A stretch of DNA of 64,000 bases from Paremcibacter congregatus. Its GTDB lineage: Bacteria; Pseudomonadota; Alphaproteobacteria; Sphingomonadales; Emcibacteraceae. The stretch lies in assembly GCF_006385135.1 (NCBI RefSeq), contig NZ_CP041025.1, positions 3,627,501 through 3,691,500 of the forward strand, given 5' to 3'. The first letter of the stretch is position 1. Each line of letters opens with the position of its first letter. Shown piece by piece: positions 1 to 64,000 of this stretch. The notes under the pieces were generated by a model that made no database searches, had not been told where the DNA came from, and saw nothing but the letters and a program-made list of their open reading frames with translations. Position numbers and translations under genes: made by a program.

Positions 1-622
1 TTCCCCCCGCCTGCAGATAGGCCGCCACCTGACCGGAAAGATGCGCCGCCCCCAAACTGGCGCCGCCGATACGTGGCGGGTCGTCCCGCGCCTGATCCAA
101 CGCCCGTGGACAGGCGCCAAAGTCCGCCTGACCACTGTCAAGCCAGGAAATCTCCGCCACGGCACAGCGCGCATCCCCGGTCGCCCGGATCACACCGGGA
201 TACTGGGCGGGATAGACCGCCGCCCCCTGAGCCGGGGCGCTGGCGATCAGAATAATATCCGCCGCCACGGCCCGAACGCAGGCTTCACGCAATACCGTCC
301 TGTCCTGCTGCAACCCGAGACTGAGATTAATAACATCCACCTGCACCGCCACCAGCCAGTCGATGGCCGCGGCCACCGTCGCCGCCGTGGTCACACCCTT
401 GGCATCAAAAACCTGAGCATTATAGAGCATGGCTTCCGGTCCATGGTGACGCAAGATGGCGCTGACCGTTGTGCCATGCCCCAAGGGGTCCGGCACCACC
501 GGGGTCTGTTGCACAGCCCCCGTATCGTCCTGAACAAACCGGCAGGCCGGCATCTCATCCCGGCAAAAGCCGGGCGGCAAACCGCTATCCACAAGTCCCA
601 GTCTAATCCCGGTGCGCGTCAC
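1..622 (-). CDS. qhpE: Subtilisin-like (S8) protease, QhpE-like, partial at left edge
   Basis: About 207 codons are visible in an open minus-strand frame that begins at a GTG (622-620), overlapping the TGA of the ABC exporter gene as GTGA, and runs off the window. It carries the S8 triad in order: Asp12 in LVDSG, His49 in LGHGTTVS, and a Ser189 motif GASLGAAHLSG near the cut end. There is no signal peptide, so the enzyme should be cytoplasmic. Known: in quinohemoprotein amine dehydrogenase (QHNDH) biogenesis a subtilisin-like protease, QhpE, removes the leader of the cross-linked gamma subunit QhpC. The upstream QhpF- and QhpG-like genes support that role here. Oddity: where subtilisins have the oxyanion-hole Asn (AAGN), this protein reads SAPAQG, and Cys is frequent (20, 27, 115, 153, 171). 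The C-terminal end and the QHNDH structural genes would lie beyond the left edge. Confidence 0.8.
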   Translation of the reverse strand, partial: MTRTGIRLGLVDSGLPPGFCRDEMPACRFVQDDTGAVQQTPVVPDPLGHGTTVSAILRHHGPEAMLYNAQVFDAKGVTTAATVAAAIDWLVAVQVDVINLSLGLQQDRTVLREACVRAVAADIILIASAPAQGAAVYPAQYPGVIRATGDARCAVAEISWLDSGQADFGACPRALDQARDDPPRIGGASLGAAHLSGQVAAYLQAGG

Positions 623-2337
623 GGTGTAACCTCGGTCAACTGACCATCCCGCAGGGAGAAAATACGATCAAGATTACCAATCGCGCCCACATGATGACTG
701 ATAATGATCCGGGTGCGCCGTTCAAAGAACTGATCCAGCATTTCCTGAAATTCAACTTCTGTTTCATTATCCAAAGCCGACGTCGCCTCATCCAGAATCA
801 GCACCTTGGGATCCATCAGCAGGGCCCGGGCGATGGACAGCCGTTGTTTCTGGCCCCCGCTGAGTTGTGCGCCGCGTTCTCCGATGACGGTATCATAGCC
901 GGCGGGCAGGCTTTGGATGAAGTCATCAATTCGGGCCGCCTGTGCCGCGACAATCACCTGATCCATCGACGCGCCCGGAACCCCGTAGGTGATGTTGTCC
1001 CGCACCGTGCCGCGAAACAGAATGGTATTCTGGTCCACCACCGCAATGATGCGCCGCAATTCCTTCAGCGCGATTTCCTTGTAACTGACCCCGTCCAGCG
1101 TGATGCTGCCCATCAGAGGATCATAATGACGATGCAACAGATCAATCAAGGTCGACTTGCCGCCCCCGGACGGGCCAGTGATAAGGATCTTCTCGCCCGC
1201 CTTGATGTCAAGGCACACATCACGTATCCCTTGCTGCTGCGCCTTGTCATGATAGAAGCCCACCTGATCAAGAATGATATGCCCCCGGGCCCTGTCGCCG
1301 ATTTCCTTTGGTGTAGACGGGTCCTTGACCGGCACCTTATGCCGCCTTAACGCCCGCACCCGGATGAGACTGACCATCGCCCGCTGATAGGCGACATACA
1401 GCCCGAGAAAACTTTGCACCGGCCCGGTTGCCCGCCCCATATAGGCGGAAAAGGCGATCAGGGTCCCCAATGTCGCCGTACCATCAGTGACATGATAACC
1501 ACCGACGATAAACACCATCGCCGTCGCGATACTGGTCAACATCCCCGGCACGCCGCCGGTCACGTGATTAACCACCTGCAACCGCAACAGGTCGTGAAGA
1601 TAAGACCGGTTCAGGCCGCGTAACCGGGCCTGTTCCTGTTCCGCACCCGACATGGCCTGAATGACTTTCACCGATTCCAGTCGTTCGATGAGAAAACTGC
1701 TTAACGTGGCCGATTTTTCCCGCAAATCGCGGCTGCTTTGTTCCACCCGGGGTCGCATCAGGCGCAGGAACAGAATTTGCAACGGCAACAAGGCGAAGGC
1801 GATCAAGGTCAGTTGTGGACTTAGCCACAGCATGATGGCGATACTGCCGATCAGGGCAAGGCTGCCATTGACCACCGCCAACAGACTGTCTGTTGAGAAA
1901 CGCTGCACCTCCGCCACATCGCCATCAAGGCGCGAGACAATATCGCCCGTGCGCCACCGGCCAAAAAAATCAGGCGACAACATCATCAGGCGCTGAAAGA
2001 CATCTTCCCGCAGACGAAACAAAATCCGGCCCGACAAACCGACATAGAGCCACCGGTTGATGCCGCTGACCACAAACACGATAAGCGCCATAATGATGAT
2101 CAATACCGCGAATTGCACCACCCGATCCATATTGCCCCGCATCAGACCATCATCAATCAAAAGCTTGGTCAGGTAGGGTTGCGCCAGAGCAAACCCGGTC
2201 ATCACCGCCGCGATCACCATCACCAAAATCAGCGGACCTATTTCAGGCCGCATAAATTGTCCAACCCATTCCCGGGCGTGCCGTCGTCTGATTTTATCTT
2301 TTTGCGCCTGTTTCACTGGCTCGCATCCCTTTATCAT
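619..2337 (-). CDS. qhpF: ABC exporter (fused TM + ATPase half-transporter), QhpF-like
   Basis: A 572-residue half-transporter in the inner membrane. The N-terminal transmembrane domain (about residues 30-320) has the usual six helices. The ATPase domain follows (about 345-572) with Walker A GPSGGGKST, signature LSGGQKQR, Walker B VLILDEATS and the switch His in ISHHVG. It lies 25 nt after the QhpG-like flavoprotein gene and overlaps the QhpE-like protease start by 4 nt, so the three are one minus-strand operon. Known: qhp clusters for quinohemoprotein amine dehydrogenase contain an ABC exporter, QhpF, thought to move the matured gamma subunit to the periplasm. The sequence alone cannot exclude a general multidrug or peptide exporter; the flanking genes make the qhp role likely. 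No good ribosome site precedes the ATG; a GTG eight codons in, behind AAAGGG, is an alternative start. Confidence 0.85.
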   Translation of the reverse strand: MIKGCEPVKQAQKDKIRRRHAREWVGQFMRPEIGPLILVMVIAAVMTGFALAQPYLTKLLIDDGLMRGNMDRVVQFAVLIIIMALIVFVVSGINRWLYVGLSGRILFRLREDVFQRLMMLSPDFFGRWRTGDIVSRLDGDVAEVQRFSTDSLLAVVNGSLALIGSIAIMLWLSPQLTLIAFALLPLQILFLRLMRPRVEQSSRDLREKSATLSSFLIERLESVKVIQAMSGAEQEQARLRGLNRSYLHDLLRLQVVNHVTGGVPGMLTSIATAMVFIVGGYHVTDGTATLGTLIAFSAYMGRATGPVQSFLGLYVAYQRAMVSLIRVRALRRHKVPVKDPSTPKEIGDRARGHIILDQVGFYHDKAQQQGIRDVCLDIKAGEKILITGPSGGGKSTLIDLLHRHYDPLMGSITLDGVSYKEIALKELRRIIAVVDQNTILFRGTVRDNITYGVPGASMDQVIVAAQAARIDDFIQSLPAGYDTVIGERGAQLSGGQKQRLSIARALLMDPKVLILDEATSALDNETEVEFQEMLDQFFERRTRIIISHHVGAIGNLDRIFSLRDGQLTEVTP

Positions 2338-2362
2338 TTAATTTGTTATTAGAAATCAGGCT

Positions 2363-3706
2363 TCACATAATCTGACGCGCTGCAAGCCACTTTCGAGCCA
2401 CAATAACCTGATCCACATCAACCTTCAGGGCCGCGGCATATTTTCCGTCATCATACCCATCCTTGAGGATCTGTTCAAGCAATGCAACCAAGGGCACACC
2501 GTCAAGCTGCCAAACACCGCGCGGGTAATCTGCGGTGACGATTACTTTTTGCGCGACGATCAGACCGTCACGGACCACCGGTTTTTCCATCACCCGCGCC
2601 GGCTGGGACAGGGGATCGGGATGAGAAGGTCCCGCATCCCGGGGCCAGGCCCGCCGCGCGGCCCAGAATTCATTATCCGGCCAACGCGCCTCCAGCGCAT
2701 AGAATTCCCGGCCCATGGCGCAGCCGCCGTCAAAGGCGACATCAAGCCGTTCCTGATAAAAATGCAAGGCCAGGTCGCGATTCTCCGGTGTCTTCAGCAG
2801 GCTGTTGATCACCGGCACCGCGGCCAGGCCACTGCCGATGGCATAAAACAGGCCATTGCCCGACAGGGGATCCAGCGCCATGGCCCCGTCGCCAACCACA
2901 AGGAAATCATCGCCCCCCGTATGATGGCTTTTTTGCGCCGCTGCGGTGCGGACCGAAACCCTGTCCGACAGGGGCGCAGCGTCTTTCAACCAGTCTGCGG
3001 CCTCCGGCAATTGCGTCACAAGATCGTCGAAAAATTGCGGCAATCCGGTCTTGGGCGGCAAATGCCCCTTGTCGCTGCGGGTGAATATCTGCAAAATCGC
3101 CTGGCCCTTGCCATCACGCAAATGCCAGGCCCACCCGTTTTCAAAGGCCGCCACCGCCGTCATCGGCATTTCCTCCGGCACCGTATATGATTTCAACAGG
3201 GCCGAGGTGGCCGGCCCGGCCGTATGACGCTTGTCCGCATCTTTCACATATCCTCCCCTGGCTTCTCTGCCTCTGGCTTCCACAAGAAAATCGGCGTCGA
3301 TCTGTCGGGCGACGCCGTCCTGTGTCCAGAAAACGCGCCATCGCTGATCCCCGCGCCCCACCCGATCAACCCGGCCATCCATCACAGTCACCCCGCGGGC
3401 TGCCGCATCACGCAGCAACGCCCTATCAAAGGCCTGACGGTCAACGATATACTCTCTGTTCCGGGCCTGGGTTTCCCCATTCCATTGAGCCGTGCGGGTC
3501 ACCATCGGCCCCAGAGCCGCCACGGCCTGTGTAAAACCGAAATGCCGCAGGGTCGTCACAGGGCGTTCCGACATCCCTTCCCATGCGGGATAAGGCCGCG
3601 GACGGGTGATGATTGTCACGCTCAGGCCAATATCCGCCAGCCCGCAGGCGGTAAAAACGCCCGCCGGGCCACCGCCCAAGACAACAACTGTTTTATGCTT
3701 CTGCAT
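2363..3706 (-). CDS. qhpG: FAD-dependent monooxygenase, QhpG-like
   Basis: A flavoprotein of 447 residues with an N-terminal Rossmann FAD motif (VVVLGGGPAG) and a second FAD contact typical of flavin monooxygenases and halogenase relatives (GDGAMALDPLSGNG, near residue 270). Known: QhpG dihydroxylates a tryptophan of the QHNDH gamma subunit during formation of the cysteine tryptophylquinone cofactor. The assignment rests on fold plus linkage to QhpF- and QhpE-like genes downstream, in the order monooxygenase, exporter, protease. I chose the ATG at 3706 because AAGGAG lies three bases before it and the FAD motif follows at once. The frame is open upstream to 3778, which would add 24 basic residues that do not look conserved. 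It could also be an uncharacterised tryptophan-halogenase-like enzyme. The AraC-type regulator known in other qhp loci was not found in this window. Confidence 0.75.
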   Translation of the reverse strand: MQKHKTVVVLGGGPAGVFTACGLADIGLSVTIITRPRPYPAWEGMSERPVTTLRHFGFTQAVAALGPMVTRTAQWNGETQARNREYIVDRQAFDRALLRDAAARGVTVMDGRVDRVGRGDQRWRVFWTQDGVARQIDADFLVEARGREARGGYVKDADKRHTAGPATSALLKSYTVPEEMPMTAVAAFENGWAWHLRDGKGQAILQIFTRSDKGHLPPKTGLPQFFDDLVTQLPEAADWLKDAAPLSDRVSVRTAAAQKSHHTGGDDFLVVGDGAMALDPLSGNGLFYAIGSGLAAVPVINSLLKTPENRDLALHFYQERLDVAFDGGCAMGREFYALEARWPDNEFWAARRAWPRDAGPSHPDPLSQPARVMEKPVVRDGLIVAQKVIVTADYPRGVWQLDGVPLVALLEQILKDGYDDGKYAAALKVDVDQVIVARKWLAARQIM

Positions 3707-3884
3707 AGGCTCCTTCGTCTGATCCATCAGATGTTTCTGCTGCCTCCCGCCCCTTTTTTCTGTTCGTTTGTTATTCATTCACATGGTGGTCGGGGTAATC
3801 GATAGGAATATCAGACTTTTTTCACCCGAACAATGGTGCTTCACCCTGTGCTCCCTGATCGGTTCATTTTCTCAGACAGCGGGC

Positions 3885-3914
3885 TTGACCCCATCCCTGT
3901 CTCGCCCTTATGAT
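3885..3914 (+). promoter_or_regulatory. Candidate sigma-70 promoter for the Lrp/AsnC gene
   Basis: TTGACC (3885-3890) and TATGAT (3909-3914) are separated by 18 bp in the region between the divergent qhpG and lrp-like genes, giving a predicted leader of about 110 nt. The match is fair and the position sensible; no obvious Lrp-type box was recognised. The rest of 3707-4028 holds no gene I can support. Confidence 0.4.
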
Positions 3915-4028
3915 AAACAATCGTCATTTACAGCAGACATTTGTTTAAGCACCGGTTTTGTGTCATCTCAGGCTTCGCGTTACGCGGGGACCCATCGCCA
4001 CCAGACCGCGGTTATATTAAGGGACATT

Positions 4029-4463
4029 ATGCAGTTACAGGAAAAAGAACAACAACTCCTGGATCTTCTTAAAATCAACAGCCGCATGAGCGCGGCAGAA
4101 CTTGGCCGGCAACTGGGCCTGGCCCGGTCCACCATTCATATGATGTTGGCGCGGCTGGAAGAAAAGATCATCGACAGTTATACCGTGAAGCTCAAGAATC
4201 TTGATGTGGAAAATCAGACCACCTGTTATGTGCTGATCACCCGGGACCCGAAAAAAGCCGTCGAGATCGAAGAAAAAATGCGCGCCATGGCCGAAATCGA
4301 TTCTCTGGTCACTGTCGCCGGGCAGCATGACTTCATTGCGCTGGTGCGTACAGACAGCACCCAGCATATGGACCGCATTCTCACCGAAATCGCCATGATG
4401 GACGGCATCATCAAGACCGAAAGCCACATCATTCTGTCCGAAAAATTCGACCGGCGCTTATAA
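4029..4463 (+). CDS. Lrp/AsnC family transcriptional regulator
   Basis: A 144-residue protein of normal Lrp/AsnC length. The N-terminal winged helix-turn-helix spans about residues 3-50 (MSAAELGRQLGLARSTIH). A C-terminal ligand-sensing RAM/AsnC domain follows with the usual V-x-G-x-x-D-F core (VTVAGQHDFIALV). I start it at the ATG at 4029, preceded by AAGGGA at six bases, although the frame is open from 3768; the added upstream peptide shows no coding character. It is divergent from the qhp genes and upstream of an O-antigen-ligase-like gene and the proposed lysine/glutarate cluster. Lrp-type regulators commonly sense amino acids, so control of either neighbour is plausible, but no operator could be identified. 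Confidence 0.85.
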   Translation: MQLQEKEQQLLDLLKINSRMSAAELGRQLGLARSTIHMMLARLEEKIIDSYTVKLKNLDVENQTTCYVLITRDPKKAVEIEEKMRAMAEIDSLVTVAGQHDFIALVRTDSTQHMDRILTEIAMMDGIIKTESHIILSEKFDRRL

Positions 4464-4511
4464 CGGCGCGGAAGCTTTAACCTCTCATCTCTCTGTTTGC
4501 GGATTATACCC

Positions 4512-5807
4512 ATGGCGTCTTTGCTCAACATCAAACACCTCCTTCTTGACGCCAAACAGGGCGACCTGCCGCCCGCCGGGGTTTTCCTCTGCAGTGCCAT
4601 CCTGGCTATTCCCGCCCTCCAGGTGCTTCTCTACCCGGATATGACAACCGGCGGCGGGTATGTGCTCTATAATATCCTGATCACTCTGGTGGAATTTATC
4701 TTCTGCCTGTTGATCATTCTGAAACGCAGAACCTACGGGTATAATCTGAACCACCTCCCCCTGCTGCTCGCAGGGGCTTTTATGCTCTGGTTTCTCGCCG
4801 TTGTTCTCAGCATCCCGGATATGCCCCTGCAGGCCGGGGGCCTCATTGTCACCATCCGTTTTGCAATTCATTTTTGCTTCTTTATTGCTCTCGGAAGCTT
4901 TCTTGTGCAGCATCCCTCCGCGGCGCAGCGTCTTCTTCTGTCCCTCCTGATCTCCGGGATAATTATGCTCCCCCTTTTTTGGGCCAGACTATATCTGACC
5001 TATGATCAGCCGGATTTCGACTGGACGTGGTCTTTGCCGGGATTTACCAATGTCCGCCATCTTGATTATTTCCTCGGCGCTCTGGTCAGCCTGCTCGGTC
5101 TCTTGCCCCTGATCCGCCTTTTTCAGGACAGCACCCGAACCCTTCATGTCACCCTGACCCTGTTACTGGCTTTATGCTGGGGGATGATTTTCTGGAGCGG
5201 CGGCCGCGGATCGGCTGTCGCCGCATTTCTGTCTGTCACTACTCTACTGTTGTTTTTCAGACCAGAGGGATGGCGAAAAGTCGCTCTGTATAATCTGTCA
5301 ATCCTGTTCATCGCGGCGGTAATTTCTGCTTTCCTGCCCGCGCCCAACGGATCTTACGGCATTTTACGGTTCATGACCAAGATCACCGAAACAGATAGCC
5401 TTGATGCATTTAGTGCCGGACGTTTGGCAATTTGGCAGCAGGTCTATGCTGTCTGGCTGGAGAATTTCTGGTTCGGCATCGGGGCCGGTCAGACCAAAAC
5501 AATTATCCCCGCCGCCTCAGCCACATTTGGACAACCCCATAACATCATTCTGCAGGCGCTGATGTCCTGGGGCGTGATTGGCGGCGGCGCTTTTCTAATC
5601 ACTCTTTTTGCTGGTTTCTGGACACGACTCAGACAGTTTCAATGTCTTCCCGAACACAGAAACAGCATTCATATTGTCGCTTATGGTCTGGCCCTCACAC
5701 TGGCCGTCAACGCTCTCGTCGATGGAACCCTGTATTATCCCCTGCCAATTTTTCTCTTTATCATTGGCTTCGCCTGCGCCATTGCCCCAAAGGCTTCCTC
5801 AACCTAG
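4512..5807 (+). CDS. O-antigen ligase/polymerase-like (Wzy_C family) membrane protein
   Basis: An inner-membrane protein of 431 residues with about eleven hydrophobic segments. Two short motifs place it in the Wzy_C/WaaL superfamily: an Arg-Gly rich turn after a transmembrane helix (SGGRGSAVA, near residue 225) and PHNIILQALMSWG near residue 340, matching the conserved His of the periplasmic loop used by O-antigen ligases and polymerases. Known members join undecaprenol-linked glycans to lipid A core or polymerise repeat units. No glycosyltransferase, flippase or nucleotide-sugar gene lies nearby, so the substrate cannot be inferred. It could also be an exopolysaccharide polymerase linked to the PEP-CTERM system seen further right. 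Start: ATG at 4512; a TTG at 4497 is in frame, and neither has a clear ribosome site. Confidence 0.75.
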   Translation: MASLLNIKHLLLDAKQGDLPPAGVFLCSAILAIPALQVLLYPDMTTGGGYVLYNILITLVEFIFCLLIILKRRTYGYNLNHLPLLLAGAFMLWFLAVVLSIPDMPLQAGGLIVTIRFAIHFCFFIALGSFLVQHPSAAQRLLLSLLISGIIMLPLFWARLYLTYDQPDFDWTWSLPGFTNVRHLDYFLGALVSLLGLLPLIRLFQDSTRTLHVTLTLLLALCWGMIFWSGGRGSAVAAFLSVTTLLLFFRPEGWRKVALYNLSILFIAAVISAFLPAPNGSYGILRFMTKITETDSLDAFSAGRLAIWQQVYAVWLENFWFGIGAGQTKTIIPAASATFGQPHNIILQALMSWGVIGGGAFLITLFAGFWTRLRQFQCLPEHRNSIHIVAYGLALTLAVNALVDGTLYYPLPIFLFIIGFACAIAPKASST

Positions 5808-5850
5808 ATCAATATTGTTCAAAATATATTGACATATGTTCTATTATCAT

Positions 5851-5863
5851 AGACAAAATGTCT
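5851..5863. promoter_or_regulatory. Short inverted repeat before the TPP-enzyme gene
   Basis: AGACA-AAA-TGTCT is a perfect 5-bp-arm inverted repeat 36 bases before the chosen start of the TPP enzyme, within an AT-rich stretch containing TTGACA (5829-5834). It could be an operator for the gene cluster. It is short and could be chance. Confidence 0.25.
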
Positions 5864-5898
5864 TATTAATGAATTCACAAGCAATATTGGCGAGATCA

Positions 5899-7560
5899 AT
5901 GACAACAGAAACAGCAGCAGAATGTTTGGTACGCGCCCTGCGCATCAACCAGGTGGAAAAGGCCTTTTGCGTCCCCGGCGAGAGCTATCTCGCGGTGCTT
6001 GACGCCCTGCATGACGTGGCGGATAAGCTGGAGCTGATCACCTGCCGTCAGGAAGGCGGCGCCGCCAATATGGCCGACGCTTACGGCAAGCTGACCGGCA
6101 AGCCCGGCATCTGTTTCGTCACCCGCGGCCCCGGCGCCACCAACGCCAGCATCGGCGTTCATACCGCCTTTCAGGATTCGACTCCGATGATTCTCTTCAT
6201 CGGTCAGGTGGCCCGCGACCAGTTTGACCGGGAAGCCTTCCAGGAAGTCGACTACCGCCAGATGTTCGGCCCGTTGGCCAAATGGGTCGCGCAGATTGAA
6301 AGCGCCGACCGCATGGCGGAATATGTCACCCGCGCCTTCCATGTCGCCCAAAGCGGTCGTCCCGGCCCCGTGGTTCTCGCCCTGCCGGAAGATATGCTGG
6401 TCGATGAAATTCCCGTGCGCGAGATTCTTGCCGCCCAACCGGCCCATGCCGCGCCGTCCGCCGACGATATGGCGGAACTGCACATCGCTCTCCGGCAGGC
6501 CAAACAGCCGCTGGTGATTCTCGGTGGCTCCGGCTGGGACGTGGAAGCCGTGAACCGCATCGAGGACTTCCTGAAAAAGAATGATCTGCCGGCGGGCGCC
6601 TCTTTCCGCTGTCAGGATCTCTGCGATAACCGGCTGGAAAATTATATCGGCGACGTGGGCATTGGCATCAATCCAAAACTCGCCGAGCGGGTGCGCAATG
6701 CCGATCTTATTCTCTGCCTCGGCCCGCGACTGGGCGAGATGACCAGCAGCGGCTATACCCTGTTCGAGGTTCCCTTCCCGCGCCAGAAGAACTTCATGGT
6801 CCATAGCGGCGCAGAGGAGCTGGGTCATGTCTACCGCACCACCAAATCCATCAACAGCAGCATGAAGAATATCGCCAAAGCCCTCGCTGCCCTGCCCGCT
6901 GTCGAAGCCCCCGTCTGGGCCGACTGGCGCAAACAGGCGCGCGCCGATTATGTCGCCTGGAATACGCCCCTGCCCACCGTCGGCGCCGTCGATGTCGGCG
7001 CGGTCTATGACCATTTGCGCGCGGTGATGCCGGAAAATGCGATCTTCACCAATGGCGCGGGCAATTACGCCATCTGGCTGCACCGCTTCATGCCCTACAA
7101 AACCTTTCGCAGTCAGCTCGCCCCGACCAGCGGCGCCATGGGCTACGGCCTGCCCGCGGCGGTCGCGGCCAAGATCGCCTGCCCGGACCGGCCAGTGGTG
7201 TGTTTCGCCGGCGACGGCTGCTTTATGATGAACGGCCAGGAGCTGGCCACCGCCATGCATCACAAGGCGAAAATCATCATTCTGCTGTTCAACAACAGCA
7301 TGTATGGTACAATCCGTATGCATCAGGAAAAAAACTATACCGACCGGGTGGTCGCCACGGAATTGACCAACCCTGACTTCGCCGCCTACGCCCGCGCCTT
7401 TGGCGCGCATGGCGTCACGGTGAATAAAACAGAAGACTTCGCCCCAGCTTTCGCAGAAGCCCTGGCGGCGGACACCACAACCTTGATCGAGATTAAGGTG
7501 GATCGGCAGGCCCTGACCCCCGCCGCCACATTGGATCAGATCAAAAATATGAACCTTTAA
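5899..7560 (+). CDS. Thiamine pyrophosphate-dependent enzyme (acetolactate synthase/2-oxoacid decarboxylase-like)
   Basis: A 553-residue TPP enzyme with the three standard domains. The N-terminal PYR domain has the activating Glu in CRQEGGAANMA and the loop TRGPGATNA. A central domain covers about 190-330. The C-terminal PP domain carries GDGCFMMNGQE with NNSMYG about 30 residues later, the TPP/Mg site. Known relatives include acetolactate synthase, benzoylformate decarboxylase and sulfoacetaldehyde acetyltransferase. No small regulatory subunit gene follows, which argues against classical acetolactate synthase. The next genes are an ALDH7-type dehydrogenase (21 nt later) and a glutarate-type CoA-transferase, so I infer a catabolic 2-oxoacid (possibly 2-oxoadipate) decarboxylase. 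Start at 5899 (MTTETAAECL) fits the family; the frame is open to 5836 but the extra residues are not conserved. Confidence 0.75.
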   Translation: MTTETAAECLVRALRINQVEKAFCVPGESYLAVLDALHDVADKLELITCRQEGGAANMADAYGKLTGKPGICFVTRGPGATNASIGVHTAFQDSTPMILFIGQVARDQFDREAFQEVDYRQMFGPLAKWVAQIESADRMAEYVTRAFHVAQSGRPGPVVLALPEDMLVDEIPVREILAAQPAHAAPSADDMAELHIALRQAKQPLVILGGSGWDVEAVNRIEDFLKKNDLPAGASFRCQDLCDNRLENYIGDVGIGINPKLAERVRNADLILCLGPRLGEMTSSGYTLFEVPFPRQKNFMVHSGAEELGHVYRTTKSINSSMKNIAKALAALPAVEAPVWADWRKQARADYVAWNTPLPTVGAVDVGAVYDHLRAVMPENAIFTNGAGNYAIWLHRFMPYKTFRSQLAPTSGAMGYGLPAAVAAKIACPDRPVVCFAGDGCFMMNGQELATAMHHKAKIIILLFNNSMYGTIRMHQEKNYTDRVVATELTNPDFAAYARAFGAHGVTVNKTEDFAPAFAEALAADTTTLIEIKVDRQALTPAATLDQIKNMNL

Positions 7561-7581
7561 GCGCGTAACACAGGAATTAGC

Positions 7582-9102
7582 ATGACAAACCCTATGAATA
7601 TTCAGGAAATTTTTTCCGCTCTCAACCTGACGGACAATGACATCAGCGGCGGTACGCTCGACGTATTCGCCCCCCGTGACGGCGCGAAAATCGCCAGCGT
7701 CACCATGGACACGGCAGCCGGCGTTGACGCCAAAATCGCCAAATCCACGGAAGCCTTTAAAGCCTGGCGCATGGTCCCCGGCCCGCGGCGCGGTGAACTG
7801 GTGCGTCTGCTCGGGGAAATCCTGCGCGACAAGAAGGAAGCTCTCGGCTCTCTCGTCAGCCTCGAATGCGGCAAGATCTATCAGGAAGGCCTGGGCGAAG
7901 TTCAGGAAATGATCGACATCTGTGATTTCGCCGTCGGCCTCAGCCGTCAGCTTTACGGCCTGACCATTGCCTCCGAACGCCCCCTGCATAAAATGCGCGA
8001 ATATTGGCAGCCAATTGGTCCTGTCGGCATTATCTCCGCCTTTAACTTCCCCGTGGCCGTTTGGGCCTGGAATTCCGCCCTCGCTCTGGTTTGCGGCGAC
8101 AGCGTCATCTGGAAACCGTCCGAGAAAACACCCCTGACCGGCATCGCCTGTCACAAATTGCTGCAGGACGCCATCGCCCGGTTTGGCGAAGACGCGCCGG
8201 ACGGCCTGAGTCAGCTTCTGATCGGTGAACGCGATATCGGCGAGATCATGGTCGACGACAAACGCGTGCCCGTGATCAGCGCCACCGGCAGCTGCGCCAT
8301 GGGCCGCATCGTTGGGCCAAAAGTCGCCGCGCGCTTTGGCCGTAGCATCCTTGAACTCGGCGGCAACAACGCCCTGATCGTCGCCCCGTCCGCCGATCTC
8401 GACCTGGCCTTCCAGGGCATCCTGTTCGGCGCTGTCGGCACCTGCGGTCAGCGTTGTACATCCACCCGTCGGGTATTTGTCCATGACAGTGTCTATGACC
8501 AGATCGTTCCCCGCCTGAAAAAAGCCTATGAAGGCCTGAGCATCGGTGATCCGCTTGACCCGAAAACCCTGGTCGGCCCGCTGATTGATCAGCAATCCTA
8601 CGAGAATATGGAAGCGGCGCTGAAGCTCGCGGCCTCTCGCGGCGGTGAAATCGTTGGTGGCGGCCGCGCCCTCGCCGACCAATATCCTAACGCCTATTAT
8701 GTCAACCCGGCGATCGTCGAAATGACAGGTGCAGACGACAATGTTCAGGAAGAAACCTTCGCACCGATCCTCTATATCTTCAAATATAGTGATCTGACCG
8801 ACGCCATCGCGCGGCAGAATGATGTGCCTCAGGGCCTGTCGTCCGCCATCTTCACCCGCGACGTGCTCGAAGCCGAAACCTTCACCTGTGAAGCCGGCAG
8901 TGACTGCGGCATCGCCAACGTCAATATCGGCACCAGTGGCGCTGAAATCGGCGGCGCGTTCGGCGGCGAAAAAGAAACCGGCGGCGGTCGGGAAAGTGGC
9001 TCGGACAGTTGGAAAGCTTACATGCGTCGTATGACCAGCACCCTGAACTATTCCACAGAACTGCCTCTGGCGCAGGGCATTAAATTCGGCTCTGACGATT
9101 AA
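7582..9102 (+). CDS. amaB: Aldehyde dehydrogenase, ALDH7/AmaB type (L-2-aminoadipate semialdehyde dehydrogenase-like)
   Basis: A 506-residue NAD(P)-dependent aldehyde dehydrogenase, cytosolic. Visible features are the N-anchor FNFPVAVWAWN, the coenzyme-binding WKPSEKTPLT, the catalytic Glu in LELGGNNALI and the catalytic Cys in GTCGQRCTSTRR. The GQRCTS context and the C-terminal GGAFGGEKETGGGRESGSD signature match ALDH7 (antiquitin) and bacterial AmaB/Pcd, which oxidise 2-aminoadipate 6-semialdehyde to 2-aminoadipate in lysine catabolism. An AGGA ribosome site precedes the ATG. It sits between the TPP enzyme and the CoA-transferase, all on one strand with gaps of 21 and 14 nt, so they form an operon. 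Substrate is inferred; glutarate semialdehyde is an alternative given the neighbours. The gene symbol is by family resemblance only. Confidence 0.85.
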   Translation: MTNPMNIQEIFSALNLTDNDISGGTLDVFAPRDGAKIASVTMDTAAGVDAKIAKSTEAFKAWRMVPGPRRGELVRLLGEILRDKKEALGSLVSLECGKIYQEGLGEVQEMIDICDFAVGLSRQLYGLTIASERPLHKMREYWQPIGPVGIISAFNFPVAVWAWNSALALVCGDSVIWKPSEKTPLTGIACHKLLQDAIARFGEDAPDGLSQLLIGERDIGEIMVDDKRVPVISATGSCAMGRIVGPKVAARFGRSILELGGNNALIVAPSADLDLAFQGILFGAVGTCGQRCTSTRRVFVHDSVYDQIVPRLKKAYEGLSIGDPLDPKTLVGPLIDQQSYENMEAALKLAASRGGEIVGGGRALADQYPNAYYVNPAIVEMTGADDNVQEETFAPILYIFKYSDLTDAIARQNDVPQGLSSAIFTRDVLEAETFTCEAGSDCGIANVNIGTSGAEIGGAFGGEKETGGGRESGSDSWKAYMRRMTSTLNYSTELPLAQGIKFGSDD

Positions 9103-9116
9103 AAAGGATCAGGAAC

Positions 9117-10256
9117 ATGGCGGGACCTCTTTCTCATATCAAAGTAGTGGACCTCAGCCGTGTTCTGGCCGGGCCCTGGTCAACCCAGATGCTGGGCGAT
9201 CTCGGGGCCCAGGTCACCAAAATTGAACGCCCCCATGCCGGCGATGATACCCGGCATTGGGGCCCTCCCTTTATCACCAATGCGGACGGCAGCCGCGGCG
9301 ACGCCGGCTATTTCCTCTGCACCAACCGCAATAAAACCAGCCTGCAGCTCGACATCACCAGCGATGCCGGTCAGGCAACCATCCGCGACATGGTCAAGCA
9401 AGCGGATATTCTGGTGGAAAATTACAAAGTCGGCGGCCTGAAGAAATATGGTCTTGATTATGACAGTCTGAAGGACCTTAATCCGGGTCTGATCTATTGT
9501 TCGATCACCGGCTTTGGCCAGACCGGCCCCTATGCCAAGCGTCCGGGCTATGACTTCATGATCCAGGCCATGAGCGGCCTGATGAGCGTGACCGGCGAGA
9601 AAGACGGTCTGCCCGGCGCAGGGCCGCAAAAAGTCGGCATCGCGATCGCGGACCTGATGACCGGCATGTATGCCTCCGTCGGCATTCTGGCGGCGCTTGC
9701 CCACCGGGACCAGACCGGCGAAGGCCAGTATATCGATCTGGCGCTGCTCGACTGTCAGATGGCGATGCTGTCCAATCAGGGCAGCAATTATCTCGTCGGC
9801 GGCAGCGCCCCCAAACGCATGGGCAACGCCCATCTGAATATCGTGCCCTATCAGGTGATGCCGACCAAAGACGGCCATCTGATCATCGCCGTCGGCAACG
9901 ACAGTCAGTTCCAGAGTTTCTGTCGCCTTTGCGCGCGTCAGGATTGGGCCAACGATCCACGTTTCGCCACCAATGAGGCCCGTGTGGTAAATCGCGAAGA
10001 GCTGATCCCGCTGCTGGAAGAAGTGACCCGCCACCGCAGCACCCAGGACTGGATTTCCGCATTGGAAGCCGCCAATGTCCCCTGTGGCCCGGTCAATAAT
10101 ATCGAGCAGGCCTTTCAGGACCCGCAGGTTATCCATCGTCATCTGCGGCGGGACATGACCCGGCCTGACGGCACAAAAATCCCGGTGGTCGCCAACCCGA
10201 TCAATTTTTCCAAGACTCCGATCGACTATAAAATCGCGCCCCCCAAATTAAAGTAA
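9117..10256 (+). CDS. CaiB/BaiF (class III) CoA-transferase, succinyl-CoA:glutarate type
   Basis: A 379-residue class III CoA-transferase. It has the N-terminal LSRVLAGPWSTQMLGDLGAQ signature and the GDDTRHWGPP segment typical of the glutarate-type transferase (human SUGCT/C7orf10 and bacterial relatives). The catalytic Asp lies in IDLALLDCQ near residue 205. Known reaction: transfer of CoA from succinyl-CoA to a dicarboxylate, forming for example glutaryl-CoA. As last gene of the TPP enzyme-ALDH-CoA-transferase operon it would feed glutaryl-CoA into beta-oxidation; no glutaryl-CoA dehydrogenase is visible in the window. Length is normal, and AAGGA lies nine bases before the ATG. Other dicarboxylates or 2-hydroxyacids remain possible substrates. 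Confidence 0.8.
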   Translation: MAGPLSHIKVVDLSRVLAGPWSTQMLGDLGAQVTKIERPHAGDDTRHWGPPFITNADGSRGDAGYFLCTNRNKTSLQLDITSDAGQATIRDMVKQADILVENYKVGGLKKYGLDYDSLKDLNPGLIYCSITGFGQTGPYAKRPGYDFMIQAMSGLMSVTGEKDGLPGAGPQKVGIAIADLMTGMYASVGILAALAHRDQTGEGQYIDLALLDCQMAMLSNQGSNYLVGGSAPKRMGNAHLNIVPYQVMPTKDGHLIIAVGNDSQFQSFCRLCARQDWANDPRFATNEARVVNREELIPLLEEVTRHRSTQDWISALEAANVPCGPVNNIEQAFQDPQVIHRHLRRDMTRPDGTKIPVVANPINFSKTPIDYKIAPPKLK

Positions 10257-10320
10257 GACGAAATTAAAATAGCGCAAAAAAAGTTACGCCTCCTGAAACA
10301 TTTAATGATATGTAGGGGCC

Positions 10321-11088
10321 ATGCGTAAGACATCTTTTCATAACGTCCCCGCGACCCTGATTTGCGGTCATGGCAGCCGGTCCCCGGAAGCGGCGGCGGA
10401 ATTCACCTCTTTGCTGAAAAATCTGCAAAAGGCCCGCCCGGATCTCCCTCTTGCCGGCGCCTATCTGGAATTCAACAGCCCGACCATCCCTGAAGGCCTG
10501 CAAGCCTTCTATGATCAGGGCCACCGGACGATTCATGTCCAGCCCCTGACCCTGTATAACGCCGGCCATACAAAGGCCGACATGCCGGACATTCTTAGCG
10601 CATTCAAAGATCAAAATCCTGATGTGATCCTGAAATACGGCAGCGCCCTCGGTCTTACGGATCAGATGATCGCCGTTGCCGCCGCTTCTGTGGAAAGCGT
10701 CCTGCCGGAGGGAGATCGGGAAAATTGCAAACTTCTGGTGGTGGGCCGGGGATCAAAAGACCGGGCCGTCGCCGACCAGACCATCACCTTGTGCCGTAAA
10801 TTGCATGACCGGTTCGACTTTGGCGACAGCCGTTATTGCTATGCCGCCGACAGCGCTCCCCTGCTGGACAGCGCACTGGCGCAAGCCGCCCGGTCCCATT
10901 ATCCGGAAGTGGTCGTTCTGCCTTATCTTCTGTTTTCCGGGCGTTTGCGTCGGGATATTCAGACGGCGATTACCGCCGCCGCGGCCAAATATCCCGATTT
11001 CACATTCCATGTGGCGCCGCATCTCGGCATTCAGGATGCACTGGCGGACGCCATTCTTGCCAAGATCGACGTGATCGGGCAATTCTAG
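10321..11088 (+). CDS. cbiX: CbiX/SirB-type sirohydrochlorin chelatase-like protein
   Basis: A 255-residue, two-lobed CbiX-like chelatase of long-form length. The first lobe has the metal-site His in CGHGSRSPEA and the following motif HVQPLTLYNAGHT. The second lobe repeats the fold with VVGRGSKDR and VVLPYLLFSGR. Known CbiX enzymes insert Co2+ into sirohydrochlorin early in anaerobic-type cobalamin synthesis; related SirB/CfbA enzymes insert Fe or Ni. In the second lobe the His of the HGS motif is Arg, so only the first lobe seems to keep that metal ligand. No other cobalamin or siroheme gene is adjacent and no cobalamin riboswitch was seen in the 64 bases before it. The neighbour on the right is a convergent phenylacetate-CoA ligase. 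Confidence 0.8.
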   Translation: MRKTSFHNVPATLICGHGSRSPEAAAEFTSLLKNLQKARPDLPLAGAYLEFNSPTIPEGLQAFYDQGHRTIHVQPLTLYNAGHTKADMPDILSAFKDQNPDVILKYGSALGLTDQMIAVAAASVESVLPEGDRENCKLLVVGRGSKDRAVADQTITLCRKLHDRFDFGDSRYCYAADSAPLLDSALAQAARSHYPEVVVLPYLLFSGRLRRDIQTAITAAAAKYPDFTFHVAPHLGIQDALADAILAKIDVIGQF

Positions 11089-11120
11089 AAAGCCCCCTGA
11101 CTGCCCGCGCAATGCAGATC

Positions 11121-12419
11121 TTATTTCAGATGGCGGAAATCAAATACCCGTTGGGCCTTGCCGACGGAACGCGGGATGCCGTTGGGTTCCCGCACGTCAA
11201 CCTTAGTGCTGACACCGCAGAGGTTCTTGATGTGTTTTTTCAGCTCTTCTGCAATATGTGACCGATTGTGGTCATCGGAAAATTCCGGCTTGGCTTCTGT
11301 CACCACCGTCAGTTCATCCATCACATGCGGGCGGCGGATCTCGCAGAAGTAATGCGGCGTCAGGCGGTCGTCCTTGCAGATAATTTCTTCGATCTGGGTC
11401 GGGAAAACATTGACCCCGCGGATGATCATCATATCGTCGGAACGACCAAAAATTCGCGAAATGCGGCGCATCTCACTCACCGAACCCGGCAACAGGCGGG
11501 TCAGGTCACGGGTGCGGTAACGGATGATCGGAAAGGCTTCCTTACACAGTGAGGTAAAGACCAGCTCACCTTCCTCACCGTCGGGCAGCACTTCACCGGT
11601 TTCCGGGTCGATCACTTCCGGATAGAACAGATCTTCCCAAATGGTCAGGCCGTCCTGGGTTTCGGCATATTCCGCCCCGACGCCCGGCCCCATCACTTCC
11701 GACAGACCGTAAATATCCACGGCTTTCAGATCAAAGCGTTGCTCGATCTCTTTACGCATTTCCTCGGTCCAGGGCTCGGCCCCGTGAATGGCGATTTCCA
11801 GCGATGTTTCGCGCGGATCAAGGCCCATCTTCTCAAAACTGTCGGCCAGCGACAGCATATAAGACGGCGTCACCATGATGATGCGCGGTTTAAAATCCTG
11901 AATGATGGTAATCTGGGATTCTGTTGCCCCGCCGGAGGCCGGAACGACAGTGCAGCCGGCGCGCTCGGCGCCGTAATGCGCCCCGAGACCGCCGGTGAAC
12001 AGGCCATAACCAAACGCCACATGCACCATATCCCCCTCACGCCCGCCGGCGGCGCGGATGCAGCGGGCCACGGCCTCTGCCCAGACATCAATATCCTGCG
12101 CCGTATAACCGACGACAGTCGGTTTACCGGTGGTCCCGCTCGAAGCATGAATACGCGACAGCTTTTCCTGGGGCACCGCAAACAGACCGAAGGGATAATT
12201 GTCCCGCAAATCTTTTTTGACGGTAAAGGGAAACTTGCTCAAATCCGCAAGACAGGTCAGATCATCGGGATGGACCCCCGCCGCGTCAAAAGACGTGCGA
12301 TAGAAAGGGACATTGTCATAGGCGTGTTTCAGTGACCATTTCATCCGTTCCAGCTGTACGGCCTCGATTTCGTTACGGCTGGATTTTTCAAAACCGTTAA
12401 TTCCTGAAAACATCGTCAT
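11121..12419 (-). CDS. paaK: Phenylacetate-CoA ligase
   Basis: A 432-residue AMP-forming ligase of PaaK length. It carries the phosphate loop SSGTTGKPTVVGYT, the adenine-binding region IYGLSEVMGPGVG and a C-terminal segment GRSDDMMIIRGVNVFPTQIE typical of PaaK. Known reaction: phenylacetate + ATP + CoA to phenylacetyl-CoA. I start it at 12419 (MTMFSG), where AAGGA lies four bases upstream and the N-terminus aligns with known PaaK; the frame stays open to 12485. No paa oxygenase or ring-opening genes are nearby, so it may serve indolepyruvate/phenylalanine side-chain catabolism or anaerobic aryl-CoA metabolism. Its upstream region contains palindromes that could be operators. Confidence 0.9.
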   Translation of the reverse strand: MTMFSGINGFEKSSRNEIEAVQLERMKWSLKHAYDNVPFYRTSFDAAGVHPDDLTCLADLSKFPFTVKKDLRDNYPFGLFAVPQEKLSRIHASSGTTGKPTVVGYTAQDIDVWAEAVARCIRAAGGREGDMVHVAFGYGLFTGGLGAHYGAERAGCTVVPASGGATESQITIIQDFKPRIIMVTPSYMLSLADSFEKMGLDPRETSLEIAIHGAEPWTEEMRKEIEQRFDLKAVDIYGLSEVMGPGVGAEYAETQDGLTIWEDLFYPEVIDPETGEVLPDGEEGELVFTSLCKEAFPIIRYRTRDLTRLLPGSVSEMRRISRIFGRSDDMMIIRGVNVFPTQIEEIICKDDRLTPHYFCEIRRPHVMDELTVVTEAKPEFSDDHNRSHIAEELKKHIKNLCGVSTKVDVREPNGIPRSVGKAQRVFDFRHLK

Positions 12420-12506
12420 ATGGTCCTTTTCCCTGATTTCGATTTGCCTCATAAGAAGACTAAGCCGCTTTGTCTTTCCCGACAAGCATCTGGCCCAGCT
12501 TATTTA

Positions 12507-12545
12507 TGATACAAAATAACTAACTTTATGAAATAATATGTATCA
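12507..12545. promoter_or_regulatory. Widely spaced inverted repeat upstream of paaK
   Basis: TGATAC (12507-12512) and GTATCA (12540-12545) form inverted half-sites separated by 27 bp, 88-126 bases upstream of the chosen paaK start, in an AT-rich stretch. Two half-sites on opposite strands suit a dimeric or looping regulator of paaK. No regulator gene is adjacent. Confidence 0.3.
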
Positions 12546-12640
12546 CGAATGACAAAAATGGCAAGTCTTAAAGACATTAAACATCAAAAAAGCAGCAAGA
12601 TAATTTCTTACTTCCCCCTTGGCAAGCAACATGATTCTTC

Positions 12641-12652
12641 GACCGGCCGGTC
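12641..12652. promoter_or_regulatory. Perfect 12-bp palindrome GACCGGCCGGTC between paaK and ubiT
   Basis: GACCGGCCGGTC is a perfect palindrome in an otherwise AT-rich intergenic region. Its form resembles operators of TetR-family regulators of acyl-CoA and phenylacetate metabolism. It lies about 220 bases upstream of the paaK start and 62 bases before the FNR site of ubiT, so the controlled gene is unclear. Confidence 0.35.
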
Positions 12653-12713
12653 AGTTCTGCAATATTAAAGCTATAAAATATCTTTAAAAACAATATCTTG
12701 ACCTTTCCTTTAT

Positions 12714-12762
12714 TTGATCTGCATCAAATGATCCTCAAGCCGGCACCGCTATAAGGAACCCT
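12714..12762 (+). promoter_or_regulatory. Class II FNR-type promoter of ubiTUV
   Basis: TTGATctgcATCAA (12714-12727) is a perfect match to the FNR/Anr/FnrL consensus. TATAAG (12750-12755) is a good -10 element; a transcript starting near 12762 would place the FNR site centre at -41.5, the canonical class II activating position. The first gene downstream is ubiT (start 12791, preceded by AAGGAAAGG), and the operon makes ubiquinone without oxygen, so anaerobic activation is expected. The site is seen; the regulator is inferred, as no fnr gene is in the window. Confidence 0.8.
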
Positions 12763-12790
12763 GATTAAATTTAACAAGGAAAGGCGCGCC

Positions 12791-13540
12791 ATGACGATAT
12801 CAGACGCAATGATATCCCCCGCCAGTATATCAGACGGTCCGGGTGATTCTGCTCCCTCTTCCCAGAATACGCCCCCGCCCTTCTCGGCCCTGATGCTGAC
12901 GGGGCTGATGTTACGCCCGCTGCCGCGTCGCCCCCTGAACATTATTCTGGACCGGTTTTCCGCACGGATCAGCCGCACCCATCCCGCTGTCTTTGATCGA
13001 CTCGTCCCGTTGGTGGGCTGTCATTTTGTCATCCGTCCCACGGACCTGCCCCATGATCTGCGTCTGATCATCGGTGACGCCAGGGTCACCTGCCAGCTGG
13101 ATGACGCCATGGCCCGGCCCCCGGAGGTGGTGATCACCGGCCCGTTTCTGTCTCTAATCGATATGATGGACGGCCGGATTGACGGCGACGCGTTGTTTTT
13201 TGCCCGCAGCCTGACCGTAGAAGGCGACACAGAAGCGTTGCTCACCCTGCGCAATGCCATGGACAGTGACGATATTGATCTGCGGGCCGAAATTCTTGAT
13301 GCCCTCGGTCCCCTTCATGCCCCCGCGAAACTTTTCTGCGGGATCGGCAGCCGCCTATTCAGGGCTTTCGATCACGACCTGACCCAAATCCAGAACGCCC
13401 TGAATCAGCCGCTGTCCAGCCGCTGCGACACGCTGGATCAGGAAAACCAGATCCTGCGCCGCCGCCTTAACGGACTGGAACAGAAACTGGTCAAAAGTCA
13501 GGCGCGGCTGCACAGCCTCAGCCGGAAGATTGCCTCATGA
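12791..13540 (+). CDS. ubiT: UbiT, SCP2-domain accessory factor for O2-independent ubiquinone synthesis
   Basis: A 249-residue protein with an SCP2 lipid-binding domain (about residues 35-170), including the family segment VEGDTEALLTLRNAMD. Known: UbiT binds isoprenoid intermediates and with UbiU-UbiV supports anaerobic ubiquinone synthesis. It overlaps ubiU by 4 nt (ATGA), which supports the assignment. Compared with the enterobacterial protein it has a Pro/Ser-rich N-terminal extension of about 30 residues and a C-terminal extension (about 205-249) predicted as a helix or coiled coil rich in Gln, Leu and Arg. Expression is probably activated under low oxygen from the FNR-type promoter just upstream. 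Confidence 0.88.
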   Translation: MTISDAMISPASISDGPGDSAPSSQNTPPPFSALMLTGLMLRPLPRRPLNIILDRFSARISRTHPAVFDRLVPLVGCHFVIRPTDLPHDLRLIIGDARVTCQLDDAMARPPEVVITGPFLSLIDMMDGRIDGDALFFARSLTVEGDTEALLTLRNAMDSDDIDLRAEILDALGPLHAPAKLFCGIGSRLFRAFDHDLTQIQNALNQPLSSRCDTLDQENQILRRRLNGLEQKLVKSQARLHSLSRKIAS

Positions 13541-14538
13541 CATCCGAGAAAACACCTTCGAAACTTGAACTTGTTTGTCCGGCCGGCACCCCGGCCGCCC
13601 TGCGGGTCGCCGTCGACGCCGGAGCCGACACGGTCTATCTGGGGTTTCGCGACGCCACCAACGCCCGTAATTTCCCTGGCCTGAATTTCTCGGTCGCGGA
13701 ACTGGAAGAGGCGTTGGACTACGCCCACAGCCATGACGCCAGGGTTCTGCTGGCGGTAAATACCTATGCCCAGGCCGGCAATGATGACGCCTGGACCCAG
13801 GCCGTGGATAATGCCGCCCGCCTGAAAGTGGACGCGCTTATCCTCGCCGATATCGGCCTGTTGGATTATGCCCACCGCGCCCATCCGGATCTGCGCCTGC
13901 ATCTGTCGGTGCAGGCTTCGGCCTCCAACCCGGTGGCGATCCAGCATTATGTCAAAGAATTCGGCGTTCGGCGGGTGGTGTTGCCCCGGGTCCTGACCGT
14001 GCCTGAAATCAAGTCGCTCAATCAGGAAATTGACATCGAAACCGAAGTCTTCGCCTTTGGCGGCATGTGCCCCATGGCCGAGGGGCGCTGCAGCCTGTCG
14101 TCCTATATCACCGGCAAGTCGCCCAATATGAATGGCGTCTGTTCCCCGGCAAGCCACGTCGCCTATATTCAGCAGGGCCGCACCCTGACCAGCAATCTGG
14201 CGGGTTTCACCATCAACAGTTTTGGCCCCCACGAACAGGCCGGATACCCTACCCTGTGCAAGGGCCGCTTCACCGCCAATGACGAAACAGGTTATCTGTT
14301 CGAGGAACCCACCAGCCTCAACGTCACCGGCATTCTCAGTGAGCTGATGGCCGCCGGGGTCACGGCGCTGAAAATCGAAGGCCGCCAGCGCAGCAAGGCA
14401 TATGTGCGTGAAGTGGTGCAGAATTTCCGTCAGGCCATCGATCAGGCCGCCCGCGGCGAAGGCGGCAAAATCGCCATGGATAATCTTTCCGAAGGCGGAC
14501 AGAACACCACCGGCGCCTATGACAAGAAGTGGATGTAA
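13537..14538 (+). CDS. ubiU: UbiU, U32-family Fe-S protein for O2-independent ubiquinone hydroxylation
   Basis: A 333-residue member of the U32 family. It begins with LELVCPAGTPAALRVAVDAGAD and carries four conserved Cys suited to one 4Fe-4S cluster: two in GGMCPMAEGRCSL, one in NGVCSPAS and one in PTLCKGRF. Known: UbiU and UbiV form a heterodimer that hydroxylates ubiquinone precursors without O2, with prephenate as the oxygen donor. The start overlaps the end of ubiT (ATGA) and the stop is one base from the ubiV ATG, so the three are translationally linked. The protein is cytoplasmic. The U32 collagenase-type peptidase name sometimes given to this family is misleading. Confidence 0.93.
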   Translation: MTSEKTPSKLELVCPAGTPAALRVAVDAGADTVYLGFRDATNARNFPGLNFSVAELEEALDYAHSHDARVLLAVNTYAQAGNDDAWTQAVDNAARLKVDALILADIGLLDYAHRAHPDLRLHLSVQASASNPVAIQHYVKEFGVRRVVLPRVLTVPEIKSLNQEIDIETEVFAFGGMCPMAEGRCSLSSYITGKSPNMNGVCSPASHVAYIQQGRTLTSNLAGFTINSFGPHEQAGYPTLCKGRFTANDETGYLFEEPTSLNVTGILSELMAAGVTALKIEGRQRSKAYVREVVQNFRQAIDQAARGEGGKIAMDNLSEGGQNTTGAYDKKWM

Positions 14539-14539
14539 C

Positions 14540-15439
14540 ATGCAGAATGCACGCTTAAACCTGGGGCCGTTACTGTTCAATTGGGACAGTGGCAAAATTC
14601 GCGACTTTTATTTTCGCATCGCCGATGAGGCCCCGGTTGATCGGGTGCATATCGGGGAAGTGGTCTGCGCCAAACGGCTGGCGGGCAAGGATTACCTGCC
14701 AGAGGTGATGGACCGGCTGACCGCGGCAGGCAAACAGGTGGTGCTGTCCGGGCTCGCCCTGATCATGGACGGGCGCGACCAACAAATCACCCGGGATCTG
14801 ACGGAACTGGCTGACGATTATCTGATCGAAGCCAACGATATTTCTACCGTCAGTCTGCTGCGCGGTCGCCCCCACGCCATCGGTCCCTTTATTAATGTCT
14901 ATAACGAAGCAACCCTGAAATATTATGAGCAGGGCGGCGCGACCCACATTTCCCTGCCCTACGAGCTGCCGGAAACCTCCCTGCAGGCCCTGAGCGCGCA
15001 CGCCGAAAGCGCCCTTGAGGTGCAGGTTTTTGGTCGCCTGCCGCTGGCGATCTCGGCCCGCTGTTATCACGCCCGCGCCCACAAGCTCAGCAAGGACGGC
15101 TGCCAGTATGTCTGTGACAAGGACCCGGACGGGCTCCCGGTCACGACCATGGAAGGGCAGAATTTCCTCGCCATCAATGGCCTGCAGACCCTGTCCTATT
15201 CTTACTGTAATCTGATGGCCGAACTGCCGGCGCTCACGGCTATGGGGATTCGCGACTTTCGCCTGTCGCCCCATGACGTTGATATGGTGCGGATCAGTCG
15301 GATTTACCGCGACCGGCTGAACGACCGGCTTTCTTCCCCTGAGGCCAATGACGCTTTAGAGCAGGAAATGTTTGCCATCGAATTTTCCAATGGTTATTAT
15401 CACGGCGTTGCCGGCAGGGAACAGATTAACATAGCTTAA
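14540..15439 (+). CDS. ubiV: UbiV, U32-family partner of UbiU
   Basis: A 299-residue U32 protein starting at ATG 14540, one base after the ubiU stop; the longer open frame back to 14402 lies inside ubiU and is not coding. Four Cys match the UbiV cluster pattern: Cys43 in GEVVCAKR and the group SARCYHARAHKLSKDGCQYVC. Known role: partner of UbiU in O2-independent ring hydroxylation. It is the last gene of the ubiTUV operon. The next gene, a carbonic anhydrase, begins 28 bases downstream on the same strand and could be partly cotranscribed. Confidence 0.92.
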   Translation: MQNARLNLGPLLFNWDSGKIRDFYFRIADEAPVDRVHIGEVVCAKRLAGKDYLPEVMDRLTAAGKQVVLSGLALIMDGRDQQITRDLTELADDYLIEANDISTVSLLRGRPHAIGPFINVYNEATLKYYEQGGATHISLPYELPETSLQALSAHAESALEVQVFGRLPLAISARCYHARAHKLSKDGCQYVCDKDPDGLPVTTMEGQNFLAINGLQTLSYSYCNLMAELPALTAMGIRDFRLSPHDVDMVRISRIYRDRLNDRLSSPEANDALEQEMFAIEFSNGYYHGVAGREQINIA

Positions 15440-15467
15440 ATCATCAGCATACAAGGCCAATAACCCC

Positions 15468-16124
15468 ATGAGTTCTTACGATAAACTTGTAGAAGGCTAC
15501 CGCAAATTCCGCGCAGAATACCTCAGCGAGGAAAATGCTGACTGGCTCTCCAAAGCCAAGGACAAACAATCTCCCAAGGTGATGGTCATCGCCTGTAGTG
15601 ACAGCCGGGTCAATCCGGTCATCCTCACCCAGGCGGGGCTCGGCGATATTTTTGTCGTCCATAATGTCGCCAATCTGGTGCCCCCCTACAAACAATCCGG
15701 CAATACCCATCACAGCACCAGCGCCGCCATCGAATTTGCCGTCAAGCATCTCAAGGTGGAACATATCATCATCAAGGGCCATAGCGGCTGCGGCGGCATC
15801 AATGCCCTGATGGCCGACCATGATCATAAAACGGTTCTCGAGACTGATGCGCCCTACAGCTTTATCCGCCCGTGGATGGATATCGTCGAAAAAGCCTCGG
15901 AATTTTCAGCGGAAGAAAAAAGCCAGATGGATGAAGACGCTCTCGCCACCCTGTGCGAACGCCGGGCGACCCTGATTTCACTGGAAAACCTGAAAGGCTT
16001 CCCCTGGGTGAGAGAAGCCATTGAAGCCAAGGCCTTAAAACTCCACGCCTGGCATTTCGACATCGCCAGCGGCAGACTGGTGCAATATAACAGCAAAACC
16101 GACGCCTTTGAGGAACTGGTTTAA
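15468..16124 (+). CDS. can: Beta-class carbonic anhydrase
   Basis: A 218-residue beta-carbonic anhydrase. Zinc ligands are visible as Cys43 of ACSDSR, His105 and Cys108 of GHSGCGG, and the Asp45/Arg47 dyad of ACSDSR is intact. Reaction: reversible hydration of CO2 to bicarbonate in the cytoplasm, which supplies carboxylases and pH balance. No signal peptide or membrane segment is present. It lies 28 bases after ubiV on the same strand and ends before a hairpin shared with the convergent yciB gene. Length and motif spacing are normal. The gene symbol follows the beta-class convention. Confidence 0.92.
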   Translation: MSSYDKLVEGYRKFRAEYLSEENADWLSKAKDKQSPKVMVIACSDSRVNPVILTQAGLGDIFVVHNVANLVPPYKQSGNTHHSTSAAIEFAVKHLKVEHIIIKGHSGCGGINALMADHDHKTVLETDAPYSFIRPWMDIVEKASEFSAEEKSQMDEDALATLCERRATLISLENLKGFPWVREAIEAKALKLHAWHFDIASGRLVQYNSKTDAFEELV

Positions 16125-16218
16125 CGCAGGATATCCAGTCGTTTTCTGGCATACTCCAAAATGTGCCCCATTTCTTCAGAGCCCAGCCATGGAGAAACCC
16201 GACCTGAAGACCAACTAA

Positions 16219-16258
16219 ACCGGAAGACGGATGAATGTTAATCCTCTTCCGGTGTTTT
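16219..16258 (+). terminator. Hairpin terminator after the carbonic anhydrase gene
   Basis: ACCGGAAGA (16219-16227) pairs with TCTTCCGGT (16245-16253), extended inside by GGAT/ATCC, and is followed by GTTTT. It overlaps the last codons of yciB on the other strand, so it may also end that transcript. Confidence 0.6.
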
Positions 16259-16834
16259 CCCCGCCTCTTCCAGATCCATATATTTCATCAACATCGGCAT
16301 TTGCGCCATCATGAAGATAAAACTTAGGGGGATAAACAGCCAGATTTTGGTCTCGAGCCAGGTGTCAAAGGCAAAGTTGCGGTGAATGATCTCGTTCAGC
16401 ACCGCATTGAGAATATAGAAAAGCCCAAACCGGAATGACAGTTTCTTCCAGGCTTCATCGGGCATCGGCGGAAAGCCGGCCTCGAAGATGTTTTTCAGAA
16501 AATATTTGCCATACGCCACCCCGATAAGAAGCGCCGCCGCAAAGAACCCGTAGAGAATGGTCGGCTTGATCTTGATAAACATTGGATCACGGAAGTACAG
16601 GGTCAGCCCCCCCATGATCCCGACCAGCGCCCCGGAAATCCACAGGATCAGACCGATCTTGCCGAAAACGAGCTTCGACGCCACCATCGACGCCACCATC
16701 GCGCCCATAAAGACCTGGGTCGCGAAAAAGACAGTTTCCCAGTCCTTGGCGTCATAAGCATATAGGAACAGCGCCAGCGGGAAAATCTCGATCACGATCT
16801 TCAGCAATTGTTTTTGATTCGTACTCAATGTCAT
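16238..16834 (-). CDS. yciB: YciB/septation protein A family inner-membrane protein
   Basis: A 198-residue, very hydrophobic protein with five to six membrane helices and the YciB features FPLALFLYAY near the N-terminus and LNEIIHRNFAFDTWLETKIW near residue 145. Known: YciB (IspA/IspZ) is an inner-membrane protein linked to cell division and envelope integrity; its biochemical role is not settled. It begins 17 bases after ftsY, with TAAGG seven bases before the ATG, as last gene of the dapF-mtaB-ftsY-yciB run. The C-terminal tail is acidic and cytoplasmic. Length is normal for alphaproteobacterial members. Confidence 0.9.
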   Translation of the reverse strand: MTLSTNQKQLLKIVIEIFPLALFLYAYDAKDWETVFFATQVFMGAMVASMVASKLVFGKIGLILWISGALVGIMGGLTLYFRDPMFIKIKPTILYGFFAAALLIGVAYGKYFLKNIFEAGFPPMPDEAWKKLSFRFGLFYILNAVLNEIIHRNFAFDTWLETKIWLFIPLSFIFMMAQMPMLMKYMDLEEAGKTPEED

Positions 16835-16851
16835 TAACGCGCCTTACCCTG

Positions 16852-17814
16852 TTATAGCCCCACCAGCATTTTTGAAAATTCATCTGCATCAAACGGCTGC
16901 AGATCATCGATACTCTCGCCGACGCCAATGGCGTGGATCGGCAGTTTATACTTCTCGGCGCAAGCCACCAGCACCCCGCCGCGGGCGGTGCCGTCGAGCT
17001 TGGTCATGATCAGGCCCGACACATCGGCGGCTTCCTGAAACACCTGGGCCTGAAGGACTGCATTCTGCCCCGTGGTCGCATCAAGCACCAGCAGCGTATT
17101 ATGGGGCGCGGTCGCGTCCTGCTTTTTGATCACCCGGATAATCTTGCTGAGTTCTTCCATCAGATGGCTTTTATTCTGCAGCCGCCCGGCGGTGTCTATC
17201 ATCAGCACATCGACCTTCTCGGCCCGGGCTTTTTCGATCGCCTCAAACGCCAGCCCCGCCGCATCGGCGCCCACCTTGCCGGAAATCACCGGCACCTTGT
17301 TGCGCGCGCCCCAGACCTGCAATTGTTCGATCGCCGCCGCGCGGAAGGTATCGCCCGCCGCCAGCATGACCGACTTGCCGTCCTGCTGAAATTTCTTCGC
17401 CATTTTGCCAATGGTCGTCGTCTTGCCGGAGCCATTGACCCCGACCATCAGAATGATATGCGGCTGATGCGTGCCATCAATGACCAAAGGCTGCGCCACC
17501 GGCCGCAGAATATCGGCCACCTGGGCCGCCAGTGCCTGTTGCACCTCTTCCGACGAGATTTGCTTGTCAAACCGATCTTTGCCGATGGTCTCGCAGACCG
17601 CGCGGCTGACCGTGACCCCGAGATCGGACATGATCAGCAGGTCTTCCAGTTCCTCTAGCGTGGCGGCGGTGAGTTTTTTCTTGGTGAAAATATCCGCAAT
17701 ACCGCCACTTAGCGCGCTGGTGCTGCGCTTAAGGCCGCTTTTCAGACGGCTGAACCAGCCTTTTTTTTCCCCTGTATCATGTGAGGTGTTTTGTGCCGTA
17801 TCTTGTTCGGTCAT
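16852..17814 (-). CDS. ftsY: Signal recognition particle receptor FtsY
   Basis: A 320-residue SRP-type GTPase. A short N-terminal region is followed by the helical N domain (about 25-100) and the G domain with G1 GVNGSGKTTT, G2/I-box DTFRAAAIEQL, G3 DTAGR and G4 TKLDGTARGG. The long acidic A domain of enterobacterial FtsY is absent, as in many alphaproteobacteria. Role: docking of SRP-ribosome complexes at the inner membrane for cotranslational insertion. It lies 33 bases after mtaB on the same strand in a conserved housekeeping cluster. No unusual feature is seen. Confidence 0.96.
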   Translation of the reverse strand: MTEQDTAQNTSHDTGEKKGWFSRLKSGLKRSTSALSGGIADIFTKKKLTAATLEELEDLLIMSDLGVTVSRAVCETIGKDRFDKQISSEEVQQALAAQVADILRPVAQPLVIDGTHQPHIILMVGVNGSGKTTTIGKMAKKFQQDGKSVMLAAGDTFRAAAIEQLQVWGARNKVPVISGKVGADAAGLAFEAIEKARAEKVDVLMIDTAGRLQNKSHLMEELSKIIRVIKKQDATAPHNTLLVLDATTGQNAVLQAQVFQEAADVSGLIMTKLDGTARGGVLVACAEKYKLPIHAIGVGESIDDLQPFDADEFSKMLVGL

Positions 17815-17847
17815 GAATGTCCAAAAATCTGTTTTTTTGAGCGGCGC

Positions 17848-19167
17848 TTAATCCGCCAGTTCGCTAATCAATATGCCCTGTTCATAGCCGGTTACCCGGG
17901 CTTTGGCAATATGGCCAGAAGTTAAATTATCCAGGGAGAAGAGCGCGGTGATTTTCGCCGGGGCGAAATATTCCGTATGACCGATCACCGCCTTGCCGTC
18001 CCCGTCGGGTTTTTCCACCAATATGCTGACCAGCTTGCCGATCTGGTCCCGCATATAGGCATCAAATTTTTCCTGCCCCCGCGCCCGGAGCCGGGCGGCC
18101 CGCGCTTTGCGGACCTCTTTTGCCACAGGCGGCATCTTCGCCGCCGGGGTGCCTTCGCGGGCGGAATAGGGAAAGACATGCAGATAGGTGAGATCGCATT
18201 CGTCGACCAGCTTCAGGCTGTTTTCGAACATCTCTTCGGTTTCCGTCGGGAAGCCGGCAATGATATCGGCGCCGAAAACCACATCGGGCCGCGCCGCCCG
18301 CACCCGGCGACAGAATTCAATGCTGTCCTCGCGGGAATGACGGCGCTTCATGCGCTTGAGGATCATATTGTCGCCGGATTGCAGCGACAGATGCAAATGC
18401 GGCATCAATCGTTTCTCTTGCGTAATAACCTGAAACAGCGCCTCGTCAGCTTCGATGCTGTCAATGCTGCTCAGGCGCAGTCGTTGCAAACCCGGAACAA
18501 GTTTCAAAATCTTCTGGCACAGCACCCCAAGGCTGGGCTTGCCCGGCAGGTCCGGGCCATAAGAGGTGATATCGACACCGGTCAGGATCACTTCGAGATA
18601 GCCGTTATCGACCAATCGTTGCACTTGCGTTACAACCTCGCCTATCGGCACCGAGCGGCTGTTACCACGGCCATAAGGAATGATGCAGAAGGTGCAGCGA
18701 TGATCGCAGCCGTTCTGCACCTGGACAAAGGCGCGGGTGCGTTCCTGATAACCCTCAATCAGATGGTTGGCAGTTTCTTTCACCGCCATGATGTCATTGA
18801 CCAGCAGCTTCTCGCTGTCGGCAATACCGAAATCCCGGTAACTGTCGGCATGGAGTTTTTCTTCGTTGCCCATCACCTGATCGACCTCGGCCATTTTGGC
18901 GAAGCTTTCCGGATTAACCTGGGCGGCGCAGCCGGTAACGATGATTTTGGCGTCGGGCCGTTCCTTGCGGGTGCGGCGGATGCTTTGCCGCGCCTGACGG
19001 GTGGCCTCGGCGGTGACGGCGCAGGTGTTAAAAATCACTGTATCCATCAGCCCGGCTTTTTCCGCGTGATTTTTCATCACCTCGGACTCATACGTATTGA
19101 GCCGACAGCCGAAGGTCACGACATCTGCTTTGGTCTGAGCTTTATTTTTTGTCGGCACCTGGGTCAT
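17848..19167 (-). CDS. mtaB: tRNA t6A37 methylthiotransferase MtaB
   Basis: A 439-residue radical-SAM methylthiotransferase. The N-terminal UPF0004 domain carries three cluster Cys (FGCRLN, FNTCAV, VTGCAAQ). The radical-SAM motif is in NGCDHRCTFCIIPYGRG, and a C-terminal TRAM-like segment follows. The FGCRLNTYESE start and GRGNSRS run distinguish MtaB from MiaB and RimO. Reaction: methylthiolation of N6-threonylcarbamoyladenosine at tRNA position 37. Its ATG overlaps the dapF stop by 4 nt, so translation is coupled. Confidence 0.93.
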   Translation of the reverse strand: MTQVPTKNKAQTKADVVTFGCRLNTYESEVMKNHAEKAGLMDTVIFNTCAVTAEATRQARQSIRRTRKERPDAKIIVTGCAAQVNPESFAKMAEVDQVMGNEEKLHADSYRDFGIADSEKLLVNDIMAVKETANHLIEGYQERTRAFVQVQNGCDHRCTFCIIPYGRGNSRSVPIGEVVTQVQRLVDNGYLEVILTGVDITSYGPDLPGKPSLGVLCQKILKLVPGLQRLRLSSIDSIEADEALFQVITQEKRLMPHLHLSLQSGDNMILKRMKRRHSREDSIEFCRRVRAARPDVVFGADIIAGFPTETEEMFENSLKLVDECDLTYLHVFPYSAREGTPAAKMPPVAKEVRKARAARLRARGQEKFDAYMRDQIGKLVSILVEKPDGDGKAVIGHTEYFAPAKITALFSLDNLTSGHIAKARVTGYEQGILISELAD

Positions 19168-20006
19168 GCGAGGCTCCCCAGATCAATCTGACCCTCATAA
19201 ACATAGCTCACCGCGCCGGTCATCTGTACATGATTGTCGGCGTCCCACGCCATATGCAGTGTGCCGCCGTCAAGGTCGATAATGGCTTTGCGGTCCACCA
19301 GACCGCGCAGACTTGCCGCGACCACGGTGGCGCAGGCGGCGGAGCCACAGGCCTCGGTAATCCCGGCGCCGCGTTCCCAGACCCGGTGGCGCAGATGGCC
19401 GTCTCCCCGGTCCTCGACAATGCTGACATTGACCCGTTCGGGGAACAGCGGATGATTTTCGATCTCGGGTCCGAGCGTTTCAAGTACAATCGCCGCCACA
19501 TCCGGGACAAAAAACACCACATGAGGATTGCCCATATTGACCGCAACCCCGTGGGACAAAGGCCCGACACTGAGGTCAAGATCGGCAGTGTCCATGTCTT
19601 GAGCCAGTGGAATGTCCCGCCAGTCAAGCAGGGGCGTGCCCATATCGACCCGGATCAGGTCGCCGTCCCGGCAGGCCGTTAGCAGGCCAGCTCCGGTCTC
19701 GATCGTCACCCGGTCACGGCCCAGCTCCTGCAATAAAATATCCCCGACACAACGGGTGGCGTTACCGCAGGCCGCCACTTCACTGCCGTCGGCATTCTGA
19801 ATCCGCATGAAGACGTCGGCCGTCTCACTGGGCCACAGGGTGATCAACTGGTCGCAGCCAATCCCGCGATTGCGGCTGGCGAGCTGGCGCACCTGAGCCT
19901 CGGTCAGATCCAGCTGATCTGTCCGGCCATCAAAAATGATAAAATCATTGCCGAGCCCATGCATCTTGCGAAAGGGGCGGCGGCACGTGTTGAGCGTCCT
20001 GTTCAT
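19164..20006 (-). CDS. dapF: Diaminopimelate epimerase
   Basis: About 280 residues with the two-lobed DapF fold. The first catalytic Cys is in AACGNATRC and the second in EACGSAACAT; the N-terminal MHGLGNDFIIFD motif is intact. Reaction: LL- to meso-diaminopimelate for lysine and peptidoglycan synthesis. The start is uncertain: ATG at 20006 puts the family motif at residue 15 but lacks a clear ribosome site, while an in-frame GTG at 20042 behind GGAAAGAG would add twelve residues. It is the first gene of the dapF-mtaB-ftsY-yciB run. Confidence 0.95.
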   Translation of the reverse strand: MNRTLNTCRRPFRKMHGLGNDFIIFDGRTDQLDLTEAQVRQLASRNRGIGCDQLITLWPSETADVFMRIQNADGSEVAACGNATRCVGDILLQELGRDRVTIETGAGLLTACRDGDLIRVDMGTPLLDWRDIPLAQDMDTADLDLSVGPLSHGVAVNMGNPHVVFFVPDVAAIVLETLGPEIENHPLFPERVNVSIVEDRGDGHLRHRVWERGAGITEACGSAACATVVAASLRGLVDRKAIIDLDGGTLHMAWDADNHVQMTGAVSYVYEGQIDLGSLA

Positions 20007-20079
20007 ACCGCCATATATGGGAGGATTCGCCGAAATGTCCACTAAAAACTGACTCTTTCCGTAGGCTTTTCGCCCGCCC

Positions 20080-21519
20080 TCACCCGAAGATCAGCGGCAC
20101 CAGACTATAGGACAGGGCCGTGACCACCACAATGCCGACCAGATTGAGACGGAAACCGGCCGCCGCCATCTGGGGGATCGTCACTTTTCCTGTGGCGTAA
20201 ATCACTGCATTGGGGGCCGTCGCCACCGGCAACATAAAGGCGCAGCTCGCCGACAGGGCCACCGGCGCAAACAGCATCATCGGATCAATTCCGGTCGAGA
20301 CCGCCAAGGCGCCAAGCACCGGCAGCAGGGTCGCCGTGGTCGCGGTATTGCTGGTCAATTCGGTCAGGAAGATCACCATCGCCACCAGACAGAGGACGAT
20401 CAAAATCAACGGCAGCGTGCCAATCGCCGCCAGGGCCGCGCCAAGCCAGGCCGCCAGCCCCGAAGCCGCCACCGCCGCCGCGAGGCTGAGACCCCCGCCG
20501 AACAACAACAACACGCCCCAGGGGATTTGATTGGCGGTGTCCCAGTCGAGCAAGGCGGTGCCTTTTTCCGTCTGACAGCCTGACGGGATAATAAACAGCA
20601 CCGTCGCGCCGCCCACCGCGATCATGGCGTCATTAAGCCAGGGCAGAATCTCCAGATTCTGCTGCATCGGCACCCGCAAGATCCAGGCCGCGGCGATAAA
20701 GACAAATACCCAGGCCACCCGCCTTTCCGGGCGCGACATCGGCCCCATGGCCGCAAGTTCGTCCCGCAGCATATGTTCCGCCACCGGCGCATCATCCAGA
20801 TTAAAGGGATACGCCCATTTGGTGAGCACAAACCAGGCCACCGGCACCATCACCAGAACCGTCGGAATACCAAACATCATCCAGGTGAGAAAGCTGATCT
20901 CGATGCCATAGGTGGCTTTCATAAAACTGACCACAAACAGATTCGGCGGCGTGCCGATCGGGGTGCCCAGCCCGCCGATACTGGCTGAATAAGCAATGCC
21001 GAGTATAAGGCACAAGACAAATCCCTGGTGTCGTTTATCCTGATCCCGGACAATTTCACTGGCCAGTGACAGGGCGATGGGGATCATCATGATCGAACTG
21101 GCCGTATTGCTGATCCACATGGACATCAGCGCCGTCGCCGCCATAAACCCCCCGATCAATGCCGCCGGATTATTGCCGACCCGCACGAGAATATTGAGCG
21201 CCAGCCGCCGGTGCAGGTTCCAGCGCGCCAGGGCCGTCGCGATAATAAAACCGCCAAGCAGCAAAAAGATGGTTGGCCGGGCGTAGGGCGTCGCCGCCTC
21301 CGCCATCGTCATCACCCCGAGCGCCGGAAACAGCAGCAAGGGCAACAGACTGGTGATCGGGATCGGCAATACTTCCGTCGCCCAGAAAGCTGCAAGCAGC
21401 AGGGCGACCCCGGCCGTCCGCCAGGCCATGACGCTCATGTCCACCGGCGGCGGCAACACAAACGTCAGTGCGAAGAGAAATAATCCGATCAACAACCCAA
21501 TACGGCGTGTCCTGCTCAT
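20080..21519 (-). CDS. SLC13/DASS-type sodium:dicarboxylate (divalent anion) symporter
   Basis: A 479-residue inner-membrane protein with about twelve hydrophobic segments. It shows the DASS features TEVLPIPITSLLPL, SNTASSIMM and a second hairpin TELTSNTATTATLLPVLG; the paired SNT motifs bind Na+ and substrate carboxylates. Known substrates are succinate, fumarate, malate or sulfate, and the motif set fits dicarboxylates best. It is upstream of dapF on the same strand but separated by about 40-70 bases, so cotranscription is uncertain. No regulatory site was identified. Confidence 0.88.
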   Translation of the reverse strand: MSRTRRIGLLIGLFLFALTFVLPPPVDMSVMAWRTAGVALLLAAFWATEVLPIPITSLLPLLLFPALGVMTMAEAATPYARPTIFLLLGGFIIATALARWNLHRRLALNILVRVGNNPAALIGGFMAATALMSMWISNTASSIMMIPIALSLASEIVRDQDKRHQGFVLCLILGIAYSASIGGLGTPIGTPPNLFVVSFMKATYGIEISFLTWMMFGIPTVLVMVPVAWFVLTKWAYPFNLDDAPVAEHMLRDELAAMGPMSRPERRVAWVFVFIAAAWILRVPMQQNLEILPWLNDAMIAVGGATVLFIIPSGCQTEKGTALLDWDTANQIPWGVLLLFGGGLSLAAAVAASGLAAWLGAALAAIGTLPLILIVLCLVAMVIFLTELTSNTATTATLLPVLGALAVSTGIDPMMLFAPVALSASCAFMLPVATAPNAVIYATGKVTIPQMAAAGFRLNLVGIVVVTALSYSLVPLIFG

Positions 21520-21761
21520 AAAACCTGTCCCAAATATTATTATTTTCTTTTGAGAAGAGAGTTAAGGTTCCGGCTATGTAAAGTCAACAACTGTTCCCTG
21601 ACCACACAGGGTGAAGAAGAACTTTTGTGGCATATAATGGGTATCATTAAAGGATCGGATGACTTAGTCTTGACAGAACATCGCCACATTCGCCTCATAA
21701 AACCATAAAGATGCGGAGAAAACAGATGCCACGTCTGTAACCTCGAGTGAAAGGCCTCCAT

Positions 21762-23024
21762 ATGCAAGACTTCATCCGTCCGTCTTCGAACAAAATCCAT
21801 TTTATGGGTGTCGTGATGGCCCTGCTCTTGTCACTGACCCTTGCCGCTGGGGCGACCGCGTCTGATCAAGCTGTAAAACTTCTCGCCCATGATGGTGCCC
21901 CAGAAGACTTCTTCGGTTTTGATGTCGCCATCTCCGGCGACACGCTCGTGGTGGGGGCCCTCAAAAGCGACGATGACATCAAGGGGGTTGATACGGGGTC
22001 GGCCTATATCTTCACCCGCGACGGGAATACGTGGGGCCAGCAGGCCAAGCTTGTCGCCGCTGATGGCAGGGCGGGCGATACCTTTGGCGGAAAAGTCTTT
22101 CTCTCTGGCGATACCGCCATTATCGGCGCCAGCCATGATGACGATAAAGGTATCGATTCGGGGGCAGCCTATATCTTCACCCGCAAGGGAACAACCTGGA
22201 ACCAGCAGGCCAAAATCACAGCCACTGATGGCATGGCGGGAGACGCCTTTGGGCAAAGCATCGCCTTTGCCGGGGATACTCTGGTGATCGGAGCGCCTCA
22301 TGATAATGATCGGGGCGATAACTCCGGTTCGGTTTATGTCTTCACCCGCGCGAATACGGGCTGGGATCTCCAGACCAAACTTACGGCCGCCGATGGGGCG
22401 GCGGGTGACGTCTTCGGCATCAGCGTGGCGTATTCCGACGATACCCTCGTGGTGGGCGCCGATCTGAACGATGAAAAGGCCCTCAATGCGGGCGCTGTCT
22501 ATGTTCTCACCCGGTCAGGAGGTCACTGGAGTCAACAGGCCAAACTGACCGCAGCCGATGGGGCGGAAACCGATATCTTCGGCGTCAGGGTAGCCTTATC
22601 CGGCGACACCGTTTTAATTTCGGCGCGCCGGGATGACGATGATGTCATGGGGATTGATTCAGGGTCGGCCTATGTCTTCACCCGGTCTGGGACCACTTGG
22701 CGCCAGCAGGCCAAACTCACGGCTTCCGATGGCGCGGCGAACGACAGATTTGGCCGGAGTATTGCTCTGGAGGGCAACATCGCCGTGATCGGCGCCATGC
22801 TTCACGACCAGAAGGGTCCTGACGCAGGCACGGCCTATGTTTTTACCCGCTCAGGAGAGGCCTGGCAGCAGAAGACCAAACTCACCACAGCCGATGGCGC
22901 AGCGGGAAATGCCTTCGGCTGGAGTATGGCGCTCTCCAACGGCGCCGCCGTGATCGCTGCCCGCCATGACCATGGCACTGGCTCAGGGGCGGTTTACCTG
23001 TTTGATGTCCGTCGCTGGCAATAA
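21762..23024 (+). CDS. Secreted FG-GAP seven-bladed beta-propeller protein
   Basis: A 420-residue protein with an N-terminal hydrophobic signal region (about residues 15-34, cleavage likely after TASD or ATA). The rest is seven tandem units of about 55 residues, each following AKL-x-A-x-DG...D-x-FG, SGDT-x-V-x-GA, (D/N)-rich loop, SG-x-AY-x-FTR-x3-W. Seven units fit one closed FG-GAP/integrin-alpha-like propeller; the Asp-rich loops could hold Ca2+. The last unit is shortened and lacks a terminal FTR. There is no PEP-CTERM or lipobox, so it is probably periplasmic or secreted. I start at 21762 behind GAAAGG at seven bases, rather than the upstream GTG at 21747. Function is unknown; adhesion is only a guess. 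Confidence 0.8.
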   Translation: MQDFIRPSSNKIHFMGVVMALLLSLTLAAGATASDQAVKLLAHDGAPEDFFGFDVAISGDTLVVGALKSDDDIKGVDTGSAYIFTRDGNTWGQQAKLVAADGRAGDTFGGKVFLSGDTAIIGASHDDDKGIDSGAAYIFTRKGTTWNQQAKITATDGMAGDAFGQSIAFAGDTLVIGAPHDNDRGDNSGSVYVFTRANTGWDLQTKLTAADGAAGDVFGISVAYSDDTLVVGADLNDEKALNAGAVYVLTRSGGHWSQQAKLTAADGAETDIFGVRVALSGDTVLISARRDDDDVMGIDSGSAYVFTRSGTTWRQQAKLTASDGAANDRFGRSIALEGNIAVIGAMLHDQKGPDAGTAYVFTRSGEAWQQKTKLTTADGAAGNAFGWSMALSNGAAVIAARHDHGTGSGAVYLFDVRRWQ

Positions 23025-23103
23025 AGCCTGCCCTGTTGCTGATTGGCAGAAAGAATAGCCACATGGCCAGGGCAACATCACATTTTCATTCCCAAAGCGA
23101 TAA

Positions 23104-23123
23104 AAATCCAATATAGTGGATTT
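23104..23123. promoter_or_regulatory. Inverted repeat before the XRE-cupin regulator gene
   Basis: AAATCCA (23104-23110) and TGGATTT (23117-23123) are perfect arms around a 6-bp AT-rich spacer, ending ten bases before the ATG at 23133. The position over the expected promoter or leader suggests an autoregulatory operator for the XRE protein. Confidence 0.4.
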
Positions 23124-23132
23124 ATAACACCA

Positions 23133-23723
23133 ATGAGTTCTGATCTTATGACACGTACTTCGCCGCCGGACGTGGGCCGGAAAATCAAGCATATCCGCAA
23201 TGAAAAGAAGCTGACGCTGGAACAACTGGCGACGAAATCCAGTGTGTCCAAATCCATGCTGTCCCAGATCGAGCGTGGCCGCACCAACCCGACGCTGGCG
23301 ATCCTGTGGAGCCTGACCCAGTCGCTCGATATGGACATCGCCGATCTGCTGGACAGTGATCGCGCGGATGACGGTGGAGGTGGCCATAAAATAGACCATG
23401 TCAAAGCCCACCAAACACCGGAAATCCAGAGCGCCGATGGCCGTTGCACCTTGAAAATCCTGGGCCCCGTCGATCTGGTGACCCAGACCGAATGGTATGA
23501 TATGATGATGACGCCCGGCGGCCTGCTCGATTCGGATGGCCATGCCGAAGGCACCCGGGAACATCTGACGGTCATAGAAGGAACCCTGACCGTGCGCAAC
23601 GGGCAAGAAGAAATTCGCCTTGAGACCGGCGACACCGCCCGCTATGACGCAGATATTCCCCACTATATTGAAAATAAAAGTCAAAAACAGGCCCGGGCCC
23701 TGATGGTGGTTCTCGCCCCCTGA
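23133..23723 (+). CDS. XRE-family regulator with C-terminal cupin sensor domain
   Basis: A 196-residue regulator. The N-terminal helix-turn-helix (about 12-70) includes LTLEQLATKSSVSKSMLSQIERG; the C-terminal part (about 115-196) is a cupin (EGTREHLTVIEGTLTV, then DIPHYIEN). The family usually senses a small metabolite through the cupin barrel and controls adjacent catabolic genes. Here the next genes are kbl and tdh on the same strand, 122 bases downstream, so control of threonine/glycine catabolism is plausible. I place the start at ATG 23133; another ATG at 23148 is possible and neither has a strong ribosome site. The frame extends upstream to 23043, but those residues look non-coding. Confidence 0.85.
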   Translation: MSSDLMTRTSPPDVGRKIKHIRNEKKLTLEQLATKSSVSKSMLSQIERGRTNPTLAILWSLTQSLDMDIADLLDSDRADDGGGGHKIDHVKAHQTPEIQSADGRCTLKILGPVDLVTQTEWYDMMMTPGGLLDSDGHAEGTREHLTVIEGTLTVRNGQEEIRLETGDTARYDADIPHYIENKSQKQARALMVVLAP

Positions 23724-23749
23724 TGGCGGCCAGCAGGCGATTTTGAGAG

Positions 23750-23807
23750 TTCAGTATACTAAATTATTTTTTCATTTGACCAATATATTAAACTATGTTT
23801 TTAATAT
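23750..23807. promoter_or_regulatory. Two palindromes in the kbl promoter region
   Basis: TTCAGTATACTAAA (23750-23763) is a near-perfect palindrome. ATATTAAA (23785-23792) and TTTAATAT (23800-23807) are perfect 8-bp arms around 7 bp. Between them is TTGACC (23777-23782), a possible -35 element. These could be operators for the XRE-cupin protein or Lrp-type control of kbl-tdh; the AT content makes chance palindromes more likely. Confidence 0.35.
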
Positions 23808-23845
23808 AACGGAAATTCACGCCAGTCAATTGTAAAGGATATCTC

Positions 23846-25042
23846 ATGGGACAGCGTTACACGGATTTTTTAACCACCCAACTTCAGGAATTGAAGGAAC
23901 AGGGTCTCTATAAGGCCGAGCGGGTCATCACCACACCGCAACAGGCAGTGGTTCATGTCGCCGCCGGCGGTGATCAGGATTATATCAATTTCTGCGCCAA
24001 CAATTACCTTGGCCTGTCCAATGACCAGACTCTGGTCGAGACCGCCAAGGCGGCGCTCGACACCTATGGCTACGGCATGTCGTCGGTGCGCTTTATCTGC
24101 GGCACCCAGAATATTCACAAACAGCTGGAGCAGCGGCTCGCCAGTTTCCTGAAAACGGAAGACGTCATTCTTTACCCCAGTTGTTTCGACGCCAACGCCG
24201 GGTTGTTTGAAACTTTGCTCGGCCCGGAAGACGCCATCATCTCCGACGCGCTCAATCACGCCAGCATCATCGACGGGGTGCGGCTCAGCAAACCAAAACG
24301 TTTCCGCTATGCCAACAACGACATGGCCGAACTGGAAAAATGCCTGATCGAGGCGCAGGACGCCCGTTTCCGCCTGATCGCCACCGACGGCGTGTTTTCC
24401 ATGGACGGCATTCTCGCCAATCTGCCGGCGATCTGTGACCTGGCCGAGAAATACGACGCGCTGGTGATGGTTGATGACAGTCACGCGGTCGGCTTTATGG
24501 GCGACACCGGCGCGGGCACCCCGGAATTCTGGGGCGTGTCCCACCGGGTCGATATCCTCACCGGCACCCTGGGCAAGGCGCTCGGCGGCGCGTCCGGCGG
24601 CTATACCGCGGCATCGAAAGAAATTGTCGACTGGCTGCGCAACCGGTCCCGGCCTTATCTGTTTTCCAACACCCTGGCCCCGGTCATTGCCGCCACCACC
24701 TGCAAGGTGCTGGACATCCTACAGGAAAGCGGGGCTTTGCGCGACAGAGTTCACGCCAACAGCCGCTATTTCCGCGACGGTATGACCAAAGCCGGCTTCA
24801 GCCTCGCCGGGGCCGATCATCCGATCATCCCGGTGATGCTGGGTGACGCCAAACTGGCGGCGCAAATGGCGGAAAAACTTCTGGATGAGGGTATCTTCGT
24901 GGTGGGCTTCTCCTTCCCCGTCGTGCCCAAGGGCCAGGCCCGTATCCGCACCCAGATGTCCGCCGCCCACACCCCGGCGCAGCTGGACAAGGCCATTGAC
25001 GCCTTTACCCGTATTGGCCGTGAACTCGGCATTATTTCCTGA
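23846..25042 (+). CDS. kbl: Glycine C-acetyltransferase (2-amino-3-ketobutyrate CoA ligase)
   Basis: A 398-residue PLP enzyme of the alpha-oxoamine synthase family. It shows [11 protein letters not shown] near residue 50, the Asp/His pair in [11 protein letters not shown], and the Schiff-base Lys in [12 protein letters not shown]. Reaction: 2-amino-3-oxobutyrate + CoA to glycine + acetyl-CoA, the second step of threonine degradation. AAAGGA lies six bases before the ATG. It is followed after 12 bases by tdh, the first step of the same pathway, so the pair is an operon. Length is that of known Kbl. Confidence 0.96.
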
Positions 25043-25054
25043 AGGAGCCCCGCC

Positions 25055-26086
25055 ATGAAAGCCCTGATCAAAGCCCAACCCCAAGAAGGCATCTGGATGG
25101 AGGATATCCCCACCCCGGAAGTCGGCCATAATGATGTGTTGGTCAAAGTGAAAAAAAGCGCCATCTGCGGCACCGACATTCATATTTACAACTGGGACGA
25201 CTGGGCCCAGAAAACCATCCCCGTGCCCATGGCCGTCGGCCATGAATTCGCCGGCGAGATCGTCGAGATGGGTTCAGAGGTTCAGGGCCTGAAAATCGGC
25301 CAGCGGGTGTCCGCCGAAGGCCATGTTACCTGCGGTCACTGCCGCAACTGCCGCGCCGGAAAGCGTCATCTGTGCCGCAATACCATGGGCATCGGCGTCA
25401 ACCGGCCCGGGTCCTTCGCCGAATATGTCGCGGTGCCCGCCACCAACATCTGCCCCCTGCCCGACGGCATCAGTGATGAGCTGGGCGCGATCCTCGACCC
25501 GCTCGGCAATGCGGCCCATACGGCGCTGGAATTTGACCTGGTGGGGGAAGATGTGCTGATCACCGGCGCCGGTCCCATTGGCATCATGGCCGTCGCCATC
25601 GCCCGCCAGGTGGGGGCGCGCAATATCGTCATTACCGACGTCAATGACTATCGGCTCGGCATCGCCAAGCAGATGGGCGCGACCCGGGCGGTCAATGTCT
25701 CCCGCAAGTCCCTGAAATCGGTGATGGCGGATCTGAAAATGACCGAAGGTTTCGATGTAGGCCTTGAAATGTCCGGGGTGCCTCAGGCGTTTAACGATAT
25801 GCTGGATACCATCAACCACGGCGGCAAGATTGCCCTGCTCGGCATTATGCCCGAGGGCACGCCCATCGACTGGACCCAGGTGATCTTCAAAGGTCTCGAA
25901 ATCCACGGCATTTACGGCCGCAAGATGTTCGAAACCTGGTACAAGATGATTGCGCTTCTTGAAGCCGGACTGGATATCAGCCCGATCCTGACCCATAACT
26001 TCAATATTGACGACTTCCAGCAGGGGTTCGATATCATGCGGTCGGGGCAATCCGGCAAGGTGATCCTCAACTGGGATGAGACGTAA
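25055..26086 (+). CDS. tdh: L-threonine 3-dehydrogenase
   Basis: A 343-residue zinc alcohol dehydrogenase-family enzyme. The catalytic Zn Cys is in [17 protein letters not shown], the structural Zn site is the Cys group in [16 protein letters not shown], and the NAD fold has [11 protein letters not shown]. The motif [12 protein letters not shown] is specific to Tdh. Reaction: L-threonine + NAD+ to 2-amino-3-oxobutyrate, passed to Kbl. A strong AAGGAG site lies seven bases before the ATG. The gene is convergent with the sensor kinase gene that follows. Confidence 0.96.
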
Positions 26087-26108
26087 GAACAACAGGCCGC
26101 GAACGGGA

Positions 26109-26127
26109 TCAGGCGTAACCCGCCTGA
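26109..26127. terminator. Small hairpin between convergent tdh and sensor kinase genes
   Basis: TCAGGCG (26109-26115) and CGCCTGA (26121-26127) form a 7-bp stem with a 5-base loop at the end of the kinase reading frame. No U-tract follows on either strand, so its role as a terminator is weak. Confidence 0.3.
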
Positions 26128-27788
26128 ATCTCGACGGTTTGTTTTTCCTGTTCCAGCGGAAAACTGAAACGGGCCACCGTGCCAACGCCAAATTCGCTTT
26201 CAAGACGGAAATCCCCCCCGAGCAATTCGACAAAGGCCTGGGTCAGCGGCAACCCCAGCCCCGTACCCTCCTGGCTACGCACCAGGTAAGAATCCGTCTG
26301 GCCGAAGGTTTGCATCGCCACCTTCAGGTCTTCTTCGCTCATACCAATGCCGGTATCGGTCACGCAGATTTCCACCATACCTTCGGGGCTTACGTTCCCC
26401 GTCACGGTCACGGTGCCGCCTTCGGGGGTAAATTTGACCGCATTGCTCAGGAGGTTCAGAAGAACTTGACGGACCATACGTTCGTCCGAGCGAAATGGCG
26501 GTAAATCATCGGGGAGGTAGTTGTTGATTTCAAGGCCGCCCTTGACAATCGCCTTGGACAAAAGACGCAGGGTCTGATCGGCGACATCCTGAATATAAAC
26601 CGTTTCCAGGGTAATGTTATAGTTGCCCGTCTCGACCTTGGACAGGTCAAGAATATCATTGATAATCGCCAGGAGATGATGACCGCTGTGGTTGATATCC
26701 TTGGCATACTCAGCGATTTTCTCACTGTTGGATTCGAAATAGGTTCCCCCAATCAGATCAGAAAACCCGATGATTGCATTTAACGGCGTGCGCAATTCAT
26801 GAGACATATTGGCGAGAAACTCAGACTTCGCCCGGTTGGCCTTTTCCGCTTCCAACAACGCCAGCCCCAGTTTCTTGGTAATTTCCTGCTGGACTTTGGA
26901 ATAACGAAGCCGCAACAGCATGAGAACCAAAACCCCGAAGCAGAGAAATAACGCCACAGCTGCAATAAAGATGATCTCACGGGGCAGGATTTCCGGCGGG
27001 GCATGAGGCACCGCCGCTATGCGCCAGGATCCCCCGGGAACCACCACGGATAGCTCGACATTCTCCCCGTTAAAGGCGTCCGGCGTGCCATAAAACACAT
27101 CACCAGACCGGCCTTTACCGTCCTTCCCGCGCAGGGAAATATCAAAAGTCGCATCGTGCGCTTTGACCGCCTTTAACATTTTCTCCGCGTCGATCAATAT
27201 GGAAACCAACCCCCAGAATTTTCCTTCATTGGCGCCTTCCGCCACAATGACCGGGGCCCGGGCGATAAAGACATATCCTCCCTGAACAGACCGCAAAGGC
27301 CCGGCAATCACCTGGTCTCCGGTTGACTTCGCCAGAAACGCCAGATCCCGCTGCGTCTCTTCTTTTCGGTAATCAAGCCCCAGCGCTGCTTCGTTGCCTG
27401 CGCGGGGATAGACATATTTCACCACCATATCCGGTGCAAGCCCGAGACTTTTGATTTGGGATTTCTGATGAAACAGATTTTGCGAGAACTGGTCAAATTC
27501 GTCTTCGACAATCTCCGGGTTCATGGCCACATAGGCCACCACCGCCCCGAGCTGATACAGGTTTTTGTTCAATTCCCGTTCAAAATCCGACCGCACCATC
27601 ATCAAGGTGTTAAACGCTTCCAGCCGCGTACTCTGGTTTATTCTTTGCCGTTCTTCATTGGCGACCACATATGAAAAACTAAGAATAATAACAATGAAAC
27701 ACATCCCGACACTCAGCAAAAGCCAGTTTTGCCGGAAATCAAGCTGTTCCAGATAACGTGAAAGTCGCCCCACGGATGTCTTCGTCAT
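26109..27788 (-). CDS. Membrane sensor histidine kinase with CHASE-like periplasmic domain
   Basis: A 559-residue kinase. A first membrane helix lies near residues 22-43. The periplasmic segment of about 250 residues contains a CHASE-type core (LGLAPDMV, YPRAGNEAALGLDYR, GGYVFIARAPV). A second helix lies near 275-297. Cytoplasmic domains are HisKA with the phosphorylated His in NMSHELRTPLNAIIGFS and HATPase_c with N box LLNLLSNAVKFT, G1 DTGIGM and G2 GTGLGL. No receiver domain or response regulator gene is adjacent, so it is an orphan here. Known CHASE domains bind small ligands such as amino acids, peptides or cytokinin-like molecules; the ligand is unknown. Confidence 0.88.
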   Translation of the reverse strand: MTKTSVGRLSRYLEQLDFRQNWLLLSVGMCFIVIILSFSYVVANEERQRINQSTRLEAFNTLMMVRSDFERELNKNLYQLGAVVAYVAMNPEIVEDEFDQFSQNLFHQKSQIKSLGLAPDMVVKYVYPRAGNEAALGLDYRKEETQRDLAFLAKSTGDQVIAGPLRSVQGGYVFIARAPVIVAEGANEGKFWGLVSILIDAEKMLKAVKAHDATFDISLRGKDGKGRSGDVFYGTPDAFNGENVELSVVVPGGSWRIAAVPHAPPEILPREIIFIAAVALFLCFGVLVLMLLRLRYSKVQQEITKKLGLALLEAEKANRAKSEFLANMSHELRTPLNAIIGFSDLIGGTYFESNSEKIAEYAKDINHSGHHLLAIINDILDLSKVETGNYNITLETVYIQDVADQTLRLLSKAIVKGGLEINNYLPDDLPPFRSDERMVRQVLLNLLSNAVKFTPEGGTVTVTGNVSPEGMVEICVTDTGIGMSEEDLKVAMQTFGQTDSYLVRSQEGTGLGLPLTQAFVELLGGDFRLESEFGVGTVARFSFPLEQEKQTVEIQAGYA

Positions 27789-27815
27789 ATGCCCCCTACC
27801 AATTATTCAAATGGG

Positions 27816-28286
27816 TTAATGGCATGATATCGTGTGTCCTCGCTTTTTCAGGTAATGCTGGTGGTATTCTTCCGCCGGCCAGAATGCCGATGCAGGGGAA
27901 ATTTCAGTGACGACCGGGTCAGGCCATTGACCCGATGCGTCGCAGGCCTCCCGGGAGGCTATCGCGATATCTTTCTGCGCCTCTGAATGATAGAAAATCA
28001 CCGACCGATACTGGCTGCCCCGATCCGGTCCCTGAGCATTCAATGTTGTGGGATTGTGGATGGTCCAGAAGACCTCCAGCAGGCTGGCAAAATCAATGCG
28101 GTCCGGATCATAGGTAATTTCAACAACTTCCGCATGATTGGTTTCCCCGGTACAGACCTGTTCATAGGTCGGCTGCGCCGTTTGGCCGCCCATATAGCCA
28201 ACCACCGTTGAAACAACGCCGTCCACATTGTCGAAATCCAACTGGATTCCCCAGAAACATCCCCCTGCAAGGGTTGCTTTTTCCAT
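27816..28286 (-). CDS. msrA: Peptide-methionine (S)-S-oxide reductase
   Basis: A 156-residue MsrA with the catalytic Cys10 in GGCFWG, a YMGG segment, TNHAEVVEI and the conserved EYHQHYL near the C-terminus. A C-terminal Cys (second last residue) may act as resolving Cys. Reaction: reduction of methionine-S-sulfoxide in proteins using thioredoxin. GGGAG lies seven bases before the ATG. It stands alone between the sensor kinase and an aldo/keto reductase gene, all minus strand but with gaps. It has no signal peptide, so it is cytoplasmic. Confidence 0.95.
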   Translation of the reverse strand: MEKATLAGGCFWGIQLDFDNVDGVVSTVVGYMGGQTAQPTYEQVCTGETNHAEVVEITYDPDRIDFASLLEVFWTIHNPTTLNAQGPDRGSQYRSVIFYHSEAQKDIAIASREACDASGQWPDPVVTEISPASAFWPAEEYHQHYLKKRGHTISCH

Positions 28287-28396
28287 GCTACTACTCCCGA
28301 ACTATAGTGCATGAATCTAGCTTAGTTTTAGACAGACCGCAACCACTTTAGAATATGATTATATGAGGAACTTCAACCTGCAAGACATCCGCCACA

Positions 28397-29446
28397 TTAC
28401 GGGGCCGGGTCAGGGTTTTCCAAATGTATCCGGTTCACTCCGGTCTCCAGTTCCGGCGTCCAGGGAACCTCAAAAGCCGCGATATTTTCCTGCAATTGAG
28501 ACAGTGTCGTCGCTCCGATAATAGAGGAAGTCACGAAAGGTCGGCTGTCGACGAATTTCTGCGCCAGTTGCACCACAGTCAGTCCATGATCCTCGGCCAG
28601 ACGCTTATATTTCCCGATCGCCTGTTCCACCGCCGTGCCCTGATATCGACTGGCGAATCCGGGGAACAACTGCTGACGGCTGCCAGTGGGCAGGACGCCC
28701 CCGAGATACTTTCCGGACAGGGCCCCGCCGCCAAGCGGCGAATAGGCCAATAACGATACCCCTTCCCGCGCAGAAATTTCCGCCAGACCCTGTTCATACA
28801 GACGGTTCAGCAGATTATAGGCGTTCTGCACAGACTGCACCCGCGGCAATTTTGCGGTTTCACTGTGATGCAGAGCCTTCATCACGCCCCAGGAAGTTTC
28901 ATTTGACACCCCGACGTGGCGGATCTTGCCCTGCGTCACCAGATCACCCAACACCTGCAAAGTTTCTTCAAGTGGAATACTGTCCGGCGCTTCCCGGTGC
29001 ACATATCCCCGGGAGTCGGCAAAAAGATTAATCGGCCGATCCGGCCAATGCAATTGATAGAGATCGACATAGTCTGTTTTCAGACGCCGCAGGCTTTGCT
29101 CCAGCGCATAGGTGATCTGCTCCCGGTTCAGCCGGGTGGTGTCGCTGAAAGGGCGGAACCAGTCGCCATCCCCGCGTCCGACCACTTTTGTGCCCAGGAT
29201 CACCTTGTCCCGCCCGCCGCGCGCTTCCAGCCAGGACCCGATATAGGCTTCCGTCAACCCCTGGGTTTCTGCCTTGCGCGGCACGGGGTAAAGCTCTGCG
29301 GTATCAAAGAAATTGATTCCCGACGCGACAGCATAATCCATCTGCTCCCAGGCTTCCGCTTCCGTGTTCTGCTGCCCCCACGTCATGGTTCCCAGACAAA
29401 TATTCGAGACCTTGATATTTGATCGTCCCAGGTTTTCATATCTCAT
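28397..29446 (-). CDS. Aldo/keto reductase, Tas-like
   Basis: A 349-residue NADP(H)-dependent aldo/keto reductase. Visible are the start LGRSNIKVSNICLGTMTWG, the catalytic Asp/Tyr in FFDTAELYPVP, the Lys in ILGTKVVG, the His in LYQLHWPDRP and the NADP-binding tail SSIIGATTLSQL. The TMTWGQQNTEAEAWEQMD segment and length match the Tas subgroup. The physiological substrate is unknown; such enzymes reduce carbonyls in stress or sugar metabolism. AGGAAG precedes the ATG. No operon partner is evident. Confidence 0.88.
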   Translation of the reverse strand: MRYENLGRSNIKVSNICLGTMTWGQQNTEAEAWEQMDYAVASGINFFDTAELYPVPRKAETQGLTEAYIGSWLEARGGRDKVILGTKVVGRGDGDWFRPFSDTTRLNREQITYALEQSLRRLKTDYVDLYQLHWPDRPINLFADSRGYVHREAPDSIPLEETLQVLGDLVTQGKIRHVGVSNETSWGVMKALHHSETAKLPRVQSVQNAYNLLNRLYEQGLAEISAREGVSLLAYSPLGGGALSGKYLGGVLPTGSRQQLFPGFASRYQGTAVEQAIGKYKRLAEDHGLTVVQLAQKFVDSRPFVTSSIIGATTLSQLQENIAAFEVPWTPELETGVNRIHLENPDPAP

Positions 29447-29606
29447 ACAGCGTCTTCCTCATTTTTTAAGGTGGGTGTCTTCCCCATATAGGGGCAAAAA
29501 AAAACATTTACAGAGGGGTATTAAAATATATGCTCAGGATCAGTTGTTTCGCGTGTAACCAAAAATAAAATCGCACACAGATAAAAACACAAACGAAGTA
29601 TATTTA

Positions 29607-30797
29607 ATGCGCTTTCTTTTTCTTCCGCTTCTGCGCTGTATGGCGTTGTCCTGTGGGGTTTTCGCCCTTTCCGCCGCCACAACGGCCGCCCCCGAACAGA
29701 ATATTCTGCTTAAGAGTTACGCCCAGAAATTCGATCAGTATTTTCTGGAAAAACTAGAGGAAAAAGGCATTCCCGGCGGCGCATACGCCATCATCAAGGG
29801 GGATGAAGTCATCGCCATGAAGGGACATGGGGTGCGCGCCAAGGCCGGATTGTTTCCTGTTGATGAGCATACGGTGTTTCGTCTGGCCTCTCTGTCAAAA
29901 ACCTTTGCCGCCAGCCTGACGGGAAAATTGATTGAAGAAAATAAATTCAGCTGGGAAGACAATATCTCCACCTATGTGCCGGATTTCAAATTCAAGAACA
30001 GCCACCAGGCCCAAACTCTGAAAATCCGCCATATTCTGAGCCACAGTTCCGGAATTGTGCCCAATGCCTATGACAATCTGGTCGAGGCCAATGTCGCTTT
30101 TCCGAAAATCATCTCCAAGTTCGATAAGGTCAAGCCGATCTGCAAACCCGGCGATTGCTACGGCTATCAGAATGTAATCTATAGCCTGATCCAGCCGGTT
30201 ATCGAACAATCCACCTCGGAAAGCTACGCCGACCTGATGACGGAAAAGATTCTCGCCCCGCTGGGAATGAAGGACAGTTCCCTCGGCCTTGCGCCCTTTA
30301 TTGATCATTTCAACCGCGCCTCCCCCCATGTGCGGGCCCGGGGAAAATGGCATACCGTCAAGGTCAAACCCGGTTATTACAACCTGCTGCCTGCCGCCGG
30401 GGTCAACGCCAGCATCTCGGACATGAGCAAATGGATGATTGCCCAGCTGGGCGGCAACCCGGACGTACTGTCCGATGAACTGCTGAACAATCTGACCAGC
30501 AAACAAATCCATACCCGTGGGCAAACCCGCCGCCGGGAATGGCGAAAATTCATCACCGACGCCTATTACGGCCTCGGCTGGCGCATCTATCAGTTCGGCG
30601 ACGACGAACTGATCTATCACAGCGGTTGGGTTTCCGGCTTCCGCGCCGACATCGCCTTTTCCAAATCTTACAATATTGGTCTGGTGATCCTGCTGAATGC
30701 CGAATCCAATGTGATCAATGAAATGAGCACCACCTTCTGGGACGAAATTCTCAACGGACCGAAACCGCCGCCCCACCTGATTGCCAAAAAGAAATAG
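29607..30797 (+). CDS. Periplasmic serine hydrolase of the class C beta-lactamase/DD-peptidase family
   Basis: A 396-residue protein with a signal peptide (about residues 1-27, Ala-rich end before APEQN). The penicillin-binding fold motifs are present: SxxK as Ser95-Leu-Ser-Lys98, YxN as Tyr-Gln-Asn near residue 189, and HSG in YHSGWVSG near residue 338. It is longer than typical class C enzymes only at the loops, and the HSG motif (not KTG) points to esterase or D-aminopeptidase-like members rather than a true AmpC. Substrate is unknown. It is convergent with the barrel gene and followed by a GC-rich hairpin. The ribosome site is weak. Confidence 0.85.
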   Translation: MRFLFLPLLRCMALSCGVFALSAATTAAPEQNILLKSYAQKFDQYFLEKLEEKGIPGGAYAIIKGDEVIAMKGHGVRAKAGLFPVDEHTVFRLASLSKTFAASLTGKLIEENKFSWEDNISTYVPDFKFKNSHQAQTLKIRHILSHSSGIVPNAYDNLVEANVAFPKIISKFDKVKPICKPGDCYGYQNVIYSLIQPVIEQSTSESYADLMTEKILAPLGMKDSSLGLAPFIDHFNRASPHVRARGKWHTVKVKPGYYNLLPAAGVNASISDMSKWMIAQLGGNPDVLSDELLNNLTSKQIHTRGQTRRREWRKFITDAYYGLGWRIYQFGDDELIYHSGWVSGFRADIAFSKSYNIGLVILLNAESNVINEMSTTFWDEILNGPKPPPHLIAKKK

Positions 30798-30822
30798 GGC
30801 CGCCCGGTAACCAGGCCGCCCT
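30796..30822. terminator. GC-rich hairpin between convergent genes
   Basis: A 12-bp stem with two mismatches (30796-30807 with 30811-30822) and a TAA loop lies directly after the serine hydrolase stop and before the end of the convergent barrel gene. It is strong but lacks a U-tract on either strand; it may act as a bidirectional or 3'-end stabilising structure. Confidence 0.45.
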
Positions 30823-30844
30823 ATGGAATGAAATCGGAGAAGGT

Positions 30845-32092
30845 TTAATATTTAAGCCCGATGGTAAACCACAGTTTCTGAGTATCTACGGAATAGGTGT
30901 CGGCGTTATAATCGGCGTATTTCACCGCCACGCTGTAATTCTTGTCGATGGCATAAGCCACCAACAGGTCAAACTCTGTCCCATAATCCACATCTCCAAA
31001 CCGGGACGTGAATTTATGGTAGGTGGCCGCCGCTTTCAGACCTTTCAGTGCACCGTCAAATTTATAGGCGCCGGTGAAATATAAATCATCAAGACCCGCC
31101 GCCGGCGTGGCGAGGAATTTATCGGCCCAGCCATTGAATTTATGCAACGTCGCCAGAGGTGTGGCAAAGCCAACATTCCCGTCATCACTGCCAAGAGATT
31201 CATATGTGGCGGTCAGACTGGCGCCGGCAAAGCCAACCCCGCCGGAAGCCAGAATATAATTCACAGAATAATCGCCGGGATTATCCTTTGCATCTGTCTG
31301 ATTGGCGTATTCCAGTTCATATAATACATGGGTCTTGTCTGCGACTTTCGCCTTCCCGGCGAAGCGCACCCCGATGGTGTTGGTGGAAAAACCAGCCACA
31401 TCATTATTGTCGAGCAGATAAGCATAGGCGGTCACTGTGCCATATTCAAACCCGCTATATTCCGCATTGAACAGGTGACTGTTGGAAGAATGATCCCCGG
31501 CCGGGCTGTCATTGCCGAAAATACGGTTCACATTCCAGACGTAACCATAGAAGAATTTGGTATCTGGCAGCGATGTATTGACCACCGTGACGCTGTCCAG
31601 ATTCTGATCATTCTGCCGCCAACCGACCGTGCCGACAAACCGCTGATTTCCAAGGTTGATGGATTGCCGCCCGGCGCTGATCTTCGTGCCATCAAGGCCG
31701 GTGAAGCTAAGATAGGCCTGATTAACTTCCGTATGACTTGGGTCAGCCACGACGGGATAAATCGCCCCCAGACCGTTAATGGTGTTGTTATATTTCTCAT
31801 CAGCAAGATTGCGGGAATCTTCGAATTCCACAACACCGGAAAACCCTTCATAGGTGCCTGTTTTATACCCCAGCTTGGTGCGAATGGTGAAGGCATTGGC
31901 ATCCTCGGTAAAGTTGGCCTGATCGACATTCTCATACCGGAGACGCACATTAAGATAAGCTGTGCCGCCAGTCACCGCCTCAGCCAAACTGTCCGCCGGG
32001 TCTTCTGCCGAGTGTGCCGTCATCGGCATACTCAATATGGCCGTGGTTGATGCCAGTAACAGACTTCGGGTGACGGTGCGTACAGTAAACAT
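30845..32092 (-). CDS. Outer-membrane beta-barrel porin (alginate-export/Opr-like)
   Basis: A 415-residue protein with a signal peptide (about 1-28, ending SMPMTAHSA). Alternating hydrophobic/polar strands and aromatic girdles run throughout, ending with a terminal aromatic (GLKY), typical of beta-barrel insertion. The YLNVRLRYENVDQ start and SAGRQSINLGNQRFVG segment resemble the alginate-export/long-chain porin group found in marine proteobacteria. The substrate is unknown. It lies 213 bases downstream of the HlyD gene on the same strand, with its own AGGA site; the gap suggests a separate promoter. It is not a TolC-type channel. Confidence 0.78.
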   Translation of the reverse strand: MFTVRTVTRSLLLASTTAILSMPMTAHSAEDPADSLAEAVTGGTAYLNVRLRYENVDQANFTEDANAFTIRTKLGYKTGTYEGFSGVVEFEDSRNLADEKYNNTINGLGAIYPVVADPSHTEVNQAYLSFTGLDGTKISAGRQSINLGNQRFVGTVGWRQNDQNLDSVTVVNTSLPDTKFFYGYVWNVNRIFGNDSPAGDHSSNSHLFNAEYSGFEYGTVTAYAYLLDNNDVAGFSTNTIGVRFAGKAKVADKTHVLYELEYANQTDAKDNPGDYSVNYILASGGVGFAGASLTATYESLGSDDGNVGFATPLATLHKFNGWADKFLATPAAGLDDLYFTGAYKFDGALKGLKAAATYHKFTSRFGDVDYGTEFDLLVAYAIDKNYSVAVKYADYNADTYSVDTQKLWFTIGLKY

Positions 32093-32305
32093 GGATCGTT
32101 CCTCTATATTTAAATTGTCCAGTATTTTCTAGATATGCCTCTGACTTCAAATTGATTTGATAAAAGTCAATTTTCTGCCAAAAACACCTCTCTGGACGTC
32201 TCTCGGGGAACATTTACCGTGATAGTCAATGTATTAAATATTAAACTGTTATAAAATAAAGACTTTCTCCGTTCCAAAAAAGACTCACGGCGGCTTATCA
32301 GCCCC

Positions 32306-33511
32306 CTACTCGCGGGCCGTCACCCGGGTGCCATCAACGACGTTATTACCGGGGTGGATAATCACCTGGCTCCCCTCTTCAAGGCCGGCAACAATTTCAG
32401 CACTTCTTTCATTGCGCCGTCCGACCGTCACAGGCTGACGCACGGCCCGACCGTCCCGCACGACAAAGGTCGACCATTGTTCGTTATATCGGAACAAGGC
32501 GCTGACCGGCACATTCAGGACGTTCTCCGCCTTGTCAACGATGATGCTGCCTTCAACCCGGAAGGCATGACCAAGAGATTGCCATTTCTCGATCGGATCA
32601 ATAAAGTCAAGGATCACATTGACCCGCTGCTCCTCAACCCCCAGAGCCGAAATTTTGGTAAAGCCGCTGGGTTCCACCAGCCGCACCTGGGCCCGGATAT
32701 CTTCCCCCCCGCCCCAACGCTGAATCAACGCCATGTCGCCCGGCCGCACCTTGACCGCATCACGAGACAGCATTTCGATCACGACTTCAAGGGCCGACGG
32801 GTCACCGACCTCCACCAAGGGCGTGCCCATGGGGATCACCCCCTCGCTCTTGTGCAGAATTTTCAATACCTTGCCGTCCACCGGCGCATGGACACACAAC
32901 TGACATCCCGGCCCGTTCTGTTCCGCCGCGGTTCCCGGCTGCACCAGTTGCGCCCGGGCGGCCCGCAGGCGACTTTCCATCACCTTCAGGTCTGCCCGCG
33001 CCGTTTCCACTTCCGCCCGGCGCATCTTGAGCTGCAATTCCGCCTGTTCCAGCCGGGCGATGGAGACATTGCCGTTTTTAAAAAGCTCATCTGTCCGGCG
33101 ATATTCCGCCTTGGCATATTCCAGTTCCGCCAACGCCCGATCCAGTTTCGATTGCGCCAGTCCTTTGGCCGCCACCGCGCCCTGGACATCGGCCTCGGCC
33201 TGAATTTCAGAACGCTTATCAAGGAAGCGTGGGTCCGCCGGCGTCATATGGGCGATGACAGTCACCCCGGCTTTCACCTGGTCTCCCGGTTCGCTTTCGA
33301 TGCGCATCACCCGACCTTCGATCGGGGCGGAAACCACATAAATATCATGAATGCGGGTCCGGCCCTCGGCCTCCAGCGCGATCACCACATCACCGCGACT
33401 GGCCAAGGTCATATCGACCTGTTCCGCTTCCGGAATAAAGGCAAAGATCAGCGCCCCGAGCAAGGCCGCGCCCACCAGATATTTCACCACCAGTTTTATT
33501 TTTTTAATCAT
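32306..33511 (-). CDS. HlyD-family periplasmic adaptor (membrane fusion protein)
   Basis: A 401-residue adaptor with one N-terminal membrane anchor (about 9-28), a barrel-sandwich hybrid half (EGRVMRIESEPGDQVKAG), an alpha-helical hairpin (about 95-200) and the second lipoyl half (APVDGKVLKILHKSEG), followed by beta-barrel and membrane-proximal domains. It works with the FtsX-type permease and ATPase encoded immediately upstream (2 and then -4 nt spacing) as a MacAB-like tripartite exporter. No outer-membrane factor gene is adjacent, so a shared TolC is presumed. Two Cys lie in a CQLC pair before the second lipoyl half, which is unusual for this family. The export substrate is unknown. Confidence 0.87.
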   Translation of the reverse strand: MIKKIKLVVKYLVGAALLGALIFAFIPEAEQVDMTLASRGDVVIALEAEGRTRIHDIYVVSAPIEGRVMRIESEPGDQVKAGVTVIAHMTPADPRFLDKRSEIQAEADVQGAVAAKGLAQSKLDRALAELEYAKAEYRRTDELFKNGNVSIARLEQAELQLKMRRAEVETARADLKVMESRLRAARAQLVQPGTAAEQNGPGCQLCVHAPVDGKVLKILHKSEGVIPMGTPLVEVGDPSALEVVIEMLSRDAVKVRPGDMALIQRWGGGEDIRAQVRLVEPSGFTKISALGVEEQRVNVILDFIDPIEKWQSLGHAFRVEGSIIVDKAENVLNVPVSALFRYNEQWSTFVVRDGRAVRQPVTVGRRNERSAEIVAGLEEGSQVIIHPGNNVVDGTRVTARE

Positions 33512-33513
33512 CT

Positions 33514-35883
33514 TTATTCGACCCCTTTTTGGGCAGTTACCAAATCAATATTTTCCACCTGACGCCAGACGAGATAAAAGGACAGGATAGAGCTCGCCAC
33601 CACAATCAGCACCGCCAGACCATAAGTATTTCGATCAACAATCGCCGGCACCCGGAACAATTCCGTATCCAGAGATTGCGCCATACCGGCCACCATCAGT
33701 TCCCCAAGCCCGAGCCCCACCGGGATCGACATCAGAATGATCAGCGCCATTTCGCCAAACAGCAGATAGGCGACCTCGCCCCGGGTCAGGCCCAATACCC
33801 TGAGACAGGCCAGTTCCCGCCCCCGTTCCGACAGGGCGATACGGGCGGTATTGTAAATCACGCCAAAGGAAATCAACCCGGCAAAGACGATATTGGTCGC
33901 CACCATTTTAAGAATATTCTCCCCCATGGTATCTTTGAAAATCTCGCGGGCTTTTTGCAGAATATTCATACTGGCAATGCTGGGAATGTTTTTGATCTCC
34001 TGAAACAACGGGCCATGCCACAACGGATCAGTCATCAGGGCCGCCCCGGTGACCACCGGGCCTTCCTGCAAATACTGATTCAGGCGATCCATGTTCATAA
34101 AAGCACTCAGCCCGATAAACTCTTCGACAATTTCCGTCACCGGAATATGCAGAACCGGCCGTCGTTCCTCCAGAACTTCGGCGGTAATAATGTCACCGGC
34201 CTTCACATGCAGCACTTCCGCGAGCTTGGCCGACAGGGCGATGCCCCGTTCCGGAATCGGCGCCGCCCGCAGGTCCCGGTCAAGAATGCGGTGCAGATCC
34301 GGATCAGGACGCAATCCGGTAATCGCCGATCGTTTGCTGTAATGTTCGGATTTGAGAAAAACCGCAACGCTCCGGATCGGCTCAACCGCGATCACCCCCG
34401 GCATCAGCCGGATTTCCTCCAGGCTTTTGATGCCGCGCGGCTCAACAAAACTCAACCCGATGTCTTCGCGCTGGGTCATGTCGAAATGCACTTCCATCAG
34501 ATAATCAATCGAATCCTCCATAAAAAAGGCGAAGATCAGGATCGACATGGACAGACCAATGCCCAGAGTGGAAAACAGAGTCCGTACCGGGCGACGCTCC
34601 ACATGACGGATAACAATGCGGGTCAGGTGAGAGAAGTATTTCTCGAGCCCGACCTTTTCCATCAGGGTCTGGCGAAACTGCACCGGCGATTCCGGGCGCA
34701 TGGCCTCTGCCGGGGGCAAACCGGCCGCCTGACCGATTGCAATCAACGTACCGAGCACCGCGGCGAAGGTGCAAAAGAACACCGCAAAAACCATCACTTC
34801 CGGCGAAAAGGAAAATTGTAAAATCGGAAAATGAAAGAACTGGGTATACATATTGGTCATACCGCCGCCGAGCCAGATTCCCCCCGCAATGCCAAACAGG
34901 CTGCCAATGACCACAATCATCAACACCATTTTAAGATAATGCAGGGCAATTTCCCGGTTGCGGTAGCCGACGGCCTTCAGCATGCCGATCTGTTCCCGTT
35001 GTGTCGCCACCTGCCGGGTCATCACCACATTGACCAGAAAAGCCGCCACCGCCAGAAAAATCGTCGGGGCAAATAACCCCATGATCCGCAATTGCGTCAG
35101 TTCGTTTTCCACAAACCAGTGGGATTGCTGATCGGCGCGGGCATAGGAAATCAATCCGCCATAAGGTTTCAGAATGATGTCCAGTTCCTGCTTGATCTCT
35201 TCCGGATCGGCGCCCCGGTCCATACGGACCGACACATCATTGAAAGCCCCGTCCATATCCACCGCCGCCTCCAGCGCCCGGCGCCCCATCCAGAATATGC
35301 CAAACCGCTTGTCATCCGGAAACAGCGCCCCCGGCCCCATGGCGTAGACATATTCCGGCGACAGCACCACCCCGACAATCTTCAGAGATCGCTTATGGCC
35401 ATTGATCACCATGTTGACTTTATCCCCCAGATGAAACCCGTGGGCCTTGACGAAGGCTTCATTGGCGAGGATCGCGTCATCCTCGTCCGGCTCCAGCATC
35501 CGGCCCTTGCGCAGATACAGATTATTAAGCAGCGGCTTGCGCCCGTCGGGCAGGGAAATCAGCTTGCCGGTGGCGGGTTCGGCCATATCTTCCACCTGAA
35601 CCGTCACCCCGAAAACCACCCGCGCCTCTACCGCCGAAACGCCGGGAATTTCCCGAATCTGTTGCCGCACAGACAGAGGCGCGCGTTTCAACTGAGCAAA
35701 AACATCGGCGAACTGGTAACGGTCATAATAGACGTCCTGGCTAAGCTTGAGCGAATCCACCACCCCGAACGACATGATGAACGTGGTGATGCCGCAAGCC
35801 ATCACCATCATGATCGCCAGCATCTGGCCCTTGATCCGCCAGATATCGCGCAGCAGTTTCTGATCAAGCGGTTTCAAAATCAC
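33514..35883 (-). CDS. Large FtsX-like ABC transporter permease
   Basis: A 789-residue double FtsX permease. One helix lies near residues 18-40, a MacB-like periplasmic domain follows, three helices lie near 260-400, then a second N-terminal-type helix and periplasmic domain, and three final helices near 665-780. It resembles the LolC/MacB/YbbP superfamily but carries two complete FtsX units. It overlaps the ATPase gene by 4 nt (ATGA) and is 2 nt before the HlyD gene, so the three make one exporter. Known relatives move lipids, lipoproteins or peptides using mechanotransmission rather than alternating access. The substrate cannot be told from sequence. Confidence 0.87.
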
Positions 35884-36623
35884 CAGCTGATCTCCTCTGG
35901 CGAGACCGGATTGTCATTGAGCTGTACCTCCACCGCCTGACCGTCGGCGAAATGTATCACCCGATCCGCCATCGCCGAGATCGAGGCATTATGGGTAATG
36001 ATGATCGTGGTGGTGCCATATGTGCGGTTGACTTCCTGCAGGGCTTTCAACACCACAATGCCTGTTTCGCTGTCAAGAGCACCGGTCGGCTCATCACACA
36101 GCAGCACCTCCGGTCGCTTGGCCAGAGCCCGGGCGATGGCGACCCGTTGTTGCTCGCCGCCCGACAGTTGCGAGGGAAAATGACGGGCCCGGTCTTCAAG
36201 GTGCACTGCCGCCAGCGCTTCCATCGGCGGCATGGGATCAAGAGAAATATCCGTCACCAGAGCCACATTTTCGAGCGCCGTCAGGCTCGGCACCAGATTG
36301 TAGGCCTGAAAGACAAACCCTACATTATACCGCCGGAACCGGGTCAGTTCCTGTTCCGTGTAATGCGACAGCCGATCATTGTGAAAATACACTTCGCCGC
36401 TGGTCGGGCTGTCCAGCCCGCCAATAATATTGAGAAACGTTGATTTTCCACTGCCCGACGGGCCGAGCAACACCACCATATCACCTTTGGGGATATCCAG
36501 ACTTACCCCGCGCAAGGCCTGGACAACCGTTTCACCAGACGGGTAATCCTTGGTCAGGCTTTCCGTGTGGAACGTGATGTTATTTCGCAAAACATCTTTG
36601 GATAAGACATTATCATTATTCAT
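35880..36623 (-). CDS. ABC transporter ATPase, LolD/MacB type
   Basis: A 247-residue ATPase with Walker [11 protein letters not shown]-loop [17 protein letters not shown], signature [15 protein letters not shown], Walker [14 protein letters not shown] and switch His in IITHNASI. The [12 protein letters not shown] segment is typical of the MacB/LolD group that pairs with FtsX permeases. It is first gene of the ATPase-permease-HlyD operon. A short N-terminal extension precedes the domain. Divergent from it, 153 bases away, is the NhaC-family antiporter gene; no operator was recognised between them. Confidence 0.92.
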
Positions 36624-36776
36624 CTTTTTCTATATCCCCGGTCACAATATATCCCTTTCAGGAAATGAACCCCCTAAACCTATTACGTTAAAGACGGCCT
36701 TGCAAGCCATCAGGTTCATGCCTACAGTGGAAAAACAAAAATAAATTCGGGTGGACCAAAAAAAGGGTTTCTGAGT

Positions 36777-38177
36777 ATGTCGGGTAATATGGAATGGCTG
36801 AGTATTTTACCGCCGCTGGTGGCAATTACAGTGGTGTTATGGCGCAAGGAAGTCATTCTCGCCCTGTTTCTGGCAATTTTCACTTCCGAGGCCTTGTTGC
36901 TGCTGGGCGGCGGAGGAGAAGTTTCCGTCGGCACTCCCCTGTTTGGGCTGCTCGCCAGTCTGGAACGCATCATCAGCATCTTCACCGATATGGGCAACAG
37001 CCGCATCCTGATGTTCAGCCTGATGGTCGGCGCCCTGCTGGCCTTTATCCGCGTATCTGGCGGCGTGACCGCGATGGTGGAACTTCTGGTCGGCAGCGGT
37101 CTTGCCCGCAGTCGCCGCTCGGTCGGGCTCCTGACCAGCCTCACCGGTGTTGTGGTCTTTATCGAATCCAACCTCAGCGTGCTCACCGCCGGCATTCTGG
37201 CCCGCGGGTTGTTTGACAAATTCAGCATGAGCCGGGCGCGGCTCGCCTATATCATCGACAGCACCAGTGCGCCGATCTGTATTCTGATCCTGCTCAACGG
37301 ATGGGGCGCTTATATTCTGGCCCTGCTCAGCGGCTATGAACTGGACGGGTCCGCGGCCGAGATATTGTGGAATACGGTGCCGCTTAATTTCTATGCCCTG
37401 GTGACCCTGGGCATCGTGTTTTACACCATCATCGCTGACAAAACCCACGGGCCGATGACAGACGCCGAAGCCCTGGCGCAGAAACTGGATACCGATCCCG
37501 CCCATGAATATCCGCCGACCCAGGCCCGCTTTATGGTCATTCCCCTGTTGACCATGGTCGGCGGCATGATCGCCTTTATGTTCTGGACCGGCAACGGGGT
37601 TCTTGCCGATGGCAGCGGATCGAAATCGGTGCTTTACGCCACCGCCCTCGCCTGCCTCGTCGCTTACGGGATGATGTTGTGGACCCGGAAATTCAGCCAT
37701 ATCAAACTGGTGGAAATCGGCTTTGTCGGCATGGGGGAACTGTTGCCGCTGGTGACCATTGTGCTTTTCTCTCTCGCCCTCGGCGCCAGTGTCAGGGAAC
37801 TGGGCACCGGGGTATTCATCGCCGGTCTGGTCGGCGACTATCTGCCGCTAATTCTTATCGTGCCAATGTTGTTTGTCGCCGGGGCCCTGATGTCTTTCAC
37901 CACCGGCACCTCCTGGGGCACCTTCGCCATCCTGATTCCCATCGGGGTTCCTCTGATCCAGACTCTGGGCCTGCCGCCGTCACTGGTGCTTTCAGCGATC
38001 CTCGGCGGCGGGATCTTCGGGGATCACTGCTCCCCCATATCCGACACCACGGCGGTATCCGCCCTGGCCAGCGGCTGTGACCTGCTGGAACATGTCAAGA
38101 CACAGCTGCCCTACGCCCTGACCGCGGGCGGCATTACCCTGGTGCTTTATGTGATCGCCAGCGCTCTCATGATTTAA
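36777..38177 (+). CDS. Na+/H+ antiporter, NhaC family
   Basis: A 466-residue inner-membrane protein with about eleven to twelve helices. NhaC-type features include FIESNLSVLTAGILARG, the discontinuous helix DSTSAPICILILLNGWG and the C-terminal repeat FTTGTSWGTFAILIPIG with GDHCSPISDTT. Known members exchange Na+ for H+ or malate/lactate pairs. It ends in a TAA that shares TTAA with the convergent asparaginase gene. Together with NhaA at 55.8-57.2 kb it suggests adaptation to Na+-rich water. Exact exchange substrate is inferred. Confidence 0.87.
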   Translation: MSGNMEWLSILPPLVAITVVLWRKEVILALFLAIFTSEALLLLGGGGEVSVGTPLFGLLASLERIISIFTDMGNSRILMFSLMVGALLAFIRVSGGVTAMVELLVGSGLARSRRSVGLLTSLTGVVVFIESNLSVLTAGILARGLFDKFSMSRARLAYIIDSTSAPICILILLNGWGAYILALLSGYELDGSAAEILWNTVPLNFYALVTLGIVFYTIIADKTHGPMTDAEALAQKLDTDPAHEYPPTQARFMVIPLLTMVGGMIAFMFWTGNGVLADGSGSKSVLYATALACLVAYGMMLWTRKFSHIKLVEIGFVGMGELLPLVTIVLFSLALGASVRELGTGVFIAGLVGDYLPLILIVPMLFVAGALMSFTTGTSWGTFAILIPIGVPLIQTLGLPPSLVLSAILGGGIFGDHCSPISDTTAVSALASGCDLLEHVKTQLPYALTAGGITLVLYVIASALMI

Positions 38178-39193
38178 AAGGTCCAGCTTTCAAAAGCGGC
38201 GCGAATGCCATCTGCCGCAACCTTGTTCATCATCAGCAGTGTCAGCAGGATCTTGGCTTTGCGCCCGTCCAGTATTCCCGCCGGAATCAGCCCGCGGGAG
38301 ATCAGGTCGATTTCCGCGCCGGGGTAGCCGTACGTTTCCCGGAACACAGGGCCCGATCCGGTGCGGGACGCCAGAATCACCGGTCCGGTTTTGACCAGTT
38401 TCTCCAGAGACGCAAGATAGGCTTCCGGCACATGCCCGGCGCCAAAGGCTTCGATCACCAGCCCGTCACAGCCGGCCCCCGCCAGCAGGTTGAGCAGAAA
38501 ACCATCGTCGCCGTAAGACGCCGACAACAGCACCACCCTCGGCAGTCTCTTTTGTGAAGGGATGTTCACCATCGCGCCCCGACGTGGCACTGCGTATAAA
38601 GTCGCCCGGCCCTCTGTCACCCGTCCGATGGGGCCCATCGTCGGCGAGGTAAAGGCCGCCGGACTGCCGGTATGGGACTTTGTAACAAAACAGGCGCTGT
38701 GGATATCGTCATTCATCACCACCATCACCCCGGCCCGGCCCAGATCCCCGGTCGCCGCCGCCGTCACCGCCGCCAGAATATTAGCCGGGCCGTCCGCGCT
38801 CAGGGCCGCCGCACTGCGCAGAGCCCCGGTCACCACAACGGGCGGGGCAATATCCAACAGACAATCAAGCAGAAAAGCCATTTCTTCCAGCGTATCGGTG
38901 CCCTGCACCACGACAAAGCCGTCAACGTTGCCCGCAGTGGCCGCGGCGTTGATTTCCGTCGCCAGAGCCAGGGCATGCGCATAGGTCAGGTTTCCGCTGG
39001 CGATCATCAGGTCCGTGCGCGCCTCGACCTCGGCCACGTCAGCCAGACCGGGCACCGCCCGACACAGTGCCGCCGCGTCAACCGTCGGCACAACGCCGCC
39101 CGTCGCGCTTGAATGAGCAGTATCCGGCGCTGCAGAATCCGCCATGGTGATTGTTCCTCCCAGCAAAAACAACCGTACTTTTGACCGCGCCAT
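38174..39193 (-). CDS. Asparaginase
   Basis: A 339-residue asparaginase/glutaminase-family protein. The first catalytic Thr lies in FLLGGTITM and the second in VVVQGTDTLEEMAFLLD, followed by VVVTGALRS. The C-terminal domain (about 220-339) is present. There is no signal peptide, so it is cytoplasmic (type I-like). Between the nucleophile motif and the next strand there is an Ala/Ser/Thr-rich insertion. Reaction: L-asparagine to aspartate and ammonia. It overlaps the NhaC stop by 4 nt, tail to tail. A TonB receptor gene is divergent upstream, 251 bases away. Confidence 0.88.
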   Translation of the reverse strand: MARSKVRLFLLGGTITMADSAAPDTAHSSATGGVVPTVDAAALCRAVPGLADVAEVEARTDLMIASGNLTYAHALALATEINAAATAGNVDGFVVVQGTDTLEEMAFLLDCLLDIAPPVVVTGALRSAAALSADGPANILAAVTAAATGDLGRAGVMVVMNDDIHSACFVTKSHTGSPAAFTSPTMGPIGRVTEGRATLYAVPRRGAMVNIPSQKRLPRVVLLSASYGDDGFLLNLLAGAGCDGLVIEAFGAGHVPEAYLASLEKLVKTGPVILASRTGSGPVFRETYGYPGAEIDLISRGLIPAGILDGRKAKILLTLLMMNKVAADGIRAAFESWTF

Positions 39194-39357
39194 ACCCTGT
39201 TCCCTTCACTTGCTCAGATTACGCTGTCTTCGCTCATATCACGCCCGATCAAATTGTACAATCACAGGCAAGGATACAGATGACATATACCGCCCTAATT
39301 TTGCCCTAAATCTCAGGATATATGCGGCAGCCCGATCAATATGTGAACGAAAATTTA

Positions 39358-39385
39358 TTGCATAATTGTAAATGTTCAGTATGGT
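39358..39385 (+). promoter_or_regulatory. Candidate promoter of the TonB-receptor gene
   Basis: TTGCAT (39358-39363) and TATGGT (39380-39385) are 16 bp apart and about 60 bases before the receptor start. No Fur box or riboswitch was recognised in the 251-base region between this gene and asparaginase. Confidence 0.3.
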
Positions 39386-39444
39386 AAGGCTTCAGTAAAA
39401 AAATAGACTATTTGGTCAAAAATCCAAAACATACAGGAAACACC

Positions 39445-41709
39445 ATGTCAATGATATCTACACCACAGTTATTTAAAGGACTGTCCGTTTCTGCTCTGGC
39501 CCTGGCCAGCGCATTGACATTCACCACAGCACAGGCAGCTGAAGACTCGGCGATGATCCTAGAGGAAATCGTTGTTACGGCTCAAAAACGTTCCCAGAAC
39601 CTACAGGATGTCCCCTCTTCTGTCGCCACCCTTGGCGGCGAGAAAATGGATGTGCTTAAAGGTGCTGGCGCGGACATTAAGTTTATGTCTGCCCGCGTCC
39701 CAAGCCTTTATATCGAAACCTCTTTCGGGCGCACCTTCCCGCGTTTCTATATCCGCGGCCTCGGCAACAGCGATTTCGACCTGAACGCCTCCCAGCCAGT
39801 ATCCCTGATCTATGATGAAGTCGTTCTGGAAAATCCGATCCTCAAAGGCGCGCCAATTTTTGATATGGACCGTGTTGAAGTCCTGCGTGGCCCACAAGGT
39901 ACGCTGTTCGGTCGTAACACCATCGCTGGCATCATCAAGCTCGAATCTAAAAAACCAACGCAGGAAACCAACGGTTACGTTCGCGCGTCGCTTGGAAACT
40001 TCGGTGCCGTTGAGTTAGAGGCCGCCGCAGGCGGGGCTTTGGTCGAAGACAAACTGGCGGTCCGGATCTCCGGCATGTACCAACGTCAAGGAGATTGGGT
40101 AGACAACACACTCTCAAGTCCGGAAAAGGATCTTGAAGATTTCGTCGAGGCGGCAGCGCGACTCCAACTCTTGCTTACACCTTCTGACGCAACATCCTTC
40201 CTACTCAATGGGCACATTCGCAGTATGGATGGTACCGCAACGGTTTTCCGCGCTAATATCATCGAGCCAGGAAGAGGCGGCTTTATACAGAATTTTAGTC
40301 GTGAAAGAGTACATCTCGATGGCAGAAATGAACAGGCCCTCGACGCTCACGGCGTAAACCTGAAGATCGTCCATGATTTCGATTTCATGACCTTCACCTC
40401 TGTAACCGGTTATGAGCATGGTAAAGTCTTCTCTCGAGGGGACGTTGATGGTGGATTTGGTGGTGTATTTGATGGCCAATTCCCCTCTGGCCCGGGATTT
40501 ATTCCATTCGCGTCTGAATCGGCCGGTGAAATCCCCGGTCTGGATCAATGGACACAGGAGATCCGTTTCTCGTCCAATGATAATGAAATGATCAACTATC
40601 AGGTTGGTGCTTTCTATTTCAGTGAAGATCTGACCATCAATAACTACAGCTACAATTCATATACCGGCGGTACACAAAATGGTTTTGCGGTTCAGAAGCA
40701 GGACATCAAGGCGTTTGCGCTTTTCGGAAACATTGACGTCAACGCCACCGAAGACCTGAAAATCACTGCTGGATTGCGGTATTCTGACGATAAGAAGGAT
40801 TTCACCGCCACCCGCAGCCAGTCGCCTTTCGGGGCACCGAATGTCACGGTCAACAACAACACCAAAGAAGACAACCTGAGCTGGGATCTGAGCGCGATCT
40901 ACACGGCAAATGAGGACATTAATGTCTTCGCCCGCGTGGCAAAAGGCTTCCGGGCCCCAAGCATTCAAGGTCGCATCGTCTTTGGGGACGCCTCTTCCGT
41001 TGCCTCTTCCGAAACAGCCTACTCCTACGAAATGGGCATCAAGGCTGACGTTCTCGAAGGTCGTGGCCGCGTCAATGCGACGACATATTATTATAACGTC
41101 AATGACATGCAGTTAACGGCTGTTGGCGGGACCAGCAATGTGACCAAACTGATCAATGCCGACAAAGTTGAAGGCTATGGTTTTGAGGCTGACATGGAAT
41201 TTCTGGTGACCGATAACCTGGCAACAACTCTTGGACTGAGTTACAATAAAACACAGATCAAAGATAATGCCTTGTTCATCGTACCTGGCGGTTCTGGACC
41301 AACAACCCTTGATCCTACAGGTCCCTCCATCCCTGGTCCTTTCGGCCCTCAGGCCACTGTTTCTCTGGATGGAAATCCTTTGCCAAACTCACCTGAGTGG
41401 GTTTTGAACTTCACTGCCCGCTACAGCGTCCCTGTTGAAGGCGGCGAATTCTTCGCCTACACCGACTGGGCCTATCGCTCCAGCATCAACTTCTTCCTCT
41501 ATGAAAGTGTCGAATTCAAAGACAACTTCCTGCTCGAAGGCGGTTTGAAAGCGGGTTATGTTCATGGCGATAACGAATGGCAGGTGGCACTTTATGTTCG
41601 GAACATCACCAACGATCTGTCTCTGACAGGCGCCATTGACTTCAATAACTTCACGGGCTTCGTTAACGAGCCGCGCAAGTGGGGCATCGAAGCCAAATAT
41701 AACTTCTAA
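39445..41709 (+). CDS. TonB-dependent outer-membrane receptor
   Basis: A 754-residue receptor. The signal peptide (about 1-31) ends TTAQA. A TonB box follows (LEEIVVTAQKR), then the plug domain (about 50-165; FGRNTIAGIIKLESKKP near its end) and a 22-strand-type barrel ending in the aromatic WGIEAKYNF. AGGA lies six bases before the ATG at 39445; the upstream TTG at 39412 is rejected. Substrate is unknown: siderophores, but in such marine alphaproteobacteria often also steroids, sugars or aromatics. A strong terminator follows. The flanking TetR/FadH-type genes could hint at a lipid or aromatic substrate, but this is speculative. Confidence 0.9.
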   Translation: MSMISTPQLFKGLSVSALALASALTFTTAQAAEDSAMILEEIVVTAQKRSQNLQDVPSSVATLGGEKMDVLKGAGADIKFMSARVPSLYIETSFGRTFPRFYIRGLGNSDFDLNASQPVSLIYDEVVLENPILKGAPIFDMDRVEVLRGPQGTLFGRNTIAGIIKLESKKPTQETNGYVRASLGNFGAVELEAAAGGALVEDKLAVRISGMYQRQGDWVDNTLSSPEKDLEDFVEAAARLQLLLTPSDATSFLLNGHIRSMDGTATVFRANIIEPGRGGFIQNFSRERVHLDGRNEQALDAHGVNLKIVHDFDFMTFTSVTGYEHGKVFSRGDVDGGFGGVFDGQFPSGPGFIPFASESAGEIPGLDQWTQEIRFSSNDNEMINYQVGAFYFSEDLTINNYSYNSYTGGTQNGFAVQKQDIKAFALFGNIDVNATEDLKITAGLRYSDDKKDFTATRSQSPFGAPNVTVNNNTKEDNLSWDLSAIYTANEDINVFARVAKGFRAPSIQGRIVFGDASSVASSETAYSYEMGIKADVLEGRGRVNATTYYYNVNDMQLTAVGGTSNVTKLINADKVEGYGFEADMEFLVTDNLATTLGLSYNKTQIKDNALFIVPGGSGPTTLDPTGPSIPGPFGPQATVSLDGNPLPNSPEWVLNFTARYSVPVEGGEFFAYTDWAYRSSINFFLYESVEFKDNFLLEGGLKAGYVHGDNEWQVALYVRNITNDLSLTGAIDFNNFTGFVNEPRKWGIEAKYNF

Positions 41710-41739
41710 GCCTAACCGCCAGAAGAACATGACATACCA

Positions 41740-41766
41740 GGCAACCCCTTCGGGGGCTGCCTTTTT
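41740..41766 (+). terminator. Rho-independent terminator of the TonB-receptor gene
   Basis: GGCA-a-CCCC, loop TTCG, GGGG-c-TGCC (41740-41761), then five T (41762-41766). The extra-stable TTCG loop and U-tract make this a canonical terminator, 30 bases after the receptor stop. Confidence 0.9.
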
Positions 41767-42201
41767 CTATTCTGAACTGTCTTTGATCATATCGAGCATA
41801 CCGGCAGCCTTGATCTTTTCATACATGGCCTCGCCCAGGGCCTGCACCCCGTTGATTGGTCGGATATAGACCTCGAAATCAACAATCTGACCCTGATCAT
41901 TCCAGCGGATCAGATCGACCCCTTTCAGAGAGTATTTACCGATCCGGGCGCTGAATTCCAACGCCCAGCTATCGCCCTGCAACAATTCCCGGTGATAGGT
42001 GAACTCCTCAAAAATATCGATCACAGCGCTTAAGATAAACAAGGCCGCCATTTTGCCCCGGCGCGGTTTGAGATAAAGCGGCGTATGAAAGACCACCTCA
42101 TCGGCCAGCAATGTGTTCAACGTCTCGAGATCGCACCCAAAGACAACCTTGTGCCACGCCTCCAGCCTGGTCTGATCTTCCATTTTCAGCTCCTCCATCA
42201 T
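41767..42201 (-). CDS. NTF2-like (SnoaL-type) small protein
   Basis: A 144-residue protein with the NTF2-like cone fold: an N-terminal helix, LNTLLADEVVFHTP, and strands ending in KGVDLIRWNDQGQIVDFEVYIRP. This group includes SnoaL cyclases, ketosteroid isomerases and many ligand-binding proteins; no catalytic residues can be assigned. Its ATG overlaps the TetR stop by 4 nt, so the two are cotranscribed. Divergent from them is a FadH-type flavoenzyme, suggesting a role in catabolism or detoxification of a hydrophobic compound. The function is not known. Confidence 0.75.
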   Translation of the reverse strand: MMEELKMEDQTRLEAWHKVVFGCDLETLNTLLADEVVFHTPLYLKPRRGKMAALFILSAVIDIFEEFTYHRELLQGDSWALEFSARIGKYSLKGVDLIRWNDQGQIVDFEVYIRPINGVQALGEAMYEKIKAAGMLDMIKDSSE

Positions 42202-42833
42202 GATTTATGCTGAATCAACAGGGTGGCGGCGCACTCACACATATCTTCCACCGGACTGTCGCCGCGATAGATACCGTCAATCATCAGACGCGCCAAACCG
42301 TGCAAGGCCCCCCAACTGACCTGAGCCACCCGCAAACTGTCTTCCCGGGGGGACAAGAGACCGTGCGCCTGCCAGCGCCGGGTCATTTCGACCTGTAGTT
42401 GAAAGGCGGCATAAGCAACCGCTTTCAGGCTTTCACTGGCCTTTTCCTGCTTCCAGATCGCCCGGCCAAACATCAGATCGTAGATTTCCGCATGCTCGAT
42501 CGCATACCCCATGTACCAATGGATATAGGCGCGAAATTGCGCCACCGGGTCCAGGGACCTGTCAGCAAATAATGTTTCCGCCTGGTCACGCCAGGCATAG
42601 AACCCCTGTTCCGCCAAATGGCATAACAGAGCGTTCTTGTCGGTGAAATAGTGATACGCGGCGGTACGCGATACCCCGACCTTTTCCGCCAGCTTACGCA
42701 GCGACAGGGCCTCGACGCCGCCCTCGCGGATCATTTTCCGGGCGGCATCCAGCAGGCTGCGCTGCAGATCACCGTGGTGATAGGCGGGTTTTTCTGGTAT
42801 TCTGCTTGTCGGATTGCTGTCTGTCAGGGACAT
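42198..42833 (-). CDS. TetR/AcrR family repressor
   Basis: A 211-residue regulator. The helix-turn-helix spans about residues 18-65 (GGVEALSLRKLAEKVGVSRTAAYHYFTDKNALL). The C-terminal ligand domain follows (WHG-like SWGALHGLARLMIDG near residue 180), as in TetR_C_33 type proteins. Start: ATG at 42833; an in-frame GTG at 42875 would add 14 residues but would place the start almost on the operator. A perfect palindrome TTGACA-G-TGTCAA lies just upstream, overlapping the divergent promoter of the FadH-type gene, so it probably represses that gene and itself. Confidence 0.88.
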   Translation of the reverse strand: MSLTDSNPTSRIPEKPAYHHGDLQRSLLDAARKMIREGGVEALSLRKLAEKVGVSRTAAYHYFTDKNALLCHLAEQGFYAWRDQAETLFADRSLDPVAQFRAYIHWYMGYAIEHAEIYDLMFGRAIWKQEKASESLKAVAYAAFQLQVEMTRRWQAHGLLSPREDSLRVAQVSWGALHGLARLMIDGIYRGDSPVEDMCECAATLLIQHKS

Positions 42834-42881
42834 GGCGACGTGTGCTTTCTCTATGTTTTCAATCAAGCCTAGCACTCAATC

Positions 42882-42910
42882 TTGACAGTGTCAAATTACG
42901 CTGTTATATA
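42882..42910 (+). promoter_or_regulatory. Promoter of the FadH-type gene with overlapping TetR operator
   Basis: TTGACA (42882-42887) and TATATA (42905-42910) are 17 bp apart, an almost ideal sigma-70 promoter. The -35 is the left arm of a perfect palindrome TTGACA-G-TGTCAA (42882-42894). Binding of the divergently encoded TetR protein there would block RNA polymerase. Confidence 0.7.
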
Positions 42911-42924
42911 TCTAATAGTTATAA

Positions 42925-46172
<3,248 letters not shown>

Positions 46173-46241
46173 ACAGGATCCTTTACAAGAGCCCGTATCA
46201 TCATGATCCACAGACGAAGATCAAGTAAATTGTCGACAGAT

Positions 46242-47141
46242 TCAGCTTTGTCGGCGGCGACGCAACAAAGAGAAGCCCCCCAGGCCGACCAGCAACAATC
46301 CCGCCGCGAAAGGTTCCGGCGTCCGGGTTGCCTGGGCCAGATTTACCACCCCTTCAATCACATCATTGGCACAGGACATGGTCCAGTGGAATGCAATCTG
46401 TTCAGCGCTGGCCAGGTCTGTTCCGGAAACATCAAAAACAAATTCCAGAAAATTGCCGCCCGTGTTGGCTTCCACGCTGCCAGTGGTCAGGCCTTGGCCA
46501 TAATCAAAGGCGGCTGAATCGGCGACCTTGTAAAGATGCTTGGACTTGTAGTCTTTGCGATCACTGCCATAATCGAAATTATCGCGGTCCGTATACTGGG
46601 TTTCATATTTCTTGCACCAGCCCTTCCAATGCCTTTTGACGCAGACCTGTTCACTGGCATTCAGGTCATAATCGGCCAATGCCGCCAACGTCCCCCCCGT
46701 GCTGTCAAGAAAAGATCCGGTATTGCCCCGCACCTGATCCAGGCTGTAGACATGGTCCCAGCGGGTGCCGGTGTCAAAGGCGTCATCCTGCTGGTATCCA
46801 TCGGCGGCATTCCCCGTTGGGTTCCAGCCGCTGGTGCTCATGAACAAGTCGCCATAATAGTAACGACCGCTGTTCTGACGCACACCATTAACATCGACAA
46901 AGGCCGTATTGATCCGCACGGTCATCAGGCCGGCATCACTGCGGTTGACGGTCATGTTGTATACATCGAAATTGGACCCGCCAATGTGATCGTTGGCGTT
47001 CCCGTCACCGATATAGGAAAAGGCCCCGCCGTTGCCGTTGGCACTGCCCGGCGCATTATCGATAATAATATCAGATCCAAGAGCCGGCAAACTGATGGTT
47101 GCCAACAGGCCGAGAATAGCGATTACTTTTTTATCAAACAT
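46242..47141 (-). CDS. PEP-CTERM sorting domain protein (paralog A, with Cys-rich insert)
   Basis: A 299-residue secreted protein. Signal peptide about 1-22 (IAILGLLATISLPALGS). The C-terminus is a PEP-CTERM signal: PEP in TPEPFAAG, a hydrophobic helix and the basic end LLRRRRQS, recognised by exosortase. The body shares with the next gene the blocks FDVYNMTV, RYYYGDLFMST and a closing block containing FLEFVFDVSGTD and HWTMSCAND. It differs by an insert around residues 165-200 with two Cys and many Lys, Arg, Tyr and Asp (VCVKRHWKGWCKKYETQ). Likely surface or matrix associated; function unknown. A weak GG-N10-GC sigma-54-like element lies at 47274-47287. Confidence 0.85.
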   Translation of the reverse strand: MFDKKVIAILGLLATISLPALGSDIIIDNAPGSANGNGGAFSYIGDGNANDHIGGSNFDVYNMTVNRSDAGLMTVRINTAFVDVNGVRQNSGRYYYGDLFMSTSGWNPTGNAADGYQQDDAFDTGTRWDHVYSLDQVRGNTGSFLDSTGGTLAALADYDLNASEQVCVKRHWKGWCKKYETQYTDRDNFDYGSDRKDYKSKHLYKVADSAAFDYGQGLTTGSVEANTGGNFLEFVFDVSGTDLASAEQIAFHWTMSCANDVIEGVVNLAQATRTPEPFAAGLLLVGLGGFSLLRRRRQS

Positions 47142-47273
47142 GGGAATTCATTCCCTTTTCCTTCTTCATTGTCTTTTCCGGGAACTGCCCTCATATTCAG
47201 CATATGGTCCGCATGCTCATCCGTGTCATGGGCCCTTTATGACAATGAAGATTAAAAGTTGTATGAATCTTTT

Positions 47274-47287
47274 GCTAAAATTTTACC
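47274..47287 (-). promoter_or_regulatory. Weak sigma-54-like element upstream of PEP-CTERM paralog A
   Basis: On the minus strand GG (47287-47286) and GC (47275-47274) are spaced N10, as needed for -24/-12 recognition, but the remaining bases match the consensus poorly. It is listed because the paralog next door has a strong element. Confidence 0.25.
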
Positions 47288-47325
47288 TAAATCCCGCTAT
47301 TTCCACGCACAAAACGACACCCCAC

Positions 47326-47353
47326 AAAAAAAAGCCCCCGGAAAACCGGAGGC
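47326..47353 (-). terminator. Rho-independent terminator of PEP-CTERM paralog B
   Basis: On the minus strand GCCTCCGG (47353-47346), loop TTTT, CCGGGGGC (47341-47334), then eight T (47333-47326). It lies 30 bases past the stop of paralog B and separates it from paralog A. Confidence 0.9.
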
Positions 47354-47383
47354 CATTATTTTAAGTGTCCCGTTTATATTATA

Positions 47384-48169
47384 TTATGCGGCCTTTCTGC
47401 GCCGCCGGGATACCCCCATTCCAAAAAGACCCAGACCCAACAGACCCAAAGCCGCAGGCTCCGGTGTTTCTGTCGGGGTGAAACTCGCCATGCCCTCAAT
47501 GATGTCATTGGCGCAGGACATGGTCCAGTGAAAGGCGATCTGTTCGGCACTGGCCAGGTCGGTGCCGGAAACATCAAAAACAAATTCCAGGAAATTGCCA
47601 CCTCTGTTGGCCTCAACACTGCCCCCGCCGACGGTGCTGTCAAAAGCTGAATTATCCGCCAAATACATGTGGCCGGCGCGGACATTACCAAATGTAGTAT
47701 CATCCACTGGGTCAAAATCATTTTTCAGTTTCATAAGACGCGCGTCTGTGGTGTTCGTGAAACTGCCCGAATCATAGCGGGCGCCATTCAGGTCATAAAC
47801 ATAATCCCACGGCGTATCGTTGCGGTAAGCATTATCATAGGCATATTTGTTTCCTAATGTGCCACTTGGATTCCACCCGCCTGTACTCATGAACAAATCG
47901 CCATAATAGTAGCGACCATCATTCTGGCTCACACCGTTAATATCAACAAACTTCGTATCAATCCGCACGGTCATAATACCTGCAGCGTTGCGCGATACCG
48001 TCATCTGGGAAACATCAAAATCAGAGCCCCCAATTACATCATGAGAATTTCCTCTGCCGATATAATTATCTTCAATAATCTCACTTGCCTCTGCCGACAT
48101 CACTCCTGCCGCCAGCAGACTTGCCACTAAATACAGTTTCTTTAAGGTCATTAATTCCGCCTGTTTCAT
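47384..48169 (-). CDS. PEP-CTERM sorting domain protein (paralog B)
   Basis: A 261-residue secreted protein with signal peptide (about 7-29, ending SAEAS) and a C-terminal PEP-CTERM tail (TPEPAALGLLGLGLFGMGV then SRRRRKAA). It shares most of its body with paralog A but lacks the Cys/Lys-rich insert. The conserved closing block includes FLEFVFDVSGTD and HWTMSCAND. AGGA lies six bases before the ATG at 48169; a later ATG at 48151 is possible. A sigma-54-type promoter lies about 55 bases upstream and a strong terminator follows, so it is probably a monocistronic, specifically regulated gene. Its function is unknown; such proteins are often matrix or floc components. Confidence 0.87.
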   Translation of the reverse strand: MKQAELMTLKKLYLVASLLAAGVMSAEASEIIEDNYIGRGNSHDVIGGSDFDVSQMTVSRNAAGIMTVRIDTKFVDINGVSQNDGRYYYGDLFMSTGGWNPSGTLGNKYAYDNAYRNDTPWDYVYDLNGARYDSGSFTNTTDARLMKLKNDFDPVDDTTFGNVRAGHMYLADNSAFDSTVGGGSVEANRGGNFLEFVFDVSGTDLASAEQIAFHWTMSCANDIIEGMASFTPTETPEPAALGLLGLGLFGMGVSRRRRKAA

Positions 48170-48224
48170 TGGGCGTCCTATACAATACCAGGTCGCCGGG
48201 ATTCATTTTACATGACAGCAACCT

Positions 48225-48240
48225 AGCAATTTCCATGCCA
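48225..48240 (-). promoter_or_regulatory. Sigma-54 (RpoN) promoter of PEP-CTERM paralog B
   Basis: On the minus strand TGGCATGGAAATTGCT matches the -24/-12 consensus TGGCACG-N4-TTGCW with one difference and exact spacing. Transcription would start about 12 bases beyond, near 48213, leaving a leader of about 45 bases. Known: PEP-CTERM genes are controlled by RpoN with PrsK-PrsR in several bacteria; those genes are not in this window. Confidence 0.7.
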
Positions 48241-48404
48241 AAGAATCCATAATGTTTAATATCAATGACTTAGAAATATAAATTAGGGGAAGGTTCAAGT
48301 TATTGTAAAGATTCCTGACAGTTTTAACGCGACTTGTTTCAAAATGAGACAACCTGCAGCCTTATTTTTAAAGCTCCCTCACCTCCTTAAAAAATTATTC
48401 CTGA

Positions 48405-48432
48405 TTGTCAAACGTTAGATATTTTGTAACAT
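48405..48432 (+). promoter_or_regulatory. Candidate promoter of prsT
   Basis: TTGTCA (48405-48410) and TAACAT (48427-48432) are 16 bp apart, about 100 bases before the chosen prsT start. Apart from this and the sigma-54 site, the 362-base region 48170-48531 holds no gene I can support. Confidence 0.35.
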
Positions 48433-48531
48433 ATTTGCCTGTATGATCCGTCAGCAAGAGGAAAAACCACAGGACCGTTCCTGTAACACGACAAGAAAAT
48501 GCACGCGCCAACAGCGCTGGAAAGGCATAGA

Positions 48532-51423
48532 ATGCAGAAGACTGAAGTACCCCATTCACACAACCGTGACTCTGGCGCGCGCTGGATGAAACGTCTGCGG
48601 ACAATGGGCTATACCGCCCTGTGTAGTGGCGTCATCCTCGCCGCGGCCTCCAACCCGGCAGCCGCCGTGGCTCAGACCACGCTCCAACCCAGACAGGCCG
48701 AACAGTCTTATGAAAAGGCGCGGATTAAATTTCATTCCGGCGAGACAGCCGCCGCCGCCATTCATTTGAAGAATGCGCTTCAGGCTTACCCCGGACATCT
48801 GCCATCCCGCATCCTTATGGCTGAAATTCTGATCAGCAACGGTGACGGCGCCGGGGCCGAGATTGAACTTAATTACGCCCAGGAACGCGGGGCCGACGAA
48901 GACCGGCTGGTGGTGCTGTTCGGGCACGCCTATATTTTGCAAGGAAAGAACGACTATCTTCTTGATGTCATCCGCAATGGCAACCGCGACAATAGCGTCG
49001 AGGCGGACATCTCCTATCTGCGCGGCCGGGCCTATTTCGCCAACAAGAAACTCGCCAACGCCAAACAGAATTTCGAAGCCGCCCTGGCCCGCAATCCTTA
49101 TCTTTATCAGGCGCAACTGGGACTGGCCCAGGTGGCCGCCGTGCACAAGAATTTCGCCGAGGCCATGCAATATGTCGATGCCGCCCTGGCGCTCGACGCC
49201 AGCCACGCCAACAGCTGGATACTGAAAGCCAAGATTTATAAACTGCGCGGTTTCCGCGATGAGGCGATGAGCGCCATCAACGAAGCCATGGCGCTTGACA
49301 ATAAAAATGTTCTGATCCGCCTGACCCGCGCGGCCCTGCTGATCGACGCCAAGAATTTTGACGACGCGGAAAAAGACGTGAATTTCATTCTCGATCTCAT
49401 CCCGCGCGAACCCCGGGCCAAATACCTCAAGGCTATTATCAATGCCGCTCAGGGAGATTATGCCACTTCAAGCAGCACCATGACCGAAGTGATCAATATC
49501 CTGCGGGCCGTGCCGCCAGAAGTCATGGAAGCCAACCCGACCTATTATTATCTCTCCGGCCTGACCAACTTTCAGTTTGGCAATATAGACGAGGCCCGTG
49601 ATAATCTGCATAAATACCTCAAGATCGAACGCAATGACATCGGGGCCAAACGTCTGCTGGGCGCCCTTGAGCTCAAGGCGGGCAAGCCGCTCGCCGCCAA
49701 TGCCGTGCTTGCCGACGCCAACCGGGATCAACCCAACAACCCGACCATCCTGACCCTGCTGGGCATGGCCTATCTCCAGATCGGCAATGTGGAACGGGCG
49801 AATATTTACCTTGAACGGGTGACCAAACTGTTGCCGGATTCCTCTGAAAGTCTCACCAATCTGGCGCGGGGGAAAATGGCGGCAGGGTCCTTTGATGACG
49901 CCATCAACAATCTGCTGAAAGCCGAAGAACATAATTTCTCGTCCCGTGATGTGAAATTGTTACTGATCAAGGCCTACCAACAATCCGGCAACACCGCCAA
50001 AGCGGTTGAAATCGCCGAAAAACTGCTGGAGAAGGAACCGGACAACACCTATTTCCTCAACCTTTATGGCACCGCCATGGGGCTCGCCGGCAACCACAAA
50101 AAGGCGCGGGAAATCTATGAACGGGTCCAGTCCCTGAACAAGGATGATCTAACCAGCCTGCTGCATCTGGCCCGCATGGATGTGGTCGAAGGCCAGACGA
50201 CCCAGGCGATTTCCAGCCTGAAAACAAAACTGGAAGACCTGCCCGACAGCCCGGTTCTGATGCTGGAACTCGGCAATATTTATAAAGGTTTGCAGGACAG
50301 CAAGAATGCACTCTTCTGGTATAAGAAAGCCCATTCCGTAAACAGCAAGGATTTCCTCGTTCTGCAGCATCTGGTCCAGGGCTACCTGATGAACCAGGAC
50401 GTCAAATCCTCTCTGGCTGCCACCACCGAATATATCGACAGCAACCCGGAAAGCGCCGAAGCCTATCAATTGCAGGGTAAATTATATCAACAGGCCGGCA
50501 AACCCGCCGACGCCATTGAAAGCCTGAAGCGCGCGGTCGATTACGACACCAACCGCGGTGAAGCGCTGCTGACCCTGGCCAAGGCGCAATTGCGCATCAA
50601 TGACCGGGCCTCCGCAACCAAAAACCTGCAAAAAGCCATCGTCTGGGATGAAAACCTGATCGACGCCTATATCGCCCTGATCCGCATGGCCATAGAGGAC
50701 AAAAATAAGGCCAGCGGCTTTGCCATGATTGCACAAGTCCGCAAATTATCTGAAAAAACCAGCCCGGCGGCGGATATTCTGTCCGGTGATTTGCATCTGG
50801 CGTTGAAAAACTATACCCAGGCCCGGGAGGCATATCATGCCGCCCTCAGGATTGGTGACAATCCTGTGGCTATCATGGGATTATATAAAGCCCATGCCGG
50901 ACTTGGTGACGACAAGGAAGCCATTCGTGTTCTCGAAGACTGGTATCAGAAATACCCCGAAGATATCCGCTCTGCGCTCAGCCTGGGAGCCGCCTACCGA
51001 CGGGCAGGTCAAATAGACACGGCTGTCGTATTTCATGAAAAACTGGTCCAGGACAATCCCGATATGCCGGTGGTCCTGAATAATGCCGCCAATATTCATT
51101 TTCTCGCCGGGACGAAAGACAAGGCCCTTGAATATGCCCGCAAGGCCCATGAACTGATGCCAGACAACGCCAATATCATGGATACGCTCGCCTGGATCGA
51201 AACCCGGCTTGATAACCCGGAGGCGGCGCTGCCGCTGCTGCGCAAGGCCATGGTCCTGCATTTCAGCGACCCGGAAATTAAATATCATCTGGCCATCACG
51301 CTCGACAAGCTCAACCGCCGCAGCGAAGCCCGTAAACTTCTGACCGAGGCCCTGGCGTCACGCAAGAATTTTGCAGACAAGGATGAAGCACAGGCGATCC
51401 TCGCCAACTGGCGAAAAAAATAG
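48532..51423 (+). CDS. prsT: PEP-CTERM system TPR-repeat protein PrsT
   Basis: A 963-residue protein with an N-terminal membrane or signal segment (about 25-48, GYTALCSGVILAAAS) followed by roughly twenty to twenty-five TPR helical repeats over the whole length. The start QSYEKARIKFHSGETAAAAIHLKNAL and overall length are those of PrsT proteins found in XrtA exosortase/EPS loci. Known role: periplasmic scaffold in exopolysaccharide and PEP-CTERM protein assembly. It is divergent from PEP-CTERM paralog B. GGAAAGG lies six bases before ATG 48532, preferred over the ATG at 48499. No exosortase, prsK or prsR is in the window. Confidence 0.85.
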   Translation: MQKTEVPHSHNRDSGARWMKRLRTMGYTALCSGVILAAASNPAAAVAQTTLQPRQAEQSYEKARIKFHSGETAAAAIHLKNALQAYPGHLPSRILMAEILISNGDGAGAEIELNYAQERGADEDRLVVLFGHAYILQGKNDYLLDVIRNGNRDNSVEADISYLRGRAYFANKKLANAKQNFEAALARNPYLYQAQLGLAQVAAVHKNFAEAMQYVDAALALDASHANSWILKAKIYKLRGFRDEAMSAINEAMALDNKNVLIRLTRAALLIDAKNFDDAEKDVNFILDLIPREPRAKYLKAIINAAQGDYATSSSTMTEVINILRAVPPEVMEANPTYYYLSGLTNFQFGNIDEARDNLHKYLKIERNDIGAKRLLGALELKAGKPLAANAVLADANRDQPNNPTILTLLGMAYLQIGNVERANIYLERVTKLLPDSSESLTNLARGKMAAGSFDDAINNLLKAEEHNFSSRDVKLLLIKAYQQSGNTAKAVEIAEKLLEKEPDNTYFLNLYGTAMGLAGNHKKAREIYERVQSLNKDDLTSLLHLARMDVVEGQTTQAISSLKTKLEDLPDSPVLMLELGNIYKGLQDSKNALFWYKKAHSVNSKDFLVLQHLVQGYLMNQDVKSSLAATTEYIDSNPESAEAYQLQGKLYQQAGKPADAIESLKRAVDYDTNRGEALLTLAKAQLRINDRASATKNLQKAIVWDENLIDAYIALIRMAIEDKNKASGFAMIAQVRKLSEKTSPAADILSGDLHLALKNYTQAREAYHAALRIGDNPVAIMGLYKAHAGLGDDKEAIRVLEDWYQKYPEDIRSALSLGAAYRRAGQIDTAVVFHEKLVQDNPDMPVVLNNAANIHFLAGTKDKALEYARKAHELMPDNANIMDTLAWIETRLDNPEAALPLLRKAMVLHFSDPEIKYHLAITLDKLNRRSEARKLLTEALASRKNFADKDEAQAILANWRKK

Positions 51424-51436
51424 GCGCCGACCCGCG

Positions 51437-51841
51437 CTATTCCTGAAACCGGGACCTGATCTGCGCCATATAGCCGATCAGGTCCTGATTCATTTCGTCC
51501 ATTCGACTTTGCGGAACCTTGGTGTCCGGGTCATATTTGAGGCTCCATTGCACCATCGCCATCACCACCGGCAGAAGATCCAGCCCCTTTTCCGTGGGTC
51601 GATAGATAAAACGTTTTTTATCCGCGCTGTCTCTTTCCTTTGTCACAATGCCAGCCCCTTCCAGCCGGCTCAGTCTGTTGGCCAGGATATTGGTCGAAAT
51701 ACCTTCCTTTGACTGGGCGAACTCATGATAGAATCGCTTCTCCATCAGCAGGATATCCCGCAAGATAAGCAGACTCCATTTGTCGCCAATCACATCTAGG
51801 GCAAACGTCACGGGGCAATAAGAGCGTCTTTTTTGGTCCAT
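51437..51841 (-). CDS. HxlR-family winged-helix regulator
   Basis: A 134-residue HxlR-type protein. It has the N-terminal Cys (Cys9 in RRSYCPVTFALDVIGDKWSLLILRD), the recognition helix region EGISTNILANRLSRLEGAGIV and the wing (RFIYRPTEKG). In several HxlR proteins the Cys before the first helix senses quinones, aldehydes or disulfide stress. The divergent partner is a glutathione S-transferase gene 94 bases away, and the shared region carries ACTTG...CAAGT-type repeats, so redox or electrophile control of the transferase is likely. Confidence 0.88.
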   Translation of the reverse strand: MDQKRRSYCPVTFALDVIGDKWSLLILRDILLMEKRFYHEFAQSKEGISTNILANRLSRLEGAGIVTKERDSADKKRFIYRPTEKGLDLLPVVMAMVQWSLKYDPDTKVPQSRMDEMNQDLIGYMAQIRSRFQE

Positions 51842-51861
51842 GAAAATAGTCTACTTTTTTC

Positions 51862-51915
51862 ACTTGTTTTATACAAGTAACCTGTTATCCTTATTTTACT
51901 TGCAAAACACAAGCT
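51862..51915. promoter_or_regulatory. Two operator-like inverted repeats between HxlR and GST genes
   Basis: ACTTGT-N5-ACAAGT (51862-51878) is a perfect repeat. ACTTG...CAAGCT (51898-51915) is a second, weaker copy with the same CTTG/CAAG cores. They are 36 bp apart and cover most of the 94-base divergent promoter region, as expected for HxlR binding sites. Confidence 0.6.
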
Positions 51916-51935
51916 AATCTATAGGAAGCCGCACT

Positions 51936-52562
51936 ATGACCCGTTTATTTGGATTTTACACTCAGAACACTCTTAAATGCCTCTATACTCTGGAAGAGCT
52001 GGGTACGGACTATGATTTTCATCTGGTAGATTTATTCAAAGGCGAGCAACGCCAGGACGATTTCCTGAAACTGAACCCTGTCGGCAAAGTTCCCGTGCTG
52101 CAGGTTGGGGATGAGAGCCTGTTCGAATCCGGGGCCATCTGCCGTTACCTCGCCAACGCTGCAGGCTCCGACAGCTATCCCGCCGATCCCATGGACCGCG
52201 CCAAGGTTGATCAATGGATGGACTTCTTCAGCGTTCATCTCGGGCATTGGCTCAACACGCAATATTTTGAAAACGTCATCAAGGTAAAGGCTCAAATGGG
52301 CGAGCCTAATATGGAAAAATGCGCCGAAGCTCGAAAATTCGCCTTAACCCAGATGGCAATTGTCGACACACATCTCGCGGAACATACTTATCTTTGCGGT
52401 GATCAACTGACGATCGCAGATCTTTTCGCCTTTGCCTATATTGAACAGGTAGAGCATCTGGATTTTTCCTGGAATGATTTTCCCCATGCGAAAGCCTGGT
52501 TCGATAGAATCGAAAGCCGGGGCAGCATTCAGCGCGGCCGGGCCAAAGTCACTCCGTTATAA
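51936..52562 (+). CDS. Glutathione S-transferase
   Basis: A 208-residue GST. The thioredoxin-like N-terminal domain (1-80) has the cis-Pro loop LNPVGKVPVLQVGDESLFESGAICRYLA in order; the C-terminal helical domain (90-208) ends with the N-capping region LTIADLFAFAYIEQ. Class resembles theta/beta. Function: conjugation or reduction of electrophiles with glutathione; substrate unknown. AGGAAG lies seven bases before the ATG. It is divergent from, and probably controlled by, the HxlR regulator. A long hairpin follows. Confidence 0.88.
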   Translation: MTRLFGFYTQNTLKCLYTLEELGTDYDFHLVDLFKGEQRQDDFLKLNPVGKVPVLQVGDESLFESGAICRYLANAAGSDSYPADPMDRAKVDQWMDFFSVHLGHWLNTQYFENVIKVKAQMGEPNMEKCAEARKFALTQMAIVDTHLAEHTYLCGDQLTIADLFAFAYIEQVEHLDFSWNDFPHAKAWFDRIESRGSIQRGRAKVTPL

Positions 52563-52574
52563 GCACTGCATCTC

Positions 52575-52607
52575 CCTCACTGGCGCGGGTCTCCCGCATC
52601 AGTGAGG
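52575..52607. terminator. Long hairpin between convergent GST and peptidase genes
   Basis: CCTCACTG (52575-52582) pairs with CAGTGAGG (52600-52607), with an inner GCGGG/CCCGC stem around TCT. There is no clear U-tract on the plus side; it may serve both convergent genes. Confidence 0.5.
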
Positions 52608-52623
52608 ACTAACGCCCCGCTTG

Positions 52624-54084
52624 TTATTTTATGAAAGAAGGAAGCGGTACTATAATCTCTGTACGCCGAACCTCCTCCCCGCTCAGAAACGTCCCGATCA
52701 CCTCAGTCACCTCCGGCGACAGCATAAACAGATTATGGCCTCCGTTGACCACCGTGACCTGGGTGAGATTGGACAAACCCGCCGTCGCCTCCCGCTGTCC
52801 CTCCACATAAGTTCTGCCGTCGAGGGTGCCGGTCAACAACAGAGTCGGCACATCACTCACCGGCGCACGCCGAAAGTCATCCCCAAGATCTAGTCCGTCC
52901 ACAACGCGATCCAGCTGCGGCATGGGAAAATTCAACATCAGGCCCAATAATGACGTTTTCGACTGTTCCCTGATCAGGACATGGCGGGCTGGCGTTATAC
53001 CGGACGCGATATCCATGCCAAAAGACATGGCGGTAAAGGAAATCACTGGATCGTTAAAATAACCGCGTTTCAACTCCATCACCAGCATATCGGTGTCACC
53101 TTGATCCAGCGAACGATAAAGCCCCAGCAGATACGGCGCACCGCGGCCCGGATCGGCAATCATGCCCGACGCGAGACCCTGCATATGAGATCGCTGAAAC
53201 AAGAAATCGAGCGCACCGCCGTCTTTCAACGGAATCTTGATGGCCAGGGGCTGTGCGTCGAGTTTTTCGTGCACCCGCCGGATCATCGCCTTCACATCCG
53301 GGTAGGCCTCCGCCGCCGCCGGTTGGCTGTTGATGGCCTGCTGCAGACGATCAAAATAGGCGTCGGTCCGCACTGGCAGCTTAACTGTTTGATCGAGGCC
53401 TTCGGCGCTGGCGATCACCACTTTCTCAATCCGGTCCGGGATCTGTTTCAAAGCCGCAAGCGCCAGATGACTGCCGTAAGAAATCCCCCAGAGGGTAATC
53501 TTCTGCGCCTGAAAATGTTCCCGCAACGCGTCGAGATCGCGCACGCTTTCCAAGGTGGTGTAACCGTAAATGTCAATACCTTGATCTTTCCAGCGGTCAA
53601 CACATTCCTGCGCCGCCGCCCGGTAGAGCGCCGTTACCTTAACATCCGTCAAAACTTCGGTCTGAGGCAAGCGCTTACTCGAGCGACAGGTCAAACCCGC
53701 TTTCGACGCTCCAGTGCCCCGTTGATCCAAAGCGATAACATCCCCATATTGCCGGAGCGCCATAAAAAGTGGGAAGCGGAACTGTGGATATTTCGCGGTC
53801 ATAATGCCCGAACCGCCCGGACCGCCAGCCAGATAGATGATCGGGCTGCCGGGAGTCTTTCCTGTCGCGGGAAAACGCACATAGTTGAGGGGAATCATCC
53901 GACTGTCTGGATTGGCCCGGTTTTCAGGGATCTGGATCACACCTTCGAAAGCATCTGCCTTCTTCCCGTCCATGGTTTCAAAGACGATGGCCTTTTCACC
54001 GGGAAAGGCGTCCCCCGCATGAACAGCGCCCTGTGCGCCAGCAAATAGAACACCTGTAAGGGCAAGGAGAAAGTAGATTTTCAT
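52624..54084 (-). CDS. Secreted alpha/beta hydrolase, TAP/S33 peptidase-like
   Basis: A 486-residue protein with a signal peptide (about 1-23, ending AVHA). The alpha/beta hydrolase core has an oxyanion segment YLAGGPGGSG, the motif DQRGTG, the nucleophile Ser in LWGISYGSHLAL and a C-terminal TAP-like region with the Asp in LLTGTLDGRT and the His in NGGHNLFML. These match tripeptidyl aminopeptidase/proline iminopeptidase (S33) relatives acting in the periplasm. AAGGA lies seven bases before the ATG. A LytTR-type DNA repeat lies in the divergent region shared with the next gene, so the hydrolase may be its target. Confidence 0.85.
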   Translation of the reverse strand: MKIYFLLALTGVLFAGAQGAVHAGDAFPGEKAIVFETMDGKKADAFEGVIQIPENRANPDSRMIPLNYVRFPATGKTPGSPIIYLAGGPGGSGIMTAKYPQFRFPLFMALRQYGDVIALDQRGTGASKAGLTCRSSKRLPQTEVLTDVKVTALYRAAAQECVDRWKDQGIDIYGYTTLESVRDLDALREHFQAQKITLWGISYGSHLALAALKQIPDRIEKVVIASAEGLDQTVKLPVRTDAYFDRLQQAINSQPAAAEAYPDVKAMIRRVHEKLDAQPLAIKIPLKDGGALDFLFQRSHMQGLASGMIADPGRGAPYLLGLYRSLDQGDTDMLVMELKRGYFNDPVISFTAMSFGMDIASGITPARHVLIREQSKTSLLGLMLNFPMPQLDRVVDGLDLGDDFRRAPVSDVPTLLLTGTLDGRTYVEGQREATAGLSNLTQVTVVNGGHNLFMLSPEVTEVIGTFLSGEEVRRTEIIVPLPSFIK

Positions 54085-54186
54085 GATACGATCCTTCTAA
54101 AATTTAACATGAAAGCATTCTACTACGCCCCAGCCCGTCTTCCCCAGAGACACTCTGTCAAAGAGGCACTCTCTCCTCTCTAATCG

Positions 54187-54216
54187 ATAAGCGGTCGTGC
54201 TGTGCCGATAAACGGT
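54187..54216 (-). promoter_or_regulatory. LytTR-type tandem binding site
   Basis: On the minus strand ACCGTTTAT (54216-54208) and ACCGCTTAT (54195-54187) are direct repeats separated by 12 bp. The first fits the LytTR half-site pattern at every position; the second differs at one. On the plus strand they read as CGATAAACGGT/CGATAAGCGGT, 21 bp apart. The site lies 26 bases before the membrane LytTR gene and about 100 from the divergent peptidase gene. Confidence 0.65.
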
Positions 54217-54241
54217 AGCGCATTACCGGCCAGTTTCGTCT

Positions 54242-55762
54242 ATGCTGACACTTATGAAACCGTTACGTAAAATAACCGCACTTGTGCTGGCTCTCCTGCT
54301 GTTGATTTCCACAGCCGCCGCGCAATCGATCGCCTGGCCGGAAGAGCAGGCCCTCGTCTGTCCGGTGGTCACGGGCATTTCATCACTGCCGGATTTTATG
54401 GCCCCCGCCTGCCGCCAGATGCCGCTGACCCAAATTGACCCTCAAAACACAGCCCTGTGGGTGAAGCTCAGGTTTCTTCTTCCTCCGGAGACACAGCGAC
54501 CCGACCGGCCTTACGGGCTTTACGTCTTAGGCAAAACCTCAAGCCAGGCCTATTTCAATGGACAATATCTCGGCCAGAATGGGACGCCCCACCTGCGGAA
54601 GGATCAGGAATTCCCCGGAAAGATGGATACGGTATTTTATATTCCCCCCGCCCTGCTCACCAGCGTCGAGAATGACGTAGTCTTAAAGCTTTCGTCTCAT
54701 CATGGTTTTATTCATCTGCAAAGTCCTCTGCATTTCATCGGCGTTGCCCCCTATGCCGATCCCCAGGCTTTCTTCACGCAGGACCTCTGGCTGTCGCTGG
54801 TGCCCCTCGGGGCCCTTATTCTCGGAGCGCTCTATTTCGCGGTCACCAGTCTCACTGCAGACCGGCGCCCTGATAATCTTTTGTTTTTCCTGATGTGCAG
54901 TCTGGCCGCCGCACAGTTGGGTGCGGAACTGGCGCGCTCCCTGTTCCGTTACAGCTATCCCCTGCATGACCTCAGGCTCTTGCTTATTGTCAGTCTCGCT
55001 CTGGGATTTGGGCTTTGCCTCCTGTGGTATGTGGCGCGCAGGTTCGCCCGCCGACAAATGCTTACCTGGATCAGCGGCGGCGGTCTTGTCACCCTGATGG
55101 CGGTCATTCTCACGCCAGGCTTCGACGCAAAAACGACACTGGCCTTCTTGATCCCTTCCCTCTGCGCCACCGTACTCCTGGCTCTTGTCACCATTCAAAG
55201 GCGGGAGAGGCGTCTTTGGAGATATGTGGCGGCCTTTGCGGTCTTCAGCGGCACTACTCTGCTAACCTTCACCTATTTTCATGACAGCATTTATTATTAT
55301 ATCATCACCGGCATCTTATGCTTTCTCTTTGCACAACAGGCCCTTGAATTTGGCCGGGAACGGGCGCGACGCAAAGCCGAAGAACTCCAGGTTGCTCGGT
55401 TACAATTCAAGCTGGATCAAAATGATCAGGCCCGCAAGCCGCAGACAATCACCATTGCCCAGGCGGGGAAGATAACTTTGGTACCGACTAACAGCATCAC
55501 CCATTGTCAAGCCGCCGGCGATTATGTCGAACTCTATTTCGTGGAAAAACACCCGCAGCTGTTCAGTGGCAGCCTGAAGGATCTGGAGACACAACTGCCC
55601 AGCACTTTTCTGCGGGTCCATCGCTCCTTCATCGTCAATACGGATTTTATCACAGCGCTACACAGTTCCGGCGGCACCGGCTATCTCAAGCTCACCACTG
55701 ACACAGATGTTCCGGTAAGTCGTCGCATTATGCCCTCTGTGCGCAGCGTCATCGCCCCCTGA
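54242..55762 (+). CDS. Membrane-anchored LytTR regulator with 7TM-DISM-like sensor
   Basis: A 506-residue protein. Signal sequence near 8-28; a periplasmic beta-rich domain (about 30-185; LWVKLRFLLPPE, YVLGKTSSQAYFNGQYLGQNG); seven hydrophobic helices (about 188-375); a short helical linker; and a LytTR DNA-binding domain (about 405-506; ITHCQAAGDYVELYF, FLRVHRSFIVN, VPVSRRIMPSVR). The layout resembles 7TMR-DISM sensors joined directly to an output domain, so signal and DNA binding are in one chain without phosphorelay. A tandem LytTR site is located just upstream, suggesting autoregulation. The ligand is unknown. Start could also be the ATG at 54254. Confidence 0.8.
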   Translation: MLTLMKPLRKITALVLALLLLISTAAAQSIAWPEEQALVCPVVTGISSLPDFMAPACRQMPLTQIDPQNTALWVKLRFLLPPETQRPDRPYGLYVLGKTSSQAYFNGQYLGQNGTPHLRKDQEFPGKMDTVFYIPPALLTSVENDVVLKLSSHHGFIHLQSPLHFIGVAPYADPQAFFTQDLWLSLVPLGALILGALYFAVTSLTADRRPDNLLFFLMCSLAAAQLGAELARSLFRYSYPLHDLRLLLIVSLALGFGLCLLWYVARRFARRQMLTWISGGGLVTLMAVILTPGFDAKTTLAFLIPSLCATVLLALVTIQRRERRLWRYVAAFAVFSGTTLLTFTYFHDSIYYYIITGILCFLFAQQALEFGRERARRKAEELQVARLQFKLDQNDQARKPQTITIAQAGKITLVPTNSITHCQAAGDYVELYFVEKHPQLFSGSLKDLETQLPSTFLRVHRSFIVNTDFITALHSSGGTGYLKLTTDTDVPVSRRIMPSVRSVIAP

Positions 55763-55768
55763 CCTTCA

Positions 55769-57175
55769 TTAGTGCAGCTCAAGCGCTTCCGTCGCATCCT
55801 CACCCACAGCCGGCTTTTCTGACGTGAAATAGAGCCAGACAAACCCACTTATCCCCGCCAGAATAGACGCCACCAGAATGCCGGTCTTCGCCATCAACAG
55901 GTTTTCCGGATCGCCGGCAAAGCCCAGTTCGGCAATGAAGATCGACATGGTAAACCCGATTCCCCCCATAAAGCCGACCCCGACGATATGACGAAAATTA
56001 AGCCCGTCGGGCAAGGCGGCAACCCCCAGCTTGACCGCCACCCAGGCAAACCCTGTGATGCCAATGAGTTTACCGAGAAACAGACCGGCAGCAATACCCA
56101 GCGACACCGGATGGGTGATCACACTGCCCAGAGATGCCCAGTCAACCGGAATGCCGGCATTGGCCAGCGCAAAAATCGGAATCACCAGATAAGCGACCGG
56201 CAAATGCATATTGCGTTCCAAGGTCTGCGCCGGCGCCTGAACCAGCTGCACCCCTTTGCCCAAGGCCCGGATATGGGCCCGGAGCTCATCATTCTTCAAA
56301 ATATTTTCTTCTTGGTGAAAGGCCTGGCGAATTTGACCAATTTTCTCGCCAATCTGCAGCAGAAACCGCCCCGGATCATATTTGGGTCGCATGGGGATGG
56401 TGAAGGCCAGAATCACCCCGGCCAGCGTCGCATGCACCCCACTTTTCAGCATGGCAATCCACAGGATAATACCTAAAAGAACATAAGGCAGGGGTTTGCG
56501 AATCCCGCCAAGATTGAGCGCCGCCAGAAGGGCCACCGCAGCGGCCACCAGTCCCAACGCCGTGTAATTCAGCGTAGCGGTGTAGAATAACGCGATGACG
56601 GTCACCGCCCCCAAATCGTCAATGATCGCCAGCGCCACCAGAAAGGTCAGCAGGTTTTTCGGAATCCGGTTGCCGAGTAGCGCCAGGGTTCCCAGCGCAA
56701 AGGCGATATCCGTCGCCATGGGAATACCCCAGCCATGAAAGGCGTCGCCGCCCGGATTAAAACTTATATAGACCAGAACCGGCACCACCATACCGCCGAT
56801 CGCCGCCATGATCGGAAACAGAGCCTGCCTCACATCTGCCAGCTCCCCGACCAGTATTTCCCGCTTGAGTTCCAGCCCGACAACAAAAAAGAACAACGCC
56901 ATCAGACCATCATTGATCCAGTGATGCAGGGATTTTGACAGTTCAAACCCAGGCACACCGACGGTGAAGGGCAAATGCAGGATATGCTGATAGGCTGCAC
57001 TCCACGGGCCGTTGGCGATAATGAGCGCCACCACCGCAGACAGCATCAAAAGAATACCACTGGTGGTCTGGCGGTGGATAAAGGCTTCCAGGGGGGTAAA
57101 CACCCGGTCAAAGGCTTTTTCCCAGGGGGCGATATATTCTTTTTTGATTCTTTTTGGCATCCGTAACTCTTTCAT
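55769..57175 (-). CDS. nhaA: Na+/H+ antiporter NhaA
   Basis: A 468-residue inner-membrane antiporter with twelve helices. Key motifs: HHWINDGLMALFFFVVGLELKRE near the N-terminal part, the Asp pair of the transport site in ATDIAFALG and AIIDDLGAVTVIALFYT, and GFMGGIGFTMSIFIAELGF late. Reaction: electrogenic 2H+/Na+ exchange, active at alkaline pH. It is longer than the E. coli protein by a basic N-terminal extension and a loop near residue 300. The start is ATG 57175 (a TTG precedes it). Convergent with the LytTR gene, six bases apart, without an obvious terminator. Confidence 0.94.
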   Translation of the reverse strand: MKELRMPKRIKKEYIAPWEKAFDRVFTPLEAFIHRQTTSGILLMLSAVVALIIANGPWSAAYQHILHLPFTVGVPGFELSKSLHHWINDGLMALFFFVVGLELKREILVGELADVRQALFPIMAAIGGMVVPVLVYISFNPGGDAFHGWGIPMATDIAFALGTLALLGNRIPKNLLTFLVALAIIDDLGAVTVIALFYTATLNYTALGLVAAAVALLAALNLGGIRKPLPYVLLGIILWIAMLKSGVHATLAGVILAFTIPMRPKYDPGRFLLQIGEKIGQIRQAFHQEENILKNDELRAHIRALGKGVQLVQAPAQTLERNMHLPVAYLVIPIFALANAGIPVDWASLGSVITHPVSLGIAAGLFLGKLIGITGFAWVAVKLGVAALPDGLNFRHIVGVGFMGGIGFTMSIFIAELGFAGDPENLLMAKTGILVASILAGISGFVWLYFTSEKPAVGEDATEALELH

Positions 57176-57302
57176 CAATGGAGTTCTCTCTGTACCTGTG
57201 TCTTGCGGTCCCGGCTACTGGACCAGCCATCCCCCAATCCAGAGAGGGATACACTTGTAAAACGCTGCTTCCGGGCATTCCTTTGAAATCCCGACAGAAT
57301 TG

Positions 57303-57671
57303 TTACTTCATTGCCCCCTGCAGCCAGGCGACGGCCTCTGGCAACCGGTTGAATTCAGCAACATAATATCCTTCCCCATATGCACAGGCGTCAATAATCG
57401 CATTGGGGTTATCTTTCCCATTGTGCAGAACCGCGACCTTGGCGTCCGCCAATTCCTCACGATTTGCCAGATATTCCCCAAAATATTGTTGTTCATCCAG
57501 TGACATATTCATGGTGATTTCGCGCACATCAACCAATATCCGGGGCGATTCTTTCGGATGACACAGAGAACAAACGGCGTTGACGGCCTCTTTGCGTTCG
57601 GCCAGGGCGACAGCACCATTAAAAATAACGGAGATAATATCAGTATCCTGCCGCTCAACCATATACACCAT
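57303..57671 (-). CDS. Small STAS/SpoIIAA-like protein
   Basis: A 122-residue soluble protein not identified with certainty. Its pattern (beta strand IISVIFNGAVAL, helix, strand RILVDVREITMNMS, helix, KVAVLHNG, YVAEFNRLPEAVAWLQG) is like the SpoIIAA/STAS-like fold of small membrane-associated or regulatory proteins. A CxxC pair (VCSLCHP) lies near residue 36. Start: ATG 57671 behind AGGAAGG at six bases; the open frame continues to 57689. It sits between nrdB and nhaA on the same strand but with gaps of 63 and 127 bases, so it is probably transcribed alone. Function is unknown. Confidence 0.65.
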   Translation of the reverse strand: MVYMVERQDTDIISVIFNGAVALAERKEAVNAVCSLCHPKESPRILVDVREITMNMSLDEQQYFGEYLANREELADAKVAVLHNGKDNPNAIIDACAYGEGYYVAEFNRLPEAVAWLQGAMK

Positions 57672-57734
57672 GGCCGCCCTTCCTCTCACTACTGTCCCCG
57701 GTTAGTTCTACACGTAAGTCAGTGCAGAATACGC

Positions 57735-58694
57735 TTAGTCAAACGCCTCACCCCAGGTTCCCTGCGTAGACGCTTTGGAATATTCTGTCGAGCGGTTCTC
57801 AAAGAAGTTGGTATGCTCCACCCCATTGAGAATTTCGTCCATCCAAGGCAGCGGATTGATTCCGATAAAGTAGATCGGCGCCAGATTCAACTGCGTCAGA
57901 CGACGATCGGCAATATAGCGGATGTAATTTTTAACATCCTTCGCCGCCAGTCCCTCAATATCGCCCATCTCGAAAGCAAGGTCAATAAAAGCATCTTCAT
58001 GCGACACCACAGTCTTGCACGCCTCGGTCAATTCTTCCTGCAACTCATCGGTCCAGATTTCAGGATTTTCCTGAATGAAGGTATGAAACAGCTGGATGAT
58101 GCTGTTGGTATGCAGGGTTTCATCGCGCACCGACCAGGTGACGATCTGGCCCATGCCTTTCATTTTGTTGAAACGCGGGAAATTCATCAGAATGGCGAAG
58201 GAGGCAAACAGCTGCAACCCTTCGGTAAAGCCCCCGAAAACCGCTAGAGTCTTGGCAATATCGGCTTTGGTATCCACCCCCCAGATCTGCATATAATCAT
58301 ATTTATCCTTCATCTGCTCATATTTGAGGAAGGCTTCATATTCTGAATCCGGAATGCCGAGGGTATCCAGCAAATGGCTGTAGGCCGCCACATGCACGGT
58401 TTCCATATTGGAAAACGCCGCCAGCATCATCTGCACCTCGGTCGGCTTGAACACCCGGGTATAATGCCGCATGTAGCAGTTGTTCACTTCCACGTCGGCC
58501 TGGGTGAAAAAGCGGAAAATCTGCATCAACAGATGTTTCTCGCTCTCCGTGATTTTCATGTTCCAGTCTTTGACGTCGTCCGCCATCGGCACTTCTTCCG
58601 GCAACCAATGAATGCGTTGCTGCGTCAGCCAGGCGTCATAAGCCCAGGGATACTGGAAGGGTTTATAAAAGATACGTTCCTTAAGAAGGGACAT
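57735..58694 (-). CDS. nrdB: Class I ribonucleotide reductase, small subunit
   Basis: A 319-residue R2 protein. The di-iron/tyrosyl radical site is visible as ExxHxxxY in METVHVAAYSH (Glu, His, Tyr), with a further Glu-His ligand pair around TWSVRDETLHTNS. Reaction: generates the tyrosyl radical used by NrdA for ribonucleotide reduction, oxygen-dependent. AAGGTAG lies six bases before the ATG. It is 56 bases after nrdA and so in one operon. Length is slightly short compared with E. coli NrdB (376). No nrdI or nrdH is adjacent, which favours class Ia over Ib. Confidence 0.93.
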   Translation of the reverse strand: MSLLKERIFYKPFQYPWAYDAWLTQQRIHWLPEEVPMADDVKDWNMKITESEKHLLMQIFRFFTQADVEVNNCYMRHYTRVFKPTEVQMMLAAFSNMETVHVAAYSHLLDTLGIPDSEYEAFLKYEQMKDKYDYMQIWGVDTKADIAKTLAVFGGFTEGLQLFASFAILMNFPRFNKMKGMGQIVTWSVRDETLHTNSIIQLFHTFIQENPEIWTDELQEELTEACKTVVSHEDAFIDLAFEMGDIEGLAAKDVKNYIRYIADRRLTQLNLAPIYFIGINPLPWMDEILNGVEHTNFFENRSTEYSKASTQGTWGEAFD

Positions 58695-58750
58695 GGCGCA
58701 ACTACCTTAATTATACTGAATATTTCATATGTGGGTCTGGGAGAGCCGGC

Positions 58751-60622
58751 CTATTGGCACGACAGACATTCTTCGTAATCCGGTTTCTCTTCCTGGGCTT
58801 TGGCCATGGCTTTCAGCATCGCCTCTTTCGAGGTATTCGACGCACTGTCCACGGTTTCCGCCCGCTGGATCGACAGGGACCGGCAATAATACAGACTTTT
58901 CACGCCTCTTTTCCAGGCCTGGAAATGAATCTGGTGCAGATCGCGCTTATGAACATCGGCCGGCAGGAAGATATTGACCGACTGGGCCTGATCAACCATT
59001 GACGCCCGATCGGCGGCATGTTCGACCACCCAGCGCTGATCCAGTTCAAAGGCGGTCTTGAACACGTCCTTTTCATGATCATCAAGGAAATCAAGATGCT
59101 GGACCGATCCGCCATTAATGGTAATGGATGTCCATGTGGCGTCGGTGTTCTTGCCTTTTTTCTCCAACAGCTTGGTCAGGGCATGACTGCGCACATTGAA
59201 GGAGCCGGACAGGGTTTTCTGGGTAAAACTATTGGCCGCGATCGGCTCAATGCCGGGGCTCGCGCCGCCGCAAATGATCGAGATGGAGGCCGTCGGCGCA
59301 ATGGCGGTCTTATTGGAAAACCGCTCCATGATGCCATAATCGGCCGCATCCGGGCAGGCGCCCTTTTCTTCCGCCAGCAGTTTTGAGGCAAAATCCACCC
59401 CGTCCTGAATATGTTTGAACATGCGCTTGTTCCACACCTGGGCCATCACAGACTCAAACGGGATCATTTTTTCCTGCAGGAAGCCGTGGAAGCCCATGGC
59501 ACCGAGACCGACACTCCGTTCGCGCATGGCTGCATAGGTGGCCTTGGACATGCTGTCCGGCGCGCGGTCGATGAAATCCTGCAACACATTGTCGAGGAAC
59601 CGCATCAGATCGGTGATGAACAGTTCGTTATTTTTCCACTCGTCATATTTTTCCAGATTGATCGAGGACAGACAACAGACCGCCGTACGCTCCTTGCCCA
59701 GATGATCCATGCCGGTCGGCAAGGTGATCTCGCAACAAAGGTTCGATGTCTTCACATTAAGACCCGCCAGTTTATGATGTTCCGGAATGGCATTATTGAC
59801 ATGATCACTGAACAGCATATAGGGCTCACCCGTTTCAATCCGGGCCGTCAGGATACGCACCCACAGGCTGCGGGCGGAAACCGTTTTCTGAACCGTTTGA
59901 TCATGAGGGCTGAGCAACGCCCACTCTTCGTCGTTTTCCACGGCCCGCATAAAGGCGTCGGAAATGGCGATGCCATGATGCAGGTTGAGCGCCTTGCGGT
60001 TGGGATCACCGCCGGTCGGGCGACGGATTTCAATAAATTCTTCTATTTCAGGATGACTGATCGGCAGATAAACCGCCGCACTGCCGCGCCGCAGGGACCC
60101 TTGGGAAATCGCCAGGGTCTGACTGTCCATCACCCGAATGAAAGGGATAATGCCGGATGTCTTGCCATTGGTGGACACTTCTTCGCCGATCGAGCGCAGA
60201 TTGCCCCAATAGCTGCCAATGCCGCCGCCCTTGGACGCAAGCCAGACATTTTCATTCCACAAACCGACAATACCGGCCAGGCTGTCATTGGCTTCATTGA
60301 GGAAACAGGAAATCGGCAGACCGCGTTTGGTGCCGCCGTTGCTGAGAACGGGTGTCGCCGGCATGAACCACAGCTGACTGATATAATCATACAGCCGTTG
60401 GGCATGGGCCTGATCATCACTATAGAAGCTCGCCACCCGGGCAAACAGGTCCTGAAAATTCTCGCCCGGCATCAGATAACGGTCCGTTAATGTCGCCTTG
60501 CCGAAATCTGTCAACAGACTGTCGCGCTCCGGGTTTGTTTCCACCCGTGAATGGTCTTTTACCTGCACCGCTTCTTTGAATAATGTCTCAGCCACTTTTT
60601 GTCGCTCCGTTTGCTCGAACAA
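58751..60622 (-). CDS. nrdA: Class I ribonucleotide reductase, large subunit (no ATP-cone)
   Basis: A 623-residue R1 protein. Active-site Cys are in PISCFLNE and SNLCCEITLP with CCLSSINLEKYDEW; the C-terminal shuttle pair is in YEECLSCQ. Reaction: NDP to dNDP. The sequence enters the catalytic domain directly after about 25 residues; the N-terminal ATP-cone (about 90 residues in E. coli) that mediates dATP inhibition is absent, explaining the shorter length. A promoter overlapping an NrdR-like box lies about 235-270 bases upstream. It is followed by nrdB. Confidence 0.94.
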   Translation of the reverse strand: MFEQTERQKVAETLFKEAVQVKDHSRVETNPERDSLLTDFGKATLTDRYLMPGENFQDLFARVASFYSDDQAHAQRLYDYISQLWFMPATPVLSNGGTKRGLPISCFLNEANDSLAGIVGLWNENVWLASKGGGIGSYWGNLRSIGEEVSTNGKTSGIIPFIRVMDSQTLAISQGSLRRGSAAVYLPISHPEIEEFIEIRRPTGGDPNRKALNLHHGIAISDAFMRAVENDEEWALLSPHDQTVQKTVSARSLWVRILTARIETGEPYMLFSDHVNNAIPEHHKLAGLNVKTSNLCCEITLPTGMDHLGKERTAVCCLSSINLEKYDEWKNNELFITDLMRFLDNVLQDFIDRAPDSMSKATYAAMRERSVGLGAMGFHGFLQEKMIPFESVMAQVWNKRMFKHIQDGVDFASKLLAEEKGACPDAADYGIMERFSNKTAIAPTASISIICGGASPGIEPIAANSFTQKTLSGSFNVRSHALTKLLEKKGKNTDATWTSITINGGSVQHLDFLDDHEKDVFKTAFELDQRWVVEHAADRASMVDQAQSVNIFLPADVHKRDLHQIHFQAWKRGVKSLYYCRSLSIQRAETVDSASNTSKEAMLKAMAKAQEEKPDYEECLSCQ

Positions 60623-60854
60623 TTAACCCTGAATCTTTATAGAATCCACCCGCATTATAGCATAAAACCTCCTGCGAATTCAGGGCCCTATGATGACAAT
60701 GTGAATACAATCATAATTTTGATGACGAAGACGAAATCTGTCTGTGAATTCCGACGCACTGATGCGCTTCTTTTTACTCTATTATACTTATCAGTCCCCT
60801 AGAGCCTTATAGAATAACAACAATCCGGTTTTTATCCCTGCCAAATCACCCTCG

Positions 60855-60892
60855 ACACAAGATATGGTATTTTGACCCCGCCATCTTGTCAA
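60855..60892 (-). promoter_or_regulatory. Candidate nrdAB promoter with overlapping NrdR-like box
   Basis: On the minus strand TTGACA (60892-60887) and TACCAT (60869-60864) are 17 bp apart. ATACCATATCTTGTGT (60870-60855) overlaps the -10 and matches much of the 16-bp palindromic NrdR box. A second box at the usual spacing is not clear. The leader to nrdA would be about 235 bases. The rest of 60623-61008 shows no gene. Confidence 0.5.
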
Positions 60893-61008
60893 CAACTAGT
60901 ATTTCTCCTTTTGGTCTTGACAATTACAAACCCAAGACAAAACCCCGATTATGGTTAAAATACTGCTAATTTTTTCTGCATTGGGCCAGTCATGTTTTGA
61001 ACGCGGAT

Positions 61009-63588
61009 TTATTTTCGCGTGCGGTATCTTGTCGCCGTCGCGTTCAAGGGATCATCGGGCCAGTCATGTTTCGGATAGCGCCCTTTCATATCTTTCTTCA
61101 CCGCCGCGTAACTGGTGACCCAGAAATTCTCCAGATCCTGGGTGACCTGCAAAGGCCGCCCCGCCGGGGATAACAGATGTACCAGCAGCCTGACGCGCCC
61201 CTCCATAACCGCAGGGGTTGTCAGCAACCCAAACATTTCCTGCAGACGCGCGGCCAGGATCGGAGGGTCATTGCTATAATCAAGACGAATTCTCGAACCG
61301 CTCGGCACTGTGAAGTGAGAAGGCACCATCTCGTCCAGCCTCTGACGCGTGGTCCAGTCAAGCCGGGCCTGCAGAATATCCGCCAGTGCGAGCTGTGAAA
61401 GCTGCTCCCGGCGAAGAATGGTTTGATCCGCCGCAGCAAGATAGGGCCCAAGCCAATCCTCCAAAGTCGCCAAAAGACTCTCGTCGGAAAAATCAGGCCA
61501 GTCCCCCGCCGGGTCATGGCGACGACAAAACGTGACCTGCCCGCGAAAGGCGAGGCTCGCCTTGTCCCACGGCAGACACTGCAACCCGAGTTTCCGAATC
61601 CCCTGACACAGGGCCGCCACCGCCTGGGTTCGGTCCGGGTCACGAATCTTCTCTTCCCGCAGGATCAATCGCCCGAGCCGCACCTGCCGCCGGGCCAGAA
61701 CACTGGACGTGCGGTCATCCCATACCACTTCTTCCACCCCATGAATGTGATCGGTGAAAACCTCTTCCAGGTCCGCCAGCGCCAGCGGCGCCGCCATATA
61801 GATCCGCACATCCCGGTCGCCGCGGCTGCCCTGACTCTTCATCTGGCCCGACAGCGCCAGATCACAAACGGCGAGATATTTCTCATTGCCCAGGTCATCG
61901 CCCCCCTCCAGCATGGCCCCGCGCCCGCCGGACAAAACATAGCGCGGTTCGTCGCCCGGTCGCCGCCCGCCAATCCGGTCGGGATAAGCCAGCGCCAGAC
62001 ACAGGCCCGCCTGTGCCGGATCACAGGCCCCGTTCGCGGGCAGCTTCAACGCCCGGCGCCAGCGGGTCACCTGTTGTTTAATCTGCGGCAACAATCCGCG
62101 ATCGCCGCCCATTTGAAAAGCCTGCGCCTTGTCCCCCGTCAGATAAAAATTCAATGCCCTGAGTCGCAGACGCAGATCGGCGGTCTTCTGCCGCAGAATA
62201 TCGCGTTCCGCCAACAGAGCCGCGATGCGCACCGCCAATTCACCCAGCCCCCGCGCCTTGGCCTTCAAAACCATATGAGCAAGACGGGGGTGCATGGCGA
62301 GCCGGGCCATCTGCCGGCCCTGGTCGGTAATCCTGTCCTGATCATCGAGAGCCTCCAGCTCCCGCAACAAATCCCGCGCGCGCGCCACTGCCGCCGGATC
62401 CGGCACATCAAGCCAGTTGAGATCCCCCGGATCACGGATGCCCCAGTTGGCGAGCTCCAGCACCAGCGGCACCAGATCGGCCTTGGTGATTTCCGGCGGG
62501 GCAAAGGGGGCAAGCCCGCGGCCGGCCGCCTCGGTCCACATGCGATAACAAACGCCAGGACTCAATCGCCCGGCGCGACCGGCGCGCTGTTCCGCCGAGG
62601 CCTTGGACAGGGGGTTGGTTTCCAGCCGGGTCATGCCGCTGCCCACATCATAGCGCGGACTGCGGTCGAGCCCGCCGTCGATCACCACCCGGATGCCATC
62701 AATGGTCAGGCTGGTTTCGGCGATAGCGGTGGCCAGCACCACCTTGCGCATCCCCTCCGGGGCCGGGCGAATGGCCAGATCCTGATCCGCCGCCGTCATC
62801 CGGCCATACAGCGGGGTGATCATCACCTCCGGCCCGAGCTTGGCCTGGCGCAGCAGCGTGGTGCAGCGTTCAATCTCTCCCGCCCCTGGCAGGAAAACCA
62901 GCAGGCTGCCCTGTTCTTCTTTCAGGGCGCGGAGCACCGCCTCGGCCACCGTATTTTCAACACGCGGTGTAAAGCGCCCCCGACCGGACGGCGCCTGATC
63001 CAGGTAACGCATCTCCACCGGATAGGCCCGGCCTTCACTGGTGACAATCGGCGCACCGCCCATCAGACGAGCGACATTTTCCCCGTCCAAGGTCGCCGAC
63101 ATCACGACCAGTTTCAAATCCTCCCGCAGTCCCTGTTGCACATCAAGACACAGCGCGAGGCCAAAATCTGCCTCCAGCGAGCGTTCATGAAATTCGTCAA
63201 ACAGCACCGCCGCAATGCCGGTCAGTTCCGGATCATCCTGCAGCAGCCTCAGCAACACGCCTTCGGTCACCACCTCAATACGGGTCCGGGCGCTGACCTT
63301 ATGGTCAAGCCGCACCCGATAGCCAACCGTCTCGCCGACGTCTTCCCCGAGCATTTCCGCCATGCGTCGCGCCGCGGCCCGCGCCGCCAACCGCCGGGGC
63401 TCCAGCATGATAATCCGTCCGTCACCGCGCCATGCCTGATCCAGCAGGCACAACGGCACCAGCGTAGTCTTGCCCGCGCCCGGCGGCGCCTGCAACACCA
63501 GACTGGCATGCGCGGACAGCCGGTCGAGAATCTCCGGAATAACGGTGCCGATCGGCAAGGAAGTTGTTTTAGCCAGCTGTGAAATCAT
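61009..63588 (-). CDS. hrpB: ATP-dependent helicase HrpB
   Basis: An 859-residue DExH helicase. RecA domain 1 has motif I QAPPGAGKTT, Ia EPRRLAARAAARRMAE, II FDEFHERS and III VMSATLDGE. Domain 2 has motif V TAIAETSLTIDGI and VI SAEQRAGRAGR. The HA2, OB-like and C-terminal HrpB domains follow (PILAARLQEMFGL near the end). DEFH instead of DEAH is usual in HrpB. Role: RNA helicase of unclear cellular function, not essential. It is monocistronic. The start at 63588 has only a GGGG-like site. Confidence 0.93.
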   Translation of the reverse strand: MISQLAKTTSLPIGTVIPEILDRLSAHASLVLQAPPGAGKTTLVPLCLLDQAWRGDGRIIMLEPRRLAARAAARRMAEMLGEDVGETVGYRVRLDHKVSARTRIEVVTEGVLLRLLQDDPELTGIAAVLFDEFHERSLEADFGLALCLDVQQGLREDLKLVVMSATLDGENVARLMGGAPIVTSEGRAYPVEMRYLDQAPSGRGRFTPRVENTVAEAVLRALKEEQGSLLVFLPGAGEIERCTTLLRQAKLGPEVMITPLYGRMTAADQDLAIRPAPEGMRKVVLATAIAETSLTIDGIRVVIDGGLDRSPRYDVGSGMTRLETNPLSKASAEQRAGRAGRLSPGVCYRMWTEAAGRGLAPFAPPEITKADLVPLVLELANWGIRDPGDLNWLDVPDPAAVARARDLLRELEALDDQDRITDQGRQMARLAMHPRLAHMVLKAKARGLGELAVRIAALLAERDILRQKTADLRLRLRALNFYLTGDKAQAFQMGGDRGLLPQIKQQVTRWRRALKLPANGACDPAQAGLCLALAYPDRIGGRRPGDEPRYVLSGGRGAMLEGGDDLGNEKYLAVCDLALSGQMKSQGSRGDRDVRIYMAAPLALADLEEVFTDHIHGVEEVVWDDRTSSVLARRQVRLGRLILREEKIRDPDRTQAVAALCQGIRKLGLQCLPWDKASLAFRGQVTFCRRHDPAGDWPDFSDESLLATLEDWLGPYLAAADQTILRREQLSQLALADILQARLDWTTRQRLDEMVPSHFTVPSGSRIRLDYSNDPPILAARLQEMFGLLTTPAVMEGRVRLLVHLLSPAGRPLQVTQDLENFWVTSYAAVKKDMKGRYPKHDWPDDPLNATATRYRTRK

Positions 63589-64000
63589 GCCCCAGATTTA
63601 CGGCCTCGGGGGTAAATATGCAATTGATGATTTCCTCTGGTTCATCCGGCGGCATTCCATGACGGCGACGCGCTGGCAGACAGGGCCCTGCGCTGTCCTG
63701 ATTCTACCCCTTCCCGGGATAGTCTTGTTTTGCCTGTTGATTTGGCACGATGCCTAATTTTTAATCACACGCTTGCCGGGTTTTTCATCGTTTCTTTCCA
63801 CACCGGCCGTGCGAAATCAAACTGCATTAATTTTTATCATTTATTTTCAAAGTCTAATACCTTGGAATTATTACAGTTTTGGTATTTTATACCATAGATG
63901 CGCAATATAATTACCGAAAATTGCCTTGATTTTAACCTTAAATTTCAGTAGATAAGGGCACGGGTATAGCGCAATCCTGCAGTAACTTTCATGGTTTAGA
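63589..64000. other. Right-end intergenic stretch without a supported gene
   Basis: These 412 bases after the hrpB start become strongly AT-rich from about 63750. The only plus-strand frame (ending at 63757) begins inside hrpB antisense and has no family resemblance or ribosome site. No RNA gene or clear repeat was seen. Confidence 0.5.

Follow-up and report, generated by a model that had tools for sequence, protein, structure and literature searches.

A membrane one-component LytTR regulator of Paremcibacter congregatus predicted to serve a divergent secreted hydrolase through a conserved direct repeat

A membrane-bound one-component regulator of the LytTR type in Paremcibacter congregatus is probably dedicated to the secreted hydrolase gene that lies divergently beside it, which it would control through a pair of direct repeats situated between the two genes. 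This proposal draws on the domain order of the regulator, the site and its conservation, the pairing of the two genes in relatives, a mostly fixed spacing of the site to the hydrolase start and the arrangement at one rearranged locus (L069), all of which can be read from the sequences themselves. The initial annotation of this DNA had suggested a self-contained signalling unit, a suggestion that the conserved pairing and site allow us to strengthen into a proposed dedicated unit of regulator, site and enzyme. The window, that is, the whole stretch of DNA that was analyzed, comprises 64,000 nucleotides, and the features of the unit within it are as follows:

52624–54084, minus strand: divergent secreted alpha/beta hydrolase, S33/TAP-like, 486 aa (Pfam, alignment)
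54117–54122, minus strand: candidate hydrolase -10 element, TAGAAT (weak, by eye)
54187–54195, plus strand: half-site 1, ATAAGCGGT (ACCGCTTAT on the minus strand), predicted from sequence and motif model
54208–54216, plus strand: half-site 2, ATAAACGGT (ACCGTTTAT on the minus strand), predicted from sequence and motif model
54241–54246, plus strand: predicted -10 element of the regulator promoter, TATGCT, 24 nt past half-site 2, 7 nt ahead of ATG 54254
54254–55762, plus strand: regulator gene, 502 aa, with ATG 54254 as the likelier start; order of parts by AlphaFold2 and Pfam: signal helix, periplasmic beta-sandwich, seven transmembrane helices, long helix, LytTR domain
54347–54751, plus strand: periplasmic beta-sandwich (model residues 32–166), with a fold like that of GH2 sugar-binding domains
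54761–55435, plus strand: seven-helix membrane part (model residues 170–394, helices 178 to 394)
55439–55753, plus strand: LytTR DNA-binding domain (model residues 396–500; Pfam PF04397)

The regulator frame offers two in-frame start codons. A start at ATG 54242 would yield a protein of 506 aa (open frame 54242–55762, plus strand), and ATG 54254 is considered the likelier of the two. Pfam assigns the C-terminal part to LytTR (PF04397) with an E of 2.8e-18 (66.4 bits against a cut-off of 22.6), and at E 0.01 finds no other family in the protein. An AlphaFold2 model computed from the 502-aa form of the window regulator and 16 relatives (mean pLDDT 85.6, pTM 0.67) extends the last of the seven helices as a long linker into the LytTR domain. 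The initial claim that a periplasmic domain, seven helices and a LytTR domain are carried in one chain therefore holds, with the single open frame, Pfam and the structural model in agreement. When compared with solved structures by VIA-align, the beta-sandwich resembled the N-terminal domains of GH2 beta-glucuronidases (Z about 11); two of its cysteines are conserved in every aligned row. The seven-helix bundle matched bacteriorhodopsin and GPCR folds with a Z of about 13, a value that is common for helical bundles, and the LytTR domain scored 16.5 to 3d6w and 14.4 to AgrA (4xqn). The match of the modelled LytTR domain to AgrA-DNA structures counts in favor of the explanation offered here.

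In the product of the divergent gene, Pfam recognizes Abhydrolase_1 above the cut-off (E 3.6e-18) and the TAP-like family PF08386 just under it, and a signal peptide can be recognized by eye. The nucleophile Ser202, within a GxSxG motif, is kept in 24/24 aligned sequences; Asp422 and His450 are the probable remaining catalytic residues. The solved chains that score best against this enzyme are Hip1, a protease and carboxylesterase A. The gene had initially been labelled a secreted peptidase. A secreted alpha/beta hydrolase is consistent with the signal peptide, and activity as a peptidase is what the S33/TAP-like family alone would suggest.

The two half-sites are separated by 12 bases and lie 21 bp apart from start to start, the reverse complement of the pair being ACCGTTTAT-N12-ACCGCTTAT. 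Direct repeats with this N12 spacing, ahead of the regulator and in the region divergent to the hydrolase, are present as initially described. The distance between repeat and gene, earlier put at 26 bases, is nearly so if counted to ATG 54242 (25 bases) and becomes 37 bases with the likelier ATG 54254. A half-site model with consensus TCTGTAAACGGT, applied as two copies at a distance of 21 bp, was seeded from one relative, and the window never took part in its training; it gave the window pair a score of 23.0, and 0/200 shuffles scored as high. The predicted site has the paired-direct-repeat form that LytTR proteins use (10–13 bp apart) and is kept in relatives, and its motif fits the LytTR consensus. 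When a pattern written to fit it, AARCGGY-N14-AARCGGY, was scanned across the 4.19-Mb genome, the one perfect match was the window site itself, with 12 further places at one mismatch. About 0.5 perfect matches would be expected by chance (hand arithmetic), so that the single match in the genome speaks against a regulon and is not itself proof of significance. With as many as two mismatches allowed, a reversed control outnumbers the pattern (686 and 654 versus 268 and 274 matches), and the genome thus gives no indication that a larger set of sites exists.

A search with the sensor part of the regulator matched 31 of 296 genomes drawn from the order; this count includes the window's own genome and covers 14 of 79 genera, and none of the other matches came from the window's family. 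In a whole-protein search of 32 genomes of the family, matches in other genomes were confined to the C-terminal LytTR part, and no ortholog was found in the other searched genomes of the window's genus and family. At E 1e-15, a class-level search with the whole protein returned one other genome among 385, and a profile search of the phylum matched 12/398 genomes, again including the window's own. A contig scan with the window protein alone as query retrieved no relative, and the 20-row sensor alignment was too diverse to serve as a scan query. A named collection gave 23 further loci, from Kordiimonas, other alphaproteobacterial assemblies, Maricaulis and Pseudoalteromonas, some of which are places already counted. 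L085, from the cultured relative Kordiimonas gwangyangensis DSM 19435, has the same unit. Neighboring genes were examined at 60 places; one fragment lacking the sensor (L103) was dropped, leaving 59, made up of 50 one-component and nine two-component loci. Duplicate places (L082–L086, L089, L092 and L102) were not recounted in the pairing.

Loci were picked by similarity of the regulator alone, and the presence of a hydrolase neighbor is therefore an independent observation. Such a neighbor was found in 50/50 one-component loci, divergent in 49 and downstream on the same strand in L069, so that regulator and hydrolase are conserved together in relatives, as would be expected of the unit first proposed. 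The partner enzymes comprise 28 of family S33, 20 of PF00144, one trypsin-like (trypsin-ankyrin) and one formamidase-like, with families assigned by Pfam for 20 neighbors and the window and by tblastn or blastp to these for the others; at L097 the best neighbor match was a second PF00144 gene farther off, and a divergent PF00144 gene is also present. An S33 enzyme as an essential part of the unit is ruled out, since 20 loci have PF00144 enzymes instead. Within 1.5-kb flanks of 32 other LytTR loci of the family, tblastn detected no such hydrolase neighbor and no repeat was found (0/32 for each), ruling out the repeat as a general trait of LytTR genes, and the same flanks of the three other LytTR matches in the window's own genome (L001, L003 and L004) contained neither hydrolase neighbor nor site. 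The relative paired with the trypsin-like protease bearing ankyrin repeats lies at 5871–9056 of L072. In L056 and L096 the regulator frames are broken (stops or a frame break), and the hydrolase neighbor is still present.

A test independent of any motif was applied to the upstream regions of 20 relatives. Repeated 9-mers with at most one mismatch were found at a spacing of 21 bp in 6/20, against 0–2 of 20 at other spacings from 10 to 49, and shuffled sequences gave a mean of 0.3 and a maximum of 2 (200 runs). Near-copies (L041, L046 and L049), together with L056 and L060–L064, were excluded from this spacing test and from motif training. With leave-one-out half-site models, 17 of the 20 relatives were matched by 0/200 shuffles; L037, L042 and L059 were not significant because the 200-base frame began too far in, and their repeats lie farther up, that of L037 fitting a generic consensus only (17/18). 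Across the 50 one-component loci, a repeat pair at 20–22 bp (nearly always 21) scores at least 20 in 38, and 11 others have weaker pairs, ten of them scoring 11–19, a range without a clean chance rate, and L037 being recognized by the generic consensus only. L115 has the hydrolase pairing and no recognizable repeat. Absence of the repeat upstream of orthologs, which had been named beforehand as the observation that would refute the unit, is among these 50 loci confined to L115, and the unit is not refuted on this count.

Seventeen loci (L058 among them) served for training, and those of them among the 38 high scorers are not independent. Outside the training set, 13/13 Pseudoalteromonas loci score 22.7–29.2, and L072, with its trypsin partner, scores 28.4; the pairs of L088 and L096 were found only with a wider upstream frame. 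When both strands of 63 loci were scanned (494,464 bases, including L102, a copy of L045), 44 pairs scoring at least 20 were obtained in 39 loci, and by coordinates 44/44 adjoin a hydrolase, in 38 loci between the divergent genes and in addition in L069. Over-long mechanical reading frames run across some of the strong sites (L066, L074, the Pseudoalteromonas loci). In several of the Pseudoalteromonas loci L090–L101 the first ATG of the regulator frame overlaps half-site 1, indicating that the N-terminus of the frame is probably too long or that the site is transcribed.

The placement of the repeat relative to the hydrolase is largely constant. The distance to the hydrolase ATG, with start codons picked by a simple rule, is 60–76 nt in 35/44 loci and 73–76 nt in 24/44, and is similar in S33 and PF00144 enzymes, two families with no fold in common. 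Nine of the 44 loci fall outside 60–76 nt, of which two or more look like mis-picked starts; L056 and L058 (37 and 31 nt) have later starts at about 76 and 73 nt by hand count. The window is an outlier, its hydrolase start lying 99 nt from the site, against the usual value of about 74. In the rearranged locus L069 (3239–6511) both genes are on one strand, with the regulator upstream. The strong pair sits between the end of the regulator and the hydrolase, to which it has its customary orientation, 60 nt from the hydrolase ATG; no repeat pair was found before the regulator. Since the site of L069 precedes the hydrolase and not the regulator, the hydrolase looks like the main target, not merely a possible one. 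The early suggestion that the regulator may control its neighbor is supported by the conserved pairing, the spacing of the site and the L069 arrangement, the direction of control being one that we infer.

On the regulator side, a script located a TA-led hexamer 22–26 nt past half-site 2, followed 5–9 nt on by a start codon, in 15/20 loci, and L053 would raise this count to 16 by eye. Counts of TA at offsets 23, 24 and 25 were 6, 4 and 9, with at most 4 at any other offset from 5 to 44. The regulator transcript is predicted to be leaderless, starting at 54254 in the window. The position of the hexamer would put the site just upstream of the predicted -35 of the regulator promoter, which suggests activation. 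No fixed or conserved -10 spacing was seen among relatives on the hydrolase side, which counts against activation. In L108 and L109, which belong to another class, the site ends 13 nt before the candidate regulator ATG, a placement that fits autorepression better than autoactivation.

Under the proposed mechanism, the periplasmic beta-sandwich and the seven-helix bundle would take up an extracytoplasmic signal, which the long last helix would relay to the LytTR domain on the cytoplasmic side of the membrane. A LytTR dimer may then grip both half-sites, which are spaced by two helical turns between the divergent genes. Occupancy of the site, which touches the predicted -35 position of the regulator promoter, would most likely activate both this promoter and that of the hydrolase. 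If control is indeed dedicated, activation is its likely sign.

Several other explanations can be set against dedicated activation. The predicted site might in principle have arisen by chance or be a DNA feature unrelated to LytTR binding. This is very improbable, however, given that repeats at 20–22 bp, nearly always 21, are kept from Kordiimonas to Pseudoalteromonas, that no strong pair occurs elsewhere in the scanned loci or in the 32 other LytTR loci, and that the motif fits the LytTR consensus. Nor is the site likely to serve the regulator gene only, with the hydrolase a bystander in a conserved pair. Its tight placement against the predicted leaderless regulator promoter in 15/20 loci is what pure autoregulation would produce, but the site of L069 stands before the hydrolase with none before the regulator, unrelated enzymes share the spacing between site and hydrolase start in 35/44 loci, and the hydrolase neighbor itself is found in 50/50 one-component loci.

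A repressor would share the core of dedicated control and differ in sign, the membrane-held protein blocking the hydrolase promoter and its own until a signal frees the site. We regard this as doubtful, though it has a precedent in CoxC, the best-studied membrane LytTR regulator found, which represses from direct repeats and lets go on CO (PMC11347149), and the 13-nt placement in L108 and L109 is in its favor. Against it, the site lies upstream of, and not over, the predicted regulator -35/-10 in 15/20 loci and 60–76 nt before the hydrolase ATG in 35/44, and the CoxC authors state that LytTR regulators for the most part activate, from positions upstream of the -35 (PMC11347149). Control of many genes may be the role of HigX in Caulobacter, a membrane LytTR protein with a hydrolase neighbor for which 596 ChIP peaks are given (PMC13384398). 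That the window protein is a global regulator of this kind is nevertheless quite unlikely: the HigX motif described there is a different, inverted repeat (PMC13384398), the window site is the only perfect pattern match in 4.19 Mb, with 12 one-mismatch places counted whether or not in a promoter, the pattern at up to two mismatches is rarer than its reversed control, and no strong pair lies away from a hydrolase in the 494 kb scanned.

The sensor of the proposed unit is also found with a two-component output. At L078 (4820–7230; the same place as L058) the same sensor, an S33 neighbor and a strong repeat pair are found together with a histidine kinase (PF06580), and the gene for a receiver-LytTR response regulator comes next. 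This locus amounts to a natural swap, with the sensor domain on a LytS-type histidine kinase, and like L069 it points to the hydrolase as the target. Further two-component relatives, L112, L113, L114 and L116, have PF00144 or S33 neighbors, and the half-site model sees no repeat in these four. More distant two-component relatives (L070, L073, L076 and L077) are divergent from small outer-membrane beta-barrel genes, not hydrolases, and have no strong repeat pair.

Pairwise identities of regulator and S33 hydrolase are correlated across 18 loci (r 0.90, Mantel 0/2000), a result in favor of the proposed control that shared descent alone could also yield. In the regulator tree the window groups with four loci from outside its class, L108–L111 (100/100 support), suggesting transfer of the unit's regulator between lineages; the hydrolase tree is compatible with either answer. 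Mapping of the three partner labels onto the regulator tree requires at least three changes, where two is the least possible and shuffled labels average 12.4. Of these label changes, two involve L069 and L072, long branches that meet each other and whose place is unsure, and L071 is outside the tree. It is possible, and we advance it tentatively, that the unit is a portable induction cassette, in which one sensor lineage came to serve secreted enzymes with at least three folds unrelated to one another, its operator most often lying about 74 nt ahead of the enzyme gene and its output having switched between one- and two-component forms. If this were true, the sensor would read a cue common to the substrates or products of these enzymes, extracellular peptides, amides or esters for example, and induce the enzyme acting on it.

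Relationships to known systems can be drawn at several levels. With AgrA and ComE (structures 4xqn, 3bs1 and 4cbv) the unit shares the LytTR fold and repeats at about two-turn spacing, as in the AgrA/ComE-type consensus; AgrA and ComE are soluble response regulators. LytTR regulatory systems encode a membrane inhibitor and a LytTR protein on separate genes, and membership of that group is ruled out because sensor and LytTR share one open frame here. The 7TMR-DISM proteins (PF07695), bacterial seven-transmembrane receptors with diverse intracellular signalling modules, are an architecture already known (PMC1592074). The predicted model is like them in its extracytoplasmic beta-sandwich, seven helices and exchangeable output, here LytTR or His_kinase; the window protein has no match to PF07695, and 5/20 aligned members match it at E up to 1 (best 2.1e-4). 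LytS/LytTR systems such as BtsS-BtsR (PMC10653868) also combine seven-transmembrane sensing with LytTR output, and the relatives L058, L112–L114 and L116 are two-component. The window regulator differs from BtsS-BtsR in being one-component, without kinase or receiver.

Among membrane one-component proteins, CoxC of Afipia carboxidovorans is an MHYT-LytTR regulator with three direct repeats overlapping the -35, the cox genes being repressed until CO is present (PMC11347149). It is like the window regulator in joining a membrane sensor to a C-terminal LytTR domain in one chain and in the spacing of two helical turns between the direct repeats of the target promoter, but differs in its MHYT gas sensor, its three 8-bp repeats TTNNNGCN, its action as a CO-relieved repressor and its target, the cox operon. 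Membership of the CoxC/MHYT-LytTR subfamily is ruled out, as Pfam at E 0.01 gives LytTR only and no MHYT domain for the window protein. HigX of Caulobacter crescentus has an uncharacterised hydrolase gene of COG4188 next to it in the aligned genomes, five of them excepted (PMC13384398). Like the window regulator it is a membrane LytTR one-component protein next to a hydrolase gene; it differs in its four helices, lack of a periplasmic domain, 8-bp inverted-repeat motif and many ChIP peaks, and the sections consulted describe no control of the adjoining hydrolase by HigX (PMC13384398). The window protein can be rejected as a HigX ortholog, its model having seven predicted helices and a periplasmic domain against four helices and none in HigX. 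All Caulobacter LytTR proteins have transmembrane regions according to a survey (PMC10269533).

Among the open-licence papers listed in searches, no report of a unit of sensor, hydrolase and repeat was found. The parts, membrane LytTR one-component proteins and the 7TMR-DISM architecture are known; what appears to be new is the pairing of this sensor with a secreted hydrolase through a conserved site. Targets of membrane-held transcription factors are hard to assign. In this case the comparison of genomes indicates a single regulator, a single site and a single target gene, and most loci preserve the spacing, over two bacterial classes and with enzymes unrelated to one another. The unit offers a small, self-contained system in which to approach a long-standing question, the means by which a LytTR protein anchored in the membrane locates a promoter and controls it. 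The sensor also occurs, beside sites of one kind, with either a one-component or a two-component output, a natural pair in which interconversion of these architectures could be studied. The presence of a hydrolase neighbor beside HigX too is a hint that service to extracytoplasmic hydrolases may be more widespread among membrane LytTR proteins.

Two other observations were made in the same genome. A further LytTR gene (L080, 3256–7252) encodes a protein of 281 aa with a hydrophobic N-terminal part and is flanked by genes for proteins of 223 and 273 aa that have near-identical N-termini and appear by eye to be secreted. Elsewhere in the window, at 47384–51423, a PEP-CTERM sorting-domain protein is encoded beside a TPR protein, the latter matching PrsT of the XrtA/PEP-CTERM system above the cut-off.
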